Assembly: GCF_040537815.1 (NCBI RefSeq)
Contig: NZ_JBEWSZ010000001.1
Coordinates: 3,224,001 to 3,288,000, forward strand
DNA: 64,000 nucleotides
From: Mesorhizobium shangrilense
GTDB lineage: Bacteria > Pseudomonadota > Alphaproteobacteria > Rhizobiales > Rhizobiaceae
Direction: 5' to 3'
Under the pieces are notes generated by a model, which saw only the letters and a program-made list of their open reading frames with translations, was not told where the DNA came from and did not search any database. Below, piece by piece: positions 1-64,000 of the stretch. The translations under genes and the position numbers were made by a program. Within the stretch, counting starts at the first letter, position 1. Each line of letters starts with the position of its first letter.

Positions 1-963
1 GCCCGAGCGTTCAGCGATTCCCTCGCGCACGATGCGAAAAGCTTGGCCTGGCAAGGCCAGGCCCATCGCCTCATATTCGATCAGCTCTGCGATGGTGAAG
101 CAGTCGTGTGTCTCGACAAGGTCGAGATCATCCAAGGTCAACATAGAGGTATCGAGCGCCATTGCCCAAGCCCGCCTCGCACCATCAAAGGCGATCGGAT
201 CGCGCCGGCTCAGCGCCATGAGGTCATTGGCATGGCTTCTGGCGCGAAATGCGATCGCGCGTGACATGCGGGCTGCTGTCCCCTCGTCCGCTATGACGAT
301 GGCTACAGCCCCATCTGACACCAGGGAGCAATCGGTTCGCCGAAGAGGGGCGGCGACATAGGGGTTGCGCTCCGATACCGTGTTACAGAAGTCAAAACCC
401 AGATCTTTGCGCATATGCGCAACCGGATTGGCGATGCCGTTGCGATGGTTCTTCGCGGCGATCATCGCCAGTTCCTCGGACCTGTCGCCATGGCGCTGAA
501 AATAGGTCTGCGCGATGCGCCCGAACACGCCCGCAAAACCACCTTCCACGTCTGCCTCTTCCTTGCGATAGCAGCCAGACATCAGGACATCGCCGACCTC
601 GCTGGAAGGCAGGCCAGTCATCTTTTCGGCGCCGATCACCAGAGCGATCCGTCCACGACCGGCCTCGACGAAATCAAGGGCGCCGAAAAGAGCTGCGGAA
701 CCCGTCGCACAGGCGTTTTCGAACCGCACCGCAGGCGTTGCGGCAAGCCCGTGATGACTCATGCCGACCAGTGCTGCCTGAAAATCCTGACGCGAAAAGC
801 CGTTGTTGTAGACGCCAACGAAGATGCCATCGACGTCGGCCGGTCCGACGCCGGCGTGGTCGAGCGCCGGGCCAACGACCTCTGCCATCAACGTTTCGGT
901 GTCGGGAGCGGCGGACTTGCCGAAACTGGTGTGAGCCCAACCAATCATCTGCGCTTTGGCCAT
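1..963 (-). CDS. Thiolase-like acetyl-CoA acetyltransferase, 3' end outside window
   Basis: The minus strand is open from an ATG at 963 to base 1 (321 codons), so the C-terminus is missing. An AAAGGAAC ribosome site precedes the ATG. The protein begins MAKAQMIGWAHTSFGKS, has the nucleophile-like ENACATGSAAL segment near residue 90 and VETHDCFTIAELIEYE near residue 290. The HDCF motif is typical of the SCP2/lipid-transfer branch of thiolases rather than of biosynthetic thiolases with GHP. It lies 80 bp downstream of the class III aminotransferase and is probably the last visible gene of the ABC importer operon. The role is inferred: thiolytic cleavage or condensation of an acyl-CoA derived from the imported substrate. 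Family assignment is firm, substrate unknown. Confidence 0.85.
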   Translation of the reverse strand, partial: MAKAQMIGWAHTSFGKSAAPDTETLMAEVVGPALDHAGVGPADVDGIFVGVYNNGFSRQDFQAALVGMSHHGLAATPAVRFENACATGSAALFGALDFVEAGRGRIALVIGAEKMTGLPSSEVGDVLMSGCYRKEEADVEGGFAGVFGRIAQTYFQRHGDRSEELAMIAAKNHRNGIANPVAHMRKDLGFDFCNTVSERNPYVAAPLRRTDCSLVSDGAVAIVIADEGTAARMSRAIAFRARSHANDLMALSRRDPIAFDGARRAWAMALDTSMLTLDDLDLVETHDCFTIAELIEYEAMGLALPGQAFRIVREGIAERSG

Positions 964-1043
964 AACTGTTCCTTTCGGCGCTCTAAGGGTGCCGTCCAAT
1001 CAGCCAGTTCTTCTGATTGCGGCAGGCACTGCCGCCATTTCGG

Positions 1044-2408
1044 TCAGGCGCTCGCGCGCAATTCCGGCTCCGCCGAAATCTCTTTCTCGAAAGCGCGAAT
1101 GCCGGCGGTGAACGACTCTATCAGTTCCTCGATTTCCGCCTCGCTGATCGTCAGAGGAGGACAGACCATCAGCCACTCTCCAAACGAACCGCCGGCGGTG
1201 CGCCGGGAAAACAGCAGCAGTCCATGGTCGCGGCAGATCATTCCTATCCGCTCGCTCGCCCGCATCTCTGCCGGGAACGGTTCCTTGCTTACCTGGTCTG
1301 CGACGATCTCGACGGCCATATGCAGTCCAAGCCCGCGAATGTCGCCGATGATGCCGGTCTTGCCTTTGATTTCTTCCAATCGGGACCTGATCAGCGCGCC
1401 CAGGGTCCGCGCTCGCTCCATCAGGCCGTCCTCCTCCACGACCTGAAGAACCATGTCGGACGCAGCGCAGCTGACGGGATTGGCCGAGTAGGTATGGCCG
1501 TGCTTGAAGCCGCCCGAACGGCGGACATCCTGGACCATATCGGCTGACGCCAGGACCACGCCAAGCGGGGCATACGAGCCGCTGACACCCTTGGCGAGCG
1601 TGACGATATCGGGCCGGCAATCCAGCCAGTGATGACCGGCGAGAAACTTGCCTGTCCTCCCGGCACCGCTCATGATCTCGTCATAGATCAGCATGACGCC
1701 GTAACGGTCACATATCTCGCGGATGCGGGTGGAATAGCTGTCTGGGGAAACCAGGGCTCCAGTCGACACGCCGCCGATCGGTTCGATCATGAAGGCGAGG
1801 ATGGTTTCGGGGCCTTCCCTGAGGATCGTTTCTTCCAGCTGCCGCACACAGCGGTCGACGACATCCTGTTCACTTTCGCCGGCCGGGCGCCGATACATCA
1901 GCGGCGCGTCAATCTTTGGCATTTCGACAAACATCGGCCTGTAGGCTGCCGCATAGTCGGGGTCGCCGGTGATGCCGAGAAGCGCCGTCGTCGCACCATG
2001 ATAGGAAGGGATGCGGCTGATGATCTTGAAGCGTGATGCCTGGCCCCGCGCCACCGCCACCTGACGGGCGAATTTGATAGCGGCCTCATTGGCCTCAGAA
2101 CCGCCGGAGACGAAGAAGGCGGCGCCATAATTCCAGTTGCTCAAGCGCTCGAGCCTCGCGGCCAACCGCTCATTGGGGTCGTTGTCCCATCGCATGCTGT
2201 GCGCGTAGATGATGCGGTCCATCTGGTCGCGCATCGCTTCGAGCACCCTGGGGTGGGCATGGCCGACATTGACCGAAATGGCGCCCGACGATCCATCCAG
2301 CAGACGGCGACCGGTGCTGTCCCAGATATAGACGCCTTCACCGCGGACGACCTTGGGGAATTCCTTCGTGCCTTCGGGCGTGATGAAATGCTGATAGCGC
2401 AGTGTCAT
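1044..2408 (-). CDS. Class III PLP-dependent aminotransferase
   Basis: The 454-residue length is normal for class III omega-aminotransferases. The signatures are SGGSEANEAAIK (about 101-112), the SYHGAT segment (135-140), the cofactor aspartate in YDEIMSGAGRTG (D243) and the Schiff-base lysine in TLAKGVSG (K273). It transfers an amino group from an amine or omega-amino acid to a keto acid in the cytoplasm. It follows the TetR gene by 37 bp in the same direction, so it is probably co-transcribed with the importer at 3.3-6.0 kb. The imported compound may therefore be an amine or amino acid. Exact substrate cannot be read from sequence. Confidence 0.9.
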   Translation of the reverse strand: MTLRYQHFITPEGTKEFPKVVRGEGVYIWDSTGRRLLDGSSGAISVNVGHAHPRVLEAMRDQMDRIIYAHSMRWDNDPNERLAARLERLSNWNYGAAFFVSGGSEANEAAIKFARQVAVARGQASRFKIISRIPSYHGATTALLGITGDPDYAAAYRPMFVEMPKIDAPLMYRRPAGESEQDVVDRCVRQLEETILREGPETILAFMIEPIGGVSTGALVSPDSYSTRIREICDRYGVMLIYDEIMSGAGRTGKFLAGHHWLDCRPDIVTLAKGVSGSYAPLGVVLASADMVQDVRRSGGFKHGHTYSANPVSCAASDMVLQVVEEDGLMERARTLGALIRSRLEEIKGKTGIIGDIRGLGLHMAVEIVADQVSKEPFPAEMRASERIGMICRDHGLLLFSRRTAGGSFGEWLMVCPPLTISEAEIEELIESFTAGIRAFEKEISAEPELRASA

Positions 2409-2445
2409 GAGTATCCTCGCACTGTTGCCTGCGGGGCGGGTCTTT

Positions 2446-3267
2446 TCAGGACCGCTTGGCAGGGTAAGAGAAACCGTTGAGTGGGGAATTCGCCGTCAGC
2501 AGCTTCGGGTCGGGGTCAGAGCCGAACAGCATCCGATGGCGCGTGAAGGCCAGGAGTTCCGCCACGTGCTCGTCATTGCGCGGATCGTCGGGGAACGCCG
2601 CGCCAAAAATCTCGTCGACATAGATACGGGTCATGATCTCGTCGGCAAACGCACTCGTTGCGTGCCCGATGAACCGGTCGAAGGCCGCGGGGACCGGCTG
2701 CTTCGCATGATCCCTGGCGATGGCCGAGAGTATTTCCGCCCATTGGGCCGTCAGCCTCAGCCAGACCGCGTTGGCATCCGCATCCTGCCGCTTCATCTGG
2801 AACAATGATCGAAAGAACATCCGGCGGCGGCGGAACGCTCCCACGATTTCGATGAACGTCGCCTTCATCTGGGAGAAGAGGTCGACAAATTCGTCGCCTT
2901 CGGGAATTGCCGGCGCGATATCGACCGCGGCGAACTCCGAGAAGACCTCAAGCACCAGGTCGCGGATGCTGTCGAAATGCAGGTAGAATGTTCCTGCCGC
3001 GACCTTTGCCTTTCCGGTGATCGAGCCAATTGTGAGGCTGGCAAGGTCGCTTTCCGTCAAGCAATCGAACGCCGCCCGCTTCAGTTTTGCGCGCGTCCGC
3101 GCGCTCTTGCCTTCGCCACCCGCGCCTTTGATCTGCGCATTCAGGGCGGCGACGTAGCGATCACCCAATGCCAGATGAGGTCCGGTGGAGCCTGCTTGGC
3201 CCTGACTTGGCGGGGTTCGAACCGGCGAGGCGCTTGGCGCGTTGTCATCCGTCATCTCGTCCCCCAT
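2446..3267 (-). CDS. TetR family transcriptional regulator
   Basis: The 273-residue protein carries an N-terminal TetR helix-turn-helix at about residues 57-100, including the segments LASLTIGSITGKAKVAAGTFYLHF and FDSIRDLV, preceded by an unusually long, disordered, Ser/Pro/Gly-rich leader of about 40 residues. The C-terminal half is helical and should bind a ligand. The ATG at 3267 overlaps the stop of the ABC ATPase gene (TGATG). A second ATG at 3255 has the better ribosome site (GGGGGA just upstream) and may be the real start. Being inside the operon, it is likely to control it, and the perfect palindrome at 6072-6105 is the obvious operator candidate. Confidence 0.88.
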   Translation of the reverse strand: MGDEMTDDNAPSASPVRTPPSQGQAGSTGPHLALGDRYVAALNAQIKGAGGEGKSARTRAKLKRAAFDCLTESDLASLTIGSITGKAKVAAGTFYLHFDSIRDLVLEVFSEFAAVDIAPAIPEGDEFVDLFSQMKATFIEIVGAFRRRRMFFRSLFQMKRQDADANAVWLRLTAQWAEILSAIARDHAKQPVPAAFDRFIGHATSAFADEIMTRIYVDEIFGAAFPDDPRNDEHVAELLAFTRHRMLFGSDPDPKLLTANSPLNGFSYPAKRS

Positions 3268-4142
3268 CAGGAAGCCGCCGCGAGGAGCGTGCGGTCAGGC
3301 AGTGCCTCCCCGACCAGTCGCTCGAATTGACGGGCGAGCTCGGTGAGGTCGAGGGCAGCTTTCTTTTCGCCCGACAGATCCATCACCACCTTGCCGCGAT
3401 GCATCATCAGCACTCGATCAGTGTGGCTGAGTGCATGACCAAGATCATGCGTGACCATGACTGTCGTGATGTCTTGTGCGCGCACGATCTCCTCGGTTAC
3501 GTCGGCCACGACTTTCGCACGCTTGGGATCAAGCGCCGACACGTGCTCATCCAGCAGCAGAACGCGCGGATTGCGGACTGCAGCCATCGCCATCGCCACT
3601 GCCTGGCGCTGCCCTCCGGAGAGAGTGCCCGTGGATTCACCGAGCCGATCTTCCAGCCCCATGCCAAATCGCTGAAGCGCGCTTTTTGCGGCCACCCGCA
3701 CCGCGTCGCGATCATATCTGCGAAGACGGAAGGCACGCTCCCTTCCCATCACTGCCAATGCGAAATTCTCCTCGATACTGAGCGAGGAAAGCACGTTGTG
3801 CTCGGGGTTCTGGCGAACGAGCGCAATCTTGAAAGCCCTCTGCCACGAGGGCTTTTCGCTCATATCCTCGTCGTCGATATGCAGGGATCCCTCATCAAGG
3901 AGCAATGTCCCCATGAGGATTGAAAGCAGGGTGGACTTGCCAGCGCCGTTGGAGCCGATCAGTGCAACGTAGGAACCGCGTGCGACATCGATGGTCAAAT
4001 CATCCAGCGCGGTGAAGACTTCCTTCTTGCCAAGGCCTGCAAAACGCTTCGTCGCGTGGCGAAGCCGTATGGCAGGTGAATCGATAGCTTTGCGTCGCTC
4101 AGAGAAGGGTGGTGACACGATCGTTCTCCAAGAATTGCACAT
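3267..4142 (-). CDS. ABC transporter ATP-binding protein (PF04392-type importer)
   Basis: This is a 291-residue ATPase with Walker A GSNGAGKST (63-71), signature LSGGQRQ (174-180), Walker B VLLLDEH (194-200) and a switch histidine in VMVTHDLGHAL. The last Walker B residue pair is DEH rather than DEP. It overlaps the permease gene by 44 bp if the ATG at 4142 is used; a GTG at 4118 would shorten the overlap. It energises the permease encoded upstream. In other bacteria this three-gene arrangement, with a PF04392 binding protein, is annotated as an amino-acid-like or tryptophan importer (TrpXYZ), but the substrate here is unknown. Confidence 0.9.
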   Translation of the reverse strand: MCNSWRTIVSPPFSERRKAIDSPAIRLRHATKRFAGLGKKEVFTALDDLTIDVARGSYVALIGSNGAGKSTLLSILMGTLLLDEGSLHIDDEDMSEKPSWQRAFKIALVRQNPEHNVLSSLSIEENFALAVMGRERAFRLRRYDRDAVRVAAKSALQRFGMGLEDRLGESTGTLSGGQRQAVAMAMAAVRNPRVLLLDEHVSALDPKRAKVVADVTEEIVRAQDITTVMVTHDLGHALSHTDRVLMMHRGKVVMDLSGEKKAALDLTELARQFERLVGEALPDRTLLAAAS

Positions 4143-5049
4143 GTTTGCGCCGACGGGCCCGCCAGCCTTCGAACCCGGAAATCGTAAGCGTGCCTTTTCC
4201 GTGAATGCGGGCTGCGATAAAGGCGAACACCAGCAGCGCGGTGATCAACCGAACGGAGTTTGGCGGAATGCCCATTCTGAGGCTGAGTGCCACGATACAG
4301 CGATAGATGATGACGCCGATGATAACGGAGGTCACCCCGACGGCGACTTTGTCGGAACGAATGACGCTGGTCCCAATCGTCAATGCCGCCAGACCGACCA
4401 CGATTACGCCGCCCTGGATAGAGACATCCATGAACCCCTGGCTCTGCGCCACCAGTGCTCCCGATGCCGCCGCCAGTGAATTGGCCAGCATGAGGCCGAG
4501 AATCTGGTGCATCTCCGTCCGGATGCCCAGACTTCGTGCGGTCTGTATGTTCAACCCGCTTGCGCGTGTCGCCAGGCCGTATCCGGTGTGCAGAAGCCAG
4601 ACCAGGAAGGTCGCGAAAATCAAGGTCACAATGCCCGCCACAAGAATCGAAGCAGACTGGTTGCGGAGCCCCAAATTCTCTGCCCAGGTGAACAAGGTCT
4701 CGACCCGGACGAGAGAAACATTGCCTGTGCCCATCACGGCGATGCTGACGGACCACGCCGCTGTCGTCATGAGAATACCGGCGAGGAGAACGTTCATCTG
4801 AAGGATTACGTGCAGCAGGGCTGTAACAAGTCCTGCAAGCGCGCCGGCACACATGCCGAGCAGCAGTGAGCTGACCGGATCGAATCCCATGAGAAGGCTG
4901 CTCGCGGCAGCCGCACCGCCGAGGCCGAACGAGCCTTCAAGCGTCAAATCAGGCAGGCTGAGCACGTTGATCGCCAGGTAAATACCAAGCGCTAGAGGTC
5001 CATAGAGGAGCCCTATCTGGGCCCCGATCACGAGCACATCGATCAGCAT
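4099..5049 (-). CDS. ABC transporter permease (BPD_transp_2 type)
   Basis: The 316-residue hydrophobic protein has about eight predicted membrane spans and the LivH/RbsC-like fold. Typical segments include LALGIYLAINVLSLPDLTLEG near the N-terminus, LGLMLANSLAAASGALVAQSQG in the middle and GGVIVVGLAALTIG before the last spans. It forms the transmembrane pore of the importer with the ATPase at 3267-4142 and receives substrate from the periplasmic protein at 5060-6025. It starts 10 bp after the binding-protein gene, so the genes are translationally close. The family is certain; substrate is not visible. Confidence 0.9.
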   Translation of the reverse strand: MLIDVLVIGAQIGLLYGPLALGIYLAINVLSLPDLTLEGSFGLGGAAAASSLLMGFDPVSSLLLGMCAGALAGLVTALLHVILQMNVLLAGILMTTAAWSVSIAVMGTGNVSLVRVETLFTWAENLGLRNQSASILVAGIVTLIFATFLVWLLHTGYGLATRASGLNIQTARSLGIRTEMHQILGLMLANSLAAASGALVAQSQGFMDVSIQGGVIVVGLAALTIGTSVIRSDKVAVGVTSVIIGVIIYRCIVALSLRMGIPPNSVRLITALLVFAFIAARIHGKGTLTISGFEGWRARRRKHVQFLENDRVTTLL

Positions 5050-5059
5050 CGAATCCGCC

Positions 5060-6025
5060 TCAGTAGGTTTTGACTGCTGAGGTCATCATAGTCGCGGGGA
5101 TCTTGAGCCCCAAGGCGTCCGCCTCGGTCTTGTTGATCTCGAAGCCAGCGATCTTGGGAATGATGACCGGTGTCGTGGCGGGGTTGGCGCCCTTCAGCAC
5201 TGCCACCACAAGGTCGGCCGCCCTCGTTCCAACAGTCACATAACTGTAGCTGCCAGCCAGGATCGCGCCACCCTTGACCGCATCGGACGTGCAGCCGAAC
5301 ACTGGAAGCTTGGCATCCTTGGCGACCTTCAGCGCTCCTGCCATGCCAGAGATCGTTGTCGTGTCACAGGGAAACTCGATTGCCTGAACGCGTCCCACAA
5401 GCGATTGTGCCGCCTGGGTGGTTTCGCCGGCATTGGCGATACCCGCGGTGACGTGCTTCAAACCCTTGCCTTCGATGTGCGCTACGGCGCGCGCTGCCAG
5501 CGGATCACCGGCGGGGTCGCCAACCTTATAGATCAGGCCGATGGTCTCGATCGTCGGCAGGATGCTCAGCATGCCGTCGATTTCCGATTCAACAGGAAGA
5601 GGATCCGAAACGCCCGTCATGTTGCCGCCGGGCTTTTTGAGGGACTGAACGATGCCCGCCTCGACGGGTGTCGACACGCCGATAAACACTACCGGAACTG
5701 TCTTGGTCGCCTGCTGTATGGACTGAGCCGCGGCGGTGCCAATGACCACGATGAGATCGCAGCCACCGCTGGCAAATTGCTGCGCGATCGTCTGTTGTGT
5801 CGCGGCATCAGCTTCGGGGTTCTGGATATTCTGGACGATCTTTTCGCCACCCGAGGCCTTCAGGCCGTCGTTCATCCCTTTCAGGATGTCATCAATGACA
5901 GGCGCCGACGCATATCTGTTCACACAGACTGTCTTGCCGGAAAGCGCAGCATCCTCCGCCTTAGCGGCCACTGCGGAAGCGAAAGTCAAACCTGCAACCG
6001 TCGACAGTGCGATCAGTGACTTCAT
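5060..6025 (-). CDS. ABC transporter substrate-binding protein, PF04392 family
   Basis: The 321-residue protein begins with a Sec signal peptide (MKSLIALSTVAGLTFASAVA, probably cut after AKA). The mature part has the PF04392 features: VIGTAAAQSIQQAT (about 95-108), the VFIGVSTPVEAGIV segment, GGNMTGVSDPLPVE and the C-terminal VGTRAADLVVAVLKGANP. It captures a small molecule in the periplasm for the permease encoded next to it. It is the first gene of the minus-strand operon, and its promoter region carries the 34-bp palindrome at 6072-6105. Family members are often labelled tryptophan or tyrosine binders, but only on indirect evidence. Confidence 0.9.
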   Translation of the reverse strand: MKSLIALSTVAGLTFASAVAAKAEDAALSGKTVCVNRYASAPVIDDILKGMNDGLKASGGEKIVQNIQNPEADAATQQTIAQQFASGGCDLIVVIGTAAAQSIQQATKTVPVVFIGVSTPVEAGIVQSLKKPGGNMTGVSDPLPVESEIDGMLSILPTIETIGLIYKVGDPAGDPLAARAVAHIEGKGLKHVTAGIANAGETTQAAQSLVGRVQAIEFPCDTTTISGMAGALKVAKDAKLPVFGCTSDAVKGGAILAGSYSYVTVGTRAADLVVAVLKGANPATTPVIIPKIAGFEINKTEADALGLKIPATMMTSAVKTY

Positions 6026-6071
6026 GTCAGTTCCCCGTGTTTGGCCGCCTTGCCAGCAGCGCTTGTCTGTT

Positions 6072-6105
6072 CAAATTATGAAACTGAATGCAGTTTCATA
6101 ATTTG
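6072..6105. promoter_or_regulatory. Perfect 15-bp-arm palindrome, probable operator of the ABC operon
   Basis: The arms CAAATTATGAAACTG (6072-6086) and CAGTTTCATAATTTG (6091-6105) are exact reverse complements around AATG. The site ends 46 bp upstream of the binding-protein start codon. On the minus strand it contains a CATAAT -10-like hexamer (6080-6075), which would give a leader of roughly 40 bases. Its size and symmetry suit a TetR dimer or pair of dimers, and a TetR gene lies in the operon. No U-run follows, so a terminator role is unlikely. Confidence 0.65.
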
Positions 6106-6211
6106 TCAATCCGCACAGCGAAAGATTTGTCGCAAGCTGGTCATTGTTCGGCGCGACGGATGTTGCATGTCGGTCGGCGACATGTATGGTTTCCTGCACT
6201 CGGGGGGGGCA

Positions 6212-6979
6212 ATGACGGGCAAATTCTCGTATGAAGTCGCAGGTCAGTTGAAGGCCTATGTCTATCGTCTGATCGATCCGCGGTGCGGTGAAACCTTTTA
6301 CGTCGGCAAAGGGCGCGGCGATCGGGTGTTCCAGCATGCGCTTGAGGCATGTGTTCCCGCCGAAGATGAACCCGGCATCATGTCGCCGAAACTTGATCGA
6401 ATCAGGGAAATTCGTAGCGCAAACGTCTCGGTCGAATACGTGATCCATCGGCATGGCATGGATGACGACACGGCTTATCAGGTCGAAGCCGCTCTGATCG
6501 ATGCCTATCCGTCGCTTCACAACGCCGTCCGAGGACACCATGCCTCAATCTATGGCATGGCAACAGTCGAGGGACTTCTCCAACGCTATAATCTGCCCCA
6601 GTTGGCTTTGGGGCAAGAACACAAACTTCTGGCGATCACGATCAACAAACTGCGCGGACGGCGCGACCACAAGGTTATCTTTGACCTGATCCGTTATTGC
6701 TGGCCTCTCCGTCAGAAACGAGCCGAAACCGTCGAATATGTGCTGGCGGTCGATCGAGGTGTAGCCGTAGGCGTTTTCAAGCCTCTTAGATGGAAGCCGG
6801 CGCGCGCAGCGGACTTCCCGGACATTGCCAATATCGAAGATGAAATGGACCGCTTGGCATTTCAAGGAGAGCGGGCGCCACAAGACATCTGGGACTTTTA
6901 CGTCGGCGAGCACGGCAAGCGGATCAGTCCAATTGATCTGCCGCCTGCCCGACAGGCATGTCGCTACATAAACTGCTGA
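6212..6979 (+). CDS. GIY-YIG nuclease domain protein (LEM-3-like)
   Basis: The 255-residue protein has a GIY-YIG core near its N-terminus: AYVYRLIDP, then ETFYVGKGRGDRVFQHA with the conserved arginine, and a later VEAALIDAYP with the usual glutamate. The remaining 140 residues have no domain I recognise, but keep a sharp YVLAVDRGVAVGVFKPL segment. The ATG at 6212 follows a G-run that may act as ribosome site; an in-frame ATG at 6167 is possible. It stands alone between the ABC operon and the AsnC gene. A role in DNA or RNA cleavage is inferred from the fold only. Similar LEM-3-like proteins are scattered in bacteria without known function. Confidence 0.75.
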   Translation: MTGKFSYEVAGQLKAYVYRLIDPRCGETFYVGKGRGDRVFQHALEACVPAEDEPGIMSPKLDRIREIRSANVSVEYVIHRHGMDDDTAYQVEAALIDAYPSLHNAVRGHHASIYGMATVEGLLQRYNLPQLALGQEHKLLAITINKLRGRRDHKVIFDLIRYCWPLRQKRAETVEYVLAVDRGVAVGVFKPLRWKPARAADFPDIANIEDEMDRLAFQGERAPQDIWDFYVGEHGKRISPIDLPPARQACRYINC

Positions 6980-7150
6980 AGACTACGCTCACTGTCCGTT
7001 GGACGCGGGTTAGACTAGCTGTCGAAAATGACGACACTCTTGCCGCCTCTGGCCAACTCGAGAGCGGCATTCAGTCCTGTCACGCCTGCGGCCCGCTGTA
7101 TAGTTTTGCTGCGTCCTGGAAGGCTCGGCGACTACGAACCGGACCGCGTC

Positions 7151-7636
7151 TTAACGCGTTTCGTCGAAATGGATGTGGGGCTCGAACTTGATGGTCTTGA
7201 TCGCAAAATAGCTGTTGATCGACTGGATCTGCGGAACGACCGACAATGGCTCTGCAATGGTTCGTTCGAAATCGGCCATATCCGTGAAAACGGAGACGAA
7301 CAGCAGATCCCGGCTGCCGGTGACGTTGTACAAGATAATCACCTCGGGAATGTTTCTGATCAGGCGGATCGCTTCGTCACGGCCCTTCCGATCGTGGCTG
7401 TTCAGCCTCGCTTCCGTGATTGTGACCAGTCTGGAGCCGACCTTGTCGGGATTGACCAGCACGATCTCCCTTTCGATGTAGCCGGTTTCGCGCAGGCGCC
7501 GGACCCTGCGCAGACATGATGCTGGCGAGGTGCCGACCTCTGTGGCGAGGTCGGCGTTGGTGATCCTGCTGTCGCGCTGCAGCCGGTTCAATATCTTTCG
7601 GTCGATTTGGTCCAGGTCCGCACGTCGCGTCGACAT
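7151..7636 (-). CDS. Lrp/AsnC family transcriptional regulator
   Basis: The 161-residue protein has an N-terminal helix-turn-helix (LDQIDRKILNRLQRDSRITNADLATEVG, then SPASCLRRVRRL) and a C-terminal RAM/AsnC ligand domain (IPEVIILYNVTGSRDLLFVS). I chose the ATG at 7636 because GGGAAG lies just upstream of it; a longer TTG start at 7654 would put that ribosome site inside the gene. It is divergent from the threonine aldolase gene with 145 bp between them. By family habit it should respond to an amino acid and control the neighbour. Confidence 0.92.
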   Translation of the reverse strand: MSTRRADLDQIDRKILNRLQRDSRITNADLATEVGTSPASCLRRVRRLRETGYIEREIVLVNPDKVGSRLVTITEARLNSHDRKGRDEAIRLIRNIPEVIILYNVTGSRDLLFVSVFTDMADFERTIAEPLSVVPQIQSINSYFAIKTIKFEPHIHFDETR

Positions 7637-7781
7637 TTTACTTCCCAAATTCAAGAGTGAAATTTTCTACCAAACAGACGGACAGAAACCATATCCAATT
7701 TCATTCAATGGTCAACTTCTGTCGGAAAAACGCACTTCATCCCGATATCGTCACCTGATGTAAATATCTTGAAAGAGCCGG

Positions 7782-8834
7782 ATGACGACGCGATTGGATT
7801 TCAGAAGTGACACTTTGACGGTGCCAAGCAAGACGATGCGGGCACGCATGGCCGATGCGGAAGTCGGGGACGACTACTACCGCGAAGACCCGACGATCCG
7901 TGCCCTGGAAGAATATGCGGCGGAGCTTTTGGGCAAGGAGGCGGCGCTGTTCGTGCTCAGCGGTACAATGGGCAATCTGGTTTCGATCAGGGCACAGGTG
8001 CCGCATGGATCGGCCACGATCGTCAGCAGCACTTCGCACATACACATCAACGAAACCGGTCATCTGGCTGCGGTGTGCGGGCTGACCTCCCACCCGCTGC
8101 CGACGCCAGATGGCCGGTACCCGCTGGAACTGCTGAATACCTTCGCACCCGTGCAGGCGAGCAACCAGAGACCTTCGGTCCTCAATCCGACGCTCAAGCT
8201 GATCTGTGTCGAGAACACCCACAATGGCGAGGGCGGACGCTGCCTGGACGTCGACTATCTCACCGAGCTCAGGAGTTTCGCTTCGGCCCGTGGGCTGGTG
8301 TTCCATATGGACGGTGCGCGTTTCTTCAACGCGGCGGTCGCTCTTTCCCGAAAGCCTTCCGACCTCGCCAATCCCGTCGACAGCGTAACGGTTTGCCTTT
8401 CGAAGGGTCTCGGAGCACCAGGCGGCTCGATCGTCGCCGGCAGTCGCGCATTCGTCGAAGAGGCGCGGCACTGGCGCCAGATGGTCGGCGGCGGAATGCG
8501 GCAGGCCGGCGTCTTGGCTGCGGCCGGCCTGATGGCACTACGCGAGAACATCGACGATCTGGCGATCGACCACGCCAATGCGAAGCGTCTCGCCAACGGG
8601 CTCAAGGAAATGGGTCTCGACGTCAACACCGCCGCTGTCGAGACCAACATCGTCATGGCTTATGTACCGGACGAATTCGGCGATCCGCGTGCGTTCCATT
8701 CTCGCTTGGCCGATGCCGGGGTTCTTGCCCTGTCCCCGAAAGGCAAGAGGTTGCGCTTCGTCACGCATCGCGATTTGTCGACCGCGGATGTCGAGACCGC
8801 TCTCGAGCGGATTCACAAGATCACGCGCATCTAA
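7782..8834 (+). CDS. ltaE: Low-specificity L-threonine aldolase
   Basis: The 350-residue protein is a type I PLP fold enzyme of the beta-eliminating lyase family (PF01212). It begins with the family motif LDFRSDTLTVPS, has DDYYREDPTI, the HIHINETGH histidine region, HMDGARFFNAAVAL with the cofactor aspartate, and the Schiff-base lysine in VCLSKGLGAPGGS. It cleaves L-threonine or L-allo-threonine to glycine and acetaldehyde, or related beta-hydroxy amino acids. It starts a tight plus-strand run with the SMP-30 protein 15 bp downstream, and is divergent from an AsnC regulator. Confidence 0.92.
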   Translation: MTTRLDFRSDTLTVPSKTMRARMADAEVGDDYYREDPTIRALEEYAAELLGKEAALFVLSGTMGNLVSIRAQVPHGSATIVSSTSHIHINETGHLAAVCGLTSHPLPTPDGRYPLELLNTFAPVQASNQRPSVLNPTLKLICVENTHNGEGGRCLDVDYLTELRSFASARGLVFHMDGARFFNAAVALSRKPSDLANPVDSVTVCLSKGLGAPGGSIVAGSRAFVEEARHWRQMVGGGMRQAGVLAAAGLMALRENIDDLAIDHANAKRLANGLKEMGLDVNTAAVETNIVMAYVPDEFGDPRAFHSRLADAGVLALSPKGKRLRFVTHRDLSTADVETALERIHKITRI

Positions 8835-8849
8835 TTCTGGGAACAAGAC

Positions 8850-9740
8850 ATGCCGAGCGAACTTAAGTGCATTGCCATTGTAGAAAACACTTTGGGCGAG
8901 TGCCCGGTCTGGGACGTCGATCAGCAGTGCCTGTATTGGGTCGATATCACCGAGAAAGTCCTGCATCGCTACGATCCGGTCACCGCAGCGGTGAAGACCT
9001 GGAAAACGCCTTTCGAGTTTGGTTCAATCGCGCTCAGGAAGGGTGGCCGAAGCATCATCGCCGGTACGCGTGACGGGTTCGCGATCTACGATCTCGAGAC
9101 TGAAGCCTGCGAACATTTCGCGACACCCGAAGAGCCTTTCCCAGGCAACCGCATGAACGACGGCAAATGCGATCCGGCCGGCCGATTCTGGTGCGGTAGC
9201 ATTCACGAGGTCTCCGACCCGTCGCAGAGGCGGCCGATCGCATCAATGTACTGCGTGGACGCCGACAGGAGCGTCACCAAGGTTCGCGGCGGCATCAAGA
9301 CCAGCAATGGATTTGCTTGGAGCGCGGATGGCCGGACGATGTATTTCACCGATACGCCGACGCTGAACATCCTTGCTTTCGACTACGATGTGCAGTCGGC
9401 GGCGATAAGCAACGAGCGAGTTTTTGCTACGGTGCCAAAGGGCCATGGGCGTCCCGACGGCGCCACCGTCGACGTAGAAGGTTGCCTGTGGAGTGCTCAT
9501 TTCGCCGGTTCGAGGGTAACGCGTTACTCCCCGTCCGGCGATGTTTTGCTGACTTTGAATATTCCCGCGCAAAACGTAACCTCCTGCACCTTTGGCGGCG
9601 CGAACATGTCGACCCTTTTCATCACCACGGCGCGCGAGGATCTGACGGCGGAAGACCTTCGACAGCAGCCACTGTCAGGGAACGTCTTTGCTTATGAGGC
9701 TGGAGTGGCTGGAGTGCCGATGACCCGTTACGCGGGTTAG
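8850..9740 (+). CDS. SMP-30/gluconolactonase family lactonase
   Basis: The 296-residue beta-propeller protein shows the metal glutamate in NTLGECPVWD (about residue 15-20), RMNDGKCDPAGRFWCGS with the conserved asparagine and aspartate, TSNGFAWSADGRTMYFTDT, and GRPDGATVDVEGCLWSAHF. These are the metal and substrate residues of SMP-30 lactonases. It should hydrolyse a sugar-acid lactone. The next gene looks like uronate dehydrogenase, whose product is an aldarolactone, so the two would act in sequence. The start is supported by GGGAACAAG upstream of the ATG. Confidence 0.9.
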   Translation: MPSELKCIAIVENTLGECPVWDVDQQCLYWVDITEKVLHRYDPVTAAVKTWKTPFEFGSIALRKGGRSIIAGTRDGFAIYDLETEACEHFATPEEPFPGNRMNDGKCDPAGRFWCGSIHEVSDPSQRRPIASMYCVDADRSVTKVRGGIKTSNGFAWSADGRTMYFTDTPTLNILAFDYDVQSAAISNERVFATVPKGHGRPDGATVDVEGCLWSAHFAGSRVTRYSPSGDVLLTLNIPAQNVTSCTFGGANMSTLFITTAREDLTAEDLRQQPLSGNVFAYEAGVAGVPMTRYAG

Positions 9741-9782
9741 GTCGCACCCTGCGGATCTTAGAGAATTTGAAGGGAATTTGTC

Positions 9783-10595
9783 TTGCAGAGAGTTCTGATC
9801 ACCGGCGCGGCCGGGCGTCTTGGACGGGTGTTGAGGAATGGCCTGGCGAAACCTGATCGCGTTTTGCGCCTGCTCGACATTGCCAATCTTGGTACGGCGA
9901 CGGAGAGCGAAGAGATCTGGAATGCCGATGCGACCAACCTGCCGGAAATGGTCGAAGCAATGCAGGGCGTCGACCTTGTCGTCCATCTGGCCGCATATCC
10001 CGAGGAAGCGCCGTGGGAGACCATTTTTCCACTTAACTACGCGCTGACTTACACGGTCTTCGAGGCGGCGCGGCGCGCCGGCGTGAAGCGCGTGGTGTTC
10101 TGCAGTTCCGTCCAGGCAGTGGGCTTCCATCCGATCGAGAAGACCATTGATGCGAACGTGCGCCTGCGCCCAAGTGGCTATTACGGCGTCTCCAAGGCAT
10201 ATGGAGAAGCGCTCGCCAGCCTCTATGCCGACAAGCATGGGCTATCGGTCGCATGCGTGCGCGTCGCTTCGTTCGAAAAGACGCCAACAGACACGCGGAT
10301 GCTCTCGACATGGCTGAGCCATGAGGATGCCGTCCATCTTTTCGAGCAATGCATCAGCGCACCAGATCACCACTTCTACGTTGTGTACGGCGTGTCCAAC
10401 AATACCCGCTCACGCGTCGACAATTCGCATGTTGCCTGGCTCGGATACAAACCGCGATCGAACGCGGAAGACTATCTGGCGGAAATTCTTGAACACGGTC
10501 AGCCCATGGGGCCGCTTGCCGGGAAGACGCAAGGCGGACGCGCATGCGATGTCGGCTTCTCGGGTAACGCGGAAAAGACCTTGAAAGCGGAATGA
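9783..10595 (+). CDS. udh: NAD-dependent uronate dehydrogenase-like epimerase-fold enzyme
   Basis: The 270-residue short extended SDR starts at TTG (9783), with AAGGGA eight bases upstream. It has the NAD motif TGAAGRLG (residues 7-14), VVHLAAYP, the serine in VVFCSSVQAVGF and the catalytic pair in YYGVSKAYGE. The later segments RMLSTWLSHEDAVHLFEQC and VVYGVSNNTRSRVDNS resemble bacterial uronate dehydrogenases, which oxidise D-galacturonate or D-glucuronate to aldarolactones. Length near 265 also fits. The upstream lactonase and downstream semialdehyde dehydrogenase support an oxidative uronate pathway. The exact uronate is inferred. Confidence 0.8.
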   Translation: MQRVLITGAAGRLGRVLRNGLAKPDRVLRLLDIANLGTATESEEIWNADATNLPEMVEAMQGVDLVVHLAAYPEEAPWETIFPLNYALTYTVFEAARRAGVKRVVFCSSVQAVGFHPIEKTIDANVRLRPSGYYGVSKAYGEALASLYADKHGLSVACVRVASFEKTPTDTRMLSTWLSHEDAVHLFEQCISAPDHHFYVVYGVSNNTRSRVDNSHVAWLGYKPRSNAEDYLAEILEHGQPMGPLAGKTQGGRACDVGFSGNAEKTLKAE

Positions 10596-10634
10596 ACTGG
10601 CTGTGGACATAGGGCTTTCAGGACGGAATAGATA

Positions 10635-12065
10635 ATGAAATACAGAGATTTATACATTAACGGAACCTGGCGCTCAGGCGCTTCCGCTGCTCGCTTTGAT
10701 GTGATCAATCCTGCCGACGAGACGGTTCTTGCCTCGGTGGCGTCGGCGGACATTGCTGATGCGGAGGCGGCGCTGGATGCGGCCGAGGCCGCAATGGCGG
10801 CGTGGGCAAAACAGACCCCGCGGCATCGGTCCGAGGTCTTGCGCAAGGCCTGGGCGTTGATGTCGGCGCGGCTGGACGAGTTCGCACGTTTGATCACGCA
10901 GGAAAACGGCAAGGCCAAAGGCGACGCGCTGGCCGAGGCAAAATACGCGGCGGAGTTCTTCAGGTGGTTTTCCGAGGAAGCGGTTCGCGTCGACGGCCTC
11001 GTAAAGCACGCGCCAGAGTCGGGCGCTCGCATACTTGTCCAGCACAAGCCCGCTGGCATCGCAGTCCTCGTCACGCCGTGGAATTATCCAGCTGCCATGG
11101 GCACGCGCAAGATCGCGCCAGCTTTGGCCGCCGGTTGTGCCGTAATCATCAAGCCGGCAGCCGAGACCCCGCTCACAATGCTTGCCTTGATGCCGCTGCT
11201 GGAAGAGGCCGGAGTTCCAGCAGGCCTCGTCAATGTGCTTCCAACGACGCAGTCGGCAGAACTGGTCGACCATCTGCTGCACGACAAGCGGGTTCGCGTC
11301 GTGAGTTTCACTGGCTCGACCGCCGTCGGGCGCAAGCTTCTTCGTTCTGCCGCCGATCAGGTTCTAAAACCAGCCATGGAACTGGGCGGCAATGCGCCAC
11401 TGATCGTTCTCGAAGACGCAGACCTCGATCTGGCCATTGAAGGCACGATGAAAGCCAAGATGCGCAACTTGGGCGAGGCCTGCACGGCCGCCAATCGCAT
11501 CTACGTCCACGAAGACATCGCCGTCGAATTCACCCGAAGGCTTACGGCCGAGATGGCGCGGCTCAAGGTTGGCGATGGCAGCCAGGACGGAATCGATGTC
11601 GGCCCGTTGGTCAATGCCAGCACTCGGGACAAGGTCGCCCGCTTCGTGGAAGACGCAGTGTCGCTCGGGGCAAAGATCGAAACCGGTGGCTTCGTGCCCG
11701 AGGGCAAGGGCTTCTTCTATCCGCCAACCGTGCTGTCGAACGTGCCGGAGGACGCGGCATGCGTCCACGACGAGATATTTGGGCCTGTGGCGGCGGTGCA
11801 GACTTTCAGGGATCAAGACGACGTCATTCGTCGAGCGAATGACACTGAATACGGATTGGTCGCCTATGTGTTTTCCGAAAACATGAAGCGTGCGCTGCAG
11901 GTTTGCGAGCGACTGGAATTCGGAATGGTCGGGCTCAATCGGGGGCTTGTCTCCGATCCAGCCGCCCCGTTTGGCGGCGTCAAGCAATCTGGGCTGGGCC
12001 GCGAAGGTGGGCATGAAGGAATGCTGGAATTTATGGAAACCCAATACATCTCGGCAAGCTGGTAG
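10635..12065 (+). CDS. NAD(P)-dependent aldehyde dehydrogenase (succinate or 2-oxoglutarate semialdehyde type)
   Basis: The 476-residue protein is a GabD-like aldehyde dehydrogenase. The motifs are TPWNYPAAMGTRKIAPALAAG, KPAAETP, FTGSTAVGR, the general base in MELGGNAP and the nucleophile cysteine in LGEACTAANR, with GGVKQSGLGREGG near the C-terminus. It oxidises a semialdehyde to an acid. The GabD family includes both succinate and 2-oxoglutarate semialdehyde dehydrogenases. The adjacent uronate dehydrogenase and lactonase make 2-oxoglutarate semialdehyde, the final intermediate of that route, the better guess. Confidence 0.9.
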   Translation: MKYRDLYINGTWRSGASAARFDVINPADETVLASVASADIADAEAALDAAEAAMAAWAKQTPRHRSEVLRKAWALMSARLDEFARLITQENGKAKGDALAEAKYAAEFFRWFSEEAVRVDGLVKHAPESGARILVQHKPAGIAVLVTPWNYPAAMGTRKIAPALAAGCAVIIKPAAETPLTMLALMPLLEEAGVPAGLVNVLPTTQSAELVDHLLHDKRVRVVSFTGSTAVGRKLLRSAADQVLKPAMELGGNAPLIVLEDADLDLAIEGTMKAKMRNLGEACTAANRIYVHEDIAVEFTRRLTAEMARLKVGDGSQDGIDVGPLVNASTRDKVARFVEDAVSLGAKIETGGFVPEGKGFFYPPTVLSNVPEDAACVHDEIFGPVAAVQTFRDQDDVIRRANDTEYGLVAYVFSENMKRALQVCERLEFGMVGLNRGLVSDPAAPFGGVKQSGLGREGGHEGMLEFMETQYISASW

Positions 12066-12308
12066 CTAGGATCCGCTTGCTGCCCTTCTGAGCGGTGCAA
12101 GAAGCGCGGACAAAATCCCCGTTTGCGGCAGACGCATTGACGTGTCGACCATGCTGATCGGTATGCGTTTCTCGCATCGAAAACGTCGGGCCGACTTCAA
12201 ACCCCATGTCGACGCTGTGCACCGCCTTGGTAGCGGCGCATCGCCCAGTCCGCTGCGTCCGCTCGCGCAAGTCATCAAAAATTTCGGCGACCCGCGAGCA
12301 ATTGACCA

Positions 12309-12737
12309 ATGGGCATCAACGACAAGGGGCTGATAAACTCCCTGAAGCGGCGACTGTTGTACGAACCGAGGGCGCTCGAGCTTGCAATTCCTTTGCTGAA
12401 CGCGGACGACATCATCAATGCCGAGCGTATCCTGGTTCAATGTGAACTGACGTCAAAAGCCCGTTCCCGCGTCGAGCTGGCTTTGACTTTCCACCTGCGC
12501 CTGACGCAAGCCTGCAACGACAAGAGCTTGCTCAAAAGAATTGCCGATGGCCATGGTGTTATCCTCCGCAACCTTTCCGATCAGGCATCTGTCGTGTTGG
12601 CGGGGGAGCGCGCTCAACATCAACTCTGGTGTTTGTTGGGATTTTGTCGCCAAGCGCAAATCAGTGACGCGCTTCATGAGCTGCGCCGTGGCATAGAAGA
12701 CGCCATCCTAAGCGTTTCAAAGATCATCGGAAGCTAG
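12309..12737 (+). pseudogene. FCD-domain remnant of a GntR (FadR-type) regulator
   Basis: The 142-residue reading frame lines up with the helical FCD ligand domain only: LLYEPRALELAIPLL at the start, ALTFHLRLTQACNDKSLLKRI in the middle (the usual D-x-x-FH region, with the aspartate replaced) and a C-terminal helix. No winged helix is seen in any frame of the 240 bp upstream. No good ribosome site precedes the ATG. It is either a truncated relic or a DNA-binding-less protein. It sits just before the liv importer, whose promoter has GntR-like palindromes, so the ancestor may have controlled that operon. Confidence 0.5.
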
Positions 12738-13178
12738 AACGTCTCGGACGCACCGATCTCAGCGAGTCGTTTCGCGGTGGCGGTTTGCCAAACGTGATGG
12801 CCGAGAAATTCCGATATCCGTCCTGCCTTGCGCACCCTGGCTTGATGTTTAGGCCATCGCCTTGATGTTCAAATATTTCAGGTGGGCCGCCGCCGCTGGT
12901 TTGCGTGCGTCAGGATCGACCAAACTTGGCCAATCCACATTCAGCACCGAAACGTGCATCGGAACCTGACGGATTTGCACCGGGCAATCTGCGATGATAC
13001 CGGCAAGCGCTTATCGCGTCATATTGATCCTTTGGCATCAGATTTCATAAGCAGCGGCCAGAGCAATCTCAGATTTCATTTATTGATCAATATTGACGAC
13101 AATCGAAGCGCAATCTCCTCGAAATTTGACTGGCCGATAAGAAGCCAAAAGCAATGCCGGCGAGGGGAGTTGTCAATC
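12738..13178. promoter_or_regulatory. Upstream region of the liv operon with a 12-bp palindrome
   Basis: No gene is seen in these 441 bp. The last 170 bases are AT-richer than the neighbourhood. They hold a perfect palindrome TATTGATCAATA at 13081-13092 and a related half-site TATTGATC at 13022-13029. A TTGACG -35-like hexamer directly follows the palindrome (13093-13098). Sites of the TTGATCAA type are common for FCD-class GntR repressors. The promoter of the importer operon is therefore probably here. Confidence 0.45.
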
Positions 13179-14012
13179 TTGAATTCGATGTATTGCGAGA
13201 CGAGATCCGGCGATCCGCTCCGCCTGGCGCGCGGGCCGCTTGTCGCCGTGGAGAATATCCAGAAGAGCTTTGGCGGACTGAAGGCAATCAACGGCGCTTC
13301 ATTCAACATCGGCAAAGGTTCGATCACCGGCCTCATCGGCCCGAATGGCGCCGGCAAGACCACGATGTTCAACACGATCGCCGGTCTTTATCGCCCCCAG
13401 TCCGGACGCATCCTGCTGGAAGGTGAAGATGTCTCGGGCCTTCCGCCGCATGTCCTCTTCGCCAAGGGCGTGGTGCGCACATTCCAGATCGCCCATGAAT
13501 TCCCGACATTGACCGTGCTCGAAAATTTCATGGTCGTTCCGGGCCAGCAGTCGGGCGAGCGGATCGTCGATACATGGCTGGGGCGTCACCGTATCCGTGC
13601 GCAGGAAGCCGTGCTCCGTGACCGAGCGATGGAAGTGATCGAGTTCCTGAATCTCACGCGTCTTCGCAACGAACCGGCCGGCAACCTGTCCGGTGGCCAA
13701 AAGAAGCTGGTCGAGCTTGGAAGAACCATGATGACCGAGGCACGGCTCGTCCTGCTGGACGAAGTGGGCGCCGGCGTCAACCGTACCCTGCTCGGTTCGA
13801 TCGAGGACGCGATACGCCGGCTCAACGAGGAGCGCGGCTACACATTCTGCATGATCGAGCACGACATGGGCTTCATTTCGCGCCTCTGCGACCGGGTTAT
13901 TGTCATGGCGGAGGGACGCGTCTTGACGCAAGGCACGGCGCAGCAGGTGATGGACGATCCTGCGGTGATCGAATCCTATCTCGGCGCCTCCGTATCGAGG
14001 CCGGCCGCATGA
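13179..14012 (+). CDS. livG: Branched-chain amino acid-type ABC ATPase, LivG
   Basis: This is an ATP-binding subunit of a LivFGHMK-type importer. It has Walker A GPNGAGKTT, the LivG-type VVRTFQIAHEFPTLTVLEN segment, signature LSGGQKKLVELGR, Walker B LVLLDEVGAGVN and IEHDMGFISRLCDRV. The open frame runs back to 12882, but I start at the TTG at 13179 because AGGGGAG (13163-13169) lies nine bases before it; the ATG at 13188 is the alternative. The Walker B is followed by EVGAGVN where EPxAGLN is usual. Its stop overlaps the start of livF by four bases. Confidence 0.9.
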   Translation: MNSMYCETRSGDPLRLARGPLVAVENIQKSFGGLKAINGASFNIGKGSITGLIGPNGAGKTTMFNTIAGLYRPQSGRILLEGEDVSGLPPHVLFAKGVVRTFQIAHEFPTLTVLENFMVVPGQQSGERIVDTWLGRHRIRAQEAVLRDRAMEVIEFLNLTRLRNEPAGNLSGGQKKLVELGRTMMTEARLVLLDEVGAGVNRTLLGSIEDAIRRLNEERGYTFCMIEHDMGFISRLCDRVIVMAEGRVLTQGTAQQVMDDPAVIESYLGASVSRPAA

Positions 14013-14713
14013 GCTACCTGAATGGCAGCAAGATGTGCGGCGGCTACAATGGAGTGCAGATCCTCAACGGCTGCTCCATTTCGGTTGACCGCGGCCAGGT
14101 GGTCGTGATCGTCGGGCCGAACGGCGCCGGCAAGTCCACCGCCATGAAAGCGCTGCTGGGGATCGTGCCACTGACCTCCGGCGACATTACCCTCGACGGC
14201 AAATCGCTTGGCGGAATGGACCCGCAATCGCGGGTAAAGAGAGGCATCGCCTTCGTACCGCAGACCGACAATATTTTCCCGACGATGACGGTGCTGGAGA
14301 ACCTGAAAATGGGGGCTTATCTGCGCCGTGACGACATCGGCGCAAGCATCGAAGAAGTGTTCGAGACGTTCCCGATCCTCAGGACCAAGCGCGGCGATCT
14401 TGGCCGGACCCTTTCCGGTGGACAGCGGCAGCAACTGGCGGTCGGGCGCGCCCTGATGAGCCGACCTACGGTGCTCATGCTCGACGAACCGACCGCAGGC
14501 GTTTCGCCCAATGTCGCCGCGGACCTGCTGCAGCAGATCGTGGCGCTGAAAGAGCGCGGACTGGCACTGCTCATGGTCGAACAGAATGCCCGCCAGGCGC
14601 TAGAGATCGCCGACGTCGGCTACGTGCTGGTGCTCGGCGAGAACCGGTACACGGGCAGCGGCCAGGATCTCCTCGCAGATCACGAAGTCCGACGGAGCTT
14701 TCTCGGTGGATAA
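14009..14713 (+). CDS. livF: Branched-chain amino acid-type ABC ATPase, LivF
   Basis: The 234-residue ATPase has Walker A GPNGAGKST, GIAFVPQTDNIFPTMTVLENLKMGAYLR (classic LivF Q-loop region), signature LSGGQRQQLAVGRAL, Walker B VLMLDEPTAGVSP and MVEQNARQAL. It pairs with LivG to power the two permeases downstream. It starts inside the last codon of livG (ATGA overlap) and overlaps livH by eight bases, so the set is one transcript with coupled translation. Confidence 0.93.
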   Translation: MSYLNGSKMCGGYNGVQILNGCSISVDRGQVVVIVGPNGAGKSTAMKALLGIVPLTSGDITLDGKSLGGMDPQSRVKRGIAFVPQTDNIFPTMTVLENLKMGAYLRRDDIGASIEEVFETFPILRTKRGDLGRTLSGGQRQQLAVGRALMSRPTVLMLDEPTAGVSPNVAADLLQQIVALKERGLALLMVEQNARQALEIADVGYVLVLGENRYTGSGQDLLADHEVRRSFLGG

Positions 14714-15719
14714 TTTACTCAACGGACTCGTCCTGTTCCTGAATTTCGTCGTTGTGCCGGCAACGTCCTATGGCGCGCAGCTCGCGCTCGGGGCGCTTGG
14801 CGTGAACCTCATCTTCGGCGTGCTGCGGTTCTCCAACTTCGCCCACGGCGACACGATGGCCTTCGGCACCATGCTGACCATACTTGGAACATGGGCACTG
14901 CAGAGCGTGGGGTTCTCCCTCGGCTTTCTGCCAACTGCGCTGGCTGCGCTGCCGCTCGGTATTGTCGGCACGATCTTGTTCTGCCTTGCCGCCGACCGGC
15001 TGGTCTACGCGCACTACCGGCGACAAAAGGCGGCTCCCGTCGTGTTCATGATGGCCTCCATGGGTGTGATGTTCATCCTGAACGGCGTCGTTCGCATCAT
15101 CATCGGGCCGGATGAGCGGAATTTTGCGGATGGCGAACGGTTTCTGATTTCCGCGCAGCAGTTCAAGGACGCGACGGGTCTTCTTGAAGGCCTGACGATC
15201 AGGACTTCCCAGGCCCTTACACTCGCAGTTGCGGTGGCAGCGGTTCTTGCCCTGTTTCTGTTCCTCCAGCGCACACGCACCGGCGCGGCCATGCGCGCGT
15301 TTTCCGACAACGAGACACTGGCGCTGCTATGCGGCGTCAGCCCGAAGGTCGTGATCCGGACAACCTGGATCATCGCCGCGACGTTGATGACGGTTGCGGG
15401 TGTACTTTATGGCCTCGACAAGAGTTTCAGGCCGTTCACTTATTTCCAAATCCTGCTGCCGATCTTCGCGGCCGCGATCGTCGGCGGCTTCGGCAGACCG
15501 GTCGGGGCTATCATCGGCGGGTTCATCGTCGCCTTTTCTGAGATCGCACTTACCTATGCCTATCGCAAGGTCGTGCTGTATTTCCTGCCTGGCTCGGACG
15601 TGGGTGACAGTCTTCTGCAGCTCGTTCCAACAGACTACAAGTTCTCCATCTCCTTTGTCATTCTGGTCGTCATTCTCATTATTGCGCCGACTGGTATCCT
15701 GAAAGCCAAGTCGTCATGA
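14706..15719 (+). CDS. livH: Branched-chain amino acid-type ABC permease, LivH
   Basis: The 337-residue membrane protein (GTG start at 14706) has about eight hydrophobic spans and LivH landmarks: GVNLIFGVLRFSNFAHGDTMAFG, MRAFSDNETLALLCGVS and the cytoplasmic coupling region, AIVGGFGRPVGAIIGGFIV. It forms half of the importer pore with LivM. It overlaps livF at its start and livM by four bases at its end. The substrate might be branched-chain amino acids, but this family also carries amides, urea and aromatic acids. Confidence 0.92.
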   Translation: MDNLLNGLVLFLNFVVVPATSYGAQLALGALGVNLIFGVLRFSNFAHGDTMAFGTMLTILGTWALQSVGFSLGFLPTALAALPLGIVGTILFCLAADRLVYAHYRRQKAAPVVFMMASMGVMFILNGVVRIIIGPDERNFADGERFLISAQQFKDATGLLEGLTIRTSQALTLAVAVAAVLALFLFLQRTRTGAAMRAFSDNETLALLCGVSPKVVIRTTWIIAATLMTVAGVLYGLDKSFRPFTYFQILLPIFAAAIVGGFGRPVGAIIGGFIVAFSEIALTYAYRKVVLYFLPGSDVGDSLLQLVPTDYKFSISFVILVVILIIAPTGILKAKSS

Positions 15720-17098
15720 TGAAGCGCGCGGTCCAACTCTACGGCGTTTTGACCATCCTCTTTTTACTGGTCGGCTTCCTCCAGTCGTGGTCGGTGGCGC
15801 TCGCGACACTCAATCTGTGCCTGATCTCTGCCGTCATGGCGCTTGGCGTCAACATTCAATGGGGCTACGCCGGCCTCTTCAATGCAGGCATCATGGGTTT
15901 TGCAGCGATTGGCGGCGTCGTTGCGCTGCTTGTCGGGCATGCGCCGGTTTCGGGCGCCATTGAAGCCGGCGGGGTCGGCCTAGCCCTATCGTTTATCGTG
16001 CTGGCAATCGGGATTGTCGCTGCGGTGATATTGTTCCGATACCTCAAAGGCGTTCTCAAATACGCCTTGCCAGCAGTCGTCCTGATCGTAGGTTTCGTTC
16101 TCTTCAGGCAGGTATTCGTGCCGGCGCGCCAGGCCATCGAGGCGTATGATCCCGCCGCCAGCGGGTTCATGGGCGGCCTCGGTCTGCCGATACTCTTCTC
16201 CTGGCCGCTGGCGGGCTTGGCTGCGGCGGGTGCGGCCTTCCTGGTCGGAAAAGTCGCGCTCGGACTGCGCTCGGACTACCTTGCCATCGCGACCCTCGGC
16301 ATATCCGAGATCATCGTCGCCATGGTCAAGAACGAGAACTGGCTGACACGTGGCGTCAAGAACGCGACAGGCCTGCCGCAGCCGGTCCCCGACGGCCGCC
16401 TGCTGCAGCAGCAGACTTGGCTCGTCGACCTAGTGACCTGGATGAACCGGTCCTATCTTGATGCACTTCCTGCCACGGAGCAAACCGCCGCACTGCGGCT
16501 CCTCGTGGCCGAAGCCTCGTCGATCATCGTTAAACTTGCATTTGCGGGCTTGTTCGCCGCCGTGCTGGCAGGCTTGCTCGCCCTATGCGTCTTTGCCCTG
16601 AGTTCGCCGTGGGGACGCATGATCCGCGCCATTCGCGACAATGAGACCGCGGCAGGTGCGATGGGCAAGAATGTGGCTTGGCGCCACCTGCAAATCCTGA
16701 TGCTTGGATCGGCGATCGTCGGGATCGCCGGCGCGATGCTTGTCACCCTAGATGGCCAATTGACGCCGGCCGCCTACATCCCGCTTCGCTACACCTTCCT
16801 CATCTGGGTCATGGTGATCGTCGGCGGTTCGGGCAGCAACGTTGGCTCGGTCTTCGGCGCCTTCCTCATTTGGTTCGTGTGGGTCCAATCGGAACCCATC
16901 GGATACTGGCTTGTCAAAATGACGACCTTCTGGATGAGCGACACCTCGCTAATCCGCACGCACCTGCTCCAGCAGGCGCAATATTTCCGCGTGTTGATGA
17001 TGGGCACAATCCTTCTGCTGGTGCTGCGCTTCCACCCGCAGGGCTTTCTACCCGAGCGGCCGGGCCGTAGCCGTCAATCAAGAGGCGTAGGGGAATAA
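15716..17098 (+). CDS. livM: Branched-chain amino acid-type ABC permease, LivM
   Basis: This is a 460-residue permease, longer than most LivM proteins (300-430). Conserved parts are LGVNIQWGYAGLFNAGIMGFAAIGG, LRSDYLAIATLGISEIIVAMVKNENWLTRG, the MIRAIRDNETAAGAMGKNV loop and VIVGGSGSNVGSVFGAFLIW. The extra length comes from a membrane-rich insertion at about residues 80-150 and a hydrophilic loop at about 220-260. The ATG overlaps the stop of livH by four bases. It completes the membrane pore of the importer. Confidence 0.92.
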   Translation: MMKRAVQLYGVLTILFLLVGFLQSWSVALATLNLCLISAVMALGVNIQWGYAGLFNAGIMGFAAIGGVVALLVGHAPVSGAIEAGGVGLALSFIVLAIGIVAAVILFRYLKGVLKYALPAVVLIVGFVLFRQVFVPARQAIEAYDPAASGFMGGLGLPILFSWPLAGLAAAGAAFLVGKVALGLRSDYLAIATLGISEIIVAMVKNENWLTRGVKNATGLPQPVPDGRLLQQQTWLVDLVTWMNRSYLDALPATEQTAALRLLVAEASSIIVKLAFAGLFAAVLAGLLALCVFALSSPWGRMIRAIRDNETAAGAMGKNVAWRHLQILMLGSAIVGIAGAMLVTLDGQLTPAAYIPLRYTFLIWVMVIVGGSGSNVGSVFGAFLIWFVWVQSEPIGYWLVKMTTFWMSDTSLIRTHLLQQAQYFRVLMMGTILLLVLRFHPQGFLPERPGRSRQSRGVGE

Positions 17099-17102
17099 AA
17101 AC

Positions 17103-18287
17103 ATGAAGAGAAATGCTTTTCTGCTGGCCGGCGCAATCGCACTTGCCGGATCAATACCAGCGTCTGCCGAGGACATAAAAATGGGCATTCTGCTCGGATT
17201 TACTGGGCCTGCGGAATCGATTGCACCAAACATGGCTCTGTCTGCAGAGCTTGCGTGGAAGGAAGTCTCGGATTCGGGCCTCTTGCTCAATGGATCCAAG
17301 ATTATTCCAGTGCGCGCCGATGACACCTGCGAGGACGCCGGCTCAGCCACTGCGGCGGCTGAACGGCTCGTTAACAGCGAAAGTGTTGTGGGAATAGTCG
17401 GGCCAAACTGCTCAGGAATTACTGTCGCGATCACCAAAAACGTGACTGGAAACCTCGGAGTCCCGATGATTTCACCGGTCGCCACGTCTCCGGCGATAAC
17501 CGGCCTGAGCGGCTACACGTGGCGGGACGTGCCGTCCGATGCTCGGCAGGGTGAGGTGTTGGCCGATCTCGCGATCGAGCGGGGAATCAAGAAGGTCGCG
17601 ATCAGCTATGTCAATGACGACTATGGCAAGGGTCTCAGCGCCTCTTTCGAAGCGGCCTATGTCGCGAAAGGCGGGAAGGTGTTGTTGAACGCGGCACACG
17701 AGGATGGGCGCGGCGACTATTCGGCCGAGGTCGGCGCGCTAAGTGCGAGCGGAGCGGATGTGCTGGTTGTATTCGGGCGGTTCGACCAGGGGGGCGCCGC
17801 GATAATTCAGAGCTCGCTCGATACCGGTGCGTTCAAGACCTTCGTGCTGGCCGACGGCATGATCAGCCAGGTGTTGATCGACAAGATCGGCGGCGGACTG
17901 GAAGGTTCGTTCGGAACCCAGCCCGGCAGTTCGTCAGATGCGTCCAAGAAGTTCGTGGAGCTTGCGAAAGCCGCGGGCTTTGATGGCGATGGCGGCTTCC
18001 GGCCGGAGTCCTACGATGCCGCGGCAGTGTTCGCGCTGGCTGTCCAGGCTGCTGGCTCTACGGATCGCAAAGCCGTCAACGACAGTATTCGGAAGGTGGC
18101 CAACGGACCCGGCGAGAAGATTTACCCCGGCGAACTCGCGAAGGGCCTCAAAATCCTGAAAGAGGGTGGCAAGATCAACTACGAAGGCGCAACCGGCGTC
18201 GAGTTCGACGACAAGGGCGATGTGCCAGGTACCTATCGCGTGGAAGAGGTCAAGAACGGCAAATTTGAAGTGCTCGGCGTCCGTTGA
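17103..18287 (+). CDS. livK: Periplasmic leucine/amide-binding-like protein, LivK type
   Basis: The 394-residue protein has a Sec signal peptide (KRNAFLLAGAIALAGSIPASA, cut near ASA-ED) and the type I periplasmic fold: IKMGILLGFTGPAESIAPNM, the VGIVGPNCSGITVAI segment, YVNDDYGKGLSASFEAA and ADVLVVFGRFDQGGAAII. It begins four bases after livM with AGGGGAA upstream, so it is the last gene of the importer operon. A GC-rich inverted repeat without a T-run follows at 18311-18335 (GGGGA/TCCCC arms) and may mark transcript end. Ligand not readable from sequence. Confidence 0.92.
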   Translation: MKRNAFLLAGAIALAGSIPASAEDIKMGILLGFTGPAESIAPNMALSAELAWKEVSDSGLLLNGSKIIPVRADDTCEDAGSATAAAERLVNSESVVGIVGPNCSGITVAITKNVTGNLGVPMISPVATSPAITGLSGYTWRDVPSDARQGEVLADLAIERGIKKVAISYVNDDYGKGLSASFEAAYVAKGGKVLLNAAHEDGRGDYSAEVGALSASGADVLVVFGRFDQGGAAIIQSSLDTGAFKTFVLADGMISQVLIDKIGGGLEGSFGTQPGSSSDASKKFVELAKAAGFDGDGGFRPESYDAAAVFALAVQAAGSTDRKAVNDSIRKVANGPGEKIYPGELAKGLKILKEGGKINYEGATGVEFDDKGDVPGTYRVEEVKNGKFEVLGVR

Positions 18288-18482
18288 GGCGGCGGGATAG
18301 GTGAAAGGCCGGGGATGCCGCTGGCCGGTGTCCCCGCCCTCTCAAATCCCGGCCTTGTCGCGAGCGTTGGGCAACTTCCGCCACGGCGGTATGGGTTGAG
18401 CCTATCAACTGAACAGACTTGAAAACTCGCGAGAGCACTCTTGCTTGAGCAAAATAGACGTTGACCGAAGGCAGATCAGACG

Positions 18483-19580
18483 ATGCGAATAGCAGTGGCA
18501 GGTGCGGGAATCGTAGGCTTATCGACGGCTTGGGCACTTCGCCGACGAGGCCATGAAGTTACTGTCTTTGACCGCGGGCCGATCCCGAATCCGATGGCCT
18601 CGTCCTATGACGAGCAACGGTACCATCGTTTCGCCTATGGACGAATGGCCGGATACGCCAAGCTGTCGTTGGGCGTGACCAAGGCATGGGACGTACTGTG
18701 GAACGACTTGCAGGAAACGCTGTATATCGAGACGGGCGTTCTTTATGTCGCGGATGCCGACAATGAAGACGTTGCGCTTTCGGTCGCGTTCGCCCGCGAC
18801 AATGGTTTGGCTTTTGATGAGATTGACGCCGGCGATTTCGTGAGACGTTTTCCCCACCTGCGTCCAAGACCGAGCGATCGCGCCGTGCTTTTTCCCCAAT
18901 CCGGCATTCTGCTTGCCGAACGGATACTTGTCTCGCTTGCGCGCTGGCTCACGGCAAAAGGCGTTGCCTTGCGGCCTTATGCACGGGTCGAGGAGGTCGA
19001 TCACGACAATGGACGTGTTCGCGTCCTGGGCGCCTGGCAGCAGTTCGACCAGGTCGTTGTCGCGGCGGGCTCATGGACGGGCGAACTGGTGCCCGATGGC
19101 GAGGAACTCCAGCCCACCCGGCAGATCATGCTTTATGCCCATGCGCCGGATCGGCTGGCCGAAGCGTGGGCCAGCGCACCCGCGCTGGCGGATTGGACCG
19201 TTGAGGACAATTTTTACGTGACGCCGCCGCTGCGTGGCACGCGGATGAAGATGACATTCGACCTGCCGTTCGAGCGCAGCGATCCAAACACCACCCGCGA
19301 AGCCAGCCCGGCCGAAATTTCCACAGTTGTTGGCATCGCTCGCGATGCCCTTGCCAGTTTCGACGAGTATCAAATTCTGGGAGGAAGGGCGTGCTACTAC
19401 ACGAACACGTCCGACCGCAGCTTTTTCGTGCGCTGCCACGGTCGGTCCTGGGCCATTTCGACCTGCTCGGGTCACGGGTTCAAGTTCGGCGCCATGACGG
19501 GAATGGCCGTCGCCGATGCGGTCGACGGCAAGGTGACCGCATCGGAACTTCGGGCCAGGCTCGAAGCCAGGATTCCCTGA
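18483..19580 (+). CDS. FAD-dependent oxidoreductase, monomeric sarcosine oxidase-like (DAO family)
   Basis: The 365-residue flavoenzyme begins with the dinucleotide motif GAGIVGLSTAWALRRRGHEVTVFD (positions 7-30). Later it has VVVAAGSWTGELVP and, near 300, ACYYTNTSDRSFFV. In monomeric sarcosine oxidases the cysteine of this last motif carries covalent FAD, and that cysteine is kept here. STCSGHGFKFGAM completes the flavin site. It should oxidise an N-methyl or other secondary or primary amino acid, releasing peroxide. It follows the liv-type importer by about 195 bp and may act on what it imports. Confidence 0.88.
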   Translation: MRIAVAGAGIVGLSTAWALRRRGHEVTVFDRGPIPNPMASSYDEQRYHRFAYGRMAGYAKLSLGVTKAWDVLWNDLQETLYIETGVLYVADADNEDVALSVAFARDNGLAFDEIDAGDFVRRFPHLRPRPSDRAVLFPQSGILLAERILVSLARWLTAKGVALRPYARVEEVDHDNGRVRVLGAWQQFDQVVVAAGSWTGELVPDGEELQPTRQIMLYAHAPDRLAEAWASAPALADWTVEDNFYVTPPLRGTRMKMTFDLPFERSDPNTTREASPAEISTVVGIARDALASFDEYQILGGRACYYTNTSDRSFFVRCHGRSWAISTCSGHGFKFGAMTGMAVADAVDGKVTASELRARLEARIP

Positions 19581-19666
19581 AACCGTCTGAAACCATTCGG
19601 GCGAAGACAGTCGATCTAAACCGATAGAACCTGTTTTTGCCGTTACCAACACCCAAGGAGAAAAGA

Positions 19667-20050
19667 ATGACGGACATAGGCCAGAATTACGCAAGTGTTG
19701 CAAAGGTGCTCGGCCGGTACTTCGACGGCCTCTACCATTGCGACGTTTCCCTACTCGGTGAGGTGTTTCATCCGAAAGCCCAACTCTCGACCATTGCCGA
19801 GGAAAAACTGGCGACAGTGGATACCTCGACCTGGCTCGACATCATTGCGAAGCGCGAATCTCCCGCCACCCGAAAAGAGGCTCGGGTCGATCAAATCGTT
19901 TCCATCGAGTTTGGCAGTCAGAACACTGCGCTCGCCAGGGTGCAATGCGCGATCGGCCCCAAGCTGTTTACCGATTTCCTCTCTCTCGTCCGGATTGGCG
20001 ACGACTGGAAAATCGTTGCAAAGGTCTATCAGTTCGAACCAATCTACTAG
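19667..20050 (+). CDS. NTF2-like protein (lumazine-binding/SnoaL-like fold)
   Basis: The 127-residue protein starts at the ATG at 19667 behind a perfect AAGGAG six bases upstream. It has the NTF2-like pattern: helix ASVAKVLGRYFDGLYHCD, LLGEVFHPKAQLS, then strands ending in FTDFLSLVRIGDDWKIVAKVY. It resembles the PF12893 lumazine-binding-like group. Such proteins are cone-shaped and may be isomerases, dehydratases or ligand binders. It follows the flavoenzyme by 86 bp in the same direction and may process its product. Function unknown. Confidence 0.75.
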   Translation: MTDIGQNYASVAKVLGRYFDGLYHCDVSLLGEVFHPKAQLSTIAEEKLATVDTSTWLDIIAKRESPATRKEARVDQIVSIEFGSQNTALARVQCAIGPKLFTDFLSLVRIGDDWKIVAKVYQFEPIY

Positions 20051-20431
20051 GGCAGCGAAGACGAGCACACAAAGCGGAAGTCGCCAACCCACACTTCTTC
20101 TGCCGCGATATCTATCGCGGCCAAAGCGCCGGCTGGGCCCAGCTTTCGTTTCGAAAGTGTTGCGAGTGTCGTTCTCTCCGGATGATCGAGACTTCATCGA
20201 GTCTTTCTGCATCGCTAGGCGATGTTCGGAAATTTCACATCCATCGGTTTTTTGAAACACGGCGGACCGATTGGCGGCTACTTCTGGCGCGATCATATGA
20301 CGGGCCTCGCATACCATACCGGTGCATGTCCGCAGCGATCAAAGATACCTGAAGTTACGGCAACGCGGGTCAATAGAAATCGGGGAGCAGGCGAAGTCTG
20401 TCATGTCCCTATTTTTGGGAGGTCATTTGGC
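20051..20431. other. Gene-free stretch upstream of the MFS gene
   Basis: Short open frames cross this 381-bp stretch, but none has a ribosome site or a recognisable product. The frame leading into the MFS gene reads through it without conserved residues. It probably holds the promoter of the MFS gene; GGGAGG at 20417-20422 is the ribosome site of that gene. Confidence 0.4.
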
Positions 20432-21742
20432 ATGTCAAGCAATGTGGGAACGAGCGATAGTGCTAGCATCTATCGCCGATCCAGAAGACAACCTCTTGCA
20501 ATTACATCGGCCGTAATTGGCACAACGCTCGAATGGTTTGACTACTCGGTTTACGCTGCGGTCGCCGCCTGGATTGCTACCGAATTTTTCCCTTCCGAGA
20601 ACTCGCACGTCTCTCTGCTCAGCGCGCTGGCAGTATTCGGGGTTGGCTTTTTCTTTCGTCCCCTAGGCGCGCTTTTTTTCGGACATATGGGCGATCGCAA
20701 AGGCCGCAAACACGCCCTGGCTGCGACCATCATACTGATGGGCGCCTCTTCGCTGTTGATCGCGGTCGCTCCAAACTACACGTCGGTAGGCCTTCTAGCT
20801 CCAGTGCTTTTGGTGGTCGCCAGATGTGCCCAGGGGTTTTCTGCCGGAGGTGAATTCGCGGGTGGCGCTGCTTTCCTTATCGAGGGGGCGCCCGAGAAGC
20901 GAAGAGGCACATACGGGGCCATCCACTACATGGCGATTATCTTCGGCAATCTGCTTGGAGCCGCAATTGTCGCAAGTCTCATTGCTGTTCTCAGCGGGGA
21001 CCAGATGAAGCTCTGGGGTTGGCGAATCCCCTTCCTAATAGGGGCCTGTGCGGCGCTGGTTGGCTTGTTCCTTCGCGCTCGAAGCACCGACACCCCGATC
21101 ATGCAACAGGCAATCATGGCGGGAGAGATTCCTGACAGCCCAATCTCCGAAACCTTTCGCGACATGTGGAAGCTTGTCTTACGTGGTGTGGGGCTGGTGT
21201 GCGGTTTTACGATCGTCACGTATGCCTACGTCAACATGCAATCCTATATCCCCGCAGTAACAGGCTTGTCCGCCGGCACCGCGCAATGGCTTTATTCACT
21301 CTCGCTTGCGGTCCAGATCCCGCTGATCGGTTTTTTTGGCTTCCTATCTGATAAAGTAGGGCGCAAGCCGCTGATGCTGGCCGGAGCTGTCTTGCTGACT
21401 GTCTGCCCAATCCCGGTTTTTGCACTGGTCGCCACGGGATCAACACCATTGGTTCTGCTGGCGCTGATTATCGTCTCCGTATCGATTGCGGTCTATGCCG
21501 GGCCTTTCACCGCCGCCATCACCGAGCTTATGCCCCGGCGAACGCGCTACACGGCGTTGTCGGTGAGTTATGGTCTGGCGGCCGCGCTCTTCGGCGGCAC
21601 CGCAGGCTACGTTGTCACCTGGCTGCGCTTCTACACAGCATCGCCCAATGCTCCAGCGATCTACGCGGCCATCGCGGCAGCCCTGACTCTGATCACGGTG
21701 ATTTCGACGCCGGAAACGGTTCACCGCGATATCTCAAAGTAG
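20432..21742 (+). CDS. MFS transporter, metabolite:proton symporter (MHS) family
   Basis: The 436-residue protein begins MSSNVGTSDSAS, then ITSAVIGTTLEWFDYSVYAAVA, the hallmark of MHS symporters such as ProP, ShiA and KgtP. Other landmarks are FFRPLGALFFGHMGDRKGRKHAL, GFSAGGEFAGGAAFLIEGAP and FGFLSDKVGRKPLMLAG. Twelve membrane spans are expected. The start is fixed by GGGAGG nine bases before the ATG at 20432, although the frame is open from 20222. It probably imports a carboxylate, betaine or amino acid. The adjacent deacylase gene suggests an N-acylated or ectoine-like compound. Confidence 0.92.
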   Translation: MSSNVGTSDSASIYRRSRRQPLAITSAVIGTTLEWFDYSVYAAVAAWIATEFFPSENSHVSLLSALAVFGVGFFFRPLGALFFGHMGDRKGRKHALAATIILMGASSLLIAVAPNYTSVGLLAPVLLVVARCAQGFSAGGEFAGGAAFLIEGAPEKRRGTYGAIHYMAIIFGNLLGAAIVASLIAVLSGDQMKLWGWRIPFLIGACAALVGLFLRARSTDTPIMQQAIMAGEIPDSPISETFRDMWKLVLRGVGLVCGFTIVTYAYVNMQSYIPAVTGLSAGTAQWLYSLSLAVQIPLIGFFGFLSDKVGRKPLMLAGAVLLTVCPIPVFALVATGSTPLVLLALIIVSVSIAVYAGPFTAAITELMPRRTRYTALSVSYGLAAALFGGTAGYVVTWLRFYTASPNAPAIYAAIAAALTLITVISTPETVHRDISK

Positions 21743-21782
21743 CAAGAAACAAAATTTGTTAAGACAGTATAAGGGTGTCGGT

Positions 21783-22790
21783 ATGCAATCTAACTCTCGG
21801 ATATGGAGCCGGCTCGACTTCGAGCGGCAGGGAAAGCAGTTTGGCCATTTTCACTTGCCGCACTCGGTCCATCGTTCGGCATACGGCACCATCGCAATTC
21901 CCGTCTGCATAATCGCGAACGGAAGGGGACCGACCATTCTCCTGACCGGCGGAGTTCACGGAGACGAGTACGAAGGGCAGATAGCGCTCGGCCGGCTGAG
22001 CCGTGAAATCGACCCGGCAACCATTCAAGGTCGCCTCATTGTCGTTCCCAGCATCAACCTGCCGGCAGCGCTCGCTAGCACAAGAACATCACCCCTGGAC
22101 GGGCAGAACCTCAACCGAGTGTTTCCCGGCGATCCGGATGGAACACCTTCAGAACAGATCGCCTATTTTATAGAGACCGTACTCGCTCCGATTTCAGACA
22201 CTTGGTTCGACTTTCATTCAGGAGGTACGTCCCTAAATTATCTACCCCTGATCGCGACACACGAGTTTCAGGACAAAGAGATCAATCGCAAGGCGGGTTT
22301 CATCCTAGACGCCTTTGGTGCCCCCCTCGCGCTGGTCTGGAAGTTTTTCGACGAACCTCGAATGGGCAAGAGTTGCGCAGAGCGCAACGGTATCGTCTAT
22401 ATCTCGAGCGAATTCGGAGGTGGTGGATCAGTCAACCAAGATGGTCTGAGGATCTGTTATGAGGGCACCCTGCGGGCCCTGGCTGCCCTTGAAGTTATCG
22501 ATGCGGACGCGATTCCCGTATCCAAACCCGATCTGACAAAGAAGCTCATCGTTCGGGACCGTGACGACAACTTGTATGCCACAGCATCGGGCGTTTTTGC
22601 GCCCTCTGTTTCGCTTGGCGCCGAGGTGAGATCGGGTCAATCCATTGGTGAGGTTCTCAACCTCGATGACCATTCGATTCCGCCCTCGCCCCAATACGCC
22701 ATCAATGACGGGATCGTAGTGTGCTTACGTCACCCCGCCCTCGTTGAGCGCGGCGATTGCATCATCCAGATGGCTGGTCGAGCGATATGA
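21783..22790 (+). CDS. Succinylglutamate desuccinylase/aspartoacylase family deacylase (DoeB-like)
   Basis: The 335-residue zinc-dependent M14-like hydrolase has the metal motif GGVHGDEYEG (His and Glu), the arginine-containing GQNLNRVFPGDPDG, the third ligand in WFDFHSGGTSLNYLP and the catalytic glutamate region near VYISSEFGGGGSV. The last 90 residues form a beta-rich cap (DNLYATASGVFAPSVSLGAEV). The start at 21783 is set by AAGGG seven bases upstream. Close relatives include DoeB, which deacetylates N-acetyl-diaminobutyrate in ectoine breakdown, but other DoeB-pathway genes are absent here. It likely forms a unit with the preceding MFS gene. Confidence 0.87.
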   Translation: MQSNSRIWSRLDFERQGKQFGHFHLPHSVHRSAYGTIAIPVCIIANGRGPTILLTGGVHGDEYEGQIALGRLSREIDPATIQGRLIVVPSINLPAALASTRTSPLDGQNLNRVFPGDPDGTPSEQIAYFIETVLAPISDTWFDFHSGGTSLNYLPLIATHEFQDKEINRKAGFILDAFGAPLALVWKFFDEPRMGKSCAERNGIVYISSEFGGGGSVNQDGLRICYEGTLRALAALEVIDADAIPVSKPDLTKKLIVRDRDDNLYATASGVFAPSVSLGAEVRSGQSIGEVLNLDDHSIPPSPQYAINDGIVVCLRHPALVERGDCIIQMAGRAI

Positions 22791-23021
22791 TCGACCAGGG
22801 ATTGGGGTTCGATGCTCATCGCCCACGTGTACATCATGGTACGCCCCCGTATGATGCGCTGTTGGACCGCCCAAGGGTAGCAGGGGCAGGTTCTGACGGG
22901 CATCGAACAACCACGTCGACACCCAAGGTGCGGCAAGCGCCGTACCTTAGATTACTAGCGGAACAGCTTTGTTTCGCAGGAGCATGTCTGGCTCAGGAAG
23001 CAATCTTTCAAGCGAGAGGCT

Positions 23022-23831
23022 TCATGCCTTAGCCTGCGACCTCACATGGGCGATATAGCCGCGCACGTCGCCGGCCGGCTCGGCATAGGCCTTGCCGAGC
23101 TTCTTCTCAATCGCCGCCATGTACTCCTTCGCCCATTTGGGCAGCGCATAATCAATGACGGCCAAGAACTCGAGCGTCGCCGCCAGACGGATATCGGCGA
23201 TCGACGGGCTCTTGCCACCGATGAACGGCTTGCCGTCCCTGAAGAAGCTGTGAAAGACCTCCAGCGGCTCGGCAATCGCTGCCATCGCGGCCCTCTGGGC
23301 TTCGGACTTCTTGTCGGGGTGAGCATCGCTGTGGCCGACCTCGCCGGCATATTGCGGGAAGCCGAGTAAAGGATAGGTGGCGCGCGCGACATAGGGGTAG
23401 AGCGTACCGACCAGATAGAACATGGCGCTGTCGATCATCGCCCGCTTGGCCGGCGCCTTGGGATAGAATTTCTCCAGCCCATGCTTGTTGGCAAGGTATT
23501 GCATGATGGCGCAGCTTTCCCACAACACGCCTCTGGGAAGGCCCTTGTCCTCGATCATTGGTGTCAAATGGGAGGGGTTTCGCGCCGTGAATTCCGGCGA
23601 GCGGGTGTGGCCCCAGGCATCGGTCTCGGCGGCATCCAGCCCGGCCGCGCGCGCGAACACCCGAACGGTCATGTTGTTAACGCTGGGCTTCAGCATGCTG
23701 AGCTTCACGGCTGGTTTCTTCGCCGGCTTCGCCGTAGCCTTCGCAGCTGGCTTGGCCGCCGCTTTCGCCGTCGGCTTGGCGGCTGCTTTGGCCGCGGGTC
23801 TCTTCGCACTCTTCGTCGCTGTCTTGGCCAT
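23022..23831 (-). CDS. Glutathione S-transferase with a Lys/Ala/Pro-rich histone-H1-like N-terminal tail
   Basis: The 269-residue protein joins two parts. Residues 1-50 are low complexity, built of repeats such as AAKPTAK and AAKPAAK, strongly basic and H1-like. From about residue 55 a GST fold follows: LKPSVNNMTVRVFARAAGLD, then the cis-proline region SHLTPMIED, ESCAIMQYLANKHG, and a helical C-domain with GGKSPSIADIRLAATLEFL. The ATG at 23831 has GGGAGGAAC upstream and lies 22 bp after the VOC gene, so both are one transcript. Tails of this kind usually bind DNA or polyanions; a tail on a GST is unusual. Confidence 0.85.
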   Translation of the reverse strand: MAKTATKSAKRPAAKAAAKPTAKAAAKPAAKATAKPAKKPAVKLSMLKPSVNNMTVRVFARAAGLDAAETDAWGHTRSPEFTARNPSHLTPMIEDKGLPRGVLWESCAIMQYLANKHGLEKFYPKAPAKRAMIDSAMFYLVGTLYPYVARATYPLLGFPQYAGEVGHSDAHPDKKSEAQRAAMAAIAEPLEVFHSFFRDGKPFIGGKSPSIADIRLAATLEFLAVIDYALPKWAKEYMAAIEKKLGKAYAEPAGDVRGYIAHVRSQAKA

Positions 23832-23853
23832 TTTGTTCCTCCCTGTGGTTTGT

Positions 23854-24435
23854 TTAATATGGGTTCTTCGGCGCCCGGTCGTCCGACAAGGTTGCGCGGG
23901 AACGCTCGACGAGCGCCTGGATCGCGTCGGCAAGGTGCACTTCCGCAATATTGTAGTCGCCGCGCGCGACCCGCAGTCCGTGCGCTTCCATCAGCACGTC
24001 GGCATGGGTGAAGCCCGCAGGCGGCTCGAAGCGGTAGGAGGCGAGCTCGATCAGCAGGCCGAGCGGATCCTCGAAATAGATCGAATCCATGAAGCCGCGA
24101 TCCTTGACGCCGCTGTGCTTGATGGCGCGCTCGTCGAGCCGGGCGACCGCCTGCAGGAAGGTGACGCGCGACACCGCAAAGGCGATGTGATGGACGCAGC
24201 CGGTATCTGTCGGTGTGCGCCGCTTCGCTGGCGCGCGGCCCTCGTCTGTGAAGACCGTGATCAGCCGGCCGTCGCCCGGGTCGAAATAGAGGTGGCTCTC
24301 GCTTGCCTTGTCGAGATTGGGCTGCTCGAAGATGAACGGCATGCCGAGCACGCCTTCCCAGAAGTCGATGGAGGTCTGGCGCCCGGCGCCGACCAGCGTG
24401 ATGTGATGAACGCCCTGCGATTGCAGTTTCTGCAT
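23854..24435 (-). CDS. VOC (glyoxalase/bleomycin resistance/extradiol dioxygenase) family protein
   Basis: The 193-residue protein has two VOC modules: GVHHITLVGAGRQTSIDFWEGVLG (8-31) and GCVHHIAFAVSRVTFLQAV (about 88-106). Metal-ligand candidates are the histidines of VHHIT and VHHIA and the glutamate of PLGLLIELASY. It begins behind GGGGAGGG six bases before the ATG. It probably uses a divalent metal for glutathione-linked, isomerising or ring-cleaving chemistry. The downstream GST makes a detoxification pair plausible. The mobile element lies only 222 bp upstream, possibly altering expression of the pair. Confidence 0.88.
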   Translation of the reverse strand: MQKLQSQGVHHITLVGAGRQTSIDFWEGVLGMPFIFEQPNLDKASESHLYFDPGDGRLITVFTDEGRAPAKRRTPTDTGCVHHIAFAVSRVTFLQAVARLDERAIKHSGVKDRGFMDSIYFEDPLGLLIELASYRFEPPAGFTHADVLMEAHGLRVARGDYNIAEVHLADAIQALVERSRATLSDDRAPKNPY

Positions 24436-24649
24436 TGGCCGCCCTCCCCTGAAGTCTGCGCGTCGCTATGCCGGGACGTGCAGCCGCGCACCTTTGATCC
24501 GGCCAGCATGAACTCGGCAGATGTGCGTGACCGGTCGTGGCTTCCGGATCCGCATCCGCCCCCTCCTGCCGGCGTTCTGCGCGTCCGTCTTGAGCGCTTG
24601 GCCCACGGCTGCATGAGGCGATGCTAATCCATTTAAGCGCGCTGCGCCA

Positions 24650-24657
24650 GAAGCGGC
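24650..24657. repeat. Target-site duplication, left copy
   Basis: GAAGCGGC directly precedes the left terminal repeat and is repeated exactly at 28130-28137 after the right terminal repeat. Eight-base duplications fit IS1-family transposition. Confidence 0.9.
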
Positions 24658-24676
24658 GGTAGTGTCTCAGTTTGAA
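24658..24676 (+). repeat. Left terminal inverted repeat
   Basis: GGTAGTGTCTCAGTTTGAA, an exact reverse complement of 28111-28129. The GGT start resembles the ends of IS1 relatives. Identity stops after these 19 bases. Confidence 0.93.
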
Positions 24677-24724
24677 TAAGGCAGCCCTCGACACGGCGCT
24701 CGCCCTCCCCATACCGCGCATGGT

Positions 24725-25039
24725 ATGCTTAGCGCCATGCAGGAGTCGCCGCGAGAAAAACCAAATGAACCGATCATCACGCGCGACGCTTCAGGCGCTT
24801 GGCGCAAGGATGGGAAGATAGTGCATTGGTACGGTGTGCATCTCAGACGGTGCTTGGATGACGGCACGAAAGAGACACTCGAATCCTGGACCTTGTGCGG
24901 GACCGACGTGGACGAGACGAGGGGCGCTGCCATTCAAATCCTAGAAGGGCGCAGGTCCAGTGTCGGAGCCGATAGTTTAGCAATGGAAGAGCGCGGTGGC
25001 GGCCTTGTTTGGGAGTATCCTGATGCCAACCGGACCTAA
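24725..25039 (+). CDS. Hypothetical small protein, element cargo
   Basis: The 104-residue protein is mostly hydrophilic and I do not recognise a family. It has a tidy beta-rich middle: ITRDASGAWRKDGKIVHWYG, then LESWTLCGTDVDETRGAAIQI. An in-frame ATG at 24737 would remove four residues; neither start has a clear ribosome site. It lies 48 bp inside the left end of the mobile element and overlaps the next small gene by 17 bp, which implies co-translation. It is probably cargo with an unknown role linked to the P63C or NYN proteins. Confidence 0.55.
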   Translation: MLSAMQESPREKPNEPIITRDASGAWRKDGKIVHWYGVHLRRCLDDGTKETLESWTLCGTDVDETRGAAIQILEGRRSSVGADSLAMEERGGGLVWEYPDANRT

Positions 25040-25253
25040 AGGCCAGAAGCGCCCCGCCGATGTTATCGGCAATGCCGTCCGCGTCATGCGCATTGCCACC
25101 GGCGAGGAAGCCGACGACGTGATTGACGATGGCAAAGACCCCGCCGCAAAAGCGCTTGGTGCAAAAGGCGGGAAGAAGCGCGCCGAGAACATGACGCCGG
25201 AACGGCGCGCCGAGATCGCAAGGAAGGCTGCGGAAAGCCGCTGGAAGAAATAG
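25023..25253 (+). CDS. Small basic protein with RAENMTPERRAE-ARKAAESRW motif, element cargo
   Basis: The 76-residue protein starts at the ATG at 25023, seven bases after GGGAG. Residues 1-22 (GPKGQKRPADVIGNAVRVM) are a conserved head seen in many small rhizobial proteins. The tail GAKGGKKRAENMTPERR then ARKAAESRWKK is basic and helical. Nearly the same tail motif occurs at the N-terminus of the P63C protein encoded convergently three bases away. Proteins with this tail are sometimes labelled RNA-binding, but the evidence I can see is only charge and shape. Confidence 0.65.
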   Translation: MPTGPKGQKRPADVIGNAVRVMRIATGEEADDVIDDGKDPAAKALGAKGGKKRAENMTPERRAEIARKAAESRWKK

Positions 25254-25255
25254 CC

Positions 25256-26329
25256 CTATCTGTTGGGCGGCGGATATGGCAGCGGCAGCGAAAACTGAAC
25301 CATTCGTCTGCCGTAGTGTTGCGCTACTTTGTCTCGAAGCTCACGCATGTTTACGCACGTCTTCGACATACCGATCACCTCGTAGCACCTCGATACGAGC
25401 GCGCGAACACCGAGATTTTCAGTCAACTGACGATGCCACCTTACGCCCGGAGGTGGCTTATTGTTTTTCAGGTACTCTGCGACATCATCGTCCAGCGTGT
25501 CGTAGATCATTTCGATCACAAGCTTGCCCCACCACTTCGGCCGGCTATGAAGCGAACCGCTCCATCCTGTAAGCCGGCCAAATTCGGTCCATAGCTCATC
25601 CGGGAAAGTCTTTTCCCAAGCACGCAATTCATCGGCGATAAATGCCCGCAGCTTTACCTGTAGGGCATCCTCGGCGCGTTCATACTGATAGCCAGTAGCT
25701 TCATCGATCAGCGCCTCGAGGCCGATCTTGGCGCACGCGGAAAGAAACATGCTGGCCTTGATCGCCATTTCTCGCTGGCGATCCGTCATCTTGGGAAAGG
25801 GCGAATTTGGGTCAAACGAGGATTGAAGCGCCGCAACAAAACCCTGGCACACTTCGATCATCAAATCGGCCGGCAGACCCTTCACGGCTTTCTCGAGACC
25901 TTCGACCTCGAGCAATCTAAAGGGCACCATTCTCTCGAGAACTAAGCCGCTGTTTATAAACGGTTCTAGTGCTTTTACCCCCAGATATTTCTCGAGCGCT
26001 CCACCGCCCTTAATGCCGGTGAGAAGTTCGGTGGCCGAAGTTCGCCCAATGATCTTTTCGCCGGTATCAAGAACGTAGCAAGGCACCTCGAGACCGACGA
26101 TATTCAGTGTCCCTCGCCACCTCGCAATTGGCATTGCAGGCTCAGGTGCAATTACATCATCGTCCGCCGGAATCGTCTCTTCCGCCGCGCTCTCTTCTCC
26201 AATTGGCTTAGCCCACCGGGCAAGAGCAGCCTTTCGAGCGCTTTCGGCCCTTTCTTCTGGAGTTAGTGCTTCAGCTCGAGCGAACCCACCTCGAGCTTTG
26301 GCCTCGTTCTTCTCGTCATCCTCAGTCAT
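25256..26329 (-). CDS. P63C domain-containing protein, element cargo
   Basis: The 357-residue protein starts at the ATG at 26329, six bases after GGAG; upstream in-frame ATGs lack a ribosome site. Residues 9-40 hold ARGGFARAEALTPEERAESARKAALARW, split here as ARGGFARAEALTPEER and ARKAALARWAK. The middle has VPCYVLDTGEKIIGRTSATELL. The C-terminal 100 residues match the P63C domain: DELWTEFGRLTGW, RPKWWGKLVIEMIYDTLDDD and RWHRQLTENLGVRALVSRC. P63C proteins occur in mobile and phage-like regions, with no known activity. It is divergent from the transposase across a cluster of palindromes. Confidence 0.85.
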   Translation of the reverse strand: MTEDDEKNEAKARGGFARAEALTPEERAESARKAALARWAKPIGEESAAEETIPADDDVIAPEPAMPIARWRGTLNIVGLEVPCYVLDTGEKIIGRTSATELLTGIKGGGALEKYLGVKALEPFINSGLVLERMVPFRLLEVEGLEKAVKGLPADLMIEVCQGFVAALQSSFDPNSPFPKMTDRQREMAIKASMFLSACAKIGLEALIDEATGYQYERAEDALQVKLRAFIADELRAWEKTFPDELWTEFGRLTGWSGSLHSRPKWWGKLVIEMIYDTLDDDVAEYLKNNKPPPGVRWHRQLTENLGVRALVSRCYEVIGMSKTCVNMRELRDKVAQHYGRRMVQFSLPLPYPPPNR

Positions 26330-26339
26330 CCGAATCTCC

Positions 26340-26427
26340 ATGCGTGCATAATGCAGGCATATTGCACTTGTCATTTGCACGCACAAGCGAAATTATGCGT
26401 GCATAAATCTGATTCTGGTGCACGCAT
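26340..26427. promoter_or_regulatory. Cluster of ATGCGTGCAT-type palindromes between P63C and transposase genes
   Basis: Four copies of one motif sit in 88 bp: ATGCGTGCAT at 26340-26349, TGCACGCA at 26376-26383, TTATGCGTGCATAA at 26393-26406 and TGCACGCAT at 26419-26427. The third is a perfect TTATGC-GT-GCATAA dyad. The first overlaps the region just upstream of the P63C start and the last abuts the transposase -35 box. The spacing suggests a shared operator that controls both divergent genes, perhaps bound by an element-encoded protein. Confidence 0.6.
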
Positions 26428-26460
26428 ATGCTTGACACTAAGCATAAAGGTTCAGATATT
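26427..26460 (+). promoter_or_regulatory. Probable transposase promoter inside an inverted repeat
   Basis: A consensus TTGACA -35 box (26432-26437) is followed after 17 bases by GATATT (26455-26460), a fair -10. The -35 box overlaps an inverted repeat TATGCTT (26427-26433) / AAGCATA (26440-26446). The predicted start point falls at or next to the ATG at 26467, so the message would be leaderless or nearly so, a plausible way to keep transposase low. Confidence 0.45.
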
Positions 26461-26466
26461 AGGGGC

Positions 26467-27351
26467 ATGAACAAGCTGCCCCTGAAAACCCGCGTCCAAA
26501 TCCTCACCATGCTTTGCGAGGGTTCTTCCATGCGGTCGATCTCCCGCGTTGCCGACGTGTCGATCAACACCGTTTCGAAGCTTCTGGTCGATGCCGGCAA
26601 GTTCTGCGCCGAGCTGCACGACCGCGAAGTCCGCAACGTGAAGGCCAAGCGCGTCCAGTGCGATGAAATCTGGAGCTTCACGGCAGCGAAGCAAAAGAAC
26701 GTTGCGGCGATGAAAAACACCGTCGAAGGCGCTGGCGACACGTGGACATGGACCGCGCTCGACAGCGACAGCAAGCTTATCATTTCCTGGCTGGTCGGCG
26801 GTCGCGATGGCGAATACGCGCTGGCCTTCATGGATGACGTGAAGGAACGCCTTGCCAATCGCGTCCAGCTTACGACAGACGGCCACAAGGCCTATCTGAA
26901 CGCTGTCGAGGAAGCCTTTGGCGCCGACATCGACTACGCCATGCTGGTCAAGATGTATGGTGAGCCGGAAGGCAAGGCAGTGCCACAGGAACGCCGCTAC
27001 AGCCCAGCCGTATGTACTGGCGCAAAGAAGACCCGGATTGAAGGCTCGCCCGATCTGGCGCATGTCAGCACGTCGCACGTCGAACGCCAGAACCTTACCA
27101 TGCGCATGCAGATGCGCCGCTTCACGCGTCTCACGAATGCGTTCTCAAAGAAGTTCGAAAACCACGTCCACATGGTTGCGCTGTACACTGTCTGGTACAA
27201 CTTCATTCGCATTCATAAGACGCTGAAGACCTCACCGGCTATGGCCGCTGGCGTGTCTCAGACGCTCTGGTCAATGGACAATATTTGCGAGAAGATGGAT
27301 GCAGTTGCACCCAAGCCGGGGCCAAGGGGGCCTTACAAAAAAGGGGCGTAG
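26467..27351 (+). CDS. IS1-family transposase (single frame)
   Basis: The 294-residue protein has an N-terminal helix-turn-helix (LPLKTRVQILTMLCEGSS, then RVADVSINTVSKLL) and an RNase H-like DDE core. Acid residues are visible in VQCDEIWSF, LTTDGHKAYL and the IS1-typical HVERQNLTMRMQMRRFTRLT. The rear WYNFIRIHKTLKTSPAMAAG also matches this family. Unlike classical IS1, there is no programmed frameshift between two frames. An AGGGGC precedes the ATG at 26467; an in-frame ATG at 26428 would lie upstream of the promoter. It should cut and join the 19-bp ends of this element. Confidence 0.9.
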   Translation: MNKLPLKTRVQILTMLCEGSSMRSISRVADVSINTVSKLLVDAGKFCAELHDREVRNVKAKRVQCDEIWSFTAAKQKNVAAMKNTVEGAGDTWTWTALDSDSKLIISWLVGGRDGEYALAFMDDVKERLANRVQLTTDGHKAYLNAVEEAFGADIDYAMLVKMYGEPEGKAVPQERRYSPAVCTGAKKTRIEGSPDLAHVSTSHVERQNLTMRMQMRRFTRLTNAFSKKFENHVHMVALYTVWYNFIRIHKTLKTSPAMAAGVSQTLWSMDNICEKMDAVAPKPGPRGPYKKGA

Positions 27352-27361
27352 AAAAGGAAAA

Positions 27362-27416
27362 CCCCAGTCGCCGGCTAAGCCTGGCGCTGGGGCTGTCGTG
27401 CTGAGAACAGCACGAC
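27362..27416 (+). terminator. Two consecutive strong hairpins after the transposase gene
   Basis: Hairpin 1 pairs CCCCAG/CTGGGG and CGCC/GGCG (27362-27392). Hairpin 2 pairs GTCGTGCTG (27395-27403) with CAGCACGAC (27408-27416), nine perfect pairs round AGAA. There is no long T-run, so they may instead protect the message end or shield the NYN gene from transposase transcription. Confidence 0.5.
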
Positions 27417-27462
27417 GTTGTAACCGTTAGGTATCCCGCAATTGAGCCAGATTCAAGACCCA

Positions 27463-28107
27463 ATGCCCCCAAAAAGGGCTGCTTTTTATTTCGACGGGTT
27501 CAATCTTTATCACCCTGTACACGAAATGGGTGAACCATTTATGAAATGGTGCAACCTGTGGCGGTTGTCTGAGATTCTATGTGCCCCAAACGGCCTCGAT
27601 TTGAAAAAGGTCGTGTTTTGCACCGCGATGCCTTTTCACAAGCCCGACTCACTGGGACGCCATAGGACGTTCAACAACGCGCAAATAGCTTGTGGCGTTA
27701 CCGTGCTAGAGGGGCACTATGTCTTCAATGAGGAGCTTGGTCGACATTCCGAAAAACAGTCGGATATTAACGTCGCCCTATCCCTCATGATGGATGCGGT
27801 AGATGACGTTTTCGACTGGGCATTTCTGGTCAGCGCTGATTCCGATCAAGCGGCAACAGCCAGAGTTTTGAAGGACAGATATCCGGATAAAAAATTGGCG
27901 CTGGTGGCTCCGCCAAATCGCAAGCCGCCAGACAAGGCCCTCCCGTATTCAGACCTCGATTTCTCGATTCGAAAAGAGGATATGGAGCGGGCTTTGCTGC
28001 CCAATTTCGTCAAGTCATTGGATGGGCGCTTCATTCGGCGGCCACTTGAATACGACCCACCAAAATGGTGGATGCCACCAGATCAGAGACCGAAGCGGAA
28101 GCGCTAG
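27463..28107 (+). CDS. NYN domain (PIN-like) protein, element cargo
   Basis: The 214-residue protein has the NYN/LabA-like fold. RAAFYFDGFNLYH near the start holds the first acidic residue, KQSDINVALSLMMDA carries the second, and DWAFLVSADSDQAA the third and fourth. The C-terminus is basic (RPKRKR). NYN domains are related to PIN nucleases and usually cut RNA. Start is uncertain: ATG at 27463 or TTG at 27442, neither with a clear ribosome site. It ends three bases before the right terminal repeat, so it travels with the element. It lies 111 bp after the transposase, separated by two hairpins. Confidence 0.82.
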   Translation: MPPKRAAFYFDGFNLYHPVHEMGEPFMKWCNLWRLSEILCAPNGLDLKKVVFCTAMPFHKPDSLGRHRTFNNAQIACGVTVLEGHYVFNEELGRHSEKQSDINVALSLMMDAVDDVFDWAFLVSADSDQAATARVLKDRYPDKKLALVAPPNRKPPDKALPYSDLDFSIRKEDMERALLPNFVKSLDGRFIRRPLEYDPPKWWMPPDQRPKRKR

Positions 28108-28110
28108 AAT

Positions 28111-28129
28111 TTCAAACTGAGACACTACC
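28111..28129 (-). repeat. Right terminal inverted repeat
   Basis: TTCAAACTGAGACACTACC, exact reverse complement of 24658-24676, followed directly by the second GAAGCGGC copy (28130-28137). Confidence 0.93.
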
Positions 28130-28567
28130 GAAGCGGCGAATCCGGCGACGATGGCCTCCTTGCCGCGAAGGAAGACTGCGAGGATCGTTTGCCGCAGGTC
28201 CTCGCCGGCGATCGGCTTGTGCAGAGCCCGACGAGCAGCCGCTCCGCGACGATTTGGGTCAGAATCAAAATCTCGCCACTTGCCTCGGCAAGTTGCAGCA
28301 GGAGTGCGCGCACCGAAGTGCTTGGGGGCTTGGGCGCTCACCGTAGCGTCTAAGCCAAGTGTTGCGGATCACTCGCGCCAACTCACGGAAATGTCGGAGT
28401 TATTTTGAGACAGCTAAAATACCACGAAACAGGGGCGGACTGGCAGGCCTCGAAGACGTGCCCGCGATGTTAATTTCATTGATTTTTTGTGGGCCAATAT
28501 CAAAATCCCCCCGCATTGTTCCGTATGGTTTCGCTATAAGGCCATTTGCGGCATGTACTGGCGCTCA
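28130..28567. other. Gene-free flank between the element and nasA
   Basis: This 438-bp stretch begins with the right target-site copy GAAGCGGC. The open frames here are short, lack ribosome sites and resemble no family I know. A minus-strand frame crosses the right junction and, if the element is removed, continues into the left flank for some 50 codons. It has no recognisable domain, so I cannot tell whether a gene was broken. Confidence 0.4.
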
Positions 28568-31231
28568 TCACTCTGCTGCTTGAAGGCGCTCTACGTCGAC
28601 GATGATCCTGATCTCAGGACGGCAAGAGCCGCAATTTGTTCCTGCATTAAGGGCTACGCCTATTGCCTCTACGCTGGCGCAACCGCAGCGCACCGCTTCC
28701 GCGATCTGATTGACGCCGACGCCAAAGCAGGAGCAGACGATGGCACCATGGTCCACACGATTCCCTCCCGGTCGCCCCGCCACGACCGCAAGCCTCCCGC
28801 GCCGATCGGCATGATCGGCATTCAACTGTTCCGCCGCCCAGCCGCGCGACACGGCGACCGGCTCGGGTGCAAGATAGAGCGCGCCAACCAGCCGACTGCC
28901 TGCAAAGTGGGCGAAGCGATGGTGACCTCCGGCAACGTCACGATAGGCAAGGATATCGCTTTGTCCGTCAGCACCAAGTAGCGAAGCTGCGAAAACCGTC
29001 CAGTCCCGACTGCCCGCGAGAGCAAATTCGAGGCGCCAGCCGCCTGTGCAGCGGGCGAGGCTCCAGTAGTCGGCATCTATCGAGGCCGGGCGTTCGGCAA
29101 ACACTGCAAAACCGAACGCATCCGCAGCGAACCGCTCTATTCGGGTGGCAACGTTCTTCGAAGCCGGTTGGCCGGATATCGGATCGGTGATCGGCGCCAC
29201 CAGCGCATCGATGCGAGCACGAGCGGAGAACTGGTCCGTCCAGTGCATCGGCACGAAGACTGAACCTGCTCGCTGTCGCGCCGTCACCAGCGCGCGAAGA
29301 AGCGCGTGGCCATGTGCGGTCGAGACGCTCACGATGTCGGCATCGCCGATGCCGAATCTTGCTGCATCCACCGGGTGGATCTCCACGAAGGGCTCGGCCA
29401 TATGCTGGGACAGACGCGGGCTCTTGCCGGTCCGCGTCATGGTGTGCCACTGGTCGCGAACCCGCCCGGTGTTCATCACCAGCGGATAACCCGGGTTGAT
29501 GGGGTTATACGCGGTCGGGCGGATGACGATAAAGCGCGCTTTGCCGTCCGGGGTGTAATAGCTGCCATTGGCGAAGAAGCGCGTGCCGTGCCAGAGCGTG
29601 TTGGGAGCCGGCCACTGAAAAGGGGCAAGCGCCTCATAGGTCTCCTCATCGACATCGGCATAGGCGCCGATGTCGAAATCGCGGACGCCGTCATTCTCGA
29701 AACCCGACAGGGCGGCATGCTCGGCGAAGATTTCCGACGGCGACGTATAGGAAAACGCAGCGCCAAAACCCATTCTCTTGCCGACTTCGGCGATGATCTG
29801 CCAGTCGGGCCGCGCCTCGCCAGACACTGCCAGAAAGCTGCGCTGGCGCGAGATGCGGCGCTCCGAATTGGTGACGGTGCCGTCCTTCTCGCCCCAGGCC
29901 GTTGCGGGCAACCGGACATGGGCATGGCGCACCGTGTCGGTGTCGGCCAACACGTCCGACACCACGACGAACGGGCAAGCCTTGATCGCCGCTTTGACCG
30001 CGTCGGCGTCCGGCATTGAATCGACCGGGTTGGTGGCCATGATCCACAGCGCCTTGATACGCCCGTCGGCCACGCCTCGAAACATCTCGACCGCCTTCAG
30101 GCCGGGCTTATCGGCGACCGCAGGCGCGTTCCAGAAGCGCTGCACGCGGTCGCGATGCTGGGGGTTTTCGATCTCCATATGGGCGGCGAGCATGTTGGCC
30201 ATCCCGCCGACCTCGCGGCCGCCCATGGCGTTGGGCTGGCCGGTCACCGAAAACGGCCCTGCCCCCGGTCTGCCGATGCGGCCGGTGGCGAGATGGCAGT
30301 TGATGATGGCGTTGACCTTGTCAGTGCCCGAAGATGACTGATTGACTCCCTGGCTGTAGACGGTGACCGTCTTTGCGGTGGCGGCAAACAGACCGAAGAA
30401 GCGGTCCAGCTCGTCCTCGCTCAACCCGGTGGCAGCAGCCATGCCGGCAAGGTCGAGCTCGGCGGCAGCGGACAAGGCTTCCGCAAAGCCTGTTGTGTGG
30501 GCTGCGATATATGCGTCGTCCAGAGCGTCGTGTTCGGCGAGATAAGCGAGCAGGCCGGCGAACAGAGCGACGTCACCATCCGGCGCGATCGCCAGATGCA
30601 TGTCGGCGATGTCAGCGGTCATGGTGCGGCGCGGATCGACCAGCACGATCTTCATCCCGGGTCGTTTTTCCCGGGCAGCCGCGATGCGCTGGTAAAGCAC
30701 GGGGTGGCACCAGGCGAGGTTGGAGCCGACCAACACAATGAGATCAGCGAGCTCCAGATCCTCGTAGTTACCCGGCACCGTGTCGGAGCCGAAGGCGCGG
30801 CGGTGGCCAGCCACCGACGAGGCCATGCATAGCCGCGAATTGGTGTCGATGTTGGCCGAGCCGATGAAGCCTTTCATCAACTTATTGGCGAGGTAATAAT
30901 CCTCGGTCAGCAACTGGCCGGAGACATAGAAGGCAACCGCGTCGGGGCCGTGCTCGGCGATGGTTTTTGAGAAGGTCGAGGCGACGAGATCGAGCGCTTC
31001 GTCCCAGCCGGCGCGGCGACTGTCGATCTCCGGATGGAGCAGCCTGCCGTCGAGGTCGATGGTCTCGGCCAGCGCCGAGCCCTTGGAGCAGAGTCGGCCG
31101 AAATTCGCCGGGTGGTCGGGATCGCCGCGGACGGTTACTTCACCGTCCGCGGCGATCTTCGCCAGCACGCCGCAGCCCACCCCGCAATAGGGGCAAGTGG
31201 TCCTCACCTCGCGCGCTTCGTCAATCTCCAT
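28568..31231 (-). CDS. nasA: Assimilatory nitrate reductase, molybdopterin catalytic subunit
   Basis: The 887-residue cytoplasmic enzyme reduces nitrate to nitrite. It opens with the [4Fe-4S] motif TTCPYCGVGCGV (about 12-23) and GRLCSKGSA, then molybdopterin regions (GSNLAWCHP, SQGVNQSSSGTDK, TGRIGRPGAGPFSVTGQPNAM split across 320-345) and a C-terminal dinucleotide-binding domain starting near NTGRVRDQWHTMTRTG. The last 60 residues are a BFD-like [2Fe-2S] domain (IVCSCFGVGV, then GTNCGSC), typical of NasA forms fed by NADH or flavodoxin partners. It is the last gene of the minus-strand nitrate operon, four bases after nirD. Confidence 0.95.
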   Translation of the reverse strand: MEIDEAREVRTTCPYCGVGCGVLAKIAADGEVTVRGDPDHPANFGRLCSKGSALAETIDLDGRLLHPEIDSRRAGWDEALDLVASTFSKTIAEHGPDAVAFYVSGQLLTEDYYLANKLMKGFIGSANIDTNSRLCMASSVAGHRRAFGSDTVPGNYEDLELADLIVLVGSNLAWCHPVLYQRIAAAREKRPGMKIVLVDPRRTMTADIADMHLAIAPDGDVALFAGLLAYLAEHDALDDAYIAAHTTGFAEALSAAAELDLAGMAAATGLSEDELDRFFGLFAATAKTVTVYSQGVNQSSSGTDKVNAIINCHLATGRIGRPGAGPFSVTGQPNAMGGREVGGMANMLAAHMEIENPQHRDRVQRFWNAPAVADKPGLKAVEMFRGVADGRIKALWIMATNPVDSMPDADAVKAAIKACPFVVVSDVLADTDTVRHAHVRLPATAWGEKDGTVTNSERRISRQRSFLAVSGEARPDWQIIAEVGKRMGFGAAFSYTSPSEIFAEHAALSGFENDGVRDFDIGAYADVDEETYEALAPFQWPAPNTLWHGTRFFANGSYYTPDGKARFIVIRPTAYNPINPGYPLVMNTGRVRDQWHTMTRTGKSPRLSQHMAEPFVEIHPVDAARFGIGDADIVSVSTAHGHALLRALVTARQRAGSVFVPMHWTDQFSARARIDALVAPITDPISGQPASKNVATRIERFAADAFGFAVFAERPASIDADYWSLARCTGGWRLEFALAGSRDWTVFAASLLGADGQSDILAYRDVAGGHHRFAHFAGSRLVGALYLAPEPVAVSRGWAAEQLNADHADRRGRLAVVAGRPGGNRVDHGAIVCSCFGVGVNQIAEAVRCGCASVEAIGVALNAGTNCGSCRPEIRIIVDVERLQAAE

Positions 31232-31235
31232 GTCT

Positions 31236-31571
31236 TCAGGCCGCGCGGCTGGCCAGCGCTTCCAGCGCGATGAACAGAAGTTCGCCTTCGACCCGCACCG
31301 GAATGGTGCGCACCGCGCCCTCGTCGGCGCCGAGCGCCCTGCCCGTCTCCAGCGAGATGACCCAATTGTGCAACGGACAGGTCACCGCCGTGCCGTGCAC
31401 GATGCCCTGGCTGAGGGGGCCGCCTCTGTGTGGGCAATGGTCGTCAATGGCATAGACCTGATCGTCCTGAGTGCGGAAGACCGCGACCTTGCCTTCCGGC
31501 GTGTCGACGCAGCGCGCGCCTCGGCGGGGGATGTCGCTGAGGGAGCCGATGGCGATCCAGTTCATCTCCAT
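31236..31571 (-). CDS. nirD: NAD(P)H-nitrite reductase small subunit, Rieske-type
   Basis: The 111-residue protein has the Rieske [2Fe-2S] pairs CPHRGG and CPLHNW. The frame is open further upstream, but MEMNWIAIGSL at 31571 is the family start and its ATG overlaps the nirB stop (TGATG). It partners NirB in cytoplasmic reduction of nitrite to ammonium. Length matches other NirD proteins (105-115). Confidence 0.93.
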   Translation of the reverse strand: MEMNWIAIGSLSDIPRRGARCVDTPEGKVAVFRTQDDQVYAIDDHCPHRGGPLSQGIVHGTAVTCPLHNWVISLETGRALGADEGAVRTIPVRVEGELLFIALEALASRAA

Positions 31572-34021
31572 CACTCCGCCGCCTGCGCAAACCCGACGGA
31601 AGCCATCGGCTGGAACTCGTGCTTGTCCTTGCCGGAAACGCGTTCCGACCACGGGTCGACCTGGGCGAATTTCTGCGAAAAGACGAAGCGGTCGAAATAG
31701 GCCTTGCGCTTCGCGCCATCGTCCATGATCTGGCGCTTGATCTCGGGGATCCCGATGCGCCTGGCCCATTTGTAGATGCGCTCGAGATAGCGGCCCTGCT
31801 CGCGATACATCTGCGTCAGCGCCACGATATGCTCCAGCGCCTCGTCTTCTGTCTTCACAAGGCCGAGCACTTCGGTGCCCTTGATGTCGAGGCCGGCCGC
31901 ACCCGCGAAGTGGATCTCATAGCCACTGTCGACGCAGATGACGCCGACATCCTTGCAGGTCGCCTCGGCGCAGTTCCTAGGGCAGCCGGACACCGCCATC
32001 TTGACCTTGGCCGGGGTCCATGAGCCCCACATGAACTTCTCGATGCGGATGCCGAGCCCCGTCGAATCCTGCGTGCCAAAGCGGCACCAGTCCGAGCCGA
32101 CGCAGGTCTTCACCGTACGCAGGCCCTTGGCATAGGCATGGCCGGAGACGAAGCCGGCCTGGCCGAGATCGGCCCACACCGCCGGCAGGTCTTCCTTGCG
32201 GATGCCCAGCATGTCGATGCGCTGGCCGCCGGTGACCTTGACCATCGGGATTTCGAACTTGTCGACGACATCGGCGATGGCGCGCAGTTCGGCGGCATTG
32301 GTGACGCCGCCCCACATGCGCGGCACCACCGAATAGGTGCCGTCCTTCTGGATGTTGGCGTGGACGCGTTCATTGATGAAGCGCGACTGGTAGTCGTCGG
32401 CGTAGTCGTCCGGCCAGTCACAGACGAGATAATAGTTGAGCGCCGGCCGGCATTTGGCGCAGCCGCATGAGGTCGTCCATTCCAGTTCCTGCATGACGGC
32501 GGGAATGGTCTTCAGGCGCTTGGCCATGATCAACCGGCGCACCTCGTCATGGCCGAGCGTCGTGCAGCCGCACATGGGCTGCACCGCCGCCGGGTTGTAC
32601 TTGTCGCCGATGGTCAGCACCATCAGCTTCTCGACCAGACCGGTGCAGGAACCGCAGGAGGCCGACGCCTTGGTGTGGGCGCGCACCTCGTCGAGCGAAG
32701 TCAGGCCCTTGCCCGTGATCGCGCCGGTGATCTTGCCCTTGCATACGCCGTTGCAGCCGCAGATTTCCGCATCATCCGGCAAGGCTGCAACGGCCGCCAT
32801 AGGGTCCAGCTGGGCACCCCCCTGGTAGGACTGGCCGAAGATCAACGTATCGCGCATGTCCGAGATGTCGGTTTGCTTCTTCTTGAGGTCGTTGAACCAG
32901 GCTCCATCCGCCGTCTCGCCATAGAGCACGGTACCGATGATGCGATCGTCCTTGAGCACCAGGCGCTTGTAGACGCCGGCCGAAGCGTCGCGCAGCACGA
33001 TCTCCTGGCGGTCGTCGCCCTCGGCGAAGTCGCCTAGCGAGAACAACTCGATGCCGGTGACCTTGAGCTTGGTCGGCGTGTCGGAATGGACGAAGGCGGC
33101 GGTCCCGTCGCCGGCGAGTTGGCTCGCGGCAACGCGCGCCATCTCATAGAGCGGTGCGACCAGCCCGTAGACCATGCCGTTGACCTCGGCGCATTCGCCA
33201 AGCGCGTAGATGTCGGGATCGTTGCTGCGCATGCCGGCGTCGACGACGATGCCGCGATTGACGGCAATGCCGGCTTCTTTCGCCAGCGCCGCATTCGGCC
33301 TGATGCCCACCGCCATGACCACCAGTGTGGCAGGAATGATTGTGCCGTCGGCGAGTTCGACCTGACCAACCTTGCCGTTGCCGGTGATCGCCTGCGTGTT
33401 AGCCTTGGTGATGACCTTGATGCCGCGCTGCTCCACCGCGCGCTGCAGGAGATAGCCGGCGGCTGGATCGAGCTGGCGCTCCATCAAGGTCGGCATGACA
33501 TGCAGCACGGTGACGTCCATGCCTTGAGCATTCAGGCCCGCAGCCGCCTCCAGTCCAAGCAGGCCGCCGCCGATGACCACGGCCTTGGCCCGCGACTGGG
33601 CGGCGAGCATCATGGCCTGAACATCGTCGAGGTCGCGATAGGTCAGCACACCAGGCAGATTGTTGCCCGGCACCGGAATGATGAACGGCACCGAGCCGGT
33701 GGCGATGACCAGCTTGTCATAGGGTTCGGTGACACCATGATCGGAGGTGACGGTCTTGGTCGTCCGGTCGATGGCGATGATCTTGTGGCCCTTGTAGAGG
33801 GTGATGTTGTTGGCGATGTACCAGCCGTCGCCATGGATGATGATTTCCTCATAGGCCTTCTCGCCCGAGAGAACCGGCGACAGCATGATGCGGTCGTAGT
33901 TCACACGCGGCTCGGCATTGAAGATGGTGACCTGGTAGCGGCTTGGCGCCTTTTCCAGCAGGTGCTCCAGCATGCGCCCTGGAGCCATGCCGTTGCCGAT
34001 GATGACGAGTTTTTCGGTCAT
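31571..34021 (-). CDS. nirB: NAD(P)H-nitrite reductase large subunit
   Basis: The 816-residue protein starts MTEKLVIIGNGMAPGRMLEHLL, the family start, at 34021, although the frame is open to 34621. An FAD/NAD(P)H domain (to about 410) has VVIGGGLLGLEAA. Two BFD-like Fe-S motifs follow (EICGCNGVCKGKI with SCGSCTGLV, and the CGCTTLG with SCGCAKCRP). The siroheme/[4Fe-4S] domain has TCVGSDWCRFGTQDS and VSGCPRNCAEATCKD. It passes electrons from NAD(P)H to siroheme to make ammonium. It lies 20 bp after narK. Confidence 0.95.
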   Translation of the reverse strand: MTEKLVIIGNGMAPGRMLEHLLEKAPSRYQVTIFNAEPRVNYDRIMLSPVLSGEKAYEEIIIHGDGWYIANNITLYKGHKIIAIDRTTKTVTSDHGVTEPYDKLVIATGSVPFIIPVPGNNLPGVLTYRDLDDVQAMMLAAQSRAKAVVIGGGLLGLEAAAGLNAQGMDVTVLHVMPTLMERQLDPAAGYLLQRAVEQRGIKVITKANTQAITGNGKVGQVELADGTIIPATLVVMAVGIRPNAALAKEAGIAVNRGIVVDAGMRSNDPDIYALGECAEVNGMVYGLVAPLYEMARVAASQLAGDGTAAFVHSDTPTKLKVTGIELFSLGDFAEGDDRQEIVLRDASAGVYKRLVLKDDRIIGTVLYGETADGAWFNDLKKKQTDISDMRDTLIFGQSYQGGAQLDPMAAVAALPDDAEICGCNGVCKGKITGAITGKGLTSLDEVRAHTKASASCGSCTGLVEKLMVLTIGDKYNPAAVQPMCGCTTLGHDEVRRLIMAKRLKTIPAVMQELEWTTSCGCAKCRPALNYYLVCDWPDDYADDYQSRFINERVHANIQKDGTYSVVPRMWGGVTNAAELRAIADVVDKFEIPMVKVTGGQRIDMLGIRKEDLPAVWADLGQAGFVSGHAYAKGLRTVKTCVGSDWCRFGTQDSTGLGIRIEKFMWGSWTPAKVKMAVSGCPRNCAEATCKDVGVICVDSGYEIHFAGAAGLDIKGTEVLGLVKTEDEALEHIVALTQMYREQGRYLERIYKWARRIGIPEIKRQIMDDGAKRKAYFDRFVFSQKFAQVDPWSERVSGKDKHEFQPMASVGFAQAAE

Positions 34022-34041
34022 GGTGCTGATTCGCTCCGGTC

Positions 34042-35343
34042 TCACTCTGCGGCGTAGGAAAGGGATGGAGCTTCGGCGGCTGCCGCGCGCTCCATGCGCC
34101 TGATCGAGAAATGCATCCAGGCAAGGCAAGTGACGACGATCAGGAAGAGCAGCATGAAGCAGCTCGACCAGACGCCGGTGAGGTCGTTGAGTGCGCCGAA
34201 GGCGATCGGAAGGATGAAGCCACCGAGCCCGCCGATCATGCCCACCACGCCTCCGACCGCTCCGACATTCTGCGGATAGTATGCGGGGATGTGCTTGTAG
34301 ACCGCAGCCTTGCCGAGGCTCATGAAGAAGCCGAGCACGCAGGCAACGGCTATGAAGGCGAGCGGGCCGATCTCGAAATGGAAGGCGATCGGCCCGCTGA
34401 TGCCGCGCACGACGTAGTCTGCTGGGGGGAGAGACAGAACGAGAGTCGCGACAGCACTGACGGCGAAGGTCGAATAGAGCACGGTGCGGGCGCCGACCCG
34501 GTCGGAAAGCACGCCGCCATAGGCGCGGAAGACACTTGCGGGAACTGAATAGGCAGCGCCGATCATGCCGGCGGTCACAAGCCCGAAGCCGTAGACGCCG
34601 ATCAGGTAGCGCGGCAGCCACAGCGACAGCGCGACGAACGCGCCAAAGGCGAAGAAATAGTAGAAGGCGAAGCGCCAGACCTGCAGGTTCTTAAGCGGCG
34701 CGAATTCCTGCCAGAAGCTCCTCGCGGGTGCTGTCTTGCCGGCACGGCGCTCGCGGATGACCGGATCGTCGCCCGTGGTGAACCAGAAGATGGCCGCCAT
34801 GACGACGAGTGCGGCCGCCCAGATCAGCGCGACCGACTGCCAGCCCCAGGAGAGAAGCACGAATGGCGCCAGGAACTTGGTGACCGCGGCGCCGACATTG
34901 CCGGCACCAAAGATACCGAGGGCCGTGCCCTGCTTGTCGGCGGGGAAGAAGCGCGAAACATAGGACACGCCGACGGCGAAGGAGCCGCCGGCGAGCCCGA
35001 CGCCGAGCGCGGCGACCAGCATCTGCCCGTAGGTGTGCGCAAAAGCGAGCAGGAAGGTCGCGACCGCCGCCGCAAGCATGGTCGCGGTGTAGACCAGCCG
35101 TCCACCATAGCGGTCGGTCCAGACGCCGAGCACCATGCGCACGAGAGAGCCGGTGAGGATAGGCGTACCGACGAGCAGGCCGAACTCCGTCTCGTTCAAC
35201 CCAAGCTCCTGCTTTATACGCACGCCAATGATCGAAAAGATCGTCCACACCGCGAAGCAGACGGTGAAGGCGATGGTGGACATCACGAGCGCCTGCCGGG
35301 GAGCATTGTCCTGGCTGGGCGCGGCTGGGAGATTAGCGGTCAT
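34042..35343 (-). CDS. narK: Nitrate/nitrite transporter, MFS NNP family
   Basis: The 433-residue protein has about twelve membrane spans. NNP-type landmarks are MSTIAFTVCFAVWTIFSIIG in span 1, GTPILTGSLVRMVLGVWTDRYGGR, LAGGSFAVGVSYVSRFFP and GNVGAAVTKFLAP, each with glycine-rich packing and the substrate arginine (SLVRM). It imports nitrate and may export nitrite for the NasA and NirBD enzymes encoded after it. It shares their operon and is regulated by the leader at 35630-35782. Confidence 0.92.
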   Translation of the reverse strand: MTANLPAAPSQDNAPRQALVMSTIAFTVCFAVWTIFSIIGVRIKQELGLNETEFGLLVGTPILTGSLVRMVLGVWTDRYGGRLVYTATMLAAAVATFLLAFAHTYGQMLVAALGVGLAGGSFAVGVSYVSRFFPADKQGTALGIFGAGNVGAAVTKFLAPFVLLSWGWQSVALIWAAALVVMAAIFWFTTGDDPVIRERRAGKTAPARSFWQEFAPLKNLQVWRFAFYYFFAFGAFVALSLWLPRYLIGVYGFGLVTAGMIGAAYSVPASVFRAYGGVLSDRVGARTVLYSTFAVSAVATLVLSLPPADYVVRGISGPIAFHFEIGPLAFIAVACVLGFFMSLGKAAVYKHIPAYYPQNVGAVGGVVGMIGGLGGFILPIAFGALNDLTGVWSSCFMLLFLIVVTCLAWMHFSIRRMERAAAAEAPSLSYAAE

Positions 35344-35385
35344 TGTCTGGCTCCGGTTTGCGGCGTGGGAGGCGCCGCGGGTTGG

Positions 35386-35574
35386 TCAATGAGCGGCGCG
35401 GATCGGCAATGAGACCGAGCCTGGCACGGACAAGCCCTTGCTTTCGGTCTTGTCGCCGGCGGGAAACAGCAGGAGCGCTGCGGTGAACAGGGCCGCTGTC
35501 AGCGCACTGCTGACGACGAAGTCGCGGCGGGTGAAATCCTTCAGCGAGGTGCCAATTGCGATCCGTTTCGTCAT
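35386..35574 (-). CDS. 62-residue protein with twin-arginine-like membrane segment
   Basis: The ORF starts at the ATG at 35574, six bases after GGAG. The protein reads MTKRIAIGTSLKDFTRRDFVV, then a hydrophobic span SSALTAALFTAALLLFPAG, and a short polar tail. The RRDF plus hydrophobic stretch looks like a Tat signal or a single-span anchor, with nothing substantial after it. It is the first coding sequence after the predicted antitermination leader, 42 bp before narK. It could be a small membrane protein, a leader peptide or a remnant of a signal peptide from a lost nitrate-binding lipoprotein. I do not recognise a family. Confidence 0.5.
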   Translation of the reverse strand: MTKRIAIGTSLKDFTRRDFVVSSALTAALFTAALLLFPAGDKTESKGLSVPGSVSLPIRAAH

Positions 35575-35629
35575 CGTCGTCTCCGGTTGGACGCCGCCTG
35601 GGACCAGCGCCTTCGATTGCGTATCGACC

Positions 35630-35702
35630 AAAACAAAAAAGCCGCCGGCCAGATCTCGCGCGTCCGTACATCCGGGATCGCGTGTTGACCTGAGCGGCAG
35701 CT
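35630..35702 (-). terminator. Leader intrinsic terminator, predicted target of NasT antitermination
   Basis: On the minus strand AGCTGCCG (35702-35695) pairs with CGGCGGCT (35647-35640), eight pairs with one G-U, followed directly by TTTTTTGTTTT (35640-35630). The 47-base loop can fold further. It sits between the ANTAR-type hairpin and the first ORF of the nitrate operon, the position expected for attenuation. Confidence 0.65.
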
Positions 35703-35711
35703 TTGCCTGTG

Positions 35712-35753
35712 GGCGCCCGCCATTGGACGCCTGTTCGATTGCCCTGGAAGGGC
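35712..35753 (-). promoter_or_regulatory. ANTAR-type RNA hairpins for NasT in the nitrate leader
   Basis: The minus-strand hairpin GGCGTCC / GGGCGCC (35731-35725 and 35718-35712) closes a six-base loop AATGGC. This has A at loop position 1 and G at position 4, the known ANTAR recognition rule. A second stem GCCC/GGGC lies just before it (35753-35741), with a smaller loop (TTCCA) that is not canonical. Both would lie at the very start of the sigma-54 transcript. Confidence 0.6.
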
Positions 35754-35766
35754 TCGTTTATTTCAA

Positions 35767-35782
35767 AGCACGAACCGTGCCA
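35767..35782 (-). promoter_or_regulatory. Sigma-54 (-24/-12) promoter of the nitrate operon
   Basis: The minus strand reads TGGCACGGTTCGTGCT: GG and GC are separated by exactly ten bases, and TGGCACG matches the -24 consensus fully. The -12 box GTGCT departs from TTGCT at one base. The predicted start point is near 35757, just before the ANTAR hairpins. Confidence 0.7.
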
Positions 35783-35891
35783 GTTTTTGTTGAAAGGAAA
35801 ACCATAAATAAAATCAATGATGAGAAGCGATTGTCGCCGCGCGACCCCGCAGGCCGCAGAGGCCAAAGATTGTTCACTAGAGCCATTGCGC

Positions 35892-35915
35892 GCACAATTT
35901 TTGTGCAGCGCACAA
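35892..35915. promoter_or_regulatory. Candidate NtrC enhancer site
   Basis: GCACAATTTTTGTGC (35892-35906) fits GCAC-N7-GTGC, the NtrC core, and overlaps a second dyad TTGTGCAGCGCACAA (35901-35915). The centre is about 140 bp upstream of the predicted sigma-54 start, a typical enhancer distance. The site lies just beyond the nasS stop codon. Confidence 0.55.
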
Positions 35916-35932
35916 GAATGGCGCGGAAATGG

Positions 35933-37177
35933 TCAGCCTTCCGCGCTGCCCGATTTCTGGCGCGCGATATAGGCATCTATCTCGTCGGGATCGAAGATCT
36001 GGCCGTCGAAGAAACCGTCCGGGCCGAGCACCAGACCCGCCCCTGTCGCACCGACCGCGGTGGCCACGCGAAGCGCGCCCTCGACCTTCGCATTGGCGCC
36101 GGGAAATGCGACGCCAAGTGGCTTCAGCGCCGAGCGGTAGAGGTCGGGGCGGTAGCAATTCCGCGCGATTGCGAAGTTTTCAGGCGTGTGCGCCACATGC
36201 CCCCACCTTACCATCTGCGTGTAGAACCACAGCGCATGGCTCTTCCACGGAAAGTTCGCCGCCTTGTCGAAGGGCAAGAAGAAGTCGTCGATGCTCCGCT
36301 CCGCTCCACCGCCCAATTGGAGATGGCCGGTCAGGATCGGTATCTGGACGGCCGGCGGCAGGCCTAGAAAGCCGGGCTGCGCCATCACGTCAGCCAGTTC
36401 ACCATGGTTGCCCGGATCCTGGCACCAGCGCGCCGAATGATGCAGCGCGCGCAGCAGCGCCGCCAACGCCTCCGGCTTCTGCTCGGCCCAGGCCTTGCGC
36501 ACGCCGATTACCTTCTCCGGGCTGTTGCGCCACAACAGTGCCTTGACGGTGATGATGTGGCCGGTGCCGGCGGCGACCGCGGCGCTGTTCCAGGGCTCGC
36601 CGACGCAGTAGCCATCGATCCGGCTGGCGGCCAGCGCGTCGGCCATGAAGGGCGGCGGCACGATGACGATCTCGATCTCGCTGGAAGGATCGATGCCGCA
36701 GGCAGCAAGCCAGTAGCGCAGTTCGTAATTGTGCCCCGAATGCGGATGCACCACTGCGAAGCGCAGCGGATCATGACCGGCCACAGCACGCTCGCGAATG
36801 AGCGCACGAAGTGCGGCACCGGCGCGTGCCGGGTCGAGATCGGGTTCAGCGCCATGCGCCGCCATGCCGGCCCAGACGGCGTTGGAGATGGTGACGCAAT
36901 TGCCGCCGAGCCCCAGCGAGAACGGCACGATGGTCTCGGAAGCGAGCGGCGTCAGCCCGAGATTGCAGGCGAGTGGCATGGGTCCCAGCATATGCGCGAG
37001 ATCGAAGTGGCCTATGGCGATGCGGTCGCGGATGTTGGCCCAGGAGGTCTCGCGGTGCAGCGTCAGGTCAATGCCTTCGCGCGCAGCGAAACCAAGCTCG
37101 CCGGCCGCAACCAGCACGGCGCTGTCGAAGAGCGGCATGAAGCCGGCTGTGATCTGGTGCTCGGCGCCCATGCTCAT
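35933..37177 (-). CDS. nasS: Nitrate sensor NasS (NrtA/CmpA-like, cytoplasmic)
   Basis: The 414-residue protein resembles nitrate-binding NrtA/CmpA proteins: ITAGFMPLFDSAVLVAAGELGFAAREGIDL split over residues 8-40, FDLAHMLGPMPLACNLGL, HPHSGHNYELRYWLAACGI, IDGYCVGEPWNSAA and NFPWKSHALWFYTQMVRWG. It has no signal peptide, so it stays in the cytoplasm, as NasS does. Known NasS holds NasT inactive and releases it when nitrate binds. It starts four bases inside the end of nasT (ATGA overlap), and the structural operon promoter begins right after its stop. Confidence 0.9.
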   Translation of the reverse strand: MSMGAEHQITAGFMPLFDSAVLVAAGELGFAAREGIDLTLHRETSWANIRDRIAIGHFDLAHMLGPMPLACNLGLTPLASETIVPFSLGLGGNCVTISNAVWAGMAAHGAEPDLDPARAGAALRALIRERAVAGHDPLRFAVVHPHSGHNYELRYWLAACGIDPSSEIEIVIVPPPFMADALAASRIDGYCVGEPWNSAAVAAGTGHIITVKALLWRNSPEKVIGVRKAWAEQKPEALAALLRALHHSARWCQDPGNHGELADVMAQPGFLGLPPAVQIPILTGHLQLGGGAERSIDDFFLPFDKAANFPWKSHALWFYTQMVRWGHVAHTPENFAIARNCYRPDLYRSALKPLGVAFPGANAKVEGALRVATAVGATGAGLVLGPDGFFDGQIFDPDEIDAYIARQKSGSAEG

Positions 37178-37776
37178 TCGTCCTCCGCCGGTCCCAGCAG
37201 CCCGGCGGCGGTCACCAGGCTCTGGGCGATGTCGCTGATCTTGCGGTTCTGGTTCATCGCCGTCTTGCGCAGAAGCGTGTAGGCGGCCTCTTCGCTGAGG
37301 CCGCGCGACTTCATCAGTATGCCCTTGGCGCGGTCGATCACCTTGCGGTTCTCGAGTTCTCCGCGGACTTCTTCCAGTTCGCGCGCCATGCGCGAAAAAG
37401 CGTTGAAGCGGCTGACGGCCATATCGAGGATCGGCTTGACCCGCTCTTGCCTCAAGCCGTCGACGACATAGGCCGACACGCCGGCATCGACCGCCGCCTC
37501 GATCGAAGCCTGGTCGGATCGATCGACGAACATGGCGATCGGCCGCTTCACCGCGCGCGACAGCTGGAACATGTTTTCGAGCATGTCGCGGTTGGGATTT
37601 TCGAGATCGATAACGATGACATCGGGTTCGATCTCGGCGATCCGTCGCGCAATGCCGGTCACGTCATGGATGACGGTGACCTGCTCATGGCCGGCGTCGC
37701 GCAGCCCCGCCTCGATGATCGCGGCACGGATGCGGTTCTCGTCTATCACCAGGACGGCTAGGGAGGATCGGACCAT
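37174..37776 (-). CDS. nasT: ANTAR-domain RNA-binding antiterminator NasT
   Basis: The 200-residue protein has a receiver-like domain (SLAVLVIDENRIRAAIIEAGL to VDAGVSAYVVDGL) followed by an ANTAR domain near 130-190 (KVIDRAKGILMKSRGLSEEAAYTLLRKTAM). The receiver keeps an acidic pair near DEN, but in NasT regulation comes from NasS binding rather than phosphate. It prevents leader termination by holding the RNA hairpins of the nitrate operon. The frame is open to 37842; MVRSSLAV at 37776 aligns with the family start. It is upstream of and overlaps nasS. Confidence 0.92.
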   Translation of the reverse strand: MVRSSLAVLVIDENRIRAAIIEAGLRDAGHEQVTVIHDVTGIARRIAEIEPDVIVIDLENPNRDMLENMFQLSRAVKRPIAMFVDRSDQASIEAAVDAGVSAYVVDGLRQERVKPILDMAVSRFNAFSRMARELEEVRGELENRKVIDRAKGILMKSRGLSEEAAYTLLRKTAMNQNRKISDIAQSLVTAAGLLGPAEDE

Positions 37777-37974
37777 GTCGACATTCTGCCCAGACCGCAA
37801 AATTGTGCAATGCGGCATAGTCATGTCGGCGGCCAGGTACACATGGTGCGCGACGGTAGGCTGGAATTCTCGAGGGGAGTGGCGGCAACTCCTTAATCCT
37901 CATGCTCCGATCAAGGCGCCGTTAGGCAGCAGAGAACATGGGCGGCGCAAACATGGCGCGATTGTACCCCAAAG

Positions 37975-38874
37975 TTAGATATCGTGGCCTTGGGAAACGC
38001 GATTCACTACCGAAATGAAATCTGCGACCAGTTTGTTCGGCGTACCCCGATAACCGATAGCAATGACGCATTCACGCATGTCGCAAATCGGCCTGAAGAC
38101 CACGCCTGGCCGAGCATAGTATTGCGCGGTGCTGTCGGCAGTGATGCTTATGCCACGCCCGGATGCGACCGCCTGAAGCTCGGATTCGACAGTGGCCGCC
38201 TCGAACACGACTTTCGCCGGCCTGTCGACGCGATAGTCGTTTGCCAGCCAGTAGTCGCGCCATATGCCCGCCACCGGCGCAGCGATGATAGGCTCGTCTA
38301 GAATATCGTCGAGCACAACCGTTTCCTGCCTACTAAGGCGGTGCCCTGTAGGGAGGCATGCGACACATTTCTCCCGCGCGATTTCGACAATGTTGATGTC
38401 GTCGAAGTCGATTGGTGGTCGAATGATGCCACAATCGACCTTGCCGTCTCTCAGGCCGGCACTCGGATCCCAGAAATCAAACTCCTGCAGATGCAAGGTG
38501 GCCCCCGGACGAATTCGTTCAAACTCTCGAATGATCGCCGGAATAAACTGCACGGCGGTGCCGATCATATAACCAACGCGCAATTCGTTCTTGAGAGCGA
38601 GTTGCAGCGACCTCGCCTCACCGTGCAGTGCTTCGAGCGACTGGCTGAGCGCCCGCGCCCTCACCAACAACCTTTCGCCTGACGGCGTTAGGCTGACGCT
38701 ACGGGTTGTGCGCTCGAACACCGGAAAACCCAAACTCTGTTCCAGTTGCATGATGGTCTGCGACAAAGCTGGTTGTGAAACATTCAGCTTCCTGGCGGCG
38801 CGCGCGAAACTTTTCTCACTCGCCACGGCGATGAAGGAATGTATATGGCGAAGCTGGATATTCATAAGCGTCAC
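37975..38874 (-). CDS. LysR family transcriptional regulator
   Basis: The 299-residue protein has the LysR winged helix at 6-65 (LRHIHSFIAVASEKSFARAARKLNVSQPALSQTIMQLEQSLG in two blocks) and the periplasmic-fold co-inducer domain (LRVGYMIGTAVQFIPAIIREF). An alternative start three codons in begins MNIQLRHIH. It is divergent from the class III aminotransferase gene with 81 bp between, the normal LysR layout, so it should control that gene. Confidence 0.93.
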   Translation of the reverse strand: MTLMNIQLRHIHSFIAVASEKSFARAARKLNVSQPALSQTIMQLEQSLGFPVFERTTRSVSLTPSGERLLVRARALSQSLEALHGEARSLQLALKNELRVGYMIGTAVQFIPAIIREFERIRPGATLHLQEFDFWDPSAGLRDGKVDCGIIRPPIDFDDINIVEIAREKCVACLPTGHRLSRQETVVLDDILDEPIIAAPVAGIWRDYWLANDYRVDRPAKVVFEAATVESELQAVASGRGISITADSTAQYYARPGVVFRPICDMRECVIAIGYRGTPNKLVADFISVVNRVSQGHDI

Positions 38875-38955
38875 GAATTAATCGTTCCGCTATTCGTCCT
38901 TGTTGTCAAGCGGTTCCACTCGATAATTGGTCGATCCCAACAGGTGAGGTGAGCC

Positions 38956-40287
38956 ATGAATATCAGCCAGACGGACACGTCTCATTTCGGAAACGTCCTG
39001 GAACAGGGTAAGCGGTCCCTAATCCACGATCCGTTGGAGGGCGACCAGACAAAGATTACGCTGGTGCGAGCCAAGGGCTCGTATGTCTGGGACGACCAGG
39101 GCCGGCAATATCTCGACTGCACCTCCCAGGCCTGGTCGAACAATCTCGGCGCTAATGATCCACGCGTGGTGGAAGCGGCGATCGCCCAGTTGCGCGAAAT
39201 CACCCACGCCCGGCCAAACTTCAACACAATCCCACTGCTCCAACTCACCGCGAAGCTGCGCGAGATCTCGCCCGGCGACTTGAATCGCATCGGCTATTGC
39301 CTGCATGGCAGCCTGGCGGTCGAAATGGCAATGAAGCTGGCCTTCAAAAACAAGCCTGGGCGCCACAATATCATCGTGCTGCAGGACGCCTACCATGGCC
39401 GTTCGCTGACCACGATGGCTGCGAGTTGGCCGCATCCAAACAACCCTTTCCTGCCGATCCAGCCGCGCTTCACCCGTGTGCCGCATCCGGACCCCTATCG
39501 TCCGCGACTGGGCATGGATGTCGAGATGGAATCGAAACTCTGCCTTCAACTGCTGGAAGAGACGATCCACAAGGGCGTCGACGGCGGTGTCGTCGCCATC
39601 ATGATTGAGCCAATCCCTGGCAATGGCGGTCACATTGCTCTGCCGCTGTCTTTCCTTAAAGGCGTACGTGACATCTGCGACCGGCACGACATCATCCTGA
39701 TCTGGGACGAGATCCAGAGTTGCTTCGGCCGAACAGGCGCAATGTTCGCCGCCGATTATTTCGGCATCGTTCCGGACATCATGACCTTCGGCAAGGGCAT
39801 CAGCGGAGGCTTCCCTCTGGCCGGCATCCTTGCAAGTGAGCGGCTGAACGGCTTTGAATCGGGAGAGGATGCGCTGACCTTCGGTCAGTTTCCGGTCTCG
39901 ATGGCGGCGGCCGTCGCCACGATCGACGCGATCATTGACGACGATCTGTGCGGTAAGGCGCGCGACCATGGTGCGTTTGCAACGCAGCGACTCCACGAGA
40001 TGGCGGACCGCCGCAAGCTGATTGGCGACATCCGCGGCCCCGGCCTGTTCGTCTCGCTCGAACTCGTCAAAGACCGGGTTAGCAAAGAGCCAGCCACAAA
40101 GGCTGCCTCGGAAGTGTATCGACGCGGCCTCGAGAAGGGTGTCCTCTTTGGCGAAAGCCGCTATGCCGGCCTCGGCAACCTGATCAAGGTGAAGCCGCCG
40201 CTGGACTGCACACATGAAGACATGTCGCATGCACTCGACGTGCTCGACGACGTGCTCGGTTCGATCGAGGCGGACGGAATCGCTTAA
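38956..40287 (+). CDS. Class III PLP-dependent aminotransferase
   Basis: The 443-residue enzyme has GSLAVEMAMKLAFK where many relatives have GSEAVEAA, then QDAYHGRSLTTMA, MIEPIPGNGG, the cofactor aspartate in IWDEIQSCFGRTG and the Schiff-base lysine in TFGKGISGGFPLAG. The start is backed by GAGGTGAG before the ATG. It transfers an omega-amino group of an unknown amine or amino acid. It has its own divergent LysR regulator. The serine-leucine variation in the first motif may shift substrate choice. A decayed paralogue lies 0.9 kb downstream. Confidence 0.92.
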   Translation: MNISQTDTSHFGNVLEQGKRSLIHDPLEGDQTKITLVRAKGSYVWDDQGRQYLDCTSQAWSNNLGANDPRVVEAAIAQLREITHARPNFNTIPLLQLTAKLREISPGDLNRIGYCLHGSLAVEMAMKLAFKNKPGRHNIIVLQDAYHGRSLTTMAASWPHPNNPFLPIQPRFTRVPHPDPYRPRLGMDVEMESKLCLQLLEETIHKGVDGGVVAIMIEPIPGNGGHIALPLSFLKGVRDICDRHDIILIWDEIQSCFGRTGAMFAADYFGIVPDIMTFGKGISGGFPLAGILASERLNGFESGEDALTFGQFPVSMAAAVATIDAIIDDDLCGKARDHGAFATQRLHEMADRRKLIGDIRGPGLFVSLELVKDRVSKEPATKAASEVYRRGLEKGVLFGESRYAGLGNLIKVKPPLDCTHEDMSHALDVLDDVLGSIEADGIA

Positions 40288-41125
40288 CTGGCCAAGAGAA
40301 TGTGCAACAGCCAGCGGAAGAAGACCACCCTCAACGCCTGCTGCGCGGTATGAGATTGGCGCGTGGATAATAACGAAAAAGAAGACTACGATACCGGGGA
40401 AAAAGGAGGCGGACGGACCGCTCCGCTTCTCGTTGCGGACTGCATAGGCGGTGACGCGGACGGCTCGGTGCGCGTGTCTGGGAGATCAAAGCACGCTGAC
40501 GTCACGAGCACAAGAAAGCAAATTTCATTTGGTCCATGTGAGCCAAGCCATGCTTCATTCGTTGATCTGGGCGAGATTCGCCTGCGAGCTTGAACAAGAA
40601 TTGAGAGATTCAGCCGCGAAATCAAGAATCTCGAATAGCAATCCCGATAGGGAGATCCCTGGCTATTGGCGGGATGTCCCTATGATCGCCGCCGAAGTTA
40701 CTTATGATCAAATCGGAACCACAAATTCCTCGACAAATACAATATAAATCAAGACCGCATCCGAGTCGTCTGAATATATAACGGTCATATTTTATGACCC
40801 TATCACAAATCCCAGTTATAAATCGTACGGTGCCCACGGTAAATTATTGAACGAAAATCGCCTCTAACTGCGCGCGGTCAGCACTATCCTCGGGGCGCCT
40901 CTTGTAACGCCAATATTCAAAGAATCTTATATTTTGGCGCGCCACAGACTGCCAACGCGAAAAGGGGATCGATCGACACCCGGCCGAAGTCCCACCATGA
41001 GCTCTGCTTTTTCCTCTTCCGTTTTCGAGGCTTCAATCAAAGGTCGATTGCTCCCGATATTTTAGGCCCGTGCGCGTTGCACCGGAAGCGCAGCCCCCCA
41101 AACACCGCCAGGGCCGCTACGAAGG
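40288..41125. other. Gene-poor, partly AT-rich stretch
   Basis: No credible gene is seen in this 838 bp. Short frames lack ribosome sites and known motifs. The part from about 40700 to 40960 is clearly AT-richer than its surroundings, for example around the repeated ATAAAT and TATATA-like runs near 40750-40850. With the broken aminotransferase just beyond, it looks like decayed or recombined DNA. Confidence 0.4.
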
Positions 41126-41690
41126 TCAACAATCCGAGCCAAAGTCCTTGATGTATCCTTCAATCATTTCAAACATTTCCTCCAGCTGACGTTCTATCGT
41201 GATCATAGGAGGACACAGCGCACGGTATCCTCGACGCTGCGGCTAATCAGGCCTCTGCTCAAAAGCAGCTCCTGAAAGGCCGCGCCACGCTCACCCAATC
41301 GGACTTTCAGCAGCGGCGTTTGATTCAAACGCTCCTATCAAGCCGGCCGACCGGGCCTCCCGTACGAGGCCGCACGGCAGAATTTGGTCAAGCTGCCATC
41401 TGAACCGTGGAGCAAGACGCCGAACGCTGCCCACTAGGTCGCGCTCCTCAATGATTCGGATATTCTCCAGTGCCACCGCGGCGGCCACGGGATGGCCGCT
41501 ACCCGTAAATCCGTGAGCGAACACACCAATCACGATCTGTCATCAGGACTGCCCCTATCGGCTGACAGGACGATGAAAGCTGCTTCGACAAGATCAGCAA
41601 GTTCGATTGGATGCCGAACGCCTGGCAGGCGAACACGTTGCCAGTCCGGCCGGTGCGTCGCAGGGCCTTATCGCCGCCGCCTATAGCCTA
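41126..41690 (-). pseudogene. Frameshifted remnant of a class III aminotransferase
   Basis: Three minus-strand frames give consecutive pieces of one aminotransferase C-terminal half. Near 41660-41540 reads GRTGNVFACQAFGIQSNLL and PIGAVLMTD. From 41533 reads VFAHGFTGSGHPVAAAVALEN and GLVREARSAGLIGAFE. From about 41240 to the stop at 41126 reads CPPMITIERQLEEMFEMIEGYI. The N-terminal 250 residues, with the cofactor aspartate, are missing, and the first frame breaks within the catalytic domain. At least two frameshifts separate the pieces. It is a dead paralogue of the enzymes at 1.0 and 39 kb. Confidence 0.75.
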
Positions 41691-41824
41691 TCACCGCATG
41701 CCAATTCACAGCCCCTTTCCTTCGAACCAACCCAAAAGCATTGACATAGGGCGCAATACAAACGCCAAGGCCGCGCCTCCAAAATGAAGGCGCGGCCCCA
41801 TGATTGCGACTGTGACTGCGTGCT

Positions 41825-43312
41825 TTATAGCTTCTTCGGAGCTAGGTCCGGCGGGCCCGCCCTTCCCGTGGCAAGATCACCACGCAGCTTTAAGAGCCAC
41901 CACGTGGCACCGATTGCCAGCATAAACATCGTCATGAACGCCCCAGGGTGACTTTCGTCAGGAATTGAGAACGTCGCAATGACAACGAGAGTCCAGAGAA
42001 CGCCCACACCGATGGTCGGAACAAGCCAAGCTCCAAGGCCGAAGGCGTCAATCGGCGCCGACGGAATGCGCCTGCCACGATGGGCTAGATATGCACCAAC
42101 AAGGGTCAAGAAATAGGTCAGATAATAGGTCAGACCAACCATCGAGTAGATCGCGGCCACAAACCCACCGTTGGCAACGTTCATCACAATCGCGATGGCA
42201 GTAACCACGATAATTGCAACCACAGGCGTTCCCGTGCGCTCATTGACCCCCATCAAATGCTTGGAACCGGGGAGCATTCTGTCACGTGACAAGGCGTAGA
42301 TCATCCGCGTGGCAACGGCCATGTTGGCGATCAGGCACGCGAAAATCGAGGCGAATGCGACAAACAGCATGAGAAGGGCGGCAAAGTTTCCAAAACGCAG
42401 CCGAACGATGGCAATGACCGGGTTTTCTGGATGCGCCAGAAAGTCCGCGACGGGGCCGGGAATAGCCAGGGCAAGCAAGGCGAAGAGACCAACCCCGAAA
42501 ATGCTAGACACGGCGACGGCGCGGATCATGGCCTGTGCAGCGGCGCGGCGCGGATCCAGGGTCTCTTCTGCCAAATCCGCGGCACCCTCCCATCCCAGCA
42601 ACACGTTGACTGGGAGCAACATCGCAAGCGCAAACGTTGTCAGCGACAGCGGCTCTCCGCTGGCCGGCGTGGTGTCAACCAACAGGCCGAAGCCCTGGCT
42701 GTCGCCAAAGACGAAAAAAACACCGACAATAAGTCCGGCCATCAAGACAACAGTTCCGAGCAACTCTACAACCGCCCCAACGTCGTTTATCTTGCTAGCG
42801 ACTTTGATGCCAAAGATGTTGATCGCGCAGACGACAATTGTCGCCGAGATACTGAGCGCCTGCACCTGCCCTTGTGTCGGATTAGCCCAGATCTCAGGGG
42901 CAAAAACTGAACCGATGGCCGCCGCCGTACCGGCCGTGCCAGCCATGAACGAGATCATGGCGATCCAGCCCGTGAACCAGCCATAGCTCTTGTTCACGAG
43001 GCGGCTGGACCACTGATAGGCATAGCCGGTGACTGGGATACGGGCCGACAAATGCGAGTAAACCAGCACGATGCAGGAGACAAAAGGAATGACCAGAAAC
43101 CAGAGCAACACGCCAAACCCGCCAACCCGGTTGAACGGATCTGAGAACAGAGTAATAACGCCGGTGTTGATCGACACCATTGAAAATGCCAAACAGAAAG
43201 ACGTAAACGGACTCATCGTCCGGTGAAGCTTTTGAGTATAACCAAGTGCTGCGAGGTCAGCTTCGTCATTTGAGTCAACGAGCAGGCTAGCGCGCTCATA
43301 AGTTGTGGTCAT
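41825..43312 (-). CDS. APC superfamily amino acid permease
   Basis: The 495-residue protein has twelve predicted membrane spans and amino acid/polyamine/organocation features: FTSFCLAFSMVSINTGVITLFSDPFNRVGG, SRLVNKSYGWFTGWIAMISF, VLLGWEGAADLAEETLDPRRAAAQAMIRAV and SRDRMLPGSKHLMGVNERTGTPV. The EGAADLAEET block resembles GABA- and amine-permease members. It probably imports an amino acid or amine by proton or sodium coupling. It lies 0.57 kb downstream of the DegT gene in the same direction, but the gap suggests its own transcript. Confidence 0.9.
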   Translation of the reverse strand: MTTTYERASLLVDSNDEADLAALGYTQKLHRTMSPFTSFCLAFSMVSINTGVITLFSDPFNRVGGFGVLLWFLVIPFVSCIVLVYSHLSARIPVTGYAYQWSSRLVNKSYGWFTGWIAMISFMAGTAGTAAAIGSVFAPEIWANPTQGQVQALSISATIVVCAINIFGIKVASKINDVGAVVELLGTVVLMAGLIVGVFFVFGDSQGFGLLVDTTPASGEPLSLTTFALAMLLPVNVLLGWEGAADLAEETLDPRRAAAQAMIRAVAVSSIFGVGLFALLALAIPGPVADFLAHPENPVIAIVRLRFGNFAALLMLFVAFASIFACLIANMAVATRMIYALSRDRMLPGSKHLMGVNERTGTPVVAIIVVTAIAIVMNVANGGFVAAIYSMVGLTYYLTYFLTLVGAYLAHRGRRIPSAPIDAFGLGAWLVPTIGVGVLWTLVVIATFSIPDESHPGAFMTMFMLAIGATWWLLKLRGDLATGRAGPPDLAPKKL

Positions 43313-43878
43313 GCGAGTCCCCTTTATAGTGCCGTCGTAAATCGCGGCGTTGGGACGTATGTTAGGTACGAAGCCGTCGCCCTAGAAATACATTTTTCAA
43401 CATGATTTATTGGCTCTGCTTATTAATCAACGAGCGAAACATTCGAGCTCGACAGCCATCGACAATGAGGTCGCACAAGCGAACTTGGGCAATTTGTCGA
43501 TGGATTTTTACGCCTGATCACGCCCTCACGCCAATCCTCTGCTAACTTAAGTTAGGACGCGTCCGCTTGGGTCTCCCACTCCGGATTCACCCCAGTGCGG
43601 CAGGTGCTATCGTCGAAGGAAGAATATGGCTCCCAAGCCAAAAGCATCTTAGCGTTCGCGGCGCTGGTGAGGTGTCGTGATGGGGTTGGATGGGATCGAA
43701 AAATAGCTGATAGCCGCATGGACAAGGCACGAGGCGCCACGCTGTCAGGCTCTTGGCAAGCGCAGCGGGGTTGGCTGCAAAACTCCAGCTGTGCGAGAGC
43801 ATGCAGTTGCTGTTTCAATCTCGTGTCGATGGACAGTTTGGAACTTTCCCGTGAACCGCATCGCGTCGCCATGAAATG
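43313..43878. other. Gene-free stretch upstream of the APC permease
   Basis: This 566-bp stretch holds the permease promoter side (43313-43550, AT-rich with several TTTATTA-like patches). A minus-strand frame of 106 codons at 43552-43872 has no recognisable product, no ribosome site and high arginine/serine content. I treat it as chance. The DegT stop codon lies at its right edge. Confidence 0.4.
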
Positions 43879-45123
43879 CTAGTTGCGATAGGCCATGATC
43901 ACCTTACGGATCGCATCGGCGATCTGCCGGAGATGGTGATCCTCCATTCTGTCCGTCCACCACATGCAGATGGTTTCTCGGCAGGCACGCTCTGCCACCG
44001 GACAAAGTTCTGTGTCGAAGTCGTCCTTGCGAACGCCATCGAGAGTGAACGGCAGGCCGGAACTGCCAAACGTTTTGTGTTCCTTGATCAGGGGATATCG
44101 ATAGAGGGGGATCTGACCGGGATAGCCGATGAAACCATCGATGCCCTCGGCCGTCAGGGCTTTCATGACTTCCGGGATAGGCCGCGACAATCTTTGAGAA
44201 TCTAGGCGAAATGAGTAGAAGAAATAGACGCCGGTTGTCCCCGGCAACGGTAAGACGGGAATGACCTCGCCGCCGGACAGCAGCGCGCTCAGCCTGTCGG
44301 CGGCATCGACCCGCGCCTTGACAAACCGGTCCAGCTTCTTCAGTTGGGCCAAGCCTACAGCCGCCTGCAACTCAGTCATGTGATAGTTTGGCGCGAGGAA
44401 CAAATGATCGCGGCCACCCCTTTCACGCGGCCAACCCTTGTCGCTGCAATGTCTGAGTCCGCGACCGAAACGCCCGTCTTCATTGCTTATCACCATACCG
44501 CCGTCGCCAGTGGTCATGTGTTTCGACTGCTGGAAACTGAAACAGCCGAGATTACCGATAGTGCCGCACAGCTTCCCCTTGTACGAGGCAAGATGAGCTT
44601 GGGCGCAGTCCTCGATGACGAAAAGGTTGTGTTTCTTCGCGATAGCCATGATCGCATCCATGTCGGCCGGATGACCGTAGACGTGTGTAACGATGATAGC
44701 TCGGGTGCGCGTGCTGATGTTCCGCTCGATGGAGGCCGGGTCGATGTTGTGGGTGTTCGGATCGACATCAGCAAAAACCGGGATAGCGAGTTGGGAAATG
44801 ATTGGGATGACCGTGCCGACGTCCGTAATGGGCGAGAGTATGATTTCATCGCCAGGCTCGGGGTTGAGGTAAATGACTGCTGTGTGAAGTGCCGCGGTCC
44901 CGCTGCTGACGGCGACCGCGTGGCTGACACCGTATCTCGCCGCGAACTGCCTTTCGAACTCACCTGTTTTCGGACCAACGAGAAAGGAAAGGCTGCCAGA
45001 CTTGAGGACGTCCGACAGCTCCTTCATCTCTTCGTCGCCGAGCGTGCGCCCCGATGCATCGCGAAAGCTCGGAAGGGTCCCCTCGATAGCGCGAGGGCCA
45101 CCATTGATGGCCAGGTCTTGCAT
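43879..45123 (-). CDS. DegT/DnrJ/EryC1/StrS family aminotransferase
   Basis: The 414-residue PLP enzyme has AVAVSSGTAALHTAVIYL, VIEDCAQAHLASYKGK with the cofactor aspartate and the Schiff-base lysine in FSFQQSKHMTTGDGGMV. Near the C-terminus is GYPGQIPLYRYPL. The ATG at 45123, behind AGAGAG, begins MQDLAINGGPRAIEG, the family start, better than an ATG ten codons upstream. Such enzymes aminate keto-sugars, inososes or related ketones. Here the neighbours are an AroE-like enzyme 63 bp upstream and a DapA-family enzyme, an unusual set that points to a modified sugar or cyclitol acid. Confidence 0.92.
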   Translation of the reverse strand: MQDLAINGGPRAIEGTLPSFRDASGRTLGDEEMKELSDVLKSGSLSFLVGPKTGEFERQFAARYGVSHAVAVSSGTAALHTAVIYLNPEPGDEIILSPITDVGTVIPIISQLAIPVFADVDPNTHNIDPASIERNISTRTRAIIVTHVYGHPADMDAIMAIAKKHNLFVIEDCAQAHLASYKGKLCGTIGNLGCFSFQQSKHMTTGDGGMVISNEDGRFGRGLRHCSDKGWPRERGGRDHLFLAPNYHMTELQAAVGLAQLKKLDRFVKARVDAADRLSALLSGGEVIPVLPLPGTTGVYFFYSFRLDSQRLSRPIPEVMKALTAEGIDGFIGYPGQIPLYRYPLIKEHKTFGSSGLPFTLDGVRKDDFDTELCPVAERACRETICMWWTDRMEDHHLRQIADAIRKVIMAYRN

Positions 45124-45186
45124 TAGGATGTCTCTCTTCGGGTTCTGGAGCATTCGTTTGCCGGCAAATTAAGGTCTTGGGGAGAT

Positions 45187-46002
45187 CTAAAGGCCGAGGA
45201 AGTTGGCCATGAGTTGAAGCTGATGTTCAAGCATGTGTCGGCCGAGATGGATCCTGCAGCCGATTTTGCGTGCAGCGTCGAGAAGCGGTGTTATTTCCGG
45301 CTCCATAATCACTTCGGCAACCACCATGTCTGCCTTCAGCAAGTGCGTGTCGAGTGGAAGCGGATCGGACACATTCATGCCCAGCGTCGTTCCGTTCACG
45401 ATAAGATCGTGGTCGGTCGGGTTCCCAGAACCCAGTCCGACATCAATGTTACCATAGGCAGCGATCAGCTTTTCGCGCAGCGCCTCGATCTTGCCCTGCG
45501 TACGGTTGGCAAGGGTTAGACGCCGCACGCCCGCTTCAGCGAGTGCAAAGGCAATGGCATTTGCCGCCCCGCCTGCGCCAGCGATGTAGACAGACTTGCC
45601 CACAACCTCAATGCCGGCGTGCCGCAGCCCCTCGACGAAACCGATGCCGTCGAGTTGGTCGGCTATTATCCGGCCGTCATGATCCCGGCGCAGCACATTG
45701 GCAGCGCCGACAGCGCGAGCCTGCGGGCTGACCACGTCGCAAAGGCGGATGATCGCCTGCTTGTGTGGGACAGTAACGATCGCTCCATCGAAACTTTTCA
45801 GCACGCGCAGTCCGCCAACAAGGCTCTCCAGATCGGCTGGCGCTACATTCAGTGGCACCATGACAGCGTCCGTGCCCCTCAGCCGGGCAATGCGGTTGAT
45901 CTCAGGCGGCGCTTTGACATGTTCGGTTGGATGAGCCAGGATTCCGAGAAGGCGCGTTCTACCGGTGATTTCGCCATTTGGGCGCTCAAGACCTGACAGC
46001 AT
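45187..46002 (-). CDS. Shikimate/quinate dehydrogenase-like enzyme, atypical substrate site
   Basis: The 271-residue protein follows the AroE fold: GILAHPTEHVKAPPEIN at the N-terminus, the catalytic lysine in TVPHKQ, the aspartate in QLDGIGF, and the NAD(P) motif IAGAGGAANAIAFALAEAG. The substrate motif HS-x-SP of true shikimate dehydrogenases reads HVKAP here, losing both serines, and NTDG reads QLDG. It therefore probably reduces a different polyol acid or keto acid. It lies between a DapA-family gene and a DegT aminotransferase in one direction. A housekeeping aroE is unlikely in this context. Confidence 0.85.
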   Translation of the reverse strand: MLSGLERPNGEITGRTRLLGILAHPTEHVKAPPEINRIARLRGTDAVMVPLNVAPADLESLVGGLRVLKSFDGAIVTVPHKQAIIRLCDVVSPQARAVGAANVLRRDHDGRIIADQLDGIGFVEGLRHAGIEVVGKSVYIAGAGGAANAIAFALAEAGVRRLTLANRTQGKIEALREKLIAAYGNIDVGLGSGNPTDHDLIVNGTTLGMNVSDPLPLDTHLLKADMVVAEVIMEPEITPLLDAARKIGCRIHLGRHMLEHQLQLMANFLGL

Positions 46003-46134
46003 CTAAGGCAAGTCCCTTCCACGGGCAGAGAAACTTTGCTTCGCCGCAGACCGGTCGAGCTCCGTCCGGCGTGCAGTTTTACGGCGATGCCTTGTCGGTG
46101 ACGGCATCATGTGGTTGAGCAATACCGTCAAGTC

Positions 46135-47058
46135 TCACTTGCCCCAATGCAGGGCCAGGGGATCGATACTCCGGGCAAGTTCCAGCAAGCCATCTCGCGT
46201 CGCTGGATGCAGGGCCTTCAGCGGATGCCTGACATGGTCGGACTTGATAACCTTGCCTTGCGCCATCACCGCCTTCGTCGCCCGCAATCCACATTGCCGG
46301 TTTTCATAGTTGATCAGAGGCAGAATGCGCTCGTAAGCCTTCACCGCTTCTTGCCGGCGGCCAGCGCGATGATGCTGGATGACGGGGCAAATGAGGTCGG
46401 GAAGCAACGCGCTCGACATGACGCCGGTTGCGCCAGCGTCGAGATCAGCCATCAAGGTGATTGCTTCTTCACCATCGAATGGTCCCTCGATCGCATCGCC
46501 ACCCTTTTCGATCAACTCGCGCAGCTTCGCGGCCGTGCCCGGCACCTCGATCTTGAAATAACGGACCAGAGGAAGGGACTGCGCCAGACGCACAAGGAAT
46601 TCGACAGAGAGGGTGACGCCGCTCAATGGCGCGTCCTGGACCATGATCGGCAACCGCGCTGCGTCCGCAACCCTGGCGAAGTGCTCCTGAATCGACGCTT
46701 CGTCGAGTTTGATGCCGGCGCCATGATAGGGAGGCATCAACATGATCAGCTTGGCACCGCGGTCCGCCGCGTGGCGCGCGCGCGCACTGGCGATCTCGGT
46801 GCTGAAATGGCTGCAGGTGACCATCACCGGCACACGATCCGCCACGTGCTCCAAGCATAGATCAGTGAGCTGCGCCCTCTCGTCGTCTGACAGCAGGAAC
46901 TGCTCTGAGTAATTGGCCAGAATGCAGATGCCGTCGACCTTCTGGTCGATCATGCAATCCAGCACGCGGCGCTGGCCTGCAAGATCGATCTCTCCGGTTT
47001 CGGTGAAGGGTGTCGGCGCCACCGGAAAGAGGCCCGAATACGGTTGGTCCTTAGCCAT
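46135..47058 (-). CDS. Dihydrodipicolinate synthase (DapA) family aldolase/dehydratase
   Basis: The 307-residue TIM-barrel protein has APTPFTETGEIDLAG, the Schiff-base lysine in VRYFKIEVPG and GATGVMSSALLPD. The usual tyrosine of i-Y-N-x-P is replaced: PIMVQDAPLSG. MVQDAP is, as I recall, typical of 2-keto-3-deoxy-sugar acid dehydratases (KdaD-like), not of true DapA, which supports sugar acid breakdown. It is divergent from a UxaA-type dehydratase, which makes 2-keto-3-deoxy sugar acids, so the two could act in order. Confidence 0.88.
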   Translation of the reverse strand: MAKDQPYSGLFPVAPTPFTETGEIDLAGQRRVLDCMIDQKVDGICILANYSEQFLLSDDERAQLTDLCLEHVADRVPVMVTCSHFSTEIASARARHAADRGAKLIMLMPPYHGAGIKLDEASIQEHFARVADAARLPIMVQDAPLSGVTLSVEFLVRLAQSLPLVRYFKIEVPGTAAKLRELIEKGGDAIEGPFDGEEAITLMADLDAGATGVMSSALLPDLICPVIQHHRAGRRQEAVKAYERILPLINYENRQCGLRATKAVMAQGKVIKSDHVRHPLKALHPATRDGLLELARSIDPLALHWGK

Positions 47059-47122
47059 TTTCGGAAAATCCCCAAAGAATCGTCGTGCTTCAAAGTCTTC
47101 TCTTGACTTTCACCTGCCTAAC

Positions 47123-47154
47123 ATGAATGATTTTTGCATGCAATACTCATTAAT
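47123..47154. promoter_or_regulatory. 32-bp quasi-palindrome over the uxaA promoter
   Basis: The core TTGCATGCAA (47134-47143) is a perfect palindrome, and symmetry extends to 13 of 16 positions per arm over 47123-47154. A TTGACT -35 box lies at 47103-47108 and AATGAT -10 at 47126-47131 for the plus-strand gene, so the site covers the -10 and start point. It is a natural repressor site for the GntR protein at 48713. Confidence 0.55.
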
Positions 47155-47164
47155 GGAGGTGACT

Positions 47165-48694
47165 ATGCCAGTTCGTCGATCGGCCCCGGCCATCATCCGA
47201 CTGCACGACGCGGACAATGTCGCGGTTGCCACGAGGCGGATCGAAATAGCCGAACACCTCGGCAAGGTTATCGCTCAAGCAGAGATTCCCAGCGGTCATA
47301 AGATTGCCTTGCGCGCTATCGGCGAAGGCGAACCGGTGTCCAAATACGGACAGATCATTGGCCGGGCGAGTACCAACATCCTTCCCGGGAGCCACGTCCA
47401 TCTGCACAACCTGGCAATGCTCGACAGCGCCGTTTCGCATGAATTCGCCGTCGACGGCGGACCGACGCCTTTGCTGCCCGAAAATGAACGCAGGACCTTC
47501 CAAGGCTACCGGCGCGCATCGGGGCTGGTCGGCACCAGGAACTATATCGGCATCATCACCTCGGTGAATTGCTCGGCCACGGTGGCTCGAGCGGTCGCCG
47601 ATCATTTCAAGACAACCGGCTTCGGTGAATTCAACAATGTCGACGGCGTCGTAGCGCTCACTCACGGTACGGGATGTGCGATCCCCACGAACACCGAGGG
47701 ATATCAGTATCTGCGCAGAACGTTGAGTGGCTACGCGAGGAACCCGAATTTCGCCGCCATCCTGATGATCGGGCTCGGCTGCGAGACGAACCAGATCAGC
47801 CACCTCGTCAAGGCATTCGACTTGGAGGAAGGGCCAATGCTGCGGACTATGACGATCCAGCAGCTTGGCGGCACGCGCAAGACGATCGAAGAGGCGATTG
47901 GCATTATTCGCGAGATACTGCCGGCCATCAACGCCGAGCAAAGGACGACCGTTTCGCTTTCCGGCATCAAGCTGGCGCTTCAGTGCGGCGGATCCGACGG
48001 TTACTCCGGCATCACCGCCAATCCGGCGCTCGGCTATGCCGCCGACCTTCTGGTCAAGCATGGCGGCACCGCAGTGCTCAGCGAAACGCCCGAAATCTAC
48101 GGCGCCGAACACTTGCTGACGCGCCGCGCGGCGACGCCAGAGATCGCGCGCAAGCTGATGGCGCGAATTGAATGGTGGCGCGACTACACCGCAAAGAACG
48201 GTGCGGAGCTCAACAACAACCCCTCGCACGGCAACAAGGAGGGCGGCCTCACGACGATCCTCGAGAAATCCCTGGGTGCGGTCGCCAAGGGCGGATCGAT
48301 GCCGCTGCGGGAAGTCTATGAGTATGCCGAACCGATCCGGGAACCCGGTTTCGTCTTCATGGACACGCCCGGCTACGACCCGGTCGCAGTCACCGGACAG
48401 GTCGCGGGCGGGTGCAACCTGATCGTGTTCACGACGGGGCGCGGTTCCGTTTCCGGGTTCAAGCCAGCGCCCTGCATCAAGGTCGCCACGAACAATGCCA
48501 TGTTCGAGCATATGAGCGAGGACATGGACATCAATTGCGGCGGCATCATCGATGGAAGCGACAGCATCGCCGAGGCAGGCGAACGTATTTTCGAAAAGAT
48601 TGTCGCCATAGCTTCGGGCGAACGCACGCTCAGCGAAGGTTACAATTATGGTGACTCCGAATTCGTCCCTTGGCAAATAGGGGCGGTAACCTGA
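47165..48694 (+). CDS. uxaA: UxaA family altronate/galactarate-type dehydratase
   Basis: The 509-residue protein starts MPVRRSAPAIIRLHDADNVA behind GGAGGT (47155-47160). It has the N-terminal SAF domain (EIPSGHKIALRAIGEGEPVSKYGQIIG in two parts) and the large catalytic domain (VGTRNYIGIITSVNCSATVA, THGTGCAIPTNTEGYQYL, LKLALQCGGSDGYSGITANP-like region near 350). Full-length UxaA fusions dehydrate altronate or galactarate to 2-keto-3-deoxy acids using iron. The divergent DapA-like enzyme would handle the product. The sugar acid is not certain. Confidence 0.9.
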   Translation: MPVRRSAPAIIRLHDADNVAVATRRIEIAEHLGKVIAQAEIPSGHKIALRAIGEGEPVSKYGQIIGRASTNILPGSHVHLHNLAMLDSAVSHEFAVDGGPTPLLPENERRTFQGYRRASGLVGTRNYIGIITSVNCSATVARAVADHFKTTGFGEFNNVDGVVALTHGTGCAIPTNTEGYQYLRRTLSGYARNPNFAAILMIGLGCETNQISHLVKAFDLEEGPMLRTMTIQQLGGTRKTIEEAIGIIREILPAINAEQRTTVSLSGIKLALQCGGSDGYSGITANPALGYAADLLVKHGGTAVLSETPEIYGAEHLLTRRAATPEIARKLMARIEWWRDYTAKNGAELNNNPSHGNKEGGLTTILEKSLGAVAKGGSMPLREVYEYAEPIREPGFVFMDTPGYDPVAVTGQVAGGCNLIVFTTGRGSVSGFKPAPCIKVATNNAMFEHMSEDMDINCGGIIDGSDSIAEAGERIFEKIVAIASGERTLSEGYNYGDSEFVPWQIGAVT

Positions 48695-48712
48695 CGTCTC
48701 GGAAGGGCTCGC

Positions 48713-49672
48713 ATGGGGCATCGCCCGCTCGCTTATGAATCCATCGCCGACACCCTCAGAAGGGCTGTCCTTGGCGGATCCGTTCCGGAAGGCACTGTCT
48801 TGCTCGAGGGACCGATTGCCGCCCTCTTTGGTTCGAGCCGATCGCCGGTCAAGCAGGCGCTTGCCACGCTCGAGGCAGAAGGGCTGGTTCGTCGGTTCGA
48901 GGGTCGTGGCGTGTTGGCTGGAACGGGCGGACCGCCGCTGCGGCTGAAGATAACGGGCGAGATGCTCGAAGTGCCAAAGAATGCCAAGGCCTTCGCCTGG
49001 CAATCCTACTATTACGACTTCGAGGAAACGGTCATCCTTCGTGCCGTGTTTGGAAGTTGCCGCATCAACGAACTTGCTCTGGCGCGCCACTACAAGGTCG
49101 GCAGGACTGTTGCCGGCGACATACTGAACCATGCGGCGAAGAGCGGCATCGTGATAGGCGACGAGAAATCCCGCTGGTGGATAAACCCGCTCGACGAACG
49201 CCGATTCCAGGATTTGTATGAAATACGGCTGTTGCTCGAACCGGCGGCCTTGCGCACCGCCATGGCCCGCATTCCTTCCGACGAGCTTGCCGAAATGCGT
49301 GGGCGCCTGATGCAGGCCGCGGCCAAATTTCCGCTGGTGGAGCCGGCAGAACTGGATGGGCTCGAGGAAGACCTGCATGTGAATCTGCTGCAGTACAGCT
49401 CCAATTCCGACATATTGGAAACCCTTATCCGCACGCGCGGCATCCTCGTCGCGGGCAAGCACATCCAGAGGGCTGTGCGGGGCAGATTGCCAATCGATGC
49501 CTTCATGGACGAGCATCTGGAGATCATAGACGCCATCACTGCCGGCAACCCGGCTTTGGCGCAGGACGCGCTGCGCCAACATCTGCAGCGGTCGAGCGAC
49601 AAGGCCGTTGAGCGCTTGCGGGCGTTTCGCAAAATCAGCGTTGTCTCGCATTTGCCTTATCTGCTCGATTAG
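48713..49672 (+). CDS. GntR-family FCD regulator with an apparent second winged helix
   Basis: The 319-residue protein is about 80 longer than usual FadR-type GntR proteins. Residues 5-70 are a GntR winged helix (ESIADTLRRAVLGGSVPEGT, then SPVKQALATLEAEGLVRRF). Residues 100-165 look like another one (RINELALARHYKVGRTVAGD, ILNHAAKSGIVIG). The FCD domain follows with likely metal residues in EDLHVNLL, DEHLEIID and RQHLQRS. It lies 18 bp after uxaA, so it is probably autoregulated with it. The palindrome at 47123-47154 is the candidate operator. Confidence 0.88.
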   Translation: MGHRPLAYESIADTLRRAVLGGSVPEGTVLLEGPIAALFGSSRSPVKQALATLEAEGLVRRFEGRGVLAGTGGPPLRLKITGEMLEVPKNAKAFAWQSYYYDFEETVILRAVFGSCRINELALARHYKVGRTVAGDILNHAAKSGIVIGDEKSRWWINPLDERRFQDLYEIRLLLEPAALRTAMARIPSDELAEMRGRLMQAAAKFPLVEPAELDGLEEDLHVNLLQYSSNSDILETLIRTRGILVAGKHIQRAVRGRLPIDAFMDEHLEIIDAITAGNPALAQDALRQHLQRSSDKAVERLRAFRKISVVSHLPYLLD

Positions 49673-49696
49673 CGCCGGGACAGCAGGCATCGCCGC

Positions 49697-50356
49697 TCAG
49701 TCAGCTTTCGGGCCGGACTGCGATTCCTGGATGATCTGGTCCTTGATGATTTCCCGCAATGTCTGCGCCAGGTTCGGCGTGGCGCTCGAACAGCAAACGA
49801 GAATGGAACTGGTTGGCTCTTGCAGCGACATGTAGCCGTGTTTCATGGTGCTATCGAGATAGACGCTGTCGCCCTGCTCCAGATCCATCGGCTCGTAATA
49901 CTCGCTGTACAGACGCACCTTGCCGCTCAGGACGAGCATGAATTCCTCGCCCACATGAGCGGTCAGCGGCCCCATCTCCTCAGGGGTCACCGCCTGCACC
50001 TCGATATAGATCGGAATGATGCGCTTGTGCGCCACGTCGGCGGACAGATAGCTGTAGCTGTAATGCTGGCGATCGAGCCTCTGGCCCTCGAAATTGCGGC
50101 TGATGCTGCGCCGGGCAACCACAAGCGGTGGCGTGGGCTCGCTAGGCGCTGAATTCAGCAGGTCGCCGATCTCGACGCCAAGGCCGTGCGACAACTTCAA
50201 TATGGTGTCGAAATTCGGCGAGATGTGACCGTTCTCGACCTTCGACAAAGTCGACGAGGCAATGCCAGTCATGGAACTGACTTCGGCAAGCGTCCATCCA
50301 TGATAGGCGCGCCGCTCCTTCAGCAATTTTCCGAGATCTTTGGTTTTCTTATTCAT
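49697..50356 (-). CDS. XRE-family regulator with C-terminal cupin
   Basis: The 219-residue protein has an HTH_3 domain at 8-62 (LKERRAYHGWTLAEVSSMTG, then IASSTLSKVENGHISPNFDTI) and a cupin_2 barrel at about 140-205 (HVGEEFMLVLSGKVRLYSEY, GDSVYLDSTMKHGYM). It resembles PuuR-type polyamine and sugar regulators, which sense a small molecule through the cupin. It is 45 bp after the last permease gene of the polyamine-type importer and probably part of that operon. The dyad at 55224-55256 is a possible binding site. Confidence 0.9.
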   Translation of the reverse strand: MNKKTKDLGKLLKERRAYHGWTLAEVSSMTGIASSTLSKVENGHISPNFDTILKLSHGLGVEIGDLLNSAPSEPTPPLVVARRSISRNFEGQRLDRQHYSYSYLSADVAHKRIIPIYIEVQAVTPEEMGPLTAHVGEEFMLVLSGKVRLYSEYYEPMDLEQGDSVYLDSTMKHGYMSLQEPTSSILVCCSSATPNLAQTLREIIKDQIIQESQSGPKAD

Positions 50357-50401
50357 ATCTTGCCGTCGATTCCAATTGCCTAGACTACTAGTTTCGCCAC
50401 G

Positions 50402-51199
50402 TTATGGCTTGCGTTCAATACTCTCGCGAAGCGACATCGCACCCAACGCTGCGAACAACAATGTCACGCACAGCACGATCGAAACGAGCGCATTTATCTC
50501 AGGGGTAAAGCCGGTTCGCATCATTGCCCAGAGCCGCATGGGCAGCGTCGTTTCCCCGCCGACGAGAAAGAACGTGACCAATGTTTCGTCGAACGACAGC
50601 GCAAAAGCAAGCAGCGAGCTGGTCAACAGCGCCGACCGCAACTGGGGGAGAACAACATAGAGGAAGGTTTCAAGACCGTTTGCGCCGAGATCGAGGGACG
50701 CCTCTATCTGCGAATTCTCAAGTGTGTCGAGCCTGATTGTGACCATGCGATAGACCACCGCCAGGATCAGCACGATGTGGCCGATAGTGACCGTGATCAG
50801 GCTTCGCTCCAGCCCGATTTCCCGAAATGCGACCAGCAGTGAGATTCCGGTGATGATAGCCGGCAGCACGAACGGCAGGAAGATGATGAACTCGACATAG
50901 GCGCGGCCACGCCGCACGCCGGTTTTCATGTAGTAGGCCAGCGCCAATGATATGATTGTCGCGCTGACCACAGCGCAGATCCCGACGACAATAGAATTGT
51001 AAAGGGCTGACAGCAGCTGCGAATTGTCCGCCAATCTCCCGTACCATTCCAGGCTGAAGGTCGACCAGTCGATCTGATGGTTCTTTAACCCGAAGAACGA
51101 AAGCAGGATGACGATCAGCGCCGGCGCATAAAGTATCGCAAATGTGAGGCCACCGATAATCCACAGAAGTCCAATGGTGAGGCGCTCCAACCTGGTCAT
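50402..51199 (-). CDS. ABC transporter permease, PotC-like
   Basis: The 265-residue permease has six predicted spans and the inner-membrane motif EASLDLGANGLETFLYVVLPQLR (EAA loop, near 165). It matches PotC/PotI-type polyamine permeases in size and order. The ATG at 51199 overlaps the PotB-like stop by four bases, so I do not use the long open frame to 51322. It pairs with the PotB-like protein in the importer. Confidence 0.92.
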   Translation of the reverse strand: MTRLERLTIGLLWIIGGLTFAILYAPALIVILLSFFGLKNHQIDWSTFSLEWYGRLADNSQLLSALYNSIVVGICAVVSATIISLALAYYMKTGVRRGRAYVEFIIFLPFVLPAIITGISLLVAFREIGLERSLITVTIGHIVLILAVVYRMVTIRLDTLENSQIEASLDLGANGLETFLYVVLPQLRSALLTSSLLAFALSFDETLVTFFLVGGETTLPMRLWAMMRTGFTPEINALVSIVLCVTLLFAALGAMSLRESIERKP

Positions 51200-52095
51200 T
51201 GCATCCTCGCGTTTCGCAAGATGAACGAGGCAAGGCCAATCAGCGCGATGACAGTGACGAGTAGGACGACCGCAAGTGCCGCGCCGAAGGGCCAGTTGAA
51301 CGCCATGCCGAATTGGCTCCATATGGCACGGCCGAAAGTGAAACCTTCACTCCCCCCTACCATCTGCGGCGTCAGATAGTCGCCGAGCGCGATGACCATG
51401 ACGAACAGCCCGCCAGCAATCGAGCCCGGAAGGCTGAGCGGCAGGACAACGCTGAGGAATATCTGGCCAGGCTTGGCACCTAGATCGGCGGCAGCACTCA
51501 GCAGCGATTGCGGTATACGCTCCAGTGCCAGAAAAATCGGCAGAATCCCGAATGGCAGATAGATCACCGCCATCGTCAGCATGACGGCAGTCTGGTTGAA
51601 AATGAACAGTTTGCTCGGCGCATCGATGATGCCGGCCGCGAGCAGAAAGGAATTCAGGAAGCCATTGAAGCCAAGAATGCTGCGCATCGCATAGATCTTG
51701 ACCACATAGTTCATAACCAGCGGCAGTGCACTGAGCAGCAGCAGAAGATAGCGTACCGACCCCTCCAGCCGCCATATCAGATAAGAGATGATATATCCCA
51801 AAATGAGTGCCACCGCAGCTACGATGAAAGCGAGCTTTACGGTCCCGAAGAAAACATAGAGATAGCTGCCGCTTTGGAAAAACCCTGCGTAATTTGACAA
51901 CGTCGGCTGCCCTGTGACCTGATTGTCTTTCATCTCAAGAAAGCTGTAGGTCAGAAACGACAAAAGCGGTACGAGGATCAGGAGTGTGGGAACACCGTAG
52001 ACCAGTATCCTTGCAGCAATTCTCCCGAGCGACGGCCGCCAATATAGCGGGCCGCTATTGCCGGCGCTAACGATGTCGGCGGTGGAAACGGTCAT
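51196..52095 (-). CDS. ABC transporter permease, PotB-like
   Basis: The 299-residue permease has six predicted spans and the EAA loop SAAADLGAKPGQIFLSVVLPLSL near 200. It begins MTVSTADIVSAGNSGP at 52095 behind AGAGGA, four bases after the ATPase gene ends; a longer frame starts at 52158. It belongs with the PotA-, PotC- and PotD-like genes. Substrate is polyamine-like by family, though this group also carries opines, phosphonates and related compounds in rhizobia. Confidence 0.92.
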   Translation of the reverse strand: MTVSTADIVSAGNSGPLYWRPSLGRIAARILVYGVPTLLILVPLLSFLTYSFLEMKDNQVTGQPTLSNYAGFFQSGSYLYVFFGTVKLAFIVAAVALILGYIISYLIWRLEGSVRYLLLLLSALPLVMNYVVKIYAMRSILGFNGFLNSFLLAAGIIDAPSKLFIFNQTAVMLTMAVIYLPFGILPIFLALERIPQSLLSAAADLGAKPGQIFLSVVLPLSLPGSIAGGLFVMVIALGDYLTPQMVGGSEGFTFGRAIWSQFGMAFNWPFGAALAVVLLVTVIALIGLASFILRNARMQ

Positions 52096-52099
52096 CTCA

Positions 52100-53209
52100 T
52101 CATCCTCTTGGCAGGAAGCTGACATCGGCTTCAGACCATCGAAGCAGCACATCGTCACCCAAATTCAGATGCTTCCCGGACTGGTCCGTAGGAACTCTGA
52201 CCTTGATCTTGTGTTCTGGCCCTCCCATGGCAAGCGACAATTGGGTTGTAGCCCCCAGGAAGGTGACGTTTTCCAGACGCGCCTGAGAAACACGCTGATC
52301 ACCGCGCAATTCGTTGCCGTCGTGGATGGCGAAACTTTCCGGCCTTATGGCGAGCAAGAGGTCGGCGCTACTGCTGGCCAATGCGGGAATCGGATGCCTT
52401 CCGAGCGGACTTTGGACGATGCCTGTTACGCCATCGGTATCGAGCTGCGCGGGCAGCAGATTGTTCTCGCCAAAGAACTTCGCCACGAATTCGCTCCGCG
52501 GCTTGTAATAGATCTCCTGAGGGGTGCCAACCTGAACCAGATTGCCGTGATCCATGACGGCGATGCGATCCGACATGGAGATCGCCTCTTCCTGATCATG
52601 CGTGATGAACACGAATGTCGTGCGAATGCGCCGCTGCAGGTCCTTTAGAAATTCCTGCATCGAACGCCGCAACTCGGCGTCCAGCGCTGCCAGCGGTTCG
52701 TCTAGCAAAATGACCTGCGGCTCGCAGACGATGGCCCTCGCCAGCGCCACCCGCTGGCGCTGGCCACCGCTCAATTCACTGGGATAGCGCTCGGCCTTGT
52801 CAGTCAGGTTGACGGTATCAAGGACCGCAGAGACCTTTGTCTTGATCTCCGCAGCCGGTCTTCGCCTGATCCGCAACCCGTAAGCCACGTTCTTTGCAAC
52901 CGTCATGTGCGGGAAAAGTGCATAGTCCTGAAACACGGTGTTGAACGGCCGTCTGAAGATCGGCACCTGGGAGATGTCGGCGCCGCGCAGCAAGATACGG
53001 CCGGATGTCGGCGGCGTGAAGCCGCCGATCATCCGCAAAATTGTCGTCTTTCCCGATCCGGATGGTCCAAGGATGGTGAGGAACTCTCCATCCTTGATGT
53101 CAAGATCGACTGGTTTCAAAACGTTGAGGTTCCTATAGGACTTGGTCACGCCAACCAGCTGGATGACGTTCGGTCTGTGGACCTCTTCCTCGGAGAATGC
53201 AGCAGTCAT
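52100..53209 (-). CDS. ABC transporter ATP-binding protein, PotA-like
   Basis: The 369-residue ATPase has Walker A GPSGSGKTT, NTVFQDYALFPHMTVAKNVAYGLR, signature LSGGQRQRVALARA, Walker B VILLDEPLAALD and ITHDQEEA, followed by a C-terminal TOBE domain (residues 280-365). The ATG at 53209 overlaps the stop of the binding-protein gene (ATGA), fixing the start. It energises the two permeases downstream. Confidence 0.94.
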   Translation of the reverse strand: MTAAFSEEEVHRPNVIQLVGVTKSYRNLNVLKPVDLDIKDGEFLTILGPSGSGKTTILRMIGGFTPPTSGRILLRGADISQVPIFRRPFNTVFQDYALFPHMTVAKNVAYGLRIRRRPAAEIKTKVSAVLDTVNLTDKAERYPSELSGGQRQRVALARAIVCEPQVILLDEPLAALDAELRRSMQEFLKDLQRRIRTTFVFITHDQEEAISMSDRIAVMDHGNLVQVGTPQEIYYKPRSEFVAKFFGENNLLPAQLDTDGVTGIVQSPLGRHPIPALASSSADLLLAIRPESFAIHDGNELRGDQRVSQARLENVTFLGATTQLSLAMGGPEHKIKVRVPTDQSGKHLNLGDDVLLRWSEADVSFLPRG

Positions 53210-54258
53210 TGTTGAACCGGAGTTGCCTTGATCTCGTTCCACAATTCGATACGACGGCCGAAGTCTTCGGGCGCCTGAAGGAAGACAAGCCTGTCGGAAT
53301 AGGTCAAGCCGATCTTTTCATTGGCGTCACCATTGGTGGTGTTGCCGTAACCGGTCTTTTCGCTGATGTAGGTTCCAACCGCCTTTTCGAGCATGGCGTC
53401 GACCCATGCGTGAGCGAGATCGGTGTCGCGGGCCTTGGCACTGATCGCCCAGCAATCGATCCAGCCGATCGCACCTTCCTTCGGAATTGTAAGCCCGACA
53501 TTGGCGCCACGGCTGCGCAACATCGGCGCCTGAGGCTCACCCATGGACATCATTAGATCGATGCCTCCTTGGGCGAAAATACTGACGCCGTCGTCGAAGC
53601 CGGCATAGTAGCTCGCGACATTGGCTTTCTGCTCCAGAAGCTTGGCCTTGACCTGTGAGAACTGGTCAGTGGTGAGGTTGAAGGGGTCCTTGATGCCGAG
53701 CAGGAGCGCCGTGGTGACGATCGCATTGTTGGCATCATCCATCACGATGATGCGACCCTTGTATTTCTTGTCCCAAAGAACGCTCCAGCTGTCAGGCGCG
53801 GTTTTGAACGTGTCGGTGCTGTAGATCAGCGGAATCGAACCCCAGGCGAAGGGAACCGCGTATGGCTTGCCGTCGAAAATAATCGCCGACACGGAACGGA
53901 ACGCCGGCAGAAGATTGCTCGACTGCGGGACTTTCGCGAGATCGACAGGCTGCAGCAGTTTCTCCTGCGTCAGCCGTTTGTAGGATGACGTCTCAATGGC
54001 GATCACGTCGAAATCCGCACCACCCGATGCTGTCATCTTGGCGAAGATTTCATCAACGCTGCCCGTATAGCTGATGCTTACGGTCGATCCGGTCTTTTCC
54101 TGGAAGGCCTTGACCCACTGGTCGTCGGCATATCCCTCCCAGGTCAGAATGCGCAGTTCCTTGCCAGCCGCCTTGGCTGGCTTGAACGCGGAAGATGCCA
54201 ATGCACCCGCTGCAATAGTGGTGGTGAGAGACAGAAATTCACGTCTTTTCATTTTCAT
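53206..54258 (-). CDS. Periplasmic spermidine/putrescine-type binding protein, PotD-like
   Basis: The 350-residue protein has a twin-arginine-like signal (KMKRREFLSLTTTIAAGALA, cut near AKA) and the PotD fold: LRILTWEGYADDQWVKAFQEKTG, VSISYTGSVDEIFAKM, FDVIAIETSSYKRL, YAVPFAWGSIPLIYSTDTF. It captures the substrate for the importer encoded next to it. Polyamines are the family default, but the pocket residues that decide this cannot be judged here. The class IV aminotransferase gene precedes it by 17 bp. Confidence 0.92.
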   Translation of the reverse strand: MKMKRREFLSLTTTIAAGALASSAFKPAKAAGKELRILTWEGYADDQWVKAFQEKTGSTVSISYTGSVDEIFAKMTASGGADFDVIAIETSSYKRLTQEKLLQPVDLAKVPQSSNLLPAFRSVSAIIFDGKPYAVPFAWGSIPLIYSTDTFKTAPDSWSVLWDKKYKGRIIVMDDANNAIVTTALLLGIKDPFNLTTDQFSQVKAKLLEQKANVASYYAGFDDGVSIFAQGGIDLMMSMGEPQAPMLRSRGANVGLTIPKEGAIGWIDCWAISAKARDTDLAHAWVDAMLEKAVGTYISEKTGYGNTTNGDANEKIGLTYSDRLVFLQAPEDFGRRIELWNEIKATPVQQ

Positions 54259-54275
54259 TCCCCTTCGTTGAGTCG

Positions 54276-55181
54276 TTATGCGGAGTAGTTAACTGGCGTC
54301 TGGTGCCAACCTGCCCTGTGCTGCTCCCAATAGAATGACTTGAGCTGCGAGCTCAGTTTTCCCGGCTTGCCGCCGCTCATGATGTGATCGTCGATGCGCG
54401 ATACGGGCATGACTCCGCCCGCCGTTGTTGTGCAGAACATTTCATCCGCCGACAGCAGATCCTGCTTCCGCAACGGCGCAATCCGCGCCGGAATGGCGAG
54501 CATTTCGCAAAGTTCGAGGACGGAGCGGCGTGTGATCCCCTCCAGGGCGCCCCGATCGGGGGTGAGCACTTCGCCCTGGCGCACAATGAAGACGTTGAAC
54601 CCCGGGCCTTCGGTGACATAACCGTCGCGGTCCAACAGCACTGCGGTATCGGCTCCCGCATCGTGGGCCTCGAACAGGCCGCGGGTCAGATCGCCCCAAT
54701 GGTAGTTCTTGACGGCAGGGTTAATGGAGGCGGGGGGGATCCGCGGCACGGAAGCGATATGGAGATGGGCTCCTCTTGCCTGCACATCGGGTGGGATGAC
54801 GTCGATCCATGGAATTGCATAGACGATAAGCTTGTTGTCGCAGTCCTGCGGCCGCCTGGAGCCGAAAACGCGTGGACTCCCACGCGTGCAGATCATCGCC
54901 ACATAGGCATCCCGCAACCCAGAAAGAGCAACACATCGCTCTGCTATCGACGCGATCTCCGCCATCGAATGAGGTGCCGTCAGCCGGACGCCCAGCATCG
55001 ATCGCTCGAAACGCGCAAGGTGATCATCCATACGAAAGAAGCTTCCATCCCGCACATGCACGACGTCGTAGGTGACATCCGAACGGGAGAAACCCCAATC
55101 CAGAACGGATATCTTGGCTTCGCCGACCGGGACGAACCTGCCATCGCTGAAGGCGACGCCGTTTGCATTTTTAGCGTTCAT
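54276..55181 (-). CDS. Class IV PLP aminotransferase (branched-chain/D-amino acid type)
   Basis: The 301-residue enzyme has DWGFSRSDVTYDVVHVRDGSFFRMDDHLARFERS (in blocks at 28-60), the Schiff-base lysine in NPAVKNYHWGD, the glutamate in GYVTEGPGFNVFIV and TTTAGGVMPVSRID. This order fits class IV transaminases such as D-amino acid or (R)-amine aminotransferases. I start at MNAKNANGVAF (55181); the frame is open to 55244. It heads the polyamine-type importer operon and likely works on the imported amine. It diverges from the aldo/keto reductase gene. Confidence 0.9.
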   Translation of the reverse strand: MNAKNANGVAFSDGRFVPVGEAKISVLDWGFSRSDVTYDVVHVRDGSFFRMDDHLARFERSMLGVRLTAPHSMAEIASIAERCVALSGLRDAYVAMICTRGSPRVFGSRRPQDCDNKLIVYAIPWIDVIPPDVQARGAHLHIASVPRIPPASINPAVKNYHWGDLTRGLFEAHDAGADTAVLLDRDGYVTEGPGFNVFIVRQGEVLTPDRGALEGITRRSVLELCEMLAIPARIAPLRKQDLLSADEMFCTTTAGGVMPVSRIDDHIMSGGKPGKLSSQLKSFYWEQHRAGWHQTPVNYSA

Positions 55182-55223
55182 GGATGCTTCTACACTTCCT
55201 GAAATCGGCATGCATACGATGAC

Positions 55224-55256
55224 AAGAAAATTGCTCATTTGCAAGATAATTTTCTT
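55224..55256. promoter_or_regulatory. Nested inverted repeat in a divergent promoter
   Basis: AAGAAAATT (55224-55232) and AATTTTCTT (55248-55256) are exact reverse complements. Inside them lies TTGC-N6-GCAA (55231-55244). It sits between the divergent class IV aminotransferase and aldo/keto reductase genes, with TTGACA at 55269-55274 for the plus gene. It is a candidate operator for the XRE-cupin regulator of the same region. Confidence 0.45.
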
Positions 55257-55340
55257 TGGAGAAATTTATTGACACGAAAGAAAGAGAGTGGGAATTAACT
55301 GCCGAGCAGATTTCAGGTCGCGTTTTGGGAAGAAACTTTC

Positions 55341-56327
55341 ATGCAGGAAACATCTGAACGGAGGCCTCTGGGCCGCACGTTGCTCAAGGCCACAGCCTTG
55401 GGCCTGGGAACGACGGCGATTGGCGGGCTGTACTCCGCGACCAGCGATGCTGCCGCTTTTGAGACGATGGAAGCTGCCTGGGATCTCGGCATACGGTTGT
55501 TCGATACCGCGCCGCAATATGGCAACGGCATGGCCGAACAACGCTTGGGCGCCTTCCTGAAAACCAAACCGCGCGACAGCTACGTTCTTTGCACAAAGGT
55601 GGGTAGATTGCTGCGGCTTCCCCAAGAACCGCAGGGCGAGGACGCCTACTACAAGGGAACGCCCCCAGAGCGCCCGGTGTTCGATTTCAGCTATGACGGG
55701 GTCATGACTTCGGTCGAAGAAAGCCTCCGGCGTCTGGGCCTCGACAGCATCGACGTGCTGCATATCCACGATCCGGACGCGCACTATGCGCAGGCAATGG
55801 ACGGCGCCTACAAGGCATTGGACAAACTGCGCTCCGAGGGCCAGATCAGTGCCGTCGGTGCCGGCATGAACCAGAGCGAAATGCTGGTGGAGTTCGCCCG
55901 GGACGGCGTTTTCGATTGCTTCCTGCTTGCCGGCCGCTACACGCTGCTTGAACAGGGGGCGCTCGATGAACTCCTTCCGCTTTGCGTGGACAAGCAGATC
56001 TCCATCATCATAGGCGGCGTCTACAACAGCGGCCTTCTCGCAAATCCGGGAGCCGGTGCGAAATTCAACTACCAGGAGGCCGACAAGGCGCTAATCGACC
56101 GCGCCCTCGAACTCGAAAGGGTCTGCTTGCGTCATGACGTGCCCCTGAAGGCCGCCGCCATTCAGTTTCCGACACTGCATCCCGCGGTAGCAAGTGTCCT
56201 GAGCGGGGCCAGAAGCCGCGACGAGATCGTCGAAAACAACGCGCTGTTGCGGCACCCAATCCCAGCGGCCATGTGGGACGACTTGCGATCCTTTGGGCTG
56301 ATCTCACCTCAAGCCCCCACTGCCTGA
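55341..56327 (+). CDS. Aldo/keto reductase, L-fucose or D-threo-aldose dehydrogenase-like
   Basis: The 328-residue protein has the AKR barrel: LGLGTTAIGGLYSATSDAAA, then LFDTAPQYGNGMAEQRLG with catalytic tyrosine, VLCTKVGRLLR with lysine, and HIHDPDAHY with the catalytic histidine. NSGLLANPGAGAKFNY and IQFPTLHPAVASVLSGARS match the D-threo-aldose/L-fucose 1-dehydrogenase branch. With the lactonase and FucU mutarotase downstream it would oxidise a sugar to its lactone. Gap to the lactonase gene is five bases. Confidence 0.9.
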   Translation: MQETSERRPLGRTLLKATALGLGTTAIGGLYSATSDAAAFETMEAAWDLGIRLFDTAPQYGNGMAEQRLGAFLKTKPRDSYVLCTKVGRLLRLPQEPQGEDAYYKGTPPERPVFDFSYDGVMTSVEESLRRLGLDSIDVLHIHDPDAHYAQAMDGAYKALDKLRSEGQISAVGAGMNQSEMLVEFARDGVFDCFLLAGRYTLLEQGALDELLPLCVDKQISIIIGGVYNSGLLANPGAGAKFNYQEADKALIDRALELERVCLRHDVPLKAAAIQFPTLHPAVASVLSGARSRDEIVENNALLRHPIPAAMWDDLRSFGLISPQAPTA

Positions 56328-56332
56328 ACCGC

Positions 56333-57181
56333 ATGCAACCGCGCGTGATCGACGCTCACCAGCATTTCTGGAACCTGACGACAGGCAGTTACCCATGGAT
56401 GGCAGGCGAAGCGATGCGCCCGCTGCGGCGTGATTTCGGCCCCGACGACCTGTTGCCGTTGATGGCGGAAGCCGGCATCGACGCGACCATCTTGGTGCAA
56501 TGCCGCCACGACGCGGACGAAACCCGCGAATTTCTTGCCATAGCCAACGATCATGCCTTCGTTGCAGGTGTCGTCGGCTGGGCAGATCTTCAGGCGAACG
56601 ACTGCTCGCACATGATCGGGAAGCTGCGCGCGCTCCCCGGCGGGGACCGACTTGTCGGCATCCGCCACAATGTTCACGACGAGCCCGATGCTGAATGGCT
56701 GCGACGGCCTGCGGTCCGTGCTGGCGTGTCGGCCATTTTCGCGGCCGAGTTAACCCTCGATCTGCTTGTGCGCACCCGGGAAATGCCTGCCGCCATCGAT
56801 CTGGTGCAACAATTTCCAAGCGGGCGGTTCGTGTTGGATCATATGGCCAAGCCCCCAATCGCGTCCGGGGTCAACCTCCCCTGGCAATCTCGCCTGAAGA
56901 GGCTCGCCGCGCATGGAAATGTCTGGTGCAAGATCTCCGGCCTCGTTACCGAAGCGGAATGGGGATCATGGCGGGCCGAAGATTTCGATCCATACATGCG
57001 GCTGGCATTGGATGCTTTTGGCCCGGAGCGCATAATGTTCGGCTCTGACTGGCCTGTTTGCACATTAGCGGCCGGCTATAAGGACGTGAGAGACATCGCG
57101 GGCCGGCTGGCCGATGCCAATCCCGAATTGGCCGACCGATTTTTCCATCTAAACGCGATCGATGCCTATCGTCTGCGGTAG
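56333..57181 (+). CDS. Amidohydrolase-2 family lactonase (L-fuconolactonase-like)
   Basis: The 282-residue TIM-barrel protein has VIDAHQHFWNLTTGSYPWM at its start (metal histidines), FVLDHMAKPPI, the VWCKISGLVTEA lysine region and MFGSDWPVC with the metal aspartate. This pattern is that of COG3618 lactonases such as L-fuconolactonase and L-rhamnono-lactonase. It starts five bases after the dehydrogenase stop, so I do not use the open frame upstream (from 56273). It should open the lactone made by that enzyme. Confidence 0.9.
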   Translation: MQPRVIDAHQHFWNLTTGSYPWMAGEAMRPLRRDFGPDDLLPLMAEAGIDATILVQCRHDADETREFLAIANDHAFVAGVVGWADLQANDCSHMIGKLRALPGGDRLVGIRHNVHDEPDAEWLRRPAVRAGVSAIFAAELTLDLLVRTREMPAAIDLVQQFPSGRFVLDHMAKPPIASGVNLPWQSRLKRLAAHGNVWCKISGLVTEAEWGSWRAEDFDPYMRLALDAFGPERIMFGSDWPVCTLAAGYKDVRDIAGRLADANPELADRFFHLNAIDAYRLR

Positions 57182-57222
57182 CGCAGCGAGCGATGACCAT
57201 CATTCTCACCTGAGGAAACGAC

Positions 57223-57807
57223 ATGAACGTTAACTTCAAGGACGGCACATGGCTCAACCAGCCGGCAGGCTGGTTGGCGGAGGATGCGAGCCTCACCATG
57301 ACCACTGATGCCAAGACCGATTTCTGGCGAGAAACCCACTACAATTTCACCCGGGACAGCGGTCATTTCCTCGGCTTTCCGGCGACTGATGACTTCACCG
57401 CCAGGATTCGCATCCAGGGCGAATTTCGTACCCTGTATGATCAAGCAGGCCTCATGGTTCGTATCGACGAGAAACGCTGGGTCAAGACCGGCGTGGAGTT
57501 CACCGATGGCGAACTCTTCCTCAGCACCGTCATCACCGACGGCAAGTCCGACTGGTCGGTCTCGCAGCCTTTCAAGGAACTGGAGGACTTCCACATCCGG
57601 GTGACGCTTGCCGGGGGCGCTATGCGCATTCAAGCTTCGCGGGACGGCAAATTCTGGCCGCTGTTGCGCCTCGCGCCCTTCCCGGTTGCCGCCTCTTACG
57701 CGGTCGGCCCGACGGCGTGTACGCCGGAGCGCAGTGGGCTGGCCGTCCATTTTTCGGAGTTTTCGATCGGCCCGGCCATCACCACCGATCTCCACGATCT
57801 AAGCTGA
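57223..57807 (+). CDS. DUF1349 protein (concanavalin-like fold)
   Basis: The 194-residue protein is rich in beta strands and fits DUF1349: DFWRETHYNFTRDSGHFLG, LYDQAGLMVRIDEKRWVKTGVEF, then GKSDWSVSQPF and GAMRIQASRDGKFWPLLRLA. It has no signal peptide and should be cytoplasmic. DUF1349 proteins are often near sugar-degrading genes and may bind or reshape a sugar; no activity is firmly known to me. The position between the lactonase and mutarotase genes supports a sugar role. Confidence 0.85.
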   Translation: MNVNFKDGTWLNQPAGWLAEDASLTMTTDAKTDFWRETHYNFTRDSGHFLGFPATDDFTARIRIQGEFRTLYDQAGLMVRIDEKRWVKTGVEFTDGELFLSTVITDGKSDWSVSQPFKELEDFHIRVTLAGGAMRIQASRDGKFWPLLRLAPFPVAASYAVGPTACTPERSGLAVHFSEFSIGPAITTDLHDLS

Positions 57808-57820
57808 AGGATCCTTCATC

Positions 57821-58261
57821 ATGCTGATTGGAATCGACCCTATCCTGAATGCTGACATTCTGCACGCGTTGCGCGCCATGGGCCATGGCGACGAAATTGT
57901 CATCGCCGATGGGAGCTTCCCCGCACAAACAGTGTCGAAGCGTCTTATCCGCATGGAAGCGAGCGACTTGCCGCGCATGTTGAAAGCGGTGCTGTCGGTG
58001 ATGCCACTGGACGATTCCGAACCGGATCCGGTGATGGGCATGGAAGTCATCGGCGATCCTGACAAGATCGTACCGGCACATATCGCGATACAGACGGCGC
58101 TCGATGCCTTGCCCGGTGAGCCGACAAAGCTTGCCCGGATTGAGCGTTTCGCATTTTACGAGCGCACCAAGCAGGCATTCGCCGTCATAGCGACTGGCGA
58201 AACCTTATTCTACGGCAACGTGATTATTCGCAAGGGGACCGTCAACCTGGGCGGGAACTGA
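57821..58261 (+). CDS. fucU: RbsD/FucU family sugar mutarotase
   Basis: The 146-residue protein begins MLIGIDPILNADILHALRAMGHGDEIVIADG, the opening of RbsD/FucU proteins with a histidine that catalyses ring flipping. ERFAFYERTKQAFAVIATGE at the end fits FucU. FucU interconverts alpha and beta forms of L-fucose and related sugars. It lies 14 bp after the DUF1349 gene and is the last member of the sugar set. Its presence with the AKR and lactonase is the main reason to propose L-fucose-like substrate. Confidence 0.9.
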   Translation: MLIGIDPILNADILHALRAMGHGDEIVIADGSFPAQTVSKRLIRMEASDLPRMLKAVLSVMPLDDSEPDPVMGMEVIGDPDKIVPAHIAIQTALDALPGEPTKLARIERFAFYERTKQAFAVIATGETLFYGNVIIRKGTVNLGGN

Positions 58262-58801
58262 CCGATATTGGCATTTGCCTCCCTGGATTAGATTGAGCGG
58301 GCTGGCATCCCATGGGCGTTTTGGGATGGAAGCAGATGGCACGGGTAACGGCGTTGGAGATAACGCATTCACCCGACAGGGGGGCATTTGGCTCCTCCCA
58401 TGCTCATGATATCTTTCTGGCAAGGATCGACTTAGGAGCCTCGCTCGCTTGCGCCGGCCTGTTCGCCAAACGCTGGGCGCGCGTCATTGATGTCTGCGCT
58501 CCGGATAAACCAGGACACGACGTCGGCCGCAGGATCCTGAGCGGCGACGGTCTTCGCGCGATAGGTCAGCGCTACTATTTCAACAGGCGTCCCAAGAAGG
58601 ACCCGTTGGCTGCCTCGTCAGCGTCCGCCCATCAATAAGACAACCGGAGTAGTGTCCCTTCGAAGTGGATGCCCGTAGCCGAATTAGACCTTCTTCCATC
58701 GTTTCCACTGCTTCTGTTCGCGCGCAAATACCGTTGTTTCCGCCGCGAAGTCGCCGACTGCATGCGCTTCCCAGGGACTCTTCGGGATTGATTCCATCCG
58801 T
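58262..58801. other. Gene-free stretch between converging operons
   Basis: This 540-bp region separates the plus-strand sugar set from the minus-strand binding-protein operon. A plus frame of 108 codons (58312-58638) has no ribosome site and no recognised motif, though it reads smoothly. I could not support it as a gene. A strong hairpin follows at 58802-58831. Confidence 0.4.
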
Positions 58802-58831
58802 AAGATGCCCGGCCATGACACCGGGCATCTT
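58802..58831. terminator. Strong hairpin after the minus-strand binding-protein gene
   Basis: AAGATGCCCGG (58802-58812) pairs perfectly with CCGGGCATCTT (58821-58831) round CCATGACA. It lies 27 bp past the stop of the gene at 58859. The T-run is short on either strand, but the 11-bp stem is strong. Confidence 0.7.
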
Positions 58832-58858
58832 TGAAAATGATCATTCGATCCCGAGTTC

Positions 58859-59977
58859 TTATTTTTCGAAATAGGTGGGTTTTCCGTCCTCGCCCTTCTT
58901 CCATTCATAGATGACGTAGTCAGGACGCGTCGGATCGCCCTTGGCGTCGTAGCCGAAGTCACCGATGGCGGTCTTGAACGGCCCGTACCCCTTGATGGTT
59001 TCGGCTACTTTCATCGCGTCATCGGCGGATCCAGTTTTGGCGATCGCGGCGGCGATGATCTGAACCGCGGCATAGGAGTATAGGGTGTAGGCTTCCGGCT
59101 CGAAGCCGGCTGCGTGGAACCTCTCGACGATATCCTTTGCGACTGGATTCTTGCGTGGATCCGGGCCGAAGGTGTTGAGTGTGCCGATGACGGCGTCACC
59201 GGCAATCGCGGCTAGTTCGTTCGAAACCATTCCGTCGCCTGAGAAGAAAGTAGCCTTCAAGCCTTGATCGGCGGACTGGCGCATGATCAGCCCGGCCTCG
59301 GTGTGCAGACCGCCGAAGTAGATCAGCGTAACCCCGGCTTCCTTCATCTTGGCGATGAGCGCGGAGAAGTCCTTGTCACCGATGTTGATGCCTTCATACA
59401 TCACTTCTGTAACGCCATCGGCATTCAGCACCTTCTTCGCCACGTCGACGAGACCCTGTCCGTATGGGCTCTTGTCGTGGACGATGGCGAGCTTGGCGTC
59501 CTTGAAATTCGCAGCGATATAGTCGCCCGCGACCTTGCCCTGCTGGTCATCACGGCCGCAGGTGCGGAACGTGTTCCAGAGACCGCGCTCGGTGTACTGC
59601 GGATTGGTGGATGCGGGTGATATCTCGAGCACGCCGTTTTCGGCGTAGACTTCCGAGGCGGGGATCGACACGCCCGAATTGAAATGGCCGACCACGTATT
59701 TCACCCCGTCACCGACGAACTTGTTGGCAACCGAAATCCCCTGTTTCGGATCGGACACATCGTCTCCAACCTGGATCTTGATCTGCTGGCCGAGGACGCC
59801 GCCCGCGGCATTGATATCGGCCGCTGCCTGTTCGGCGCCCTTTTGGAATTGCGCGCCAAAGGCGGCATTCGGACCGGTGATCGGACCGGCGACACCGATC
59901 AGAATATCGGCCCGGGCGTTGCCGCTGAACGCGGCAAGCGCGGTCACGGCAACCGCGAACAACAGTGATTTTTTCAT
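58859..59977 (-). CDS. Branched-chain amino acid-type binding protein (LivK/BraC-like)
   Basis: The 372-residue protein has a signal peptide ([20 protein letters not shown], cut near ARA) and mature start [20 protein letters not shown]. Other landmarks are [40 protein letters not shown] and [17 protein letters not shown], all typical of LivJ/LivK/BraC. The start at 59977 has GGGAG upstream; the open frame continues to 60079. No permease or ATPase genes accompany it here, so it may serve an importer elsewhere. Confidence 0.92.
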
Positions 59978-60107
59978 GCGATGGCTCCCATTTAGCATTG
60001 TGGGCGTTGATTGATGCTTCGATGCGATGCCCACCCGGCGCATCAAGCTGACTTTGAAATTTGCGGCCGCCTTCCCCATCAGGCGCCTGCCATTCGGCGC
60101 GGCTTGT

Positions 60108-61328
60108 TCAAGGCATGCGTTCCACCGCCAATGCGGTGGCCTCGCCCCCGCCGATGCAGACGGCCGCTATGCCGCGCTTCAGCTGATATTTCCGGAGCGC
60201 GGCGACCAGCGTGACGATGATGCGCGCGCCTGACGCGCCGATCGGATGGCCAAGCGCGCATGCGCCGCCATGCACATTCACCTTGTCTTCAGGCAGGCCG
60301 AGTTCGCGCATCGCGGCCATCGGCACGACGGCGAAAGCCTCGTTGATCTCAAAGAGATCCACATCCCCGAGATCCCATTCAATCCTCTCGCAGAGCTTGC
60401 GGATGGCGCCGATCGGCGCGATCGTGAAGAGGTTGGGCGCCTGGGCGTAAGTGACATGGCCACGGATTGTGGCGAGCGGGCCAACGCCCCTCTTGTCTGC
60501 TTCTGAACGGCGCATGAGGACGAGGGCCGCGGCGCCGTCCGAGATTGACGAGGAATTCGCGGCCGTTACCGTGCCGCCCTCCCGGAAAGCAGGCTTCAGC
60601 GCGGGGATTCTTTCCGGTCTTGCCTTCGCAGGCTGCTCGTCCTCATCGACGATGCGCTCGGTCTTGCCCGCCGCCACCGTGATCGAGACGATCTCCTTGA
60701 TGAAGCTGCCCTCGGCAATGGCCTTCTGCGCCCTTTCCAGCGAAGCGACCGCGAAGGCGTCCTGGGCGCCGCGGCTAAACTGGTAGGCATGCGCACAGTC
60801 CTCGGCGAAGGTCCCCATGAGCCGCCCTTTGTCGTAGGCGTCCTCCAGGCCATCCAGGAACATATGATCGACGATCTTGCCGTGCCCGAGCCGATAGCCG
60901 GAGCGCGCACGATCGAGGAGATACGGCGCGTTGGTCATGCTCTCCATGCCACCCGCCACGACGATCGCCGCGGAACCAGCGGCAATGCGGTCGTGGGCCA
61001 GCATCACCGACATCATGCCGGACCCGCACATCTTGTTTACGGTCGTGGCACCGACACTGAGCGGCAGGCCGGCGGCGATGGCGGCTTGGCGCGCGGGCGC
61101 CTGGCCCTGACCGGCGGACAGCACGCAACCCAACAGCACCTCATCGACGAGATCCATCCCGGTTCCGGACCGCTCCAAGGCGGCCCGGACAGCGGCCGCG
61201 CCAAGCTGCGCGGCGGCAACGTCCTTGAAGGCGCCTTGGAACCCTCCAAGGGGCGTGCGGGCGCCGCCGACGATGACTATCGGATCACGAGTGGTCACCC
61301 AGCCGATCCCTCCTGCAGTGCCCGTCAT
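60108..61328 (-). CDS. Acetyl-CoA acetyltransferase (thiolase)
   Basis: The 406-residue thiolase has the nucleophile cysteine in [12 protein letters not shown] (about residue 100), [43 protein letters not shown] with the catalytic histidine and [14 protein letters not shown] with the second cysteine. It cleaves or joins acyl-CoA groups in the cytoplasm. Its ATG lies within the end of the SDR gene (four-base overlap), so both are made together, as in the last two steps of beta-oxidation. Confidence 0.95.
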
Positions 61329-62092
61329 CGCGGCGCCATGCGCAACGCGCCGTCAAGGCGGATAACCTCGCCGTTCAGCATCATGTTCTCGCAGATGTGT
61401 TTCACCAGGCTGGCATACTCATCCGGACGGCCCAGGCGCGGCGGAAACGGCACGCTCGCGCCGAGCGCGTCCCGCACCTCTTGCGGCATGGCCGCCATCA
61501 TGGGTGTTTCAAAGATGCCCGGGGCGATGGTGGCGACGCGTACGCCATAGCGAGCCAGCTCCCGAGCGACCGGCAGCGTCAGCGCGGCGACACCCCCCTT
61601 TGACGCCGCGTAGGCCGCCTGACCGACCTGCCCATCGAACGCCGCGATCGAGGCTGTGTTGACGATCACGCCGCGCTCGCCATCAGCATCGGGCTCTCCC
61701 TTCACCATGCGGTCGGCGACAAGCCGCAACATGTTGAAGGTGCCGACGAGATTGATCGCAATCGTGCGCGCGAAGCTTTCGAGGCTGTGAAGCTTGTCCC
61801 GCCCGAGGACCTTTTCACCCGGCGCTATGCCCGCGCAATTCACCAGCCCGTGGATGCGCCCGAACGTGTTCGTGGCAACATCAATCGCGGCAATGCCGTC
61901 GATTTCGCTGGTGACATCGGCCCGGTGAAAGCGCACGGCGCTGCCCAGTTCCGCGGCGACTTTTTCGCCGGCCGCAGCGTTCACATCGATGGCAAGAACG
62001 TTTGCGCCTTCAGCGGCGAACATGCGTGCAACCGCGGCTCCCAATCCGGAGCCGGAGCCGGTGACCAAAAAAACGCTATCCTTGATCCGCAT
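61325..62092 (-). CDS. SDR oxidoreductase, 3-hydroxyacyl-CoA dehydrogenase-like
   Basis: The 255-residue protein has the NAD motif [15 protein letters not shown] (residues 11-25), [10 protein letters not shown] and the catalytic pair in [12 protein letters not shown] with serine in [40 protein letters not shown] (in blocks) matches the HSD17B10/3-hydroxy-2-methylacyl-CoA dehydrogenase group. It should oxidise a 3-hydroxyacyl-CoA for the thiolase downstream. Confidence 0.92.
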
Positions 62093-62167
62093 TGTTCATG
62101 CCCGCGCGAGAATGCCTCGCCCGAACATGTTGCAACGGAGCAAAGTGGCATACGATGACCGAAGCGC

Positions 62168-63253
62168 TCAGATTTGGTGATCGATTTTGCAATGTTTGCC
62201 GTTCGATGCGTGCCGTGCCTGCGGCCCCGCCGAGTTCGCGGGCGAACGGTCCTGTGCATCGAGCCTCGATGCGGCCTCTCGGCGAAACGACGCGGGGCTT
62301 TTGCCGGTCCATTTGTGGAATGCCCGATGAAAGGCACTTGGTTCGGAAAAGCCGATATCGGCGGACAGATCGGCCACGCTTCGGCTGCCGCCAAGCAAGG
62401 CTTCCATGGCCAGGGCTCGGCGCATTTCATCCTTGATGGAGCGATAGGTCTGCCCCTCTGATTGCAAGCGCCGGCGCAAGGTCGGCGCTTGCATACGCAT
62501 TCCCGCGGCGAGTGTCTCGAAGCTTGGCCACGCGGACGGAACCGTCATGTGCAGGCGTCCGCGAACAGCGGCGGAGAGCCCCTCATCGTGGCGATACCGC
62601 ACCAGAATATTGGCTGGCGCCTGGCGCAGGAATTCCCGCAAGGCGCTGTTGTCACGGATGACAGGCAGCGTCAGGAAATCGGCATCGAAGACAAGCCGGC
62701 TTTCCCGCTGATCAAACCGCACCGGGGCGCCGAAAAACAGGCGGTAGTCGGTTCCGTCGGGTGGCGCGCTGCATTTGAAATCCACCCAGCGGATCGGCAG
62801 GCGCCGGCCCACCAGCCAACAGTTCACGCCATGGACGATGATCCAGAAGGTGCGGTAGGCAAAGGCCGAGCGCAGCGGACTGGCGTCCTCCAAGATGACC
62901 TCGGCAAGTCCGTTCCTGACGATCAGTTGGCCGTGAGGATCATCGAGGACCACGCGCAGGAATCGCAGGCCTCGGCGCAGCGCATGCTCCAGCGTCTTGG
63001 TCGACAGCAGCGCGTGGCACAGCAGCGCGAAGCTGCCGGACCGCATCGGCCGAGCCCCTTCGCCGAAGAACTCGTCGTCCATGGTTTCGGCAACGGCATG
63101 CCAAAGCGCGCCATATTGCTCCGCGGAGATCGGTTGGGAAATGACCGGCGGCAGGCCCACCCGCGCCAGCAGGGGTTCGATCTCCACGTTGTGGCGGCGA
63201 AGGCATTCGAGCGTATCGTCCATGAAACAGGGAGCGATCATTCGACGTTCCAC
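62168..63253 (-). CDS. AraC family regulator (arabinose-binding-like N-domain, OruR/ArgR type)
   Basis: The 361-residue protein has an N-terminal PF12625-like sensor domain (RHNVEIEPLLARVGLPP to about 230) and a C-terminal AraC HTH pair (MRMQAPTLRRRLQSEGQTYRSI, SVADLSADIGFSEPSAFHRAFHKWTG, SPASFRR). This architecture is common among regulators of fatty acid, acetoin and amino acid breakdown. It lies 75 bp upstream of the SDR-thiolase pair in the same direction and 19 bp after the ligase gene, so it may belong to their transcript and control it. Confidence 0.92.
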   Translation of the reverse strand: MERRMIAPCFMDDTLECLRRHNVEIEPLLARVGLPPVISQPISAEQYGALWHAVAETMDDEFFGEGARPMRSGSFALLCHALLSTKTLEHALRRGLRFLRVVLDDPHGQLIVRNGLAEVILEDASPLRSAFAYRTFWIIVHGVNCWLVGRRLPIRWVDFKCSAPPDGTDYRLFFGAPVRFDQRESRLVFDADFLTLPVIRDNSALREFLRQAPANILVRYRHDEGLSAAVRGRLHMTVPSAWPSFETLAAGMRMQAPTLRRRLQSEGQTYRSIKDEMRRALAMEALLGGSRSVADLSADIGFSEPSAFHRAFHKWTGKSPASFRREAASRLDAQDRSPANSAGPQARHASNGKHCKIDHQI

Positions 63254-63272
63254 CGCTTATGACCCCGCCGCT

Positions 63273-64000
63273 CTAACGCTGTCCGCGATCAAATGTGGCA
63301 TCGCTCACACCGCGCTGCCGCAAGGCGTTCCTGGCGACTTTTTCTGTCGGCGTTCGCGGCAGCGGGGTGTCGGTAATCTCGATGTAGCGCGGAACCATGT
63401 GGCGAGGCGCGAGCTCCCGGAAGTGGTCGAGCAGAGCGGCGGGTTCCAGCGCGGACCCCGGTTTGCGCATGGCGACAACCATGATGTCTTCCTCGGTGAA
63501 TTCCGACGGAATTCCGAAAGCCGCACTCTCGACGATGTCGGGGTGTTTTTCAGCGACGGTTTCCACCTCGTAGGCGGAAATGTTCTCGCCCCGACGCCGG
63601 ATCGCCTCGTTGAGGCGATGCTTGAAATAGAGCCAGCCGTCTTCGTCCAGAAAGCCGGCATCGCCGGAATGATACCAAAGGTTCCTGAGCGTCTGCACCG
63701 TCTTGGCGTCTGCACGATAGTAGCCGGAAAACATGCTCCAGCTCTTGCTCGGGCGCGAAACGATTTCGCCGACAGTGCCGGGCGGCAGGCGCCTGTCGGC
63801 TTCGTCGACGATCGCCACTTCCCAGTCCGGATGCGGCCGGCCGCAGGAGCCCGGTCTCGTTTCATCCGCCGTGTCCAACGTTACAAAGCTGGTTTCGGTC
63901 TGGCCGTAGCCGGTGACAAGTTTCATGCCGAAGCGGCGCTCGAAAGCCTCCTTGTCCGGAACCATGGGAATGCACTGGCATATTTTGACGGGATTGCCGC
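63273..64000 (-). CDS. Acyl-CoA ligase (AMP-binding family), 5' end outside window
   Basis: The minus strand is open from base 64000 to a stop at 63273, giving the last 240 or so residues of an adenylating ligase. Visible motifs are VTGYGQTETSFVTLD (A5), the hinge and A7-A8 parts LWYHSGDAGFLDEDGWLYFKHR and NEAIRRRGENISAYEVE, and the A10 region LPRTPTEKVARNALRQ with catalytic lysine. It makes an acyl-CoA from acid, ATP and CoA. It is followed by AraC, SDR and thiolase genes, a natural beta-oxidation set. The true start is beyond the window. Confidence 0.9.
   Translation of the reverse strand, partial: GNPVKICQCIPMVPDKEAFERRFGMKLVTGYGQTETSFVTLDTADETRPGSCGRPHPDWEVAIVDEADRRLPPGTVGEIVSRPSKSWSMFSGYYRADAKTVQTLRNLWYHSGDAGFLDEDGWLYFKHRLNEAIRRRGENISAYEVETVAEKHPDIVESAAFGIPSEFTEEDIMVVAMRKPGSALEPAALLDHFRELAPRHMVPRYIEITDTPLPRTPTEKVARNALRQRGVSDATFDRGQR

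Follow-up and report, generated by a model that had tools for sequence, protein, structure and literature searches.

Classical IS1 elements consist of transposase genes only, arranged as two overlapping frames joined by frameshift, and the IS1 family has terminal inverted repeats that begin with GG and duplications of 8-9 bp. Single-frame IS1 members exist, and the ISMhu11-like subgroup, with its one-frame DDE transposase, GG ends and 8-bp duplication, includes long members. Tn7-like elements are larger and have several transposition genes. In the parts of the literature cited here, Tn7-like transposons carry defence genes as cargo (PMC8649781), Tn3-family elements have repeatedly and independently acquired toxin-antitoxin cassettes near their transposition genes, such passengers being present in 39 of 190 elements (PMC7157771), and transporter IS such as ISNha5 of the IS1595 family hold internal passenger genes together with a transposase between IS-type ends (PMC11891212, PMC9330008). 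The element that we describe here probably belongs to a family of compact IS1-type transporter IS, found mainly in Alphaproteobacteria, that move one or two exchangeable gene cassettes.

The element spans 3,472 bp at positions 24658-28129 of the window, that is, of the whole 64,000-nucleotide stretch analysed, on contig NZ_JBEWSZ010000001.1 of Mesorhizobium shangrilense, and it is present once in this genome. Its ends are perfect 19-bp inverted repeats, GGTAGTGTCTCAGTTTGAA at 24658-24676 on the plus strand and the exact reverse complement at 28111-28129 on the minus strand; this pair ranks first among the inverted repeats listed for the region. It is bordered by exactly matching 8-bp target duplications, GAAGCGGC, at 24650-24657 and 28130-28137. 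Both the GG start and the duplication length conform to the IS1 family. Because 81 other non-redundant elements have similar ends, each with its own exact 8-bp duplication, the structure seen in the window is beyond chance. The preliminary description had proposed an intact element with perfect repeats, an exact duplication and a single-frame IS1-type transposase, and our analysis confirms it.

An empty-site search with the joined flanks as query gave partial matches in 34 of 119 genomes, and 12 same-genus regions matching near the junction were retrieved for alignment. Eleven of these align across the junction and extend 3-15 bases rightward; all 11 have a single target copy, identical in three (L170, L173 and L174) and differing by one to three changes in the other eight. 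A thirteenth region, L180, which belongs to another family, matches the left flank only. Since the right flank is not conserved past 15 bases in these regions, the empty site is well proven on the left but over a short stretch on the right, so that the boundary check suggested at the outset succeeded on the left side and covers only those 3-15 bases on the right. Another Mesorhizobium carries a shortened sister copy (L178) with sm2 and the end of the P63C gene, whose ends have one and two mismatches and whose duplication, GCCCGAGC, is different. Together with the empty sites in relatives, this copy bears out the view of one transposing unit. Further copies carrying this five-gene set, proposed as a check, were not seen: the set was absent from every other locus examined, the nearest being L104, where sm2 and the transposase are accompanied by a P63C protein of 32% identity and by another NYN protein. 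Judged by its structure, the window element is a single unit with P63C and NYN passenger genes inside IS ends, as in a transporter IS.

The transposase is encoded on the plus strand in one open frame of 307 codons (26428-27351), without the two overlapping frames joined by frameshift of classical IS1. Its start more likely lies at 26467 (giving 26467-27351) than at 26428, because the first 13 codons of the frame make up a conserved promoter (26428-26460, plus strand), with TTGACA at 26432-26437, a spacing of 17 bp and GATATT at 26455-26460. A palindrome, ATGCTT-GACACT-AAGCAT (26428-26445), spans the -35 box; the conserved transposase block begins, on its left side, at the predicted promoter, and CTTGAC precedes the transposase in 54 of 83 elements. 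The protein matched PF03400 (DDE_Tnp_IS1) with 26.2 bits against a cut-off of 24.1, and it missed both the NCBIfam IS1 equivalog cut-off (67.4 bits versus 100) and that for an IS1595-type assignment (18.9 bits versus 75). Among related transposases, all 21 tested matched the IS1 model and seven matched the IS1595 model. By sequence, then, the window transposase is a divergent branch of IS1. Residues D79, D151 and E219, invariant in 21 aligned transposases, would form the catalytic triad. Two hairpins (27362-27417, plus strand, z -4.85) lie in the gap between the transposase and NYN genes.

Around relatives of this transposase we delimited 90 elements of 1.3-4.7 kb. Paired ends with an exact 8-bp duplication were found in 82 of them, the window element included, a count reached from 88 of the 119 loci examined after removal of two doubtful calls and of four loci that duplicated others. 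The near-constant genes of the family are the transposase and sm2. The latter encodes a basic protein of about 76-77 residues with the C-terminal stretch GGKKRAENMTPERRAEIARKAAESRWKK (25023-25253, plus strand, within an open reading frame at 24996-25253; the ATG at 25023 is the more likely start), and it was found in 85 of the 90 elements. When 61 genomes were searched, 20 of 24 other sm2 matches had a family end inside the fetched flanks. Of the four genes claimed as cargo of the window element, sm2 thus belongs to the core of the family. Another of the four, sm1 (24725-25039, plus strand, 104 aa), overlaps the sm2 start and, among the tested loci, occurs in the window element and the remnant L179 only. 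In 89 of the 90 elements, unlike in classical IS1, 1,151 bp or more separate the left end from the transposase start; the exception, L065, is a deletion derivative. Sequence comparison shows a core made up of two terminal repeats, the sm2 gene close to the left end, and a single-frame DDE transposase that has a conserved promoter of its own. Slot 1 reaches from the sm2 stop to the transposase -35 box, and slot 2 from the transposase stop to the right end.

The cargo is not fixed but exchanged between elements, as shared blocks, tree and pair comparison all indicate. The blocks common to eight close relatives end at sm2 (element positions of about 364-590) and resume at the promoter (1767-1771). 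L036 shares 1768-3472, containing the transposase and NYN genes, with the window element at 88% and has a different slot-1 cassette; the content of slot 1 can be replaced with that of slot 2 left in place. Of 64 transposase pairs at least 80% identical, 21 have their cargo class in common, and parsimony on the 79 classified rows of an 89-transposase tree requires the first-named cargo class to have changed 46 times or more, a count made without a shuffled control. RmrA (15 of 90 elements), P63C (14) and PD-lambda-2_B (13) recur across different transposase lineages. For such exchange, homologous recombination in the conserved blocks of sm2 and the transposase would be enough.

The left-slot cassette encodes, on the minus strand (25256-26386), a protein whose residues 246-330 match the P63C domain PF10546 with 78.9 bits; its start is more likely at 26329, because the database copy has 357 residues. 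Alongside this domain, its N-terminal part may possibly adopt a Bro-N-like fold, a weak assignment. Upstream lies an operator-like array of four 8-mers, TGCGTGCA/TGCACGCA, at 26341-26348, 26376-26383, 26396-26403 and 26419-26426, and ten other P63C elements have at least two GCAAGC/GCTTGC words. Upstream of the 14 P63C genes we counted 37 such words versus 2.4 expected from base shuffles; the operator word is also enriched before the transposase in the 76 elements without P63C (25 versus 9.7 in shuffles). P63C is probably an autoregulated DNA-binding protein. Of the four phages examined, three have the P63C gene immediately after the cI-type repressor gene. In lambda, rexAB holds the matching position. 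The right-slot protein (27442-28107, plus strand) matched the PADLOC family HEC-09 with 104 bits over residues 11-203, and scored 19.6 bits against PF01936, below the cut-off of 24.2. In an alignment of 28 sequences its acidic residues D108, D133 and D135 are invariant and D18 is almost so, and this conservation together with the HEC-09 match places it among putative NYN nucleases. In a survey of 385 genomes, none of 29 other NYN loci had this transposase in the fetched flanks; the NYN family is therefore not tied to the element.

Homology shows that many cassettes of the family belong to anti-phage or toxin-antitoxin families, among them RosmerTA, PD-lambda-2-like, AbiF/PD-T4-5-like, Panacea and AbiEii-like genes. 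PADLOC scores reached 397 and 403 bits for RmrA, 93 for RmrT, 115 for PD-lambda-2_B, 164 for HEC-04, 104 for HEC-09 and 44 for PD-T4-5. In L145, a HigB-like toxin gene (PF05015) lies upstream of PD-lambda-2_B, the order given for PD-lambda-2 in the cited account (PMC9519451); the third gene of this set had no PADLOC match. These RosmerTA and PD-lambda-2 matches concern the cargo of relatives, not that of the window element. Scored by tblastn to PADLOC-matched proteins plus two near relatives (L087 and L098), 36 of the 90 elements carry a PADLOC-type cassette, or 42 counting Panacea, and 48 have neither; the cargo of several includes ClpP-like or trypsin-like proteases, dCTP deaminase or genes lacking a name. 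Seven of 20 cassette or core proteins, chosen non-randomly after Pfam, matched PADLOC, versus none, at 1e-10, of ten flanking host genes used as control. The early guess of defence-like cargo is thus supported at the family level and, in the window, by the NYN protein through HEC-09, which we take to be only a candidate defence family. P63C had no PADLOC match, and the window cargo includes no validated anti-phage system; its P63C and NYN pair may nevertheless act in defence.

Why such cassettes are kept can be explained in several ways. They might be toxin-antitoxin-like maintenance modules that stabilise the transposon in a 'take me or die' manner, with phage defence as a by-product, an idea argued for Tn3 transposons in the text cited (PMC7157771). 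Many recognised cassettes are indeed toxin-antitoxin-like and slot 1 adjoins the transposase promoter; yet this promoter is retained despite cassette swap, and the dCTP deaminase, ClpP-like and trypsin-like protease cassettes are not toxin-antitoxin genes. Moreover, a RosmerTA and PD-lambda-2 act against phages elsewhere, as the cited texts describe (PMC10440598, PMC9519451), and we consider maintenance alone an unlikely explanation. That the cargo is random DNA trapped between two end copies, its function unselected, is very improbable and already disfavoured: cassettes are gene-sized with open frames, a few families recur across transposase lineages and the ten flanking host genes yielded no PADLOC match, even though the cargo is highly diverse and partly nameless and many transposase fragments exist.

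It is also rather improbable that P63C represses transposition in some elements by binding a TGCAAGCA-type array and the similar -35 palindrome, with NYN as a hitch-hiker. The possible Bro-N-like DNA-binding fold, the array between P63C and the transposase and the half-site ATGCTT in the promoter would fit a repressor, but in the window element the array reads TGCGTGCA/TGCACGCA while the promoter palindrome is unchanged, P63C was undetected in 76 of the 90 elements whereas CTTGAC is so widespread, and P63C and the transposase lack a divergent orientation in 5 of 14 elements. Control of transposition by the cargo, raised earlier, likewise finds little support, as the promoter persists when the neighbouring cassette is exchanged.

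In the transporter IS reading that we prefer, the transposase would bind the ends, insert the whole unit and generate the 8-bp duplication, and the element would persist and spread because its cassette protects the cell from phages or addicts it. P63C may be a sequence-specific DNA-binding protein that uses the four-site array to repress the promoter of its own gene and serves as sensor or effector of exclusion, with NYN as the RNase effector. More tentatively, and with considerable doubt, the lineage may be a dedicated minimal defence vehicle, with a fixed chassis (ends, sm2 and transposase) and two plug-in bays, in which P63C is the promiscuous control module of an unnamed two-part defence class, an autoregulated, possibly Bro-N-like DNA-binding sensor in bay 1 paired with interchangeable bay-2 effectors. 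This proposal draws on the finding that at least 500 bp follow the transposase in 13 of 14 P63C elements versus 20 of 76 others (Fisher p 3.7e-6; with limits of 300 and 600 bp, p 1.7e-4 and 2.6e-7 respectively), a link that kept its direction and was not significant in a relatedness-corrected pair test (median p 0.125). The bay-2 effectors envisaged are the NYN RNase and Abi_2-like, Panacea-like, dCTP deaminase and DUF2335 membrane proteins.

In conclusion, transporter IS are already known, and a lineage of IS1 type that ferries defence-like cassettes appears to be a new variant. Compared with ISNha5, the family is closer to IS1 than to IS1595 and has a near-constant sm2, two slots and recurring defence-type cassettes; unlike in the Tn3 family, nearly all elements carry cargo, the transposase is of IS1 type, and no resolvase occurs among the Pfam-named genes; and unlike Tn7-like transposons, the elements are small and have one transposase. 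A 2-5 kb IS1-type chassis bounded by conserved ends could give single defence cassettes a simple means of moving from one replicon or lineage to another. With the ends and sm2 usable as bait, the unnamed cassettes, P63C first, become candidate new anti-phage systems. Furthermore, the family provides a testable case for IS becoming transposons.

The element at 24658-28129 of the window (3,472 bp) is bounded, as the preliminary description had claimed, by 19-bp perfect inverted repeats; reading the region and listing its repeats place them at 24658-24676 and 28111-28129. The 8-bp target duplication was likewise confirmed as the direct repeat GAAGCGGC, one copy just outside each inverted repeat, and the gene content between the ends is as described: two small ORFs, a minus-strand gene for a P63C protein, a gene for a single-frame transposase and one for a NYN protein, the last set apart from the transposase gene by two hairpins. 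The host genome carries a single copy.

An empty site in relatives had been proposed as the means of confirming these boundaries. When the joined flanks were used as query, 34 of 119 genomes showed at least a partial match, and 12 same-genus regions were chosen for matching near the junction. The comparison succeeded in part: 11 of the 12 cross the junction, with a single target copy that is exact in three and near-exact in eight, but the right side is common for only 3-15 bases. Because the genes flanking the element on the left and right lie far apart in relatives that have both on one contig (for instance in genomes G016 and G035), the insertion site may coincide with an older rearrangement. 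By eye, the alignment of window 24600-24657 also places a tRNA-like sequence about 80 bp beyond the empty site in some relatives; the target may lie near a tRNA gene.

The transposase was matched in 78 of 199 genomes of relatives and, the host genome included, in 52 of 385 genomes across the class, many of the former and some of the latter being fragments. Scanning a single genome from each species yielded at least 566 confirmed stretches; the best 80 were retained. The surroundings of the transposase were searched for ends in 119 loci, 88 of which have paired ends that agree in at least 14 of 19 positions, together with an exact 8-bp duplication. We then left out two doubtful cases and four entries that duplicated a locus already counted, and included eight further elements whose ends are clear but which lack an exact duplication; this gave 90 elements of 1,342 to 4,708 bp (median 3,293), a set that was collected by similarity to the window transposase and so covers its relatives rather than other IS1 branches. 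Their ends usually read GGTAGTG(TC/GG/CA)TCAGTTTGAA, with variants. The gene sm2 (window 25023-25253), encoding a basic protein of about 77 residues, is present in 85 of the 90; of 24 further sm2 matches, at 22 places in 61 genomes, 20 have a family end inside the fetched flanks. The smallest element, L065 (G021:C1:718000-733000), is a MITE-like, internally deleted copy of 1,342 bp that retains sm2 and part of the transposase between perfect ends and an exact 8-bp duplication. Relatives in records titled as Nitrospirales, Acidobacteria and Gammaproteobacteria MAGs (L144, L148, L129, L137) may reflect a reach beyond Alphaproteobacteria, or mixed bins. The sole match to the transposase among 50,697 phage records is an unannotated relative (33.6% identity) in the large Brevundimonas phage vB_BpoS-Gurke (ON529850.1:174791-175666).

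The window transposase clears the Pfam IS1 cut-off narrowly and scores 67 bits against the NCBIfam IS1 model, whose cut-off is 100. Since, in addition, the IS1 model matches all 21 aligned relatives (IS1595 matches seven) and D79, D151 and E219 do not vary across the alignment, we classify it from sequence as a divergent, single-frame IS1-type enzyme. Its start could be placed by its first residues in 83 of the 90 elements, on which all promoter counts rest. CTTGAC occurs within 70 bases upstream of the start in 54 of the 83 (0.95 expected in shuffles), and the best -35/-10 pair starts at -35 in 54. The window promoter, TTGACA-17-GATATT, has a spacing that would put the transcription start at the ATG or adjoining it. 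A palindrome, ATGCTT-GACACT-AAGCAT, spans the -35 box and recurs with at most two mismatches in 24 of the 83.

Ends, sm2 and transposase form a chassis with two slots, one between the sm2 stop and the transposase promoter and one between the transposase stop and the right end. Eight close relatives resemble the window element over about positions 364-590 (counted from its left end), which hold sm2, and again from 1767-1771, where promoter and transposase follow; the last 31 bases match in two of them as well. The relative L036 is similar over 364-602 and then 1768-3472, keeping transposase and NYN at 88% with a different slot-1 cassette. The P63C cassette by itself (608-1748) recurs, 82% identical, in another Mesorhizobium (L177); the 6.5 kb fetched there contain neither a family end nor the transposase. 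A third Mesorhizobium carries a shortened 1.15-kb copy holding sm2 and the end of P63C; its two ends have one and two mismatches, and its duplication reads GCCCGAGC. A fourth has a left-end remnant. When cargo is mapped on a tree of 89 transposases, of which 79 have a classified cargo, the class named first must have switched 46 times or more, a parsimony count uncontrolled by shuffling. Among the 64 pairs whose transposases reach 80% identity and whose cargos are both classified, 21 have at least one class in common. Swaps include the reverse-strand set k10-k12 against a ClpP-like protease (L073/L076, transposases 94.7% identical), a PD-lambda-2-like gene against Bro-N (L127/L133, 90.4%) and k10-k12 against P63C (L093/L100, 87.2%). 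The k10-k12 set occupies slot 1 in L094, L073, L093 and L125; in L094, k11 matched neither Pfam nor PADLOC, and k10 had no PADLOC match.

Pfam searches of the relatives' cargo (38 distinct proteins, 39 scans) identified HTH-plus-IrrE/ImmA peptidases, a HigB-like toxin, Panacea, AbiEii-like AAA, AAA_16, ClpP-like, Bro-N, NYN, dCTP deaminase, DUF2335 and Rap1a families, a trypsin-like match (Nal1_C) and an Abi_2 match below the cut-off; 17 of the 38 had no match at 0.05. Against the PADLOC defence profiles, seven of 20 proteins (three of them from the window element) matched at 1e-10 or better: RmrA twice, RmrT, PD-lambda-2_B, HEC-04, PD-T4-5 and, for the window NYN, HEC-09. None of ten flanking host genes, taken from a script-drawn list of twenty, matched at that threshold. 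RmrA is the ImmA-type antitoxin of RosmerTA (PMC10440598). In L145 a HigB-like toxin gene precedes PD-lambda-2_B, matching the published PD-lambda-2 gene order (PMC9519451); the third gene of the L145 set had no PADLOC match. By tblastn with the PADLOC-matched proteins and two near relatives, RmrA is found in 15 of the 90 elements, PD-lambda-2_B in 13, Abi_2 in five, AbiEii-like in three and the window-type NYN in two. Together these account for 36 elements, 42 with Panacea and 52 with P63C. In an Acidiphilium relative, a RES-domain toxin paired with an MbcA/ParS/Xre antitoxin (L032:5922-6760) lies at and just past the right end (5939).

Elements with P63C more often have a long slot 2: at least 500 bp follow the transposase in 13 of 14 of them, versus 20 of the 76 elements without P63C (p 3.7e-6 by Fisher's test; p 1.7e-4 at 300 bp, 2.6e-7 at 600 bp). 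When relatedness was corrected for, 4.3 of 10 pairs on average went in the same direction and 0.1 in the opposite (median p 0.125), which is suggestive only. The slot-2 genes of P63C elements vary: two kinds of NYN, a pair of Abi_2 genes with 45% identity, dCTP deaminase, DUF2335, a Panacea-like gene (30% identity to tested Panacea) and unnamed ones. One slot-2 gene, L099:7924-9198, encodes a full-length two-domain dCTP deaminase. The window NYN has 269 homologues, the best at 93% in Mesorhizobium sp. PAMC28654. This transposase is absent from the fetched flanks (about 1.5 kb) of the 29 other NYN loci of the class survey, one of them in the host genome and all distant (45% identity or less); NYN was therefore probably captured by the element rather than originating there.

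Passenger genes are already known from transporter IS (PMC11891212, PMC9330008), toxin-antitoxin genes from Tn3 elements (PMC7157771) and defence cargo from Tn7-like elements (PMC8649781). An IS1-type lineage that combines a fixed chassis with defence-type cassettes did not turn up in our literature search. That the window element moves as a unit is close to certain. Defence by its P63C and NYN proteins is a reasoned guess, and defence is likely a usual role of the cargo in this family.
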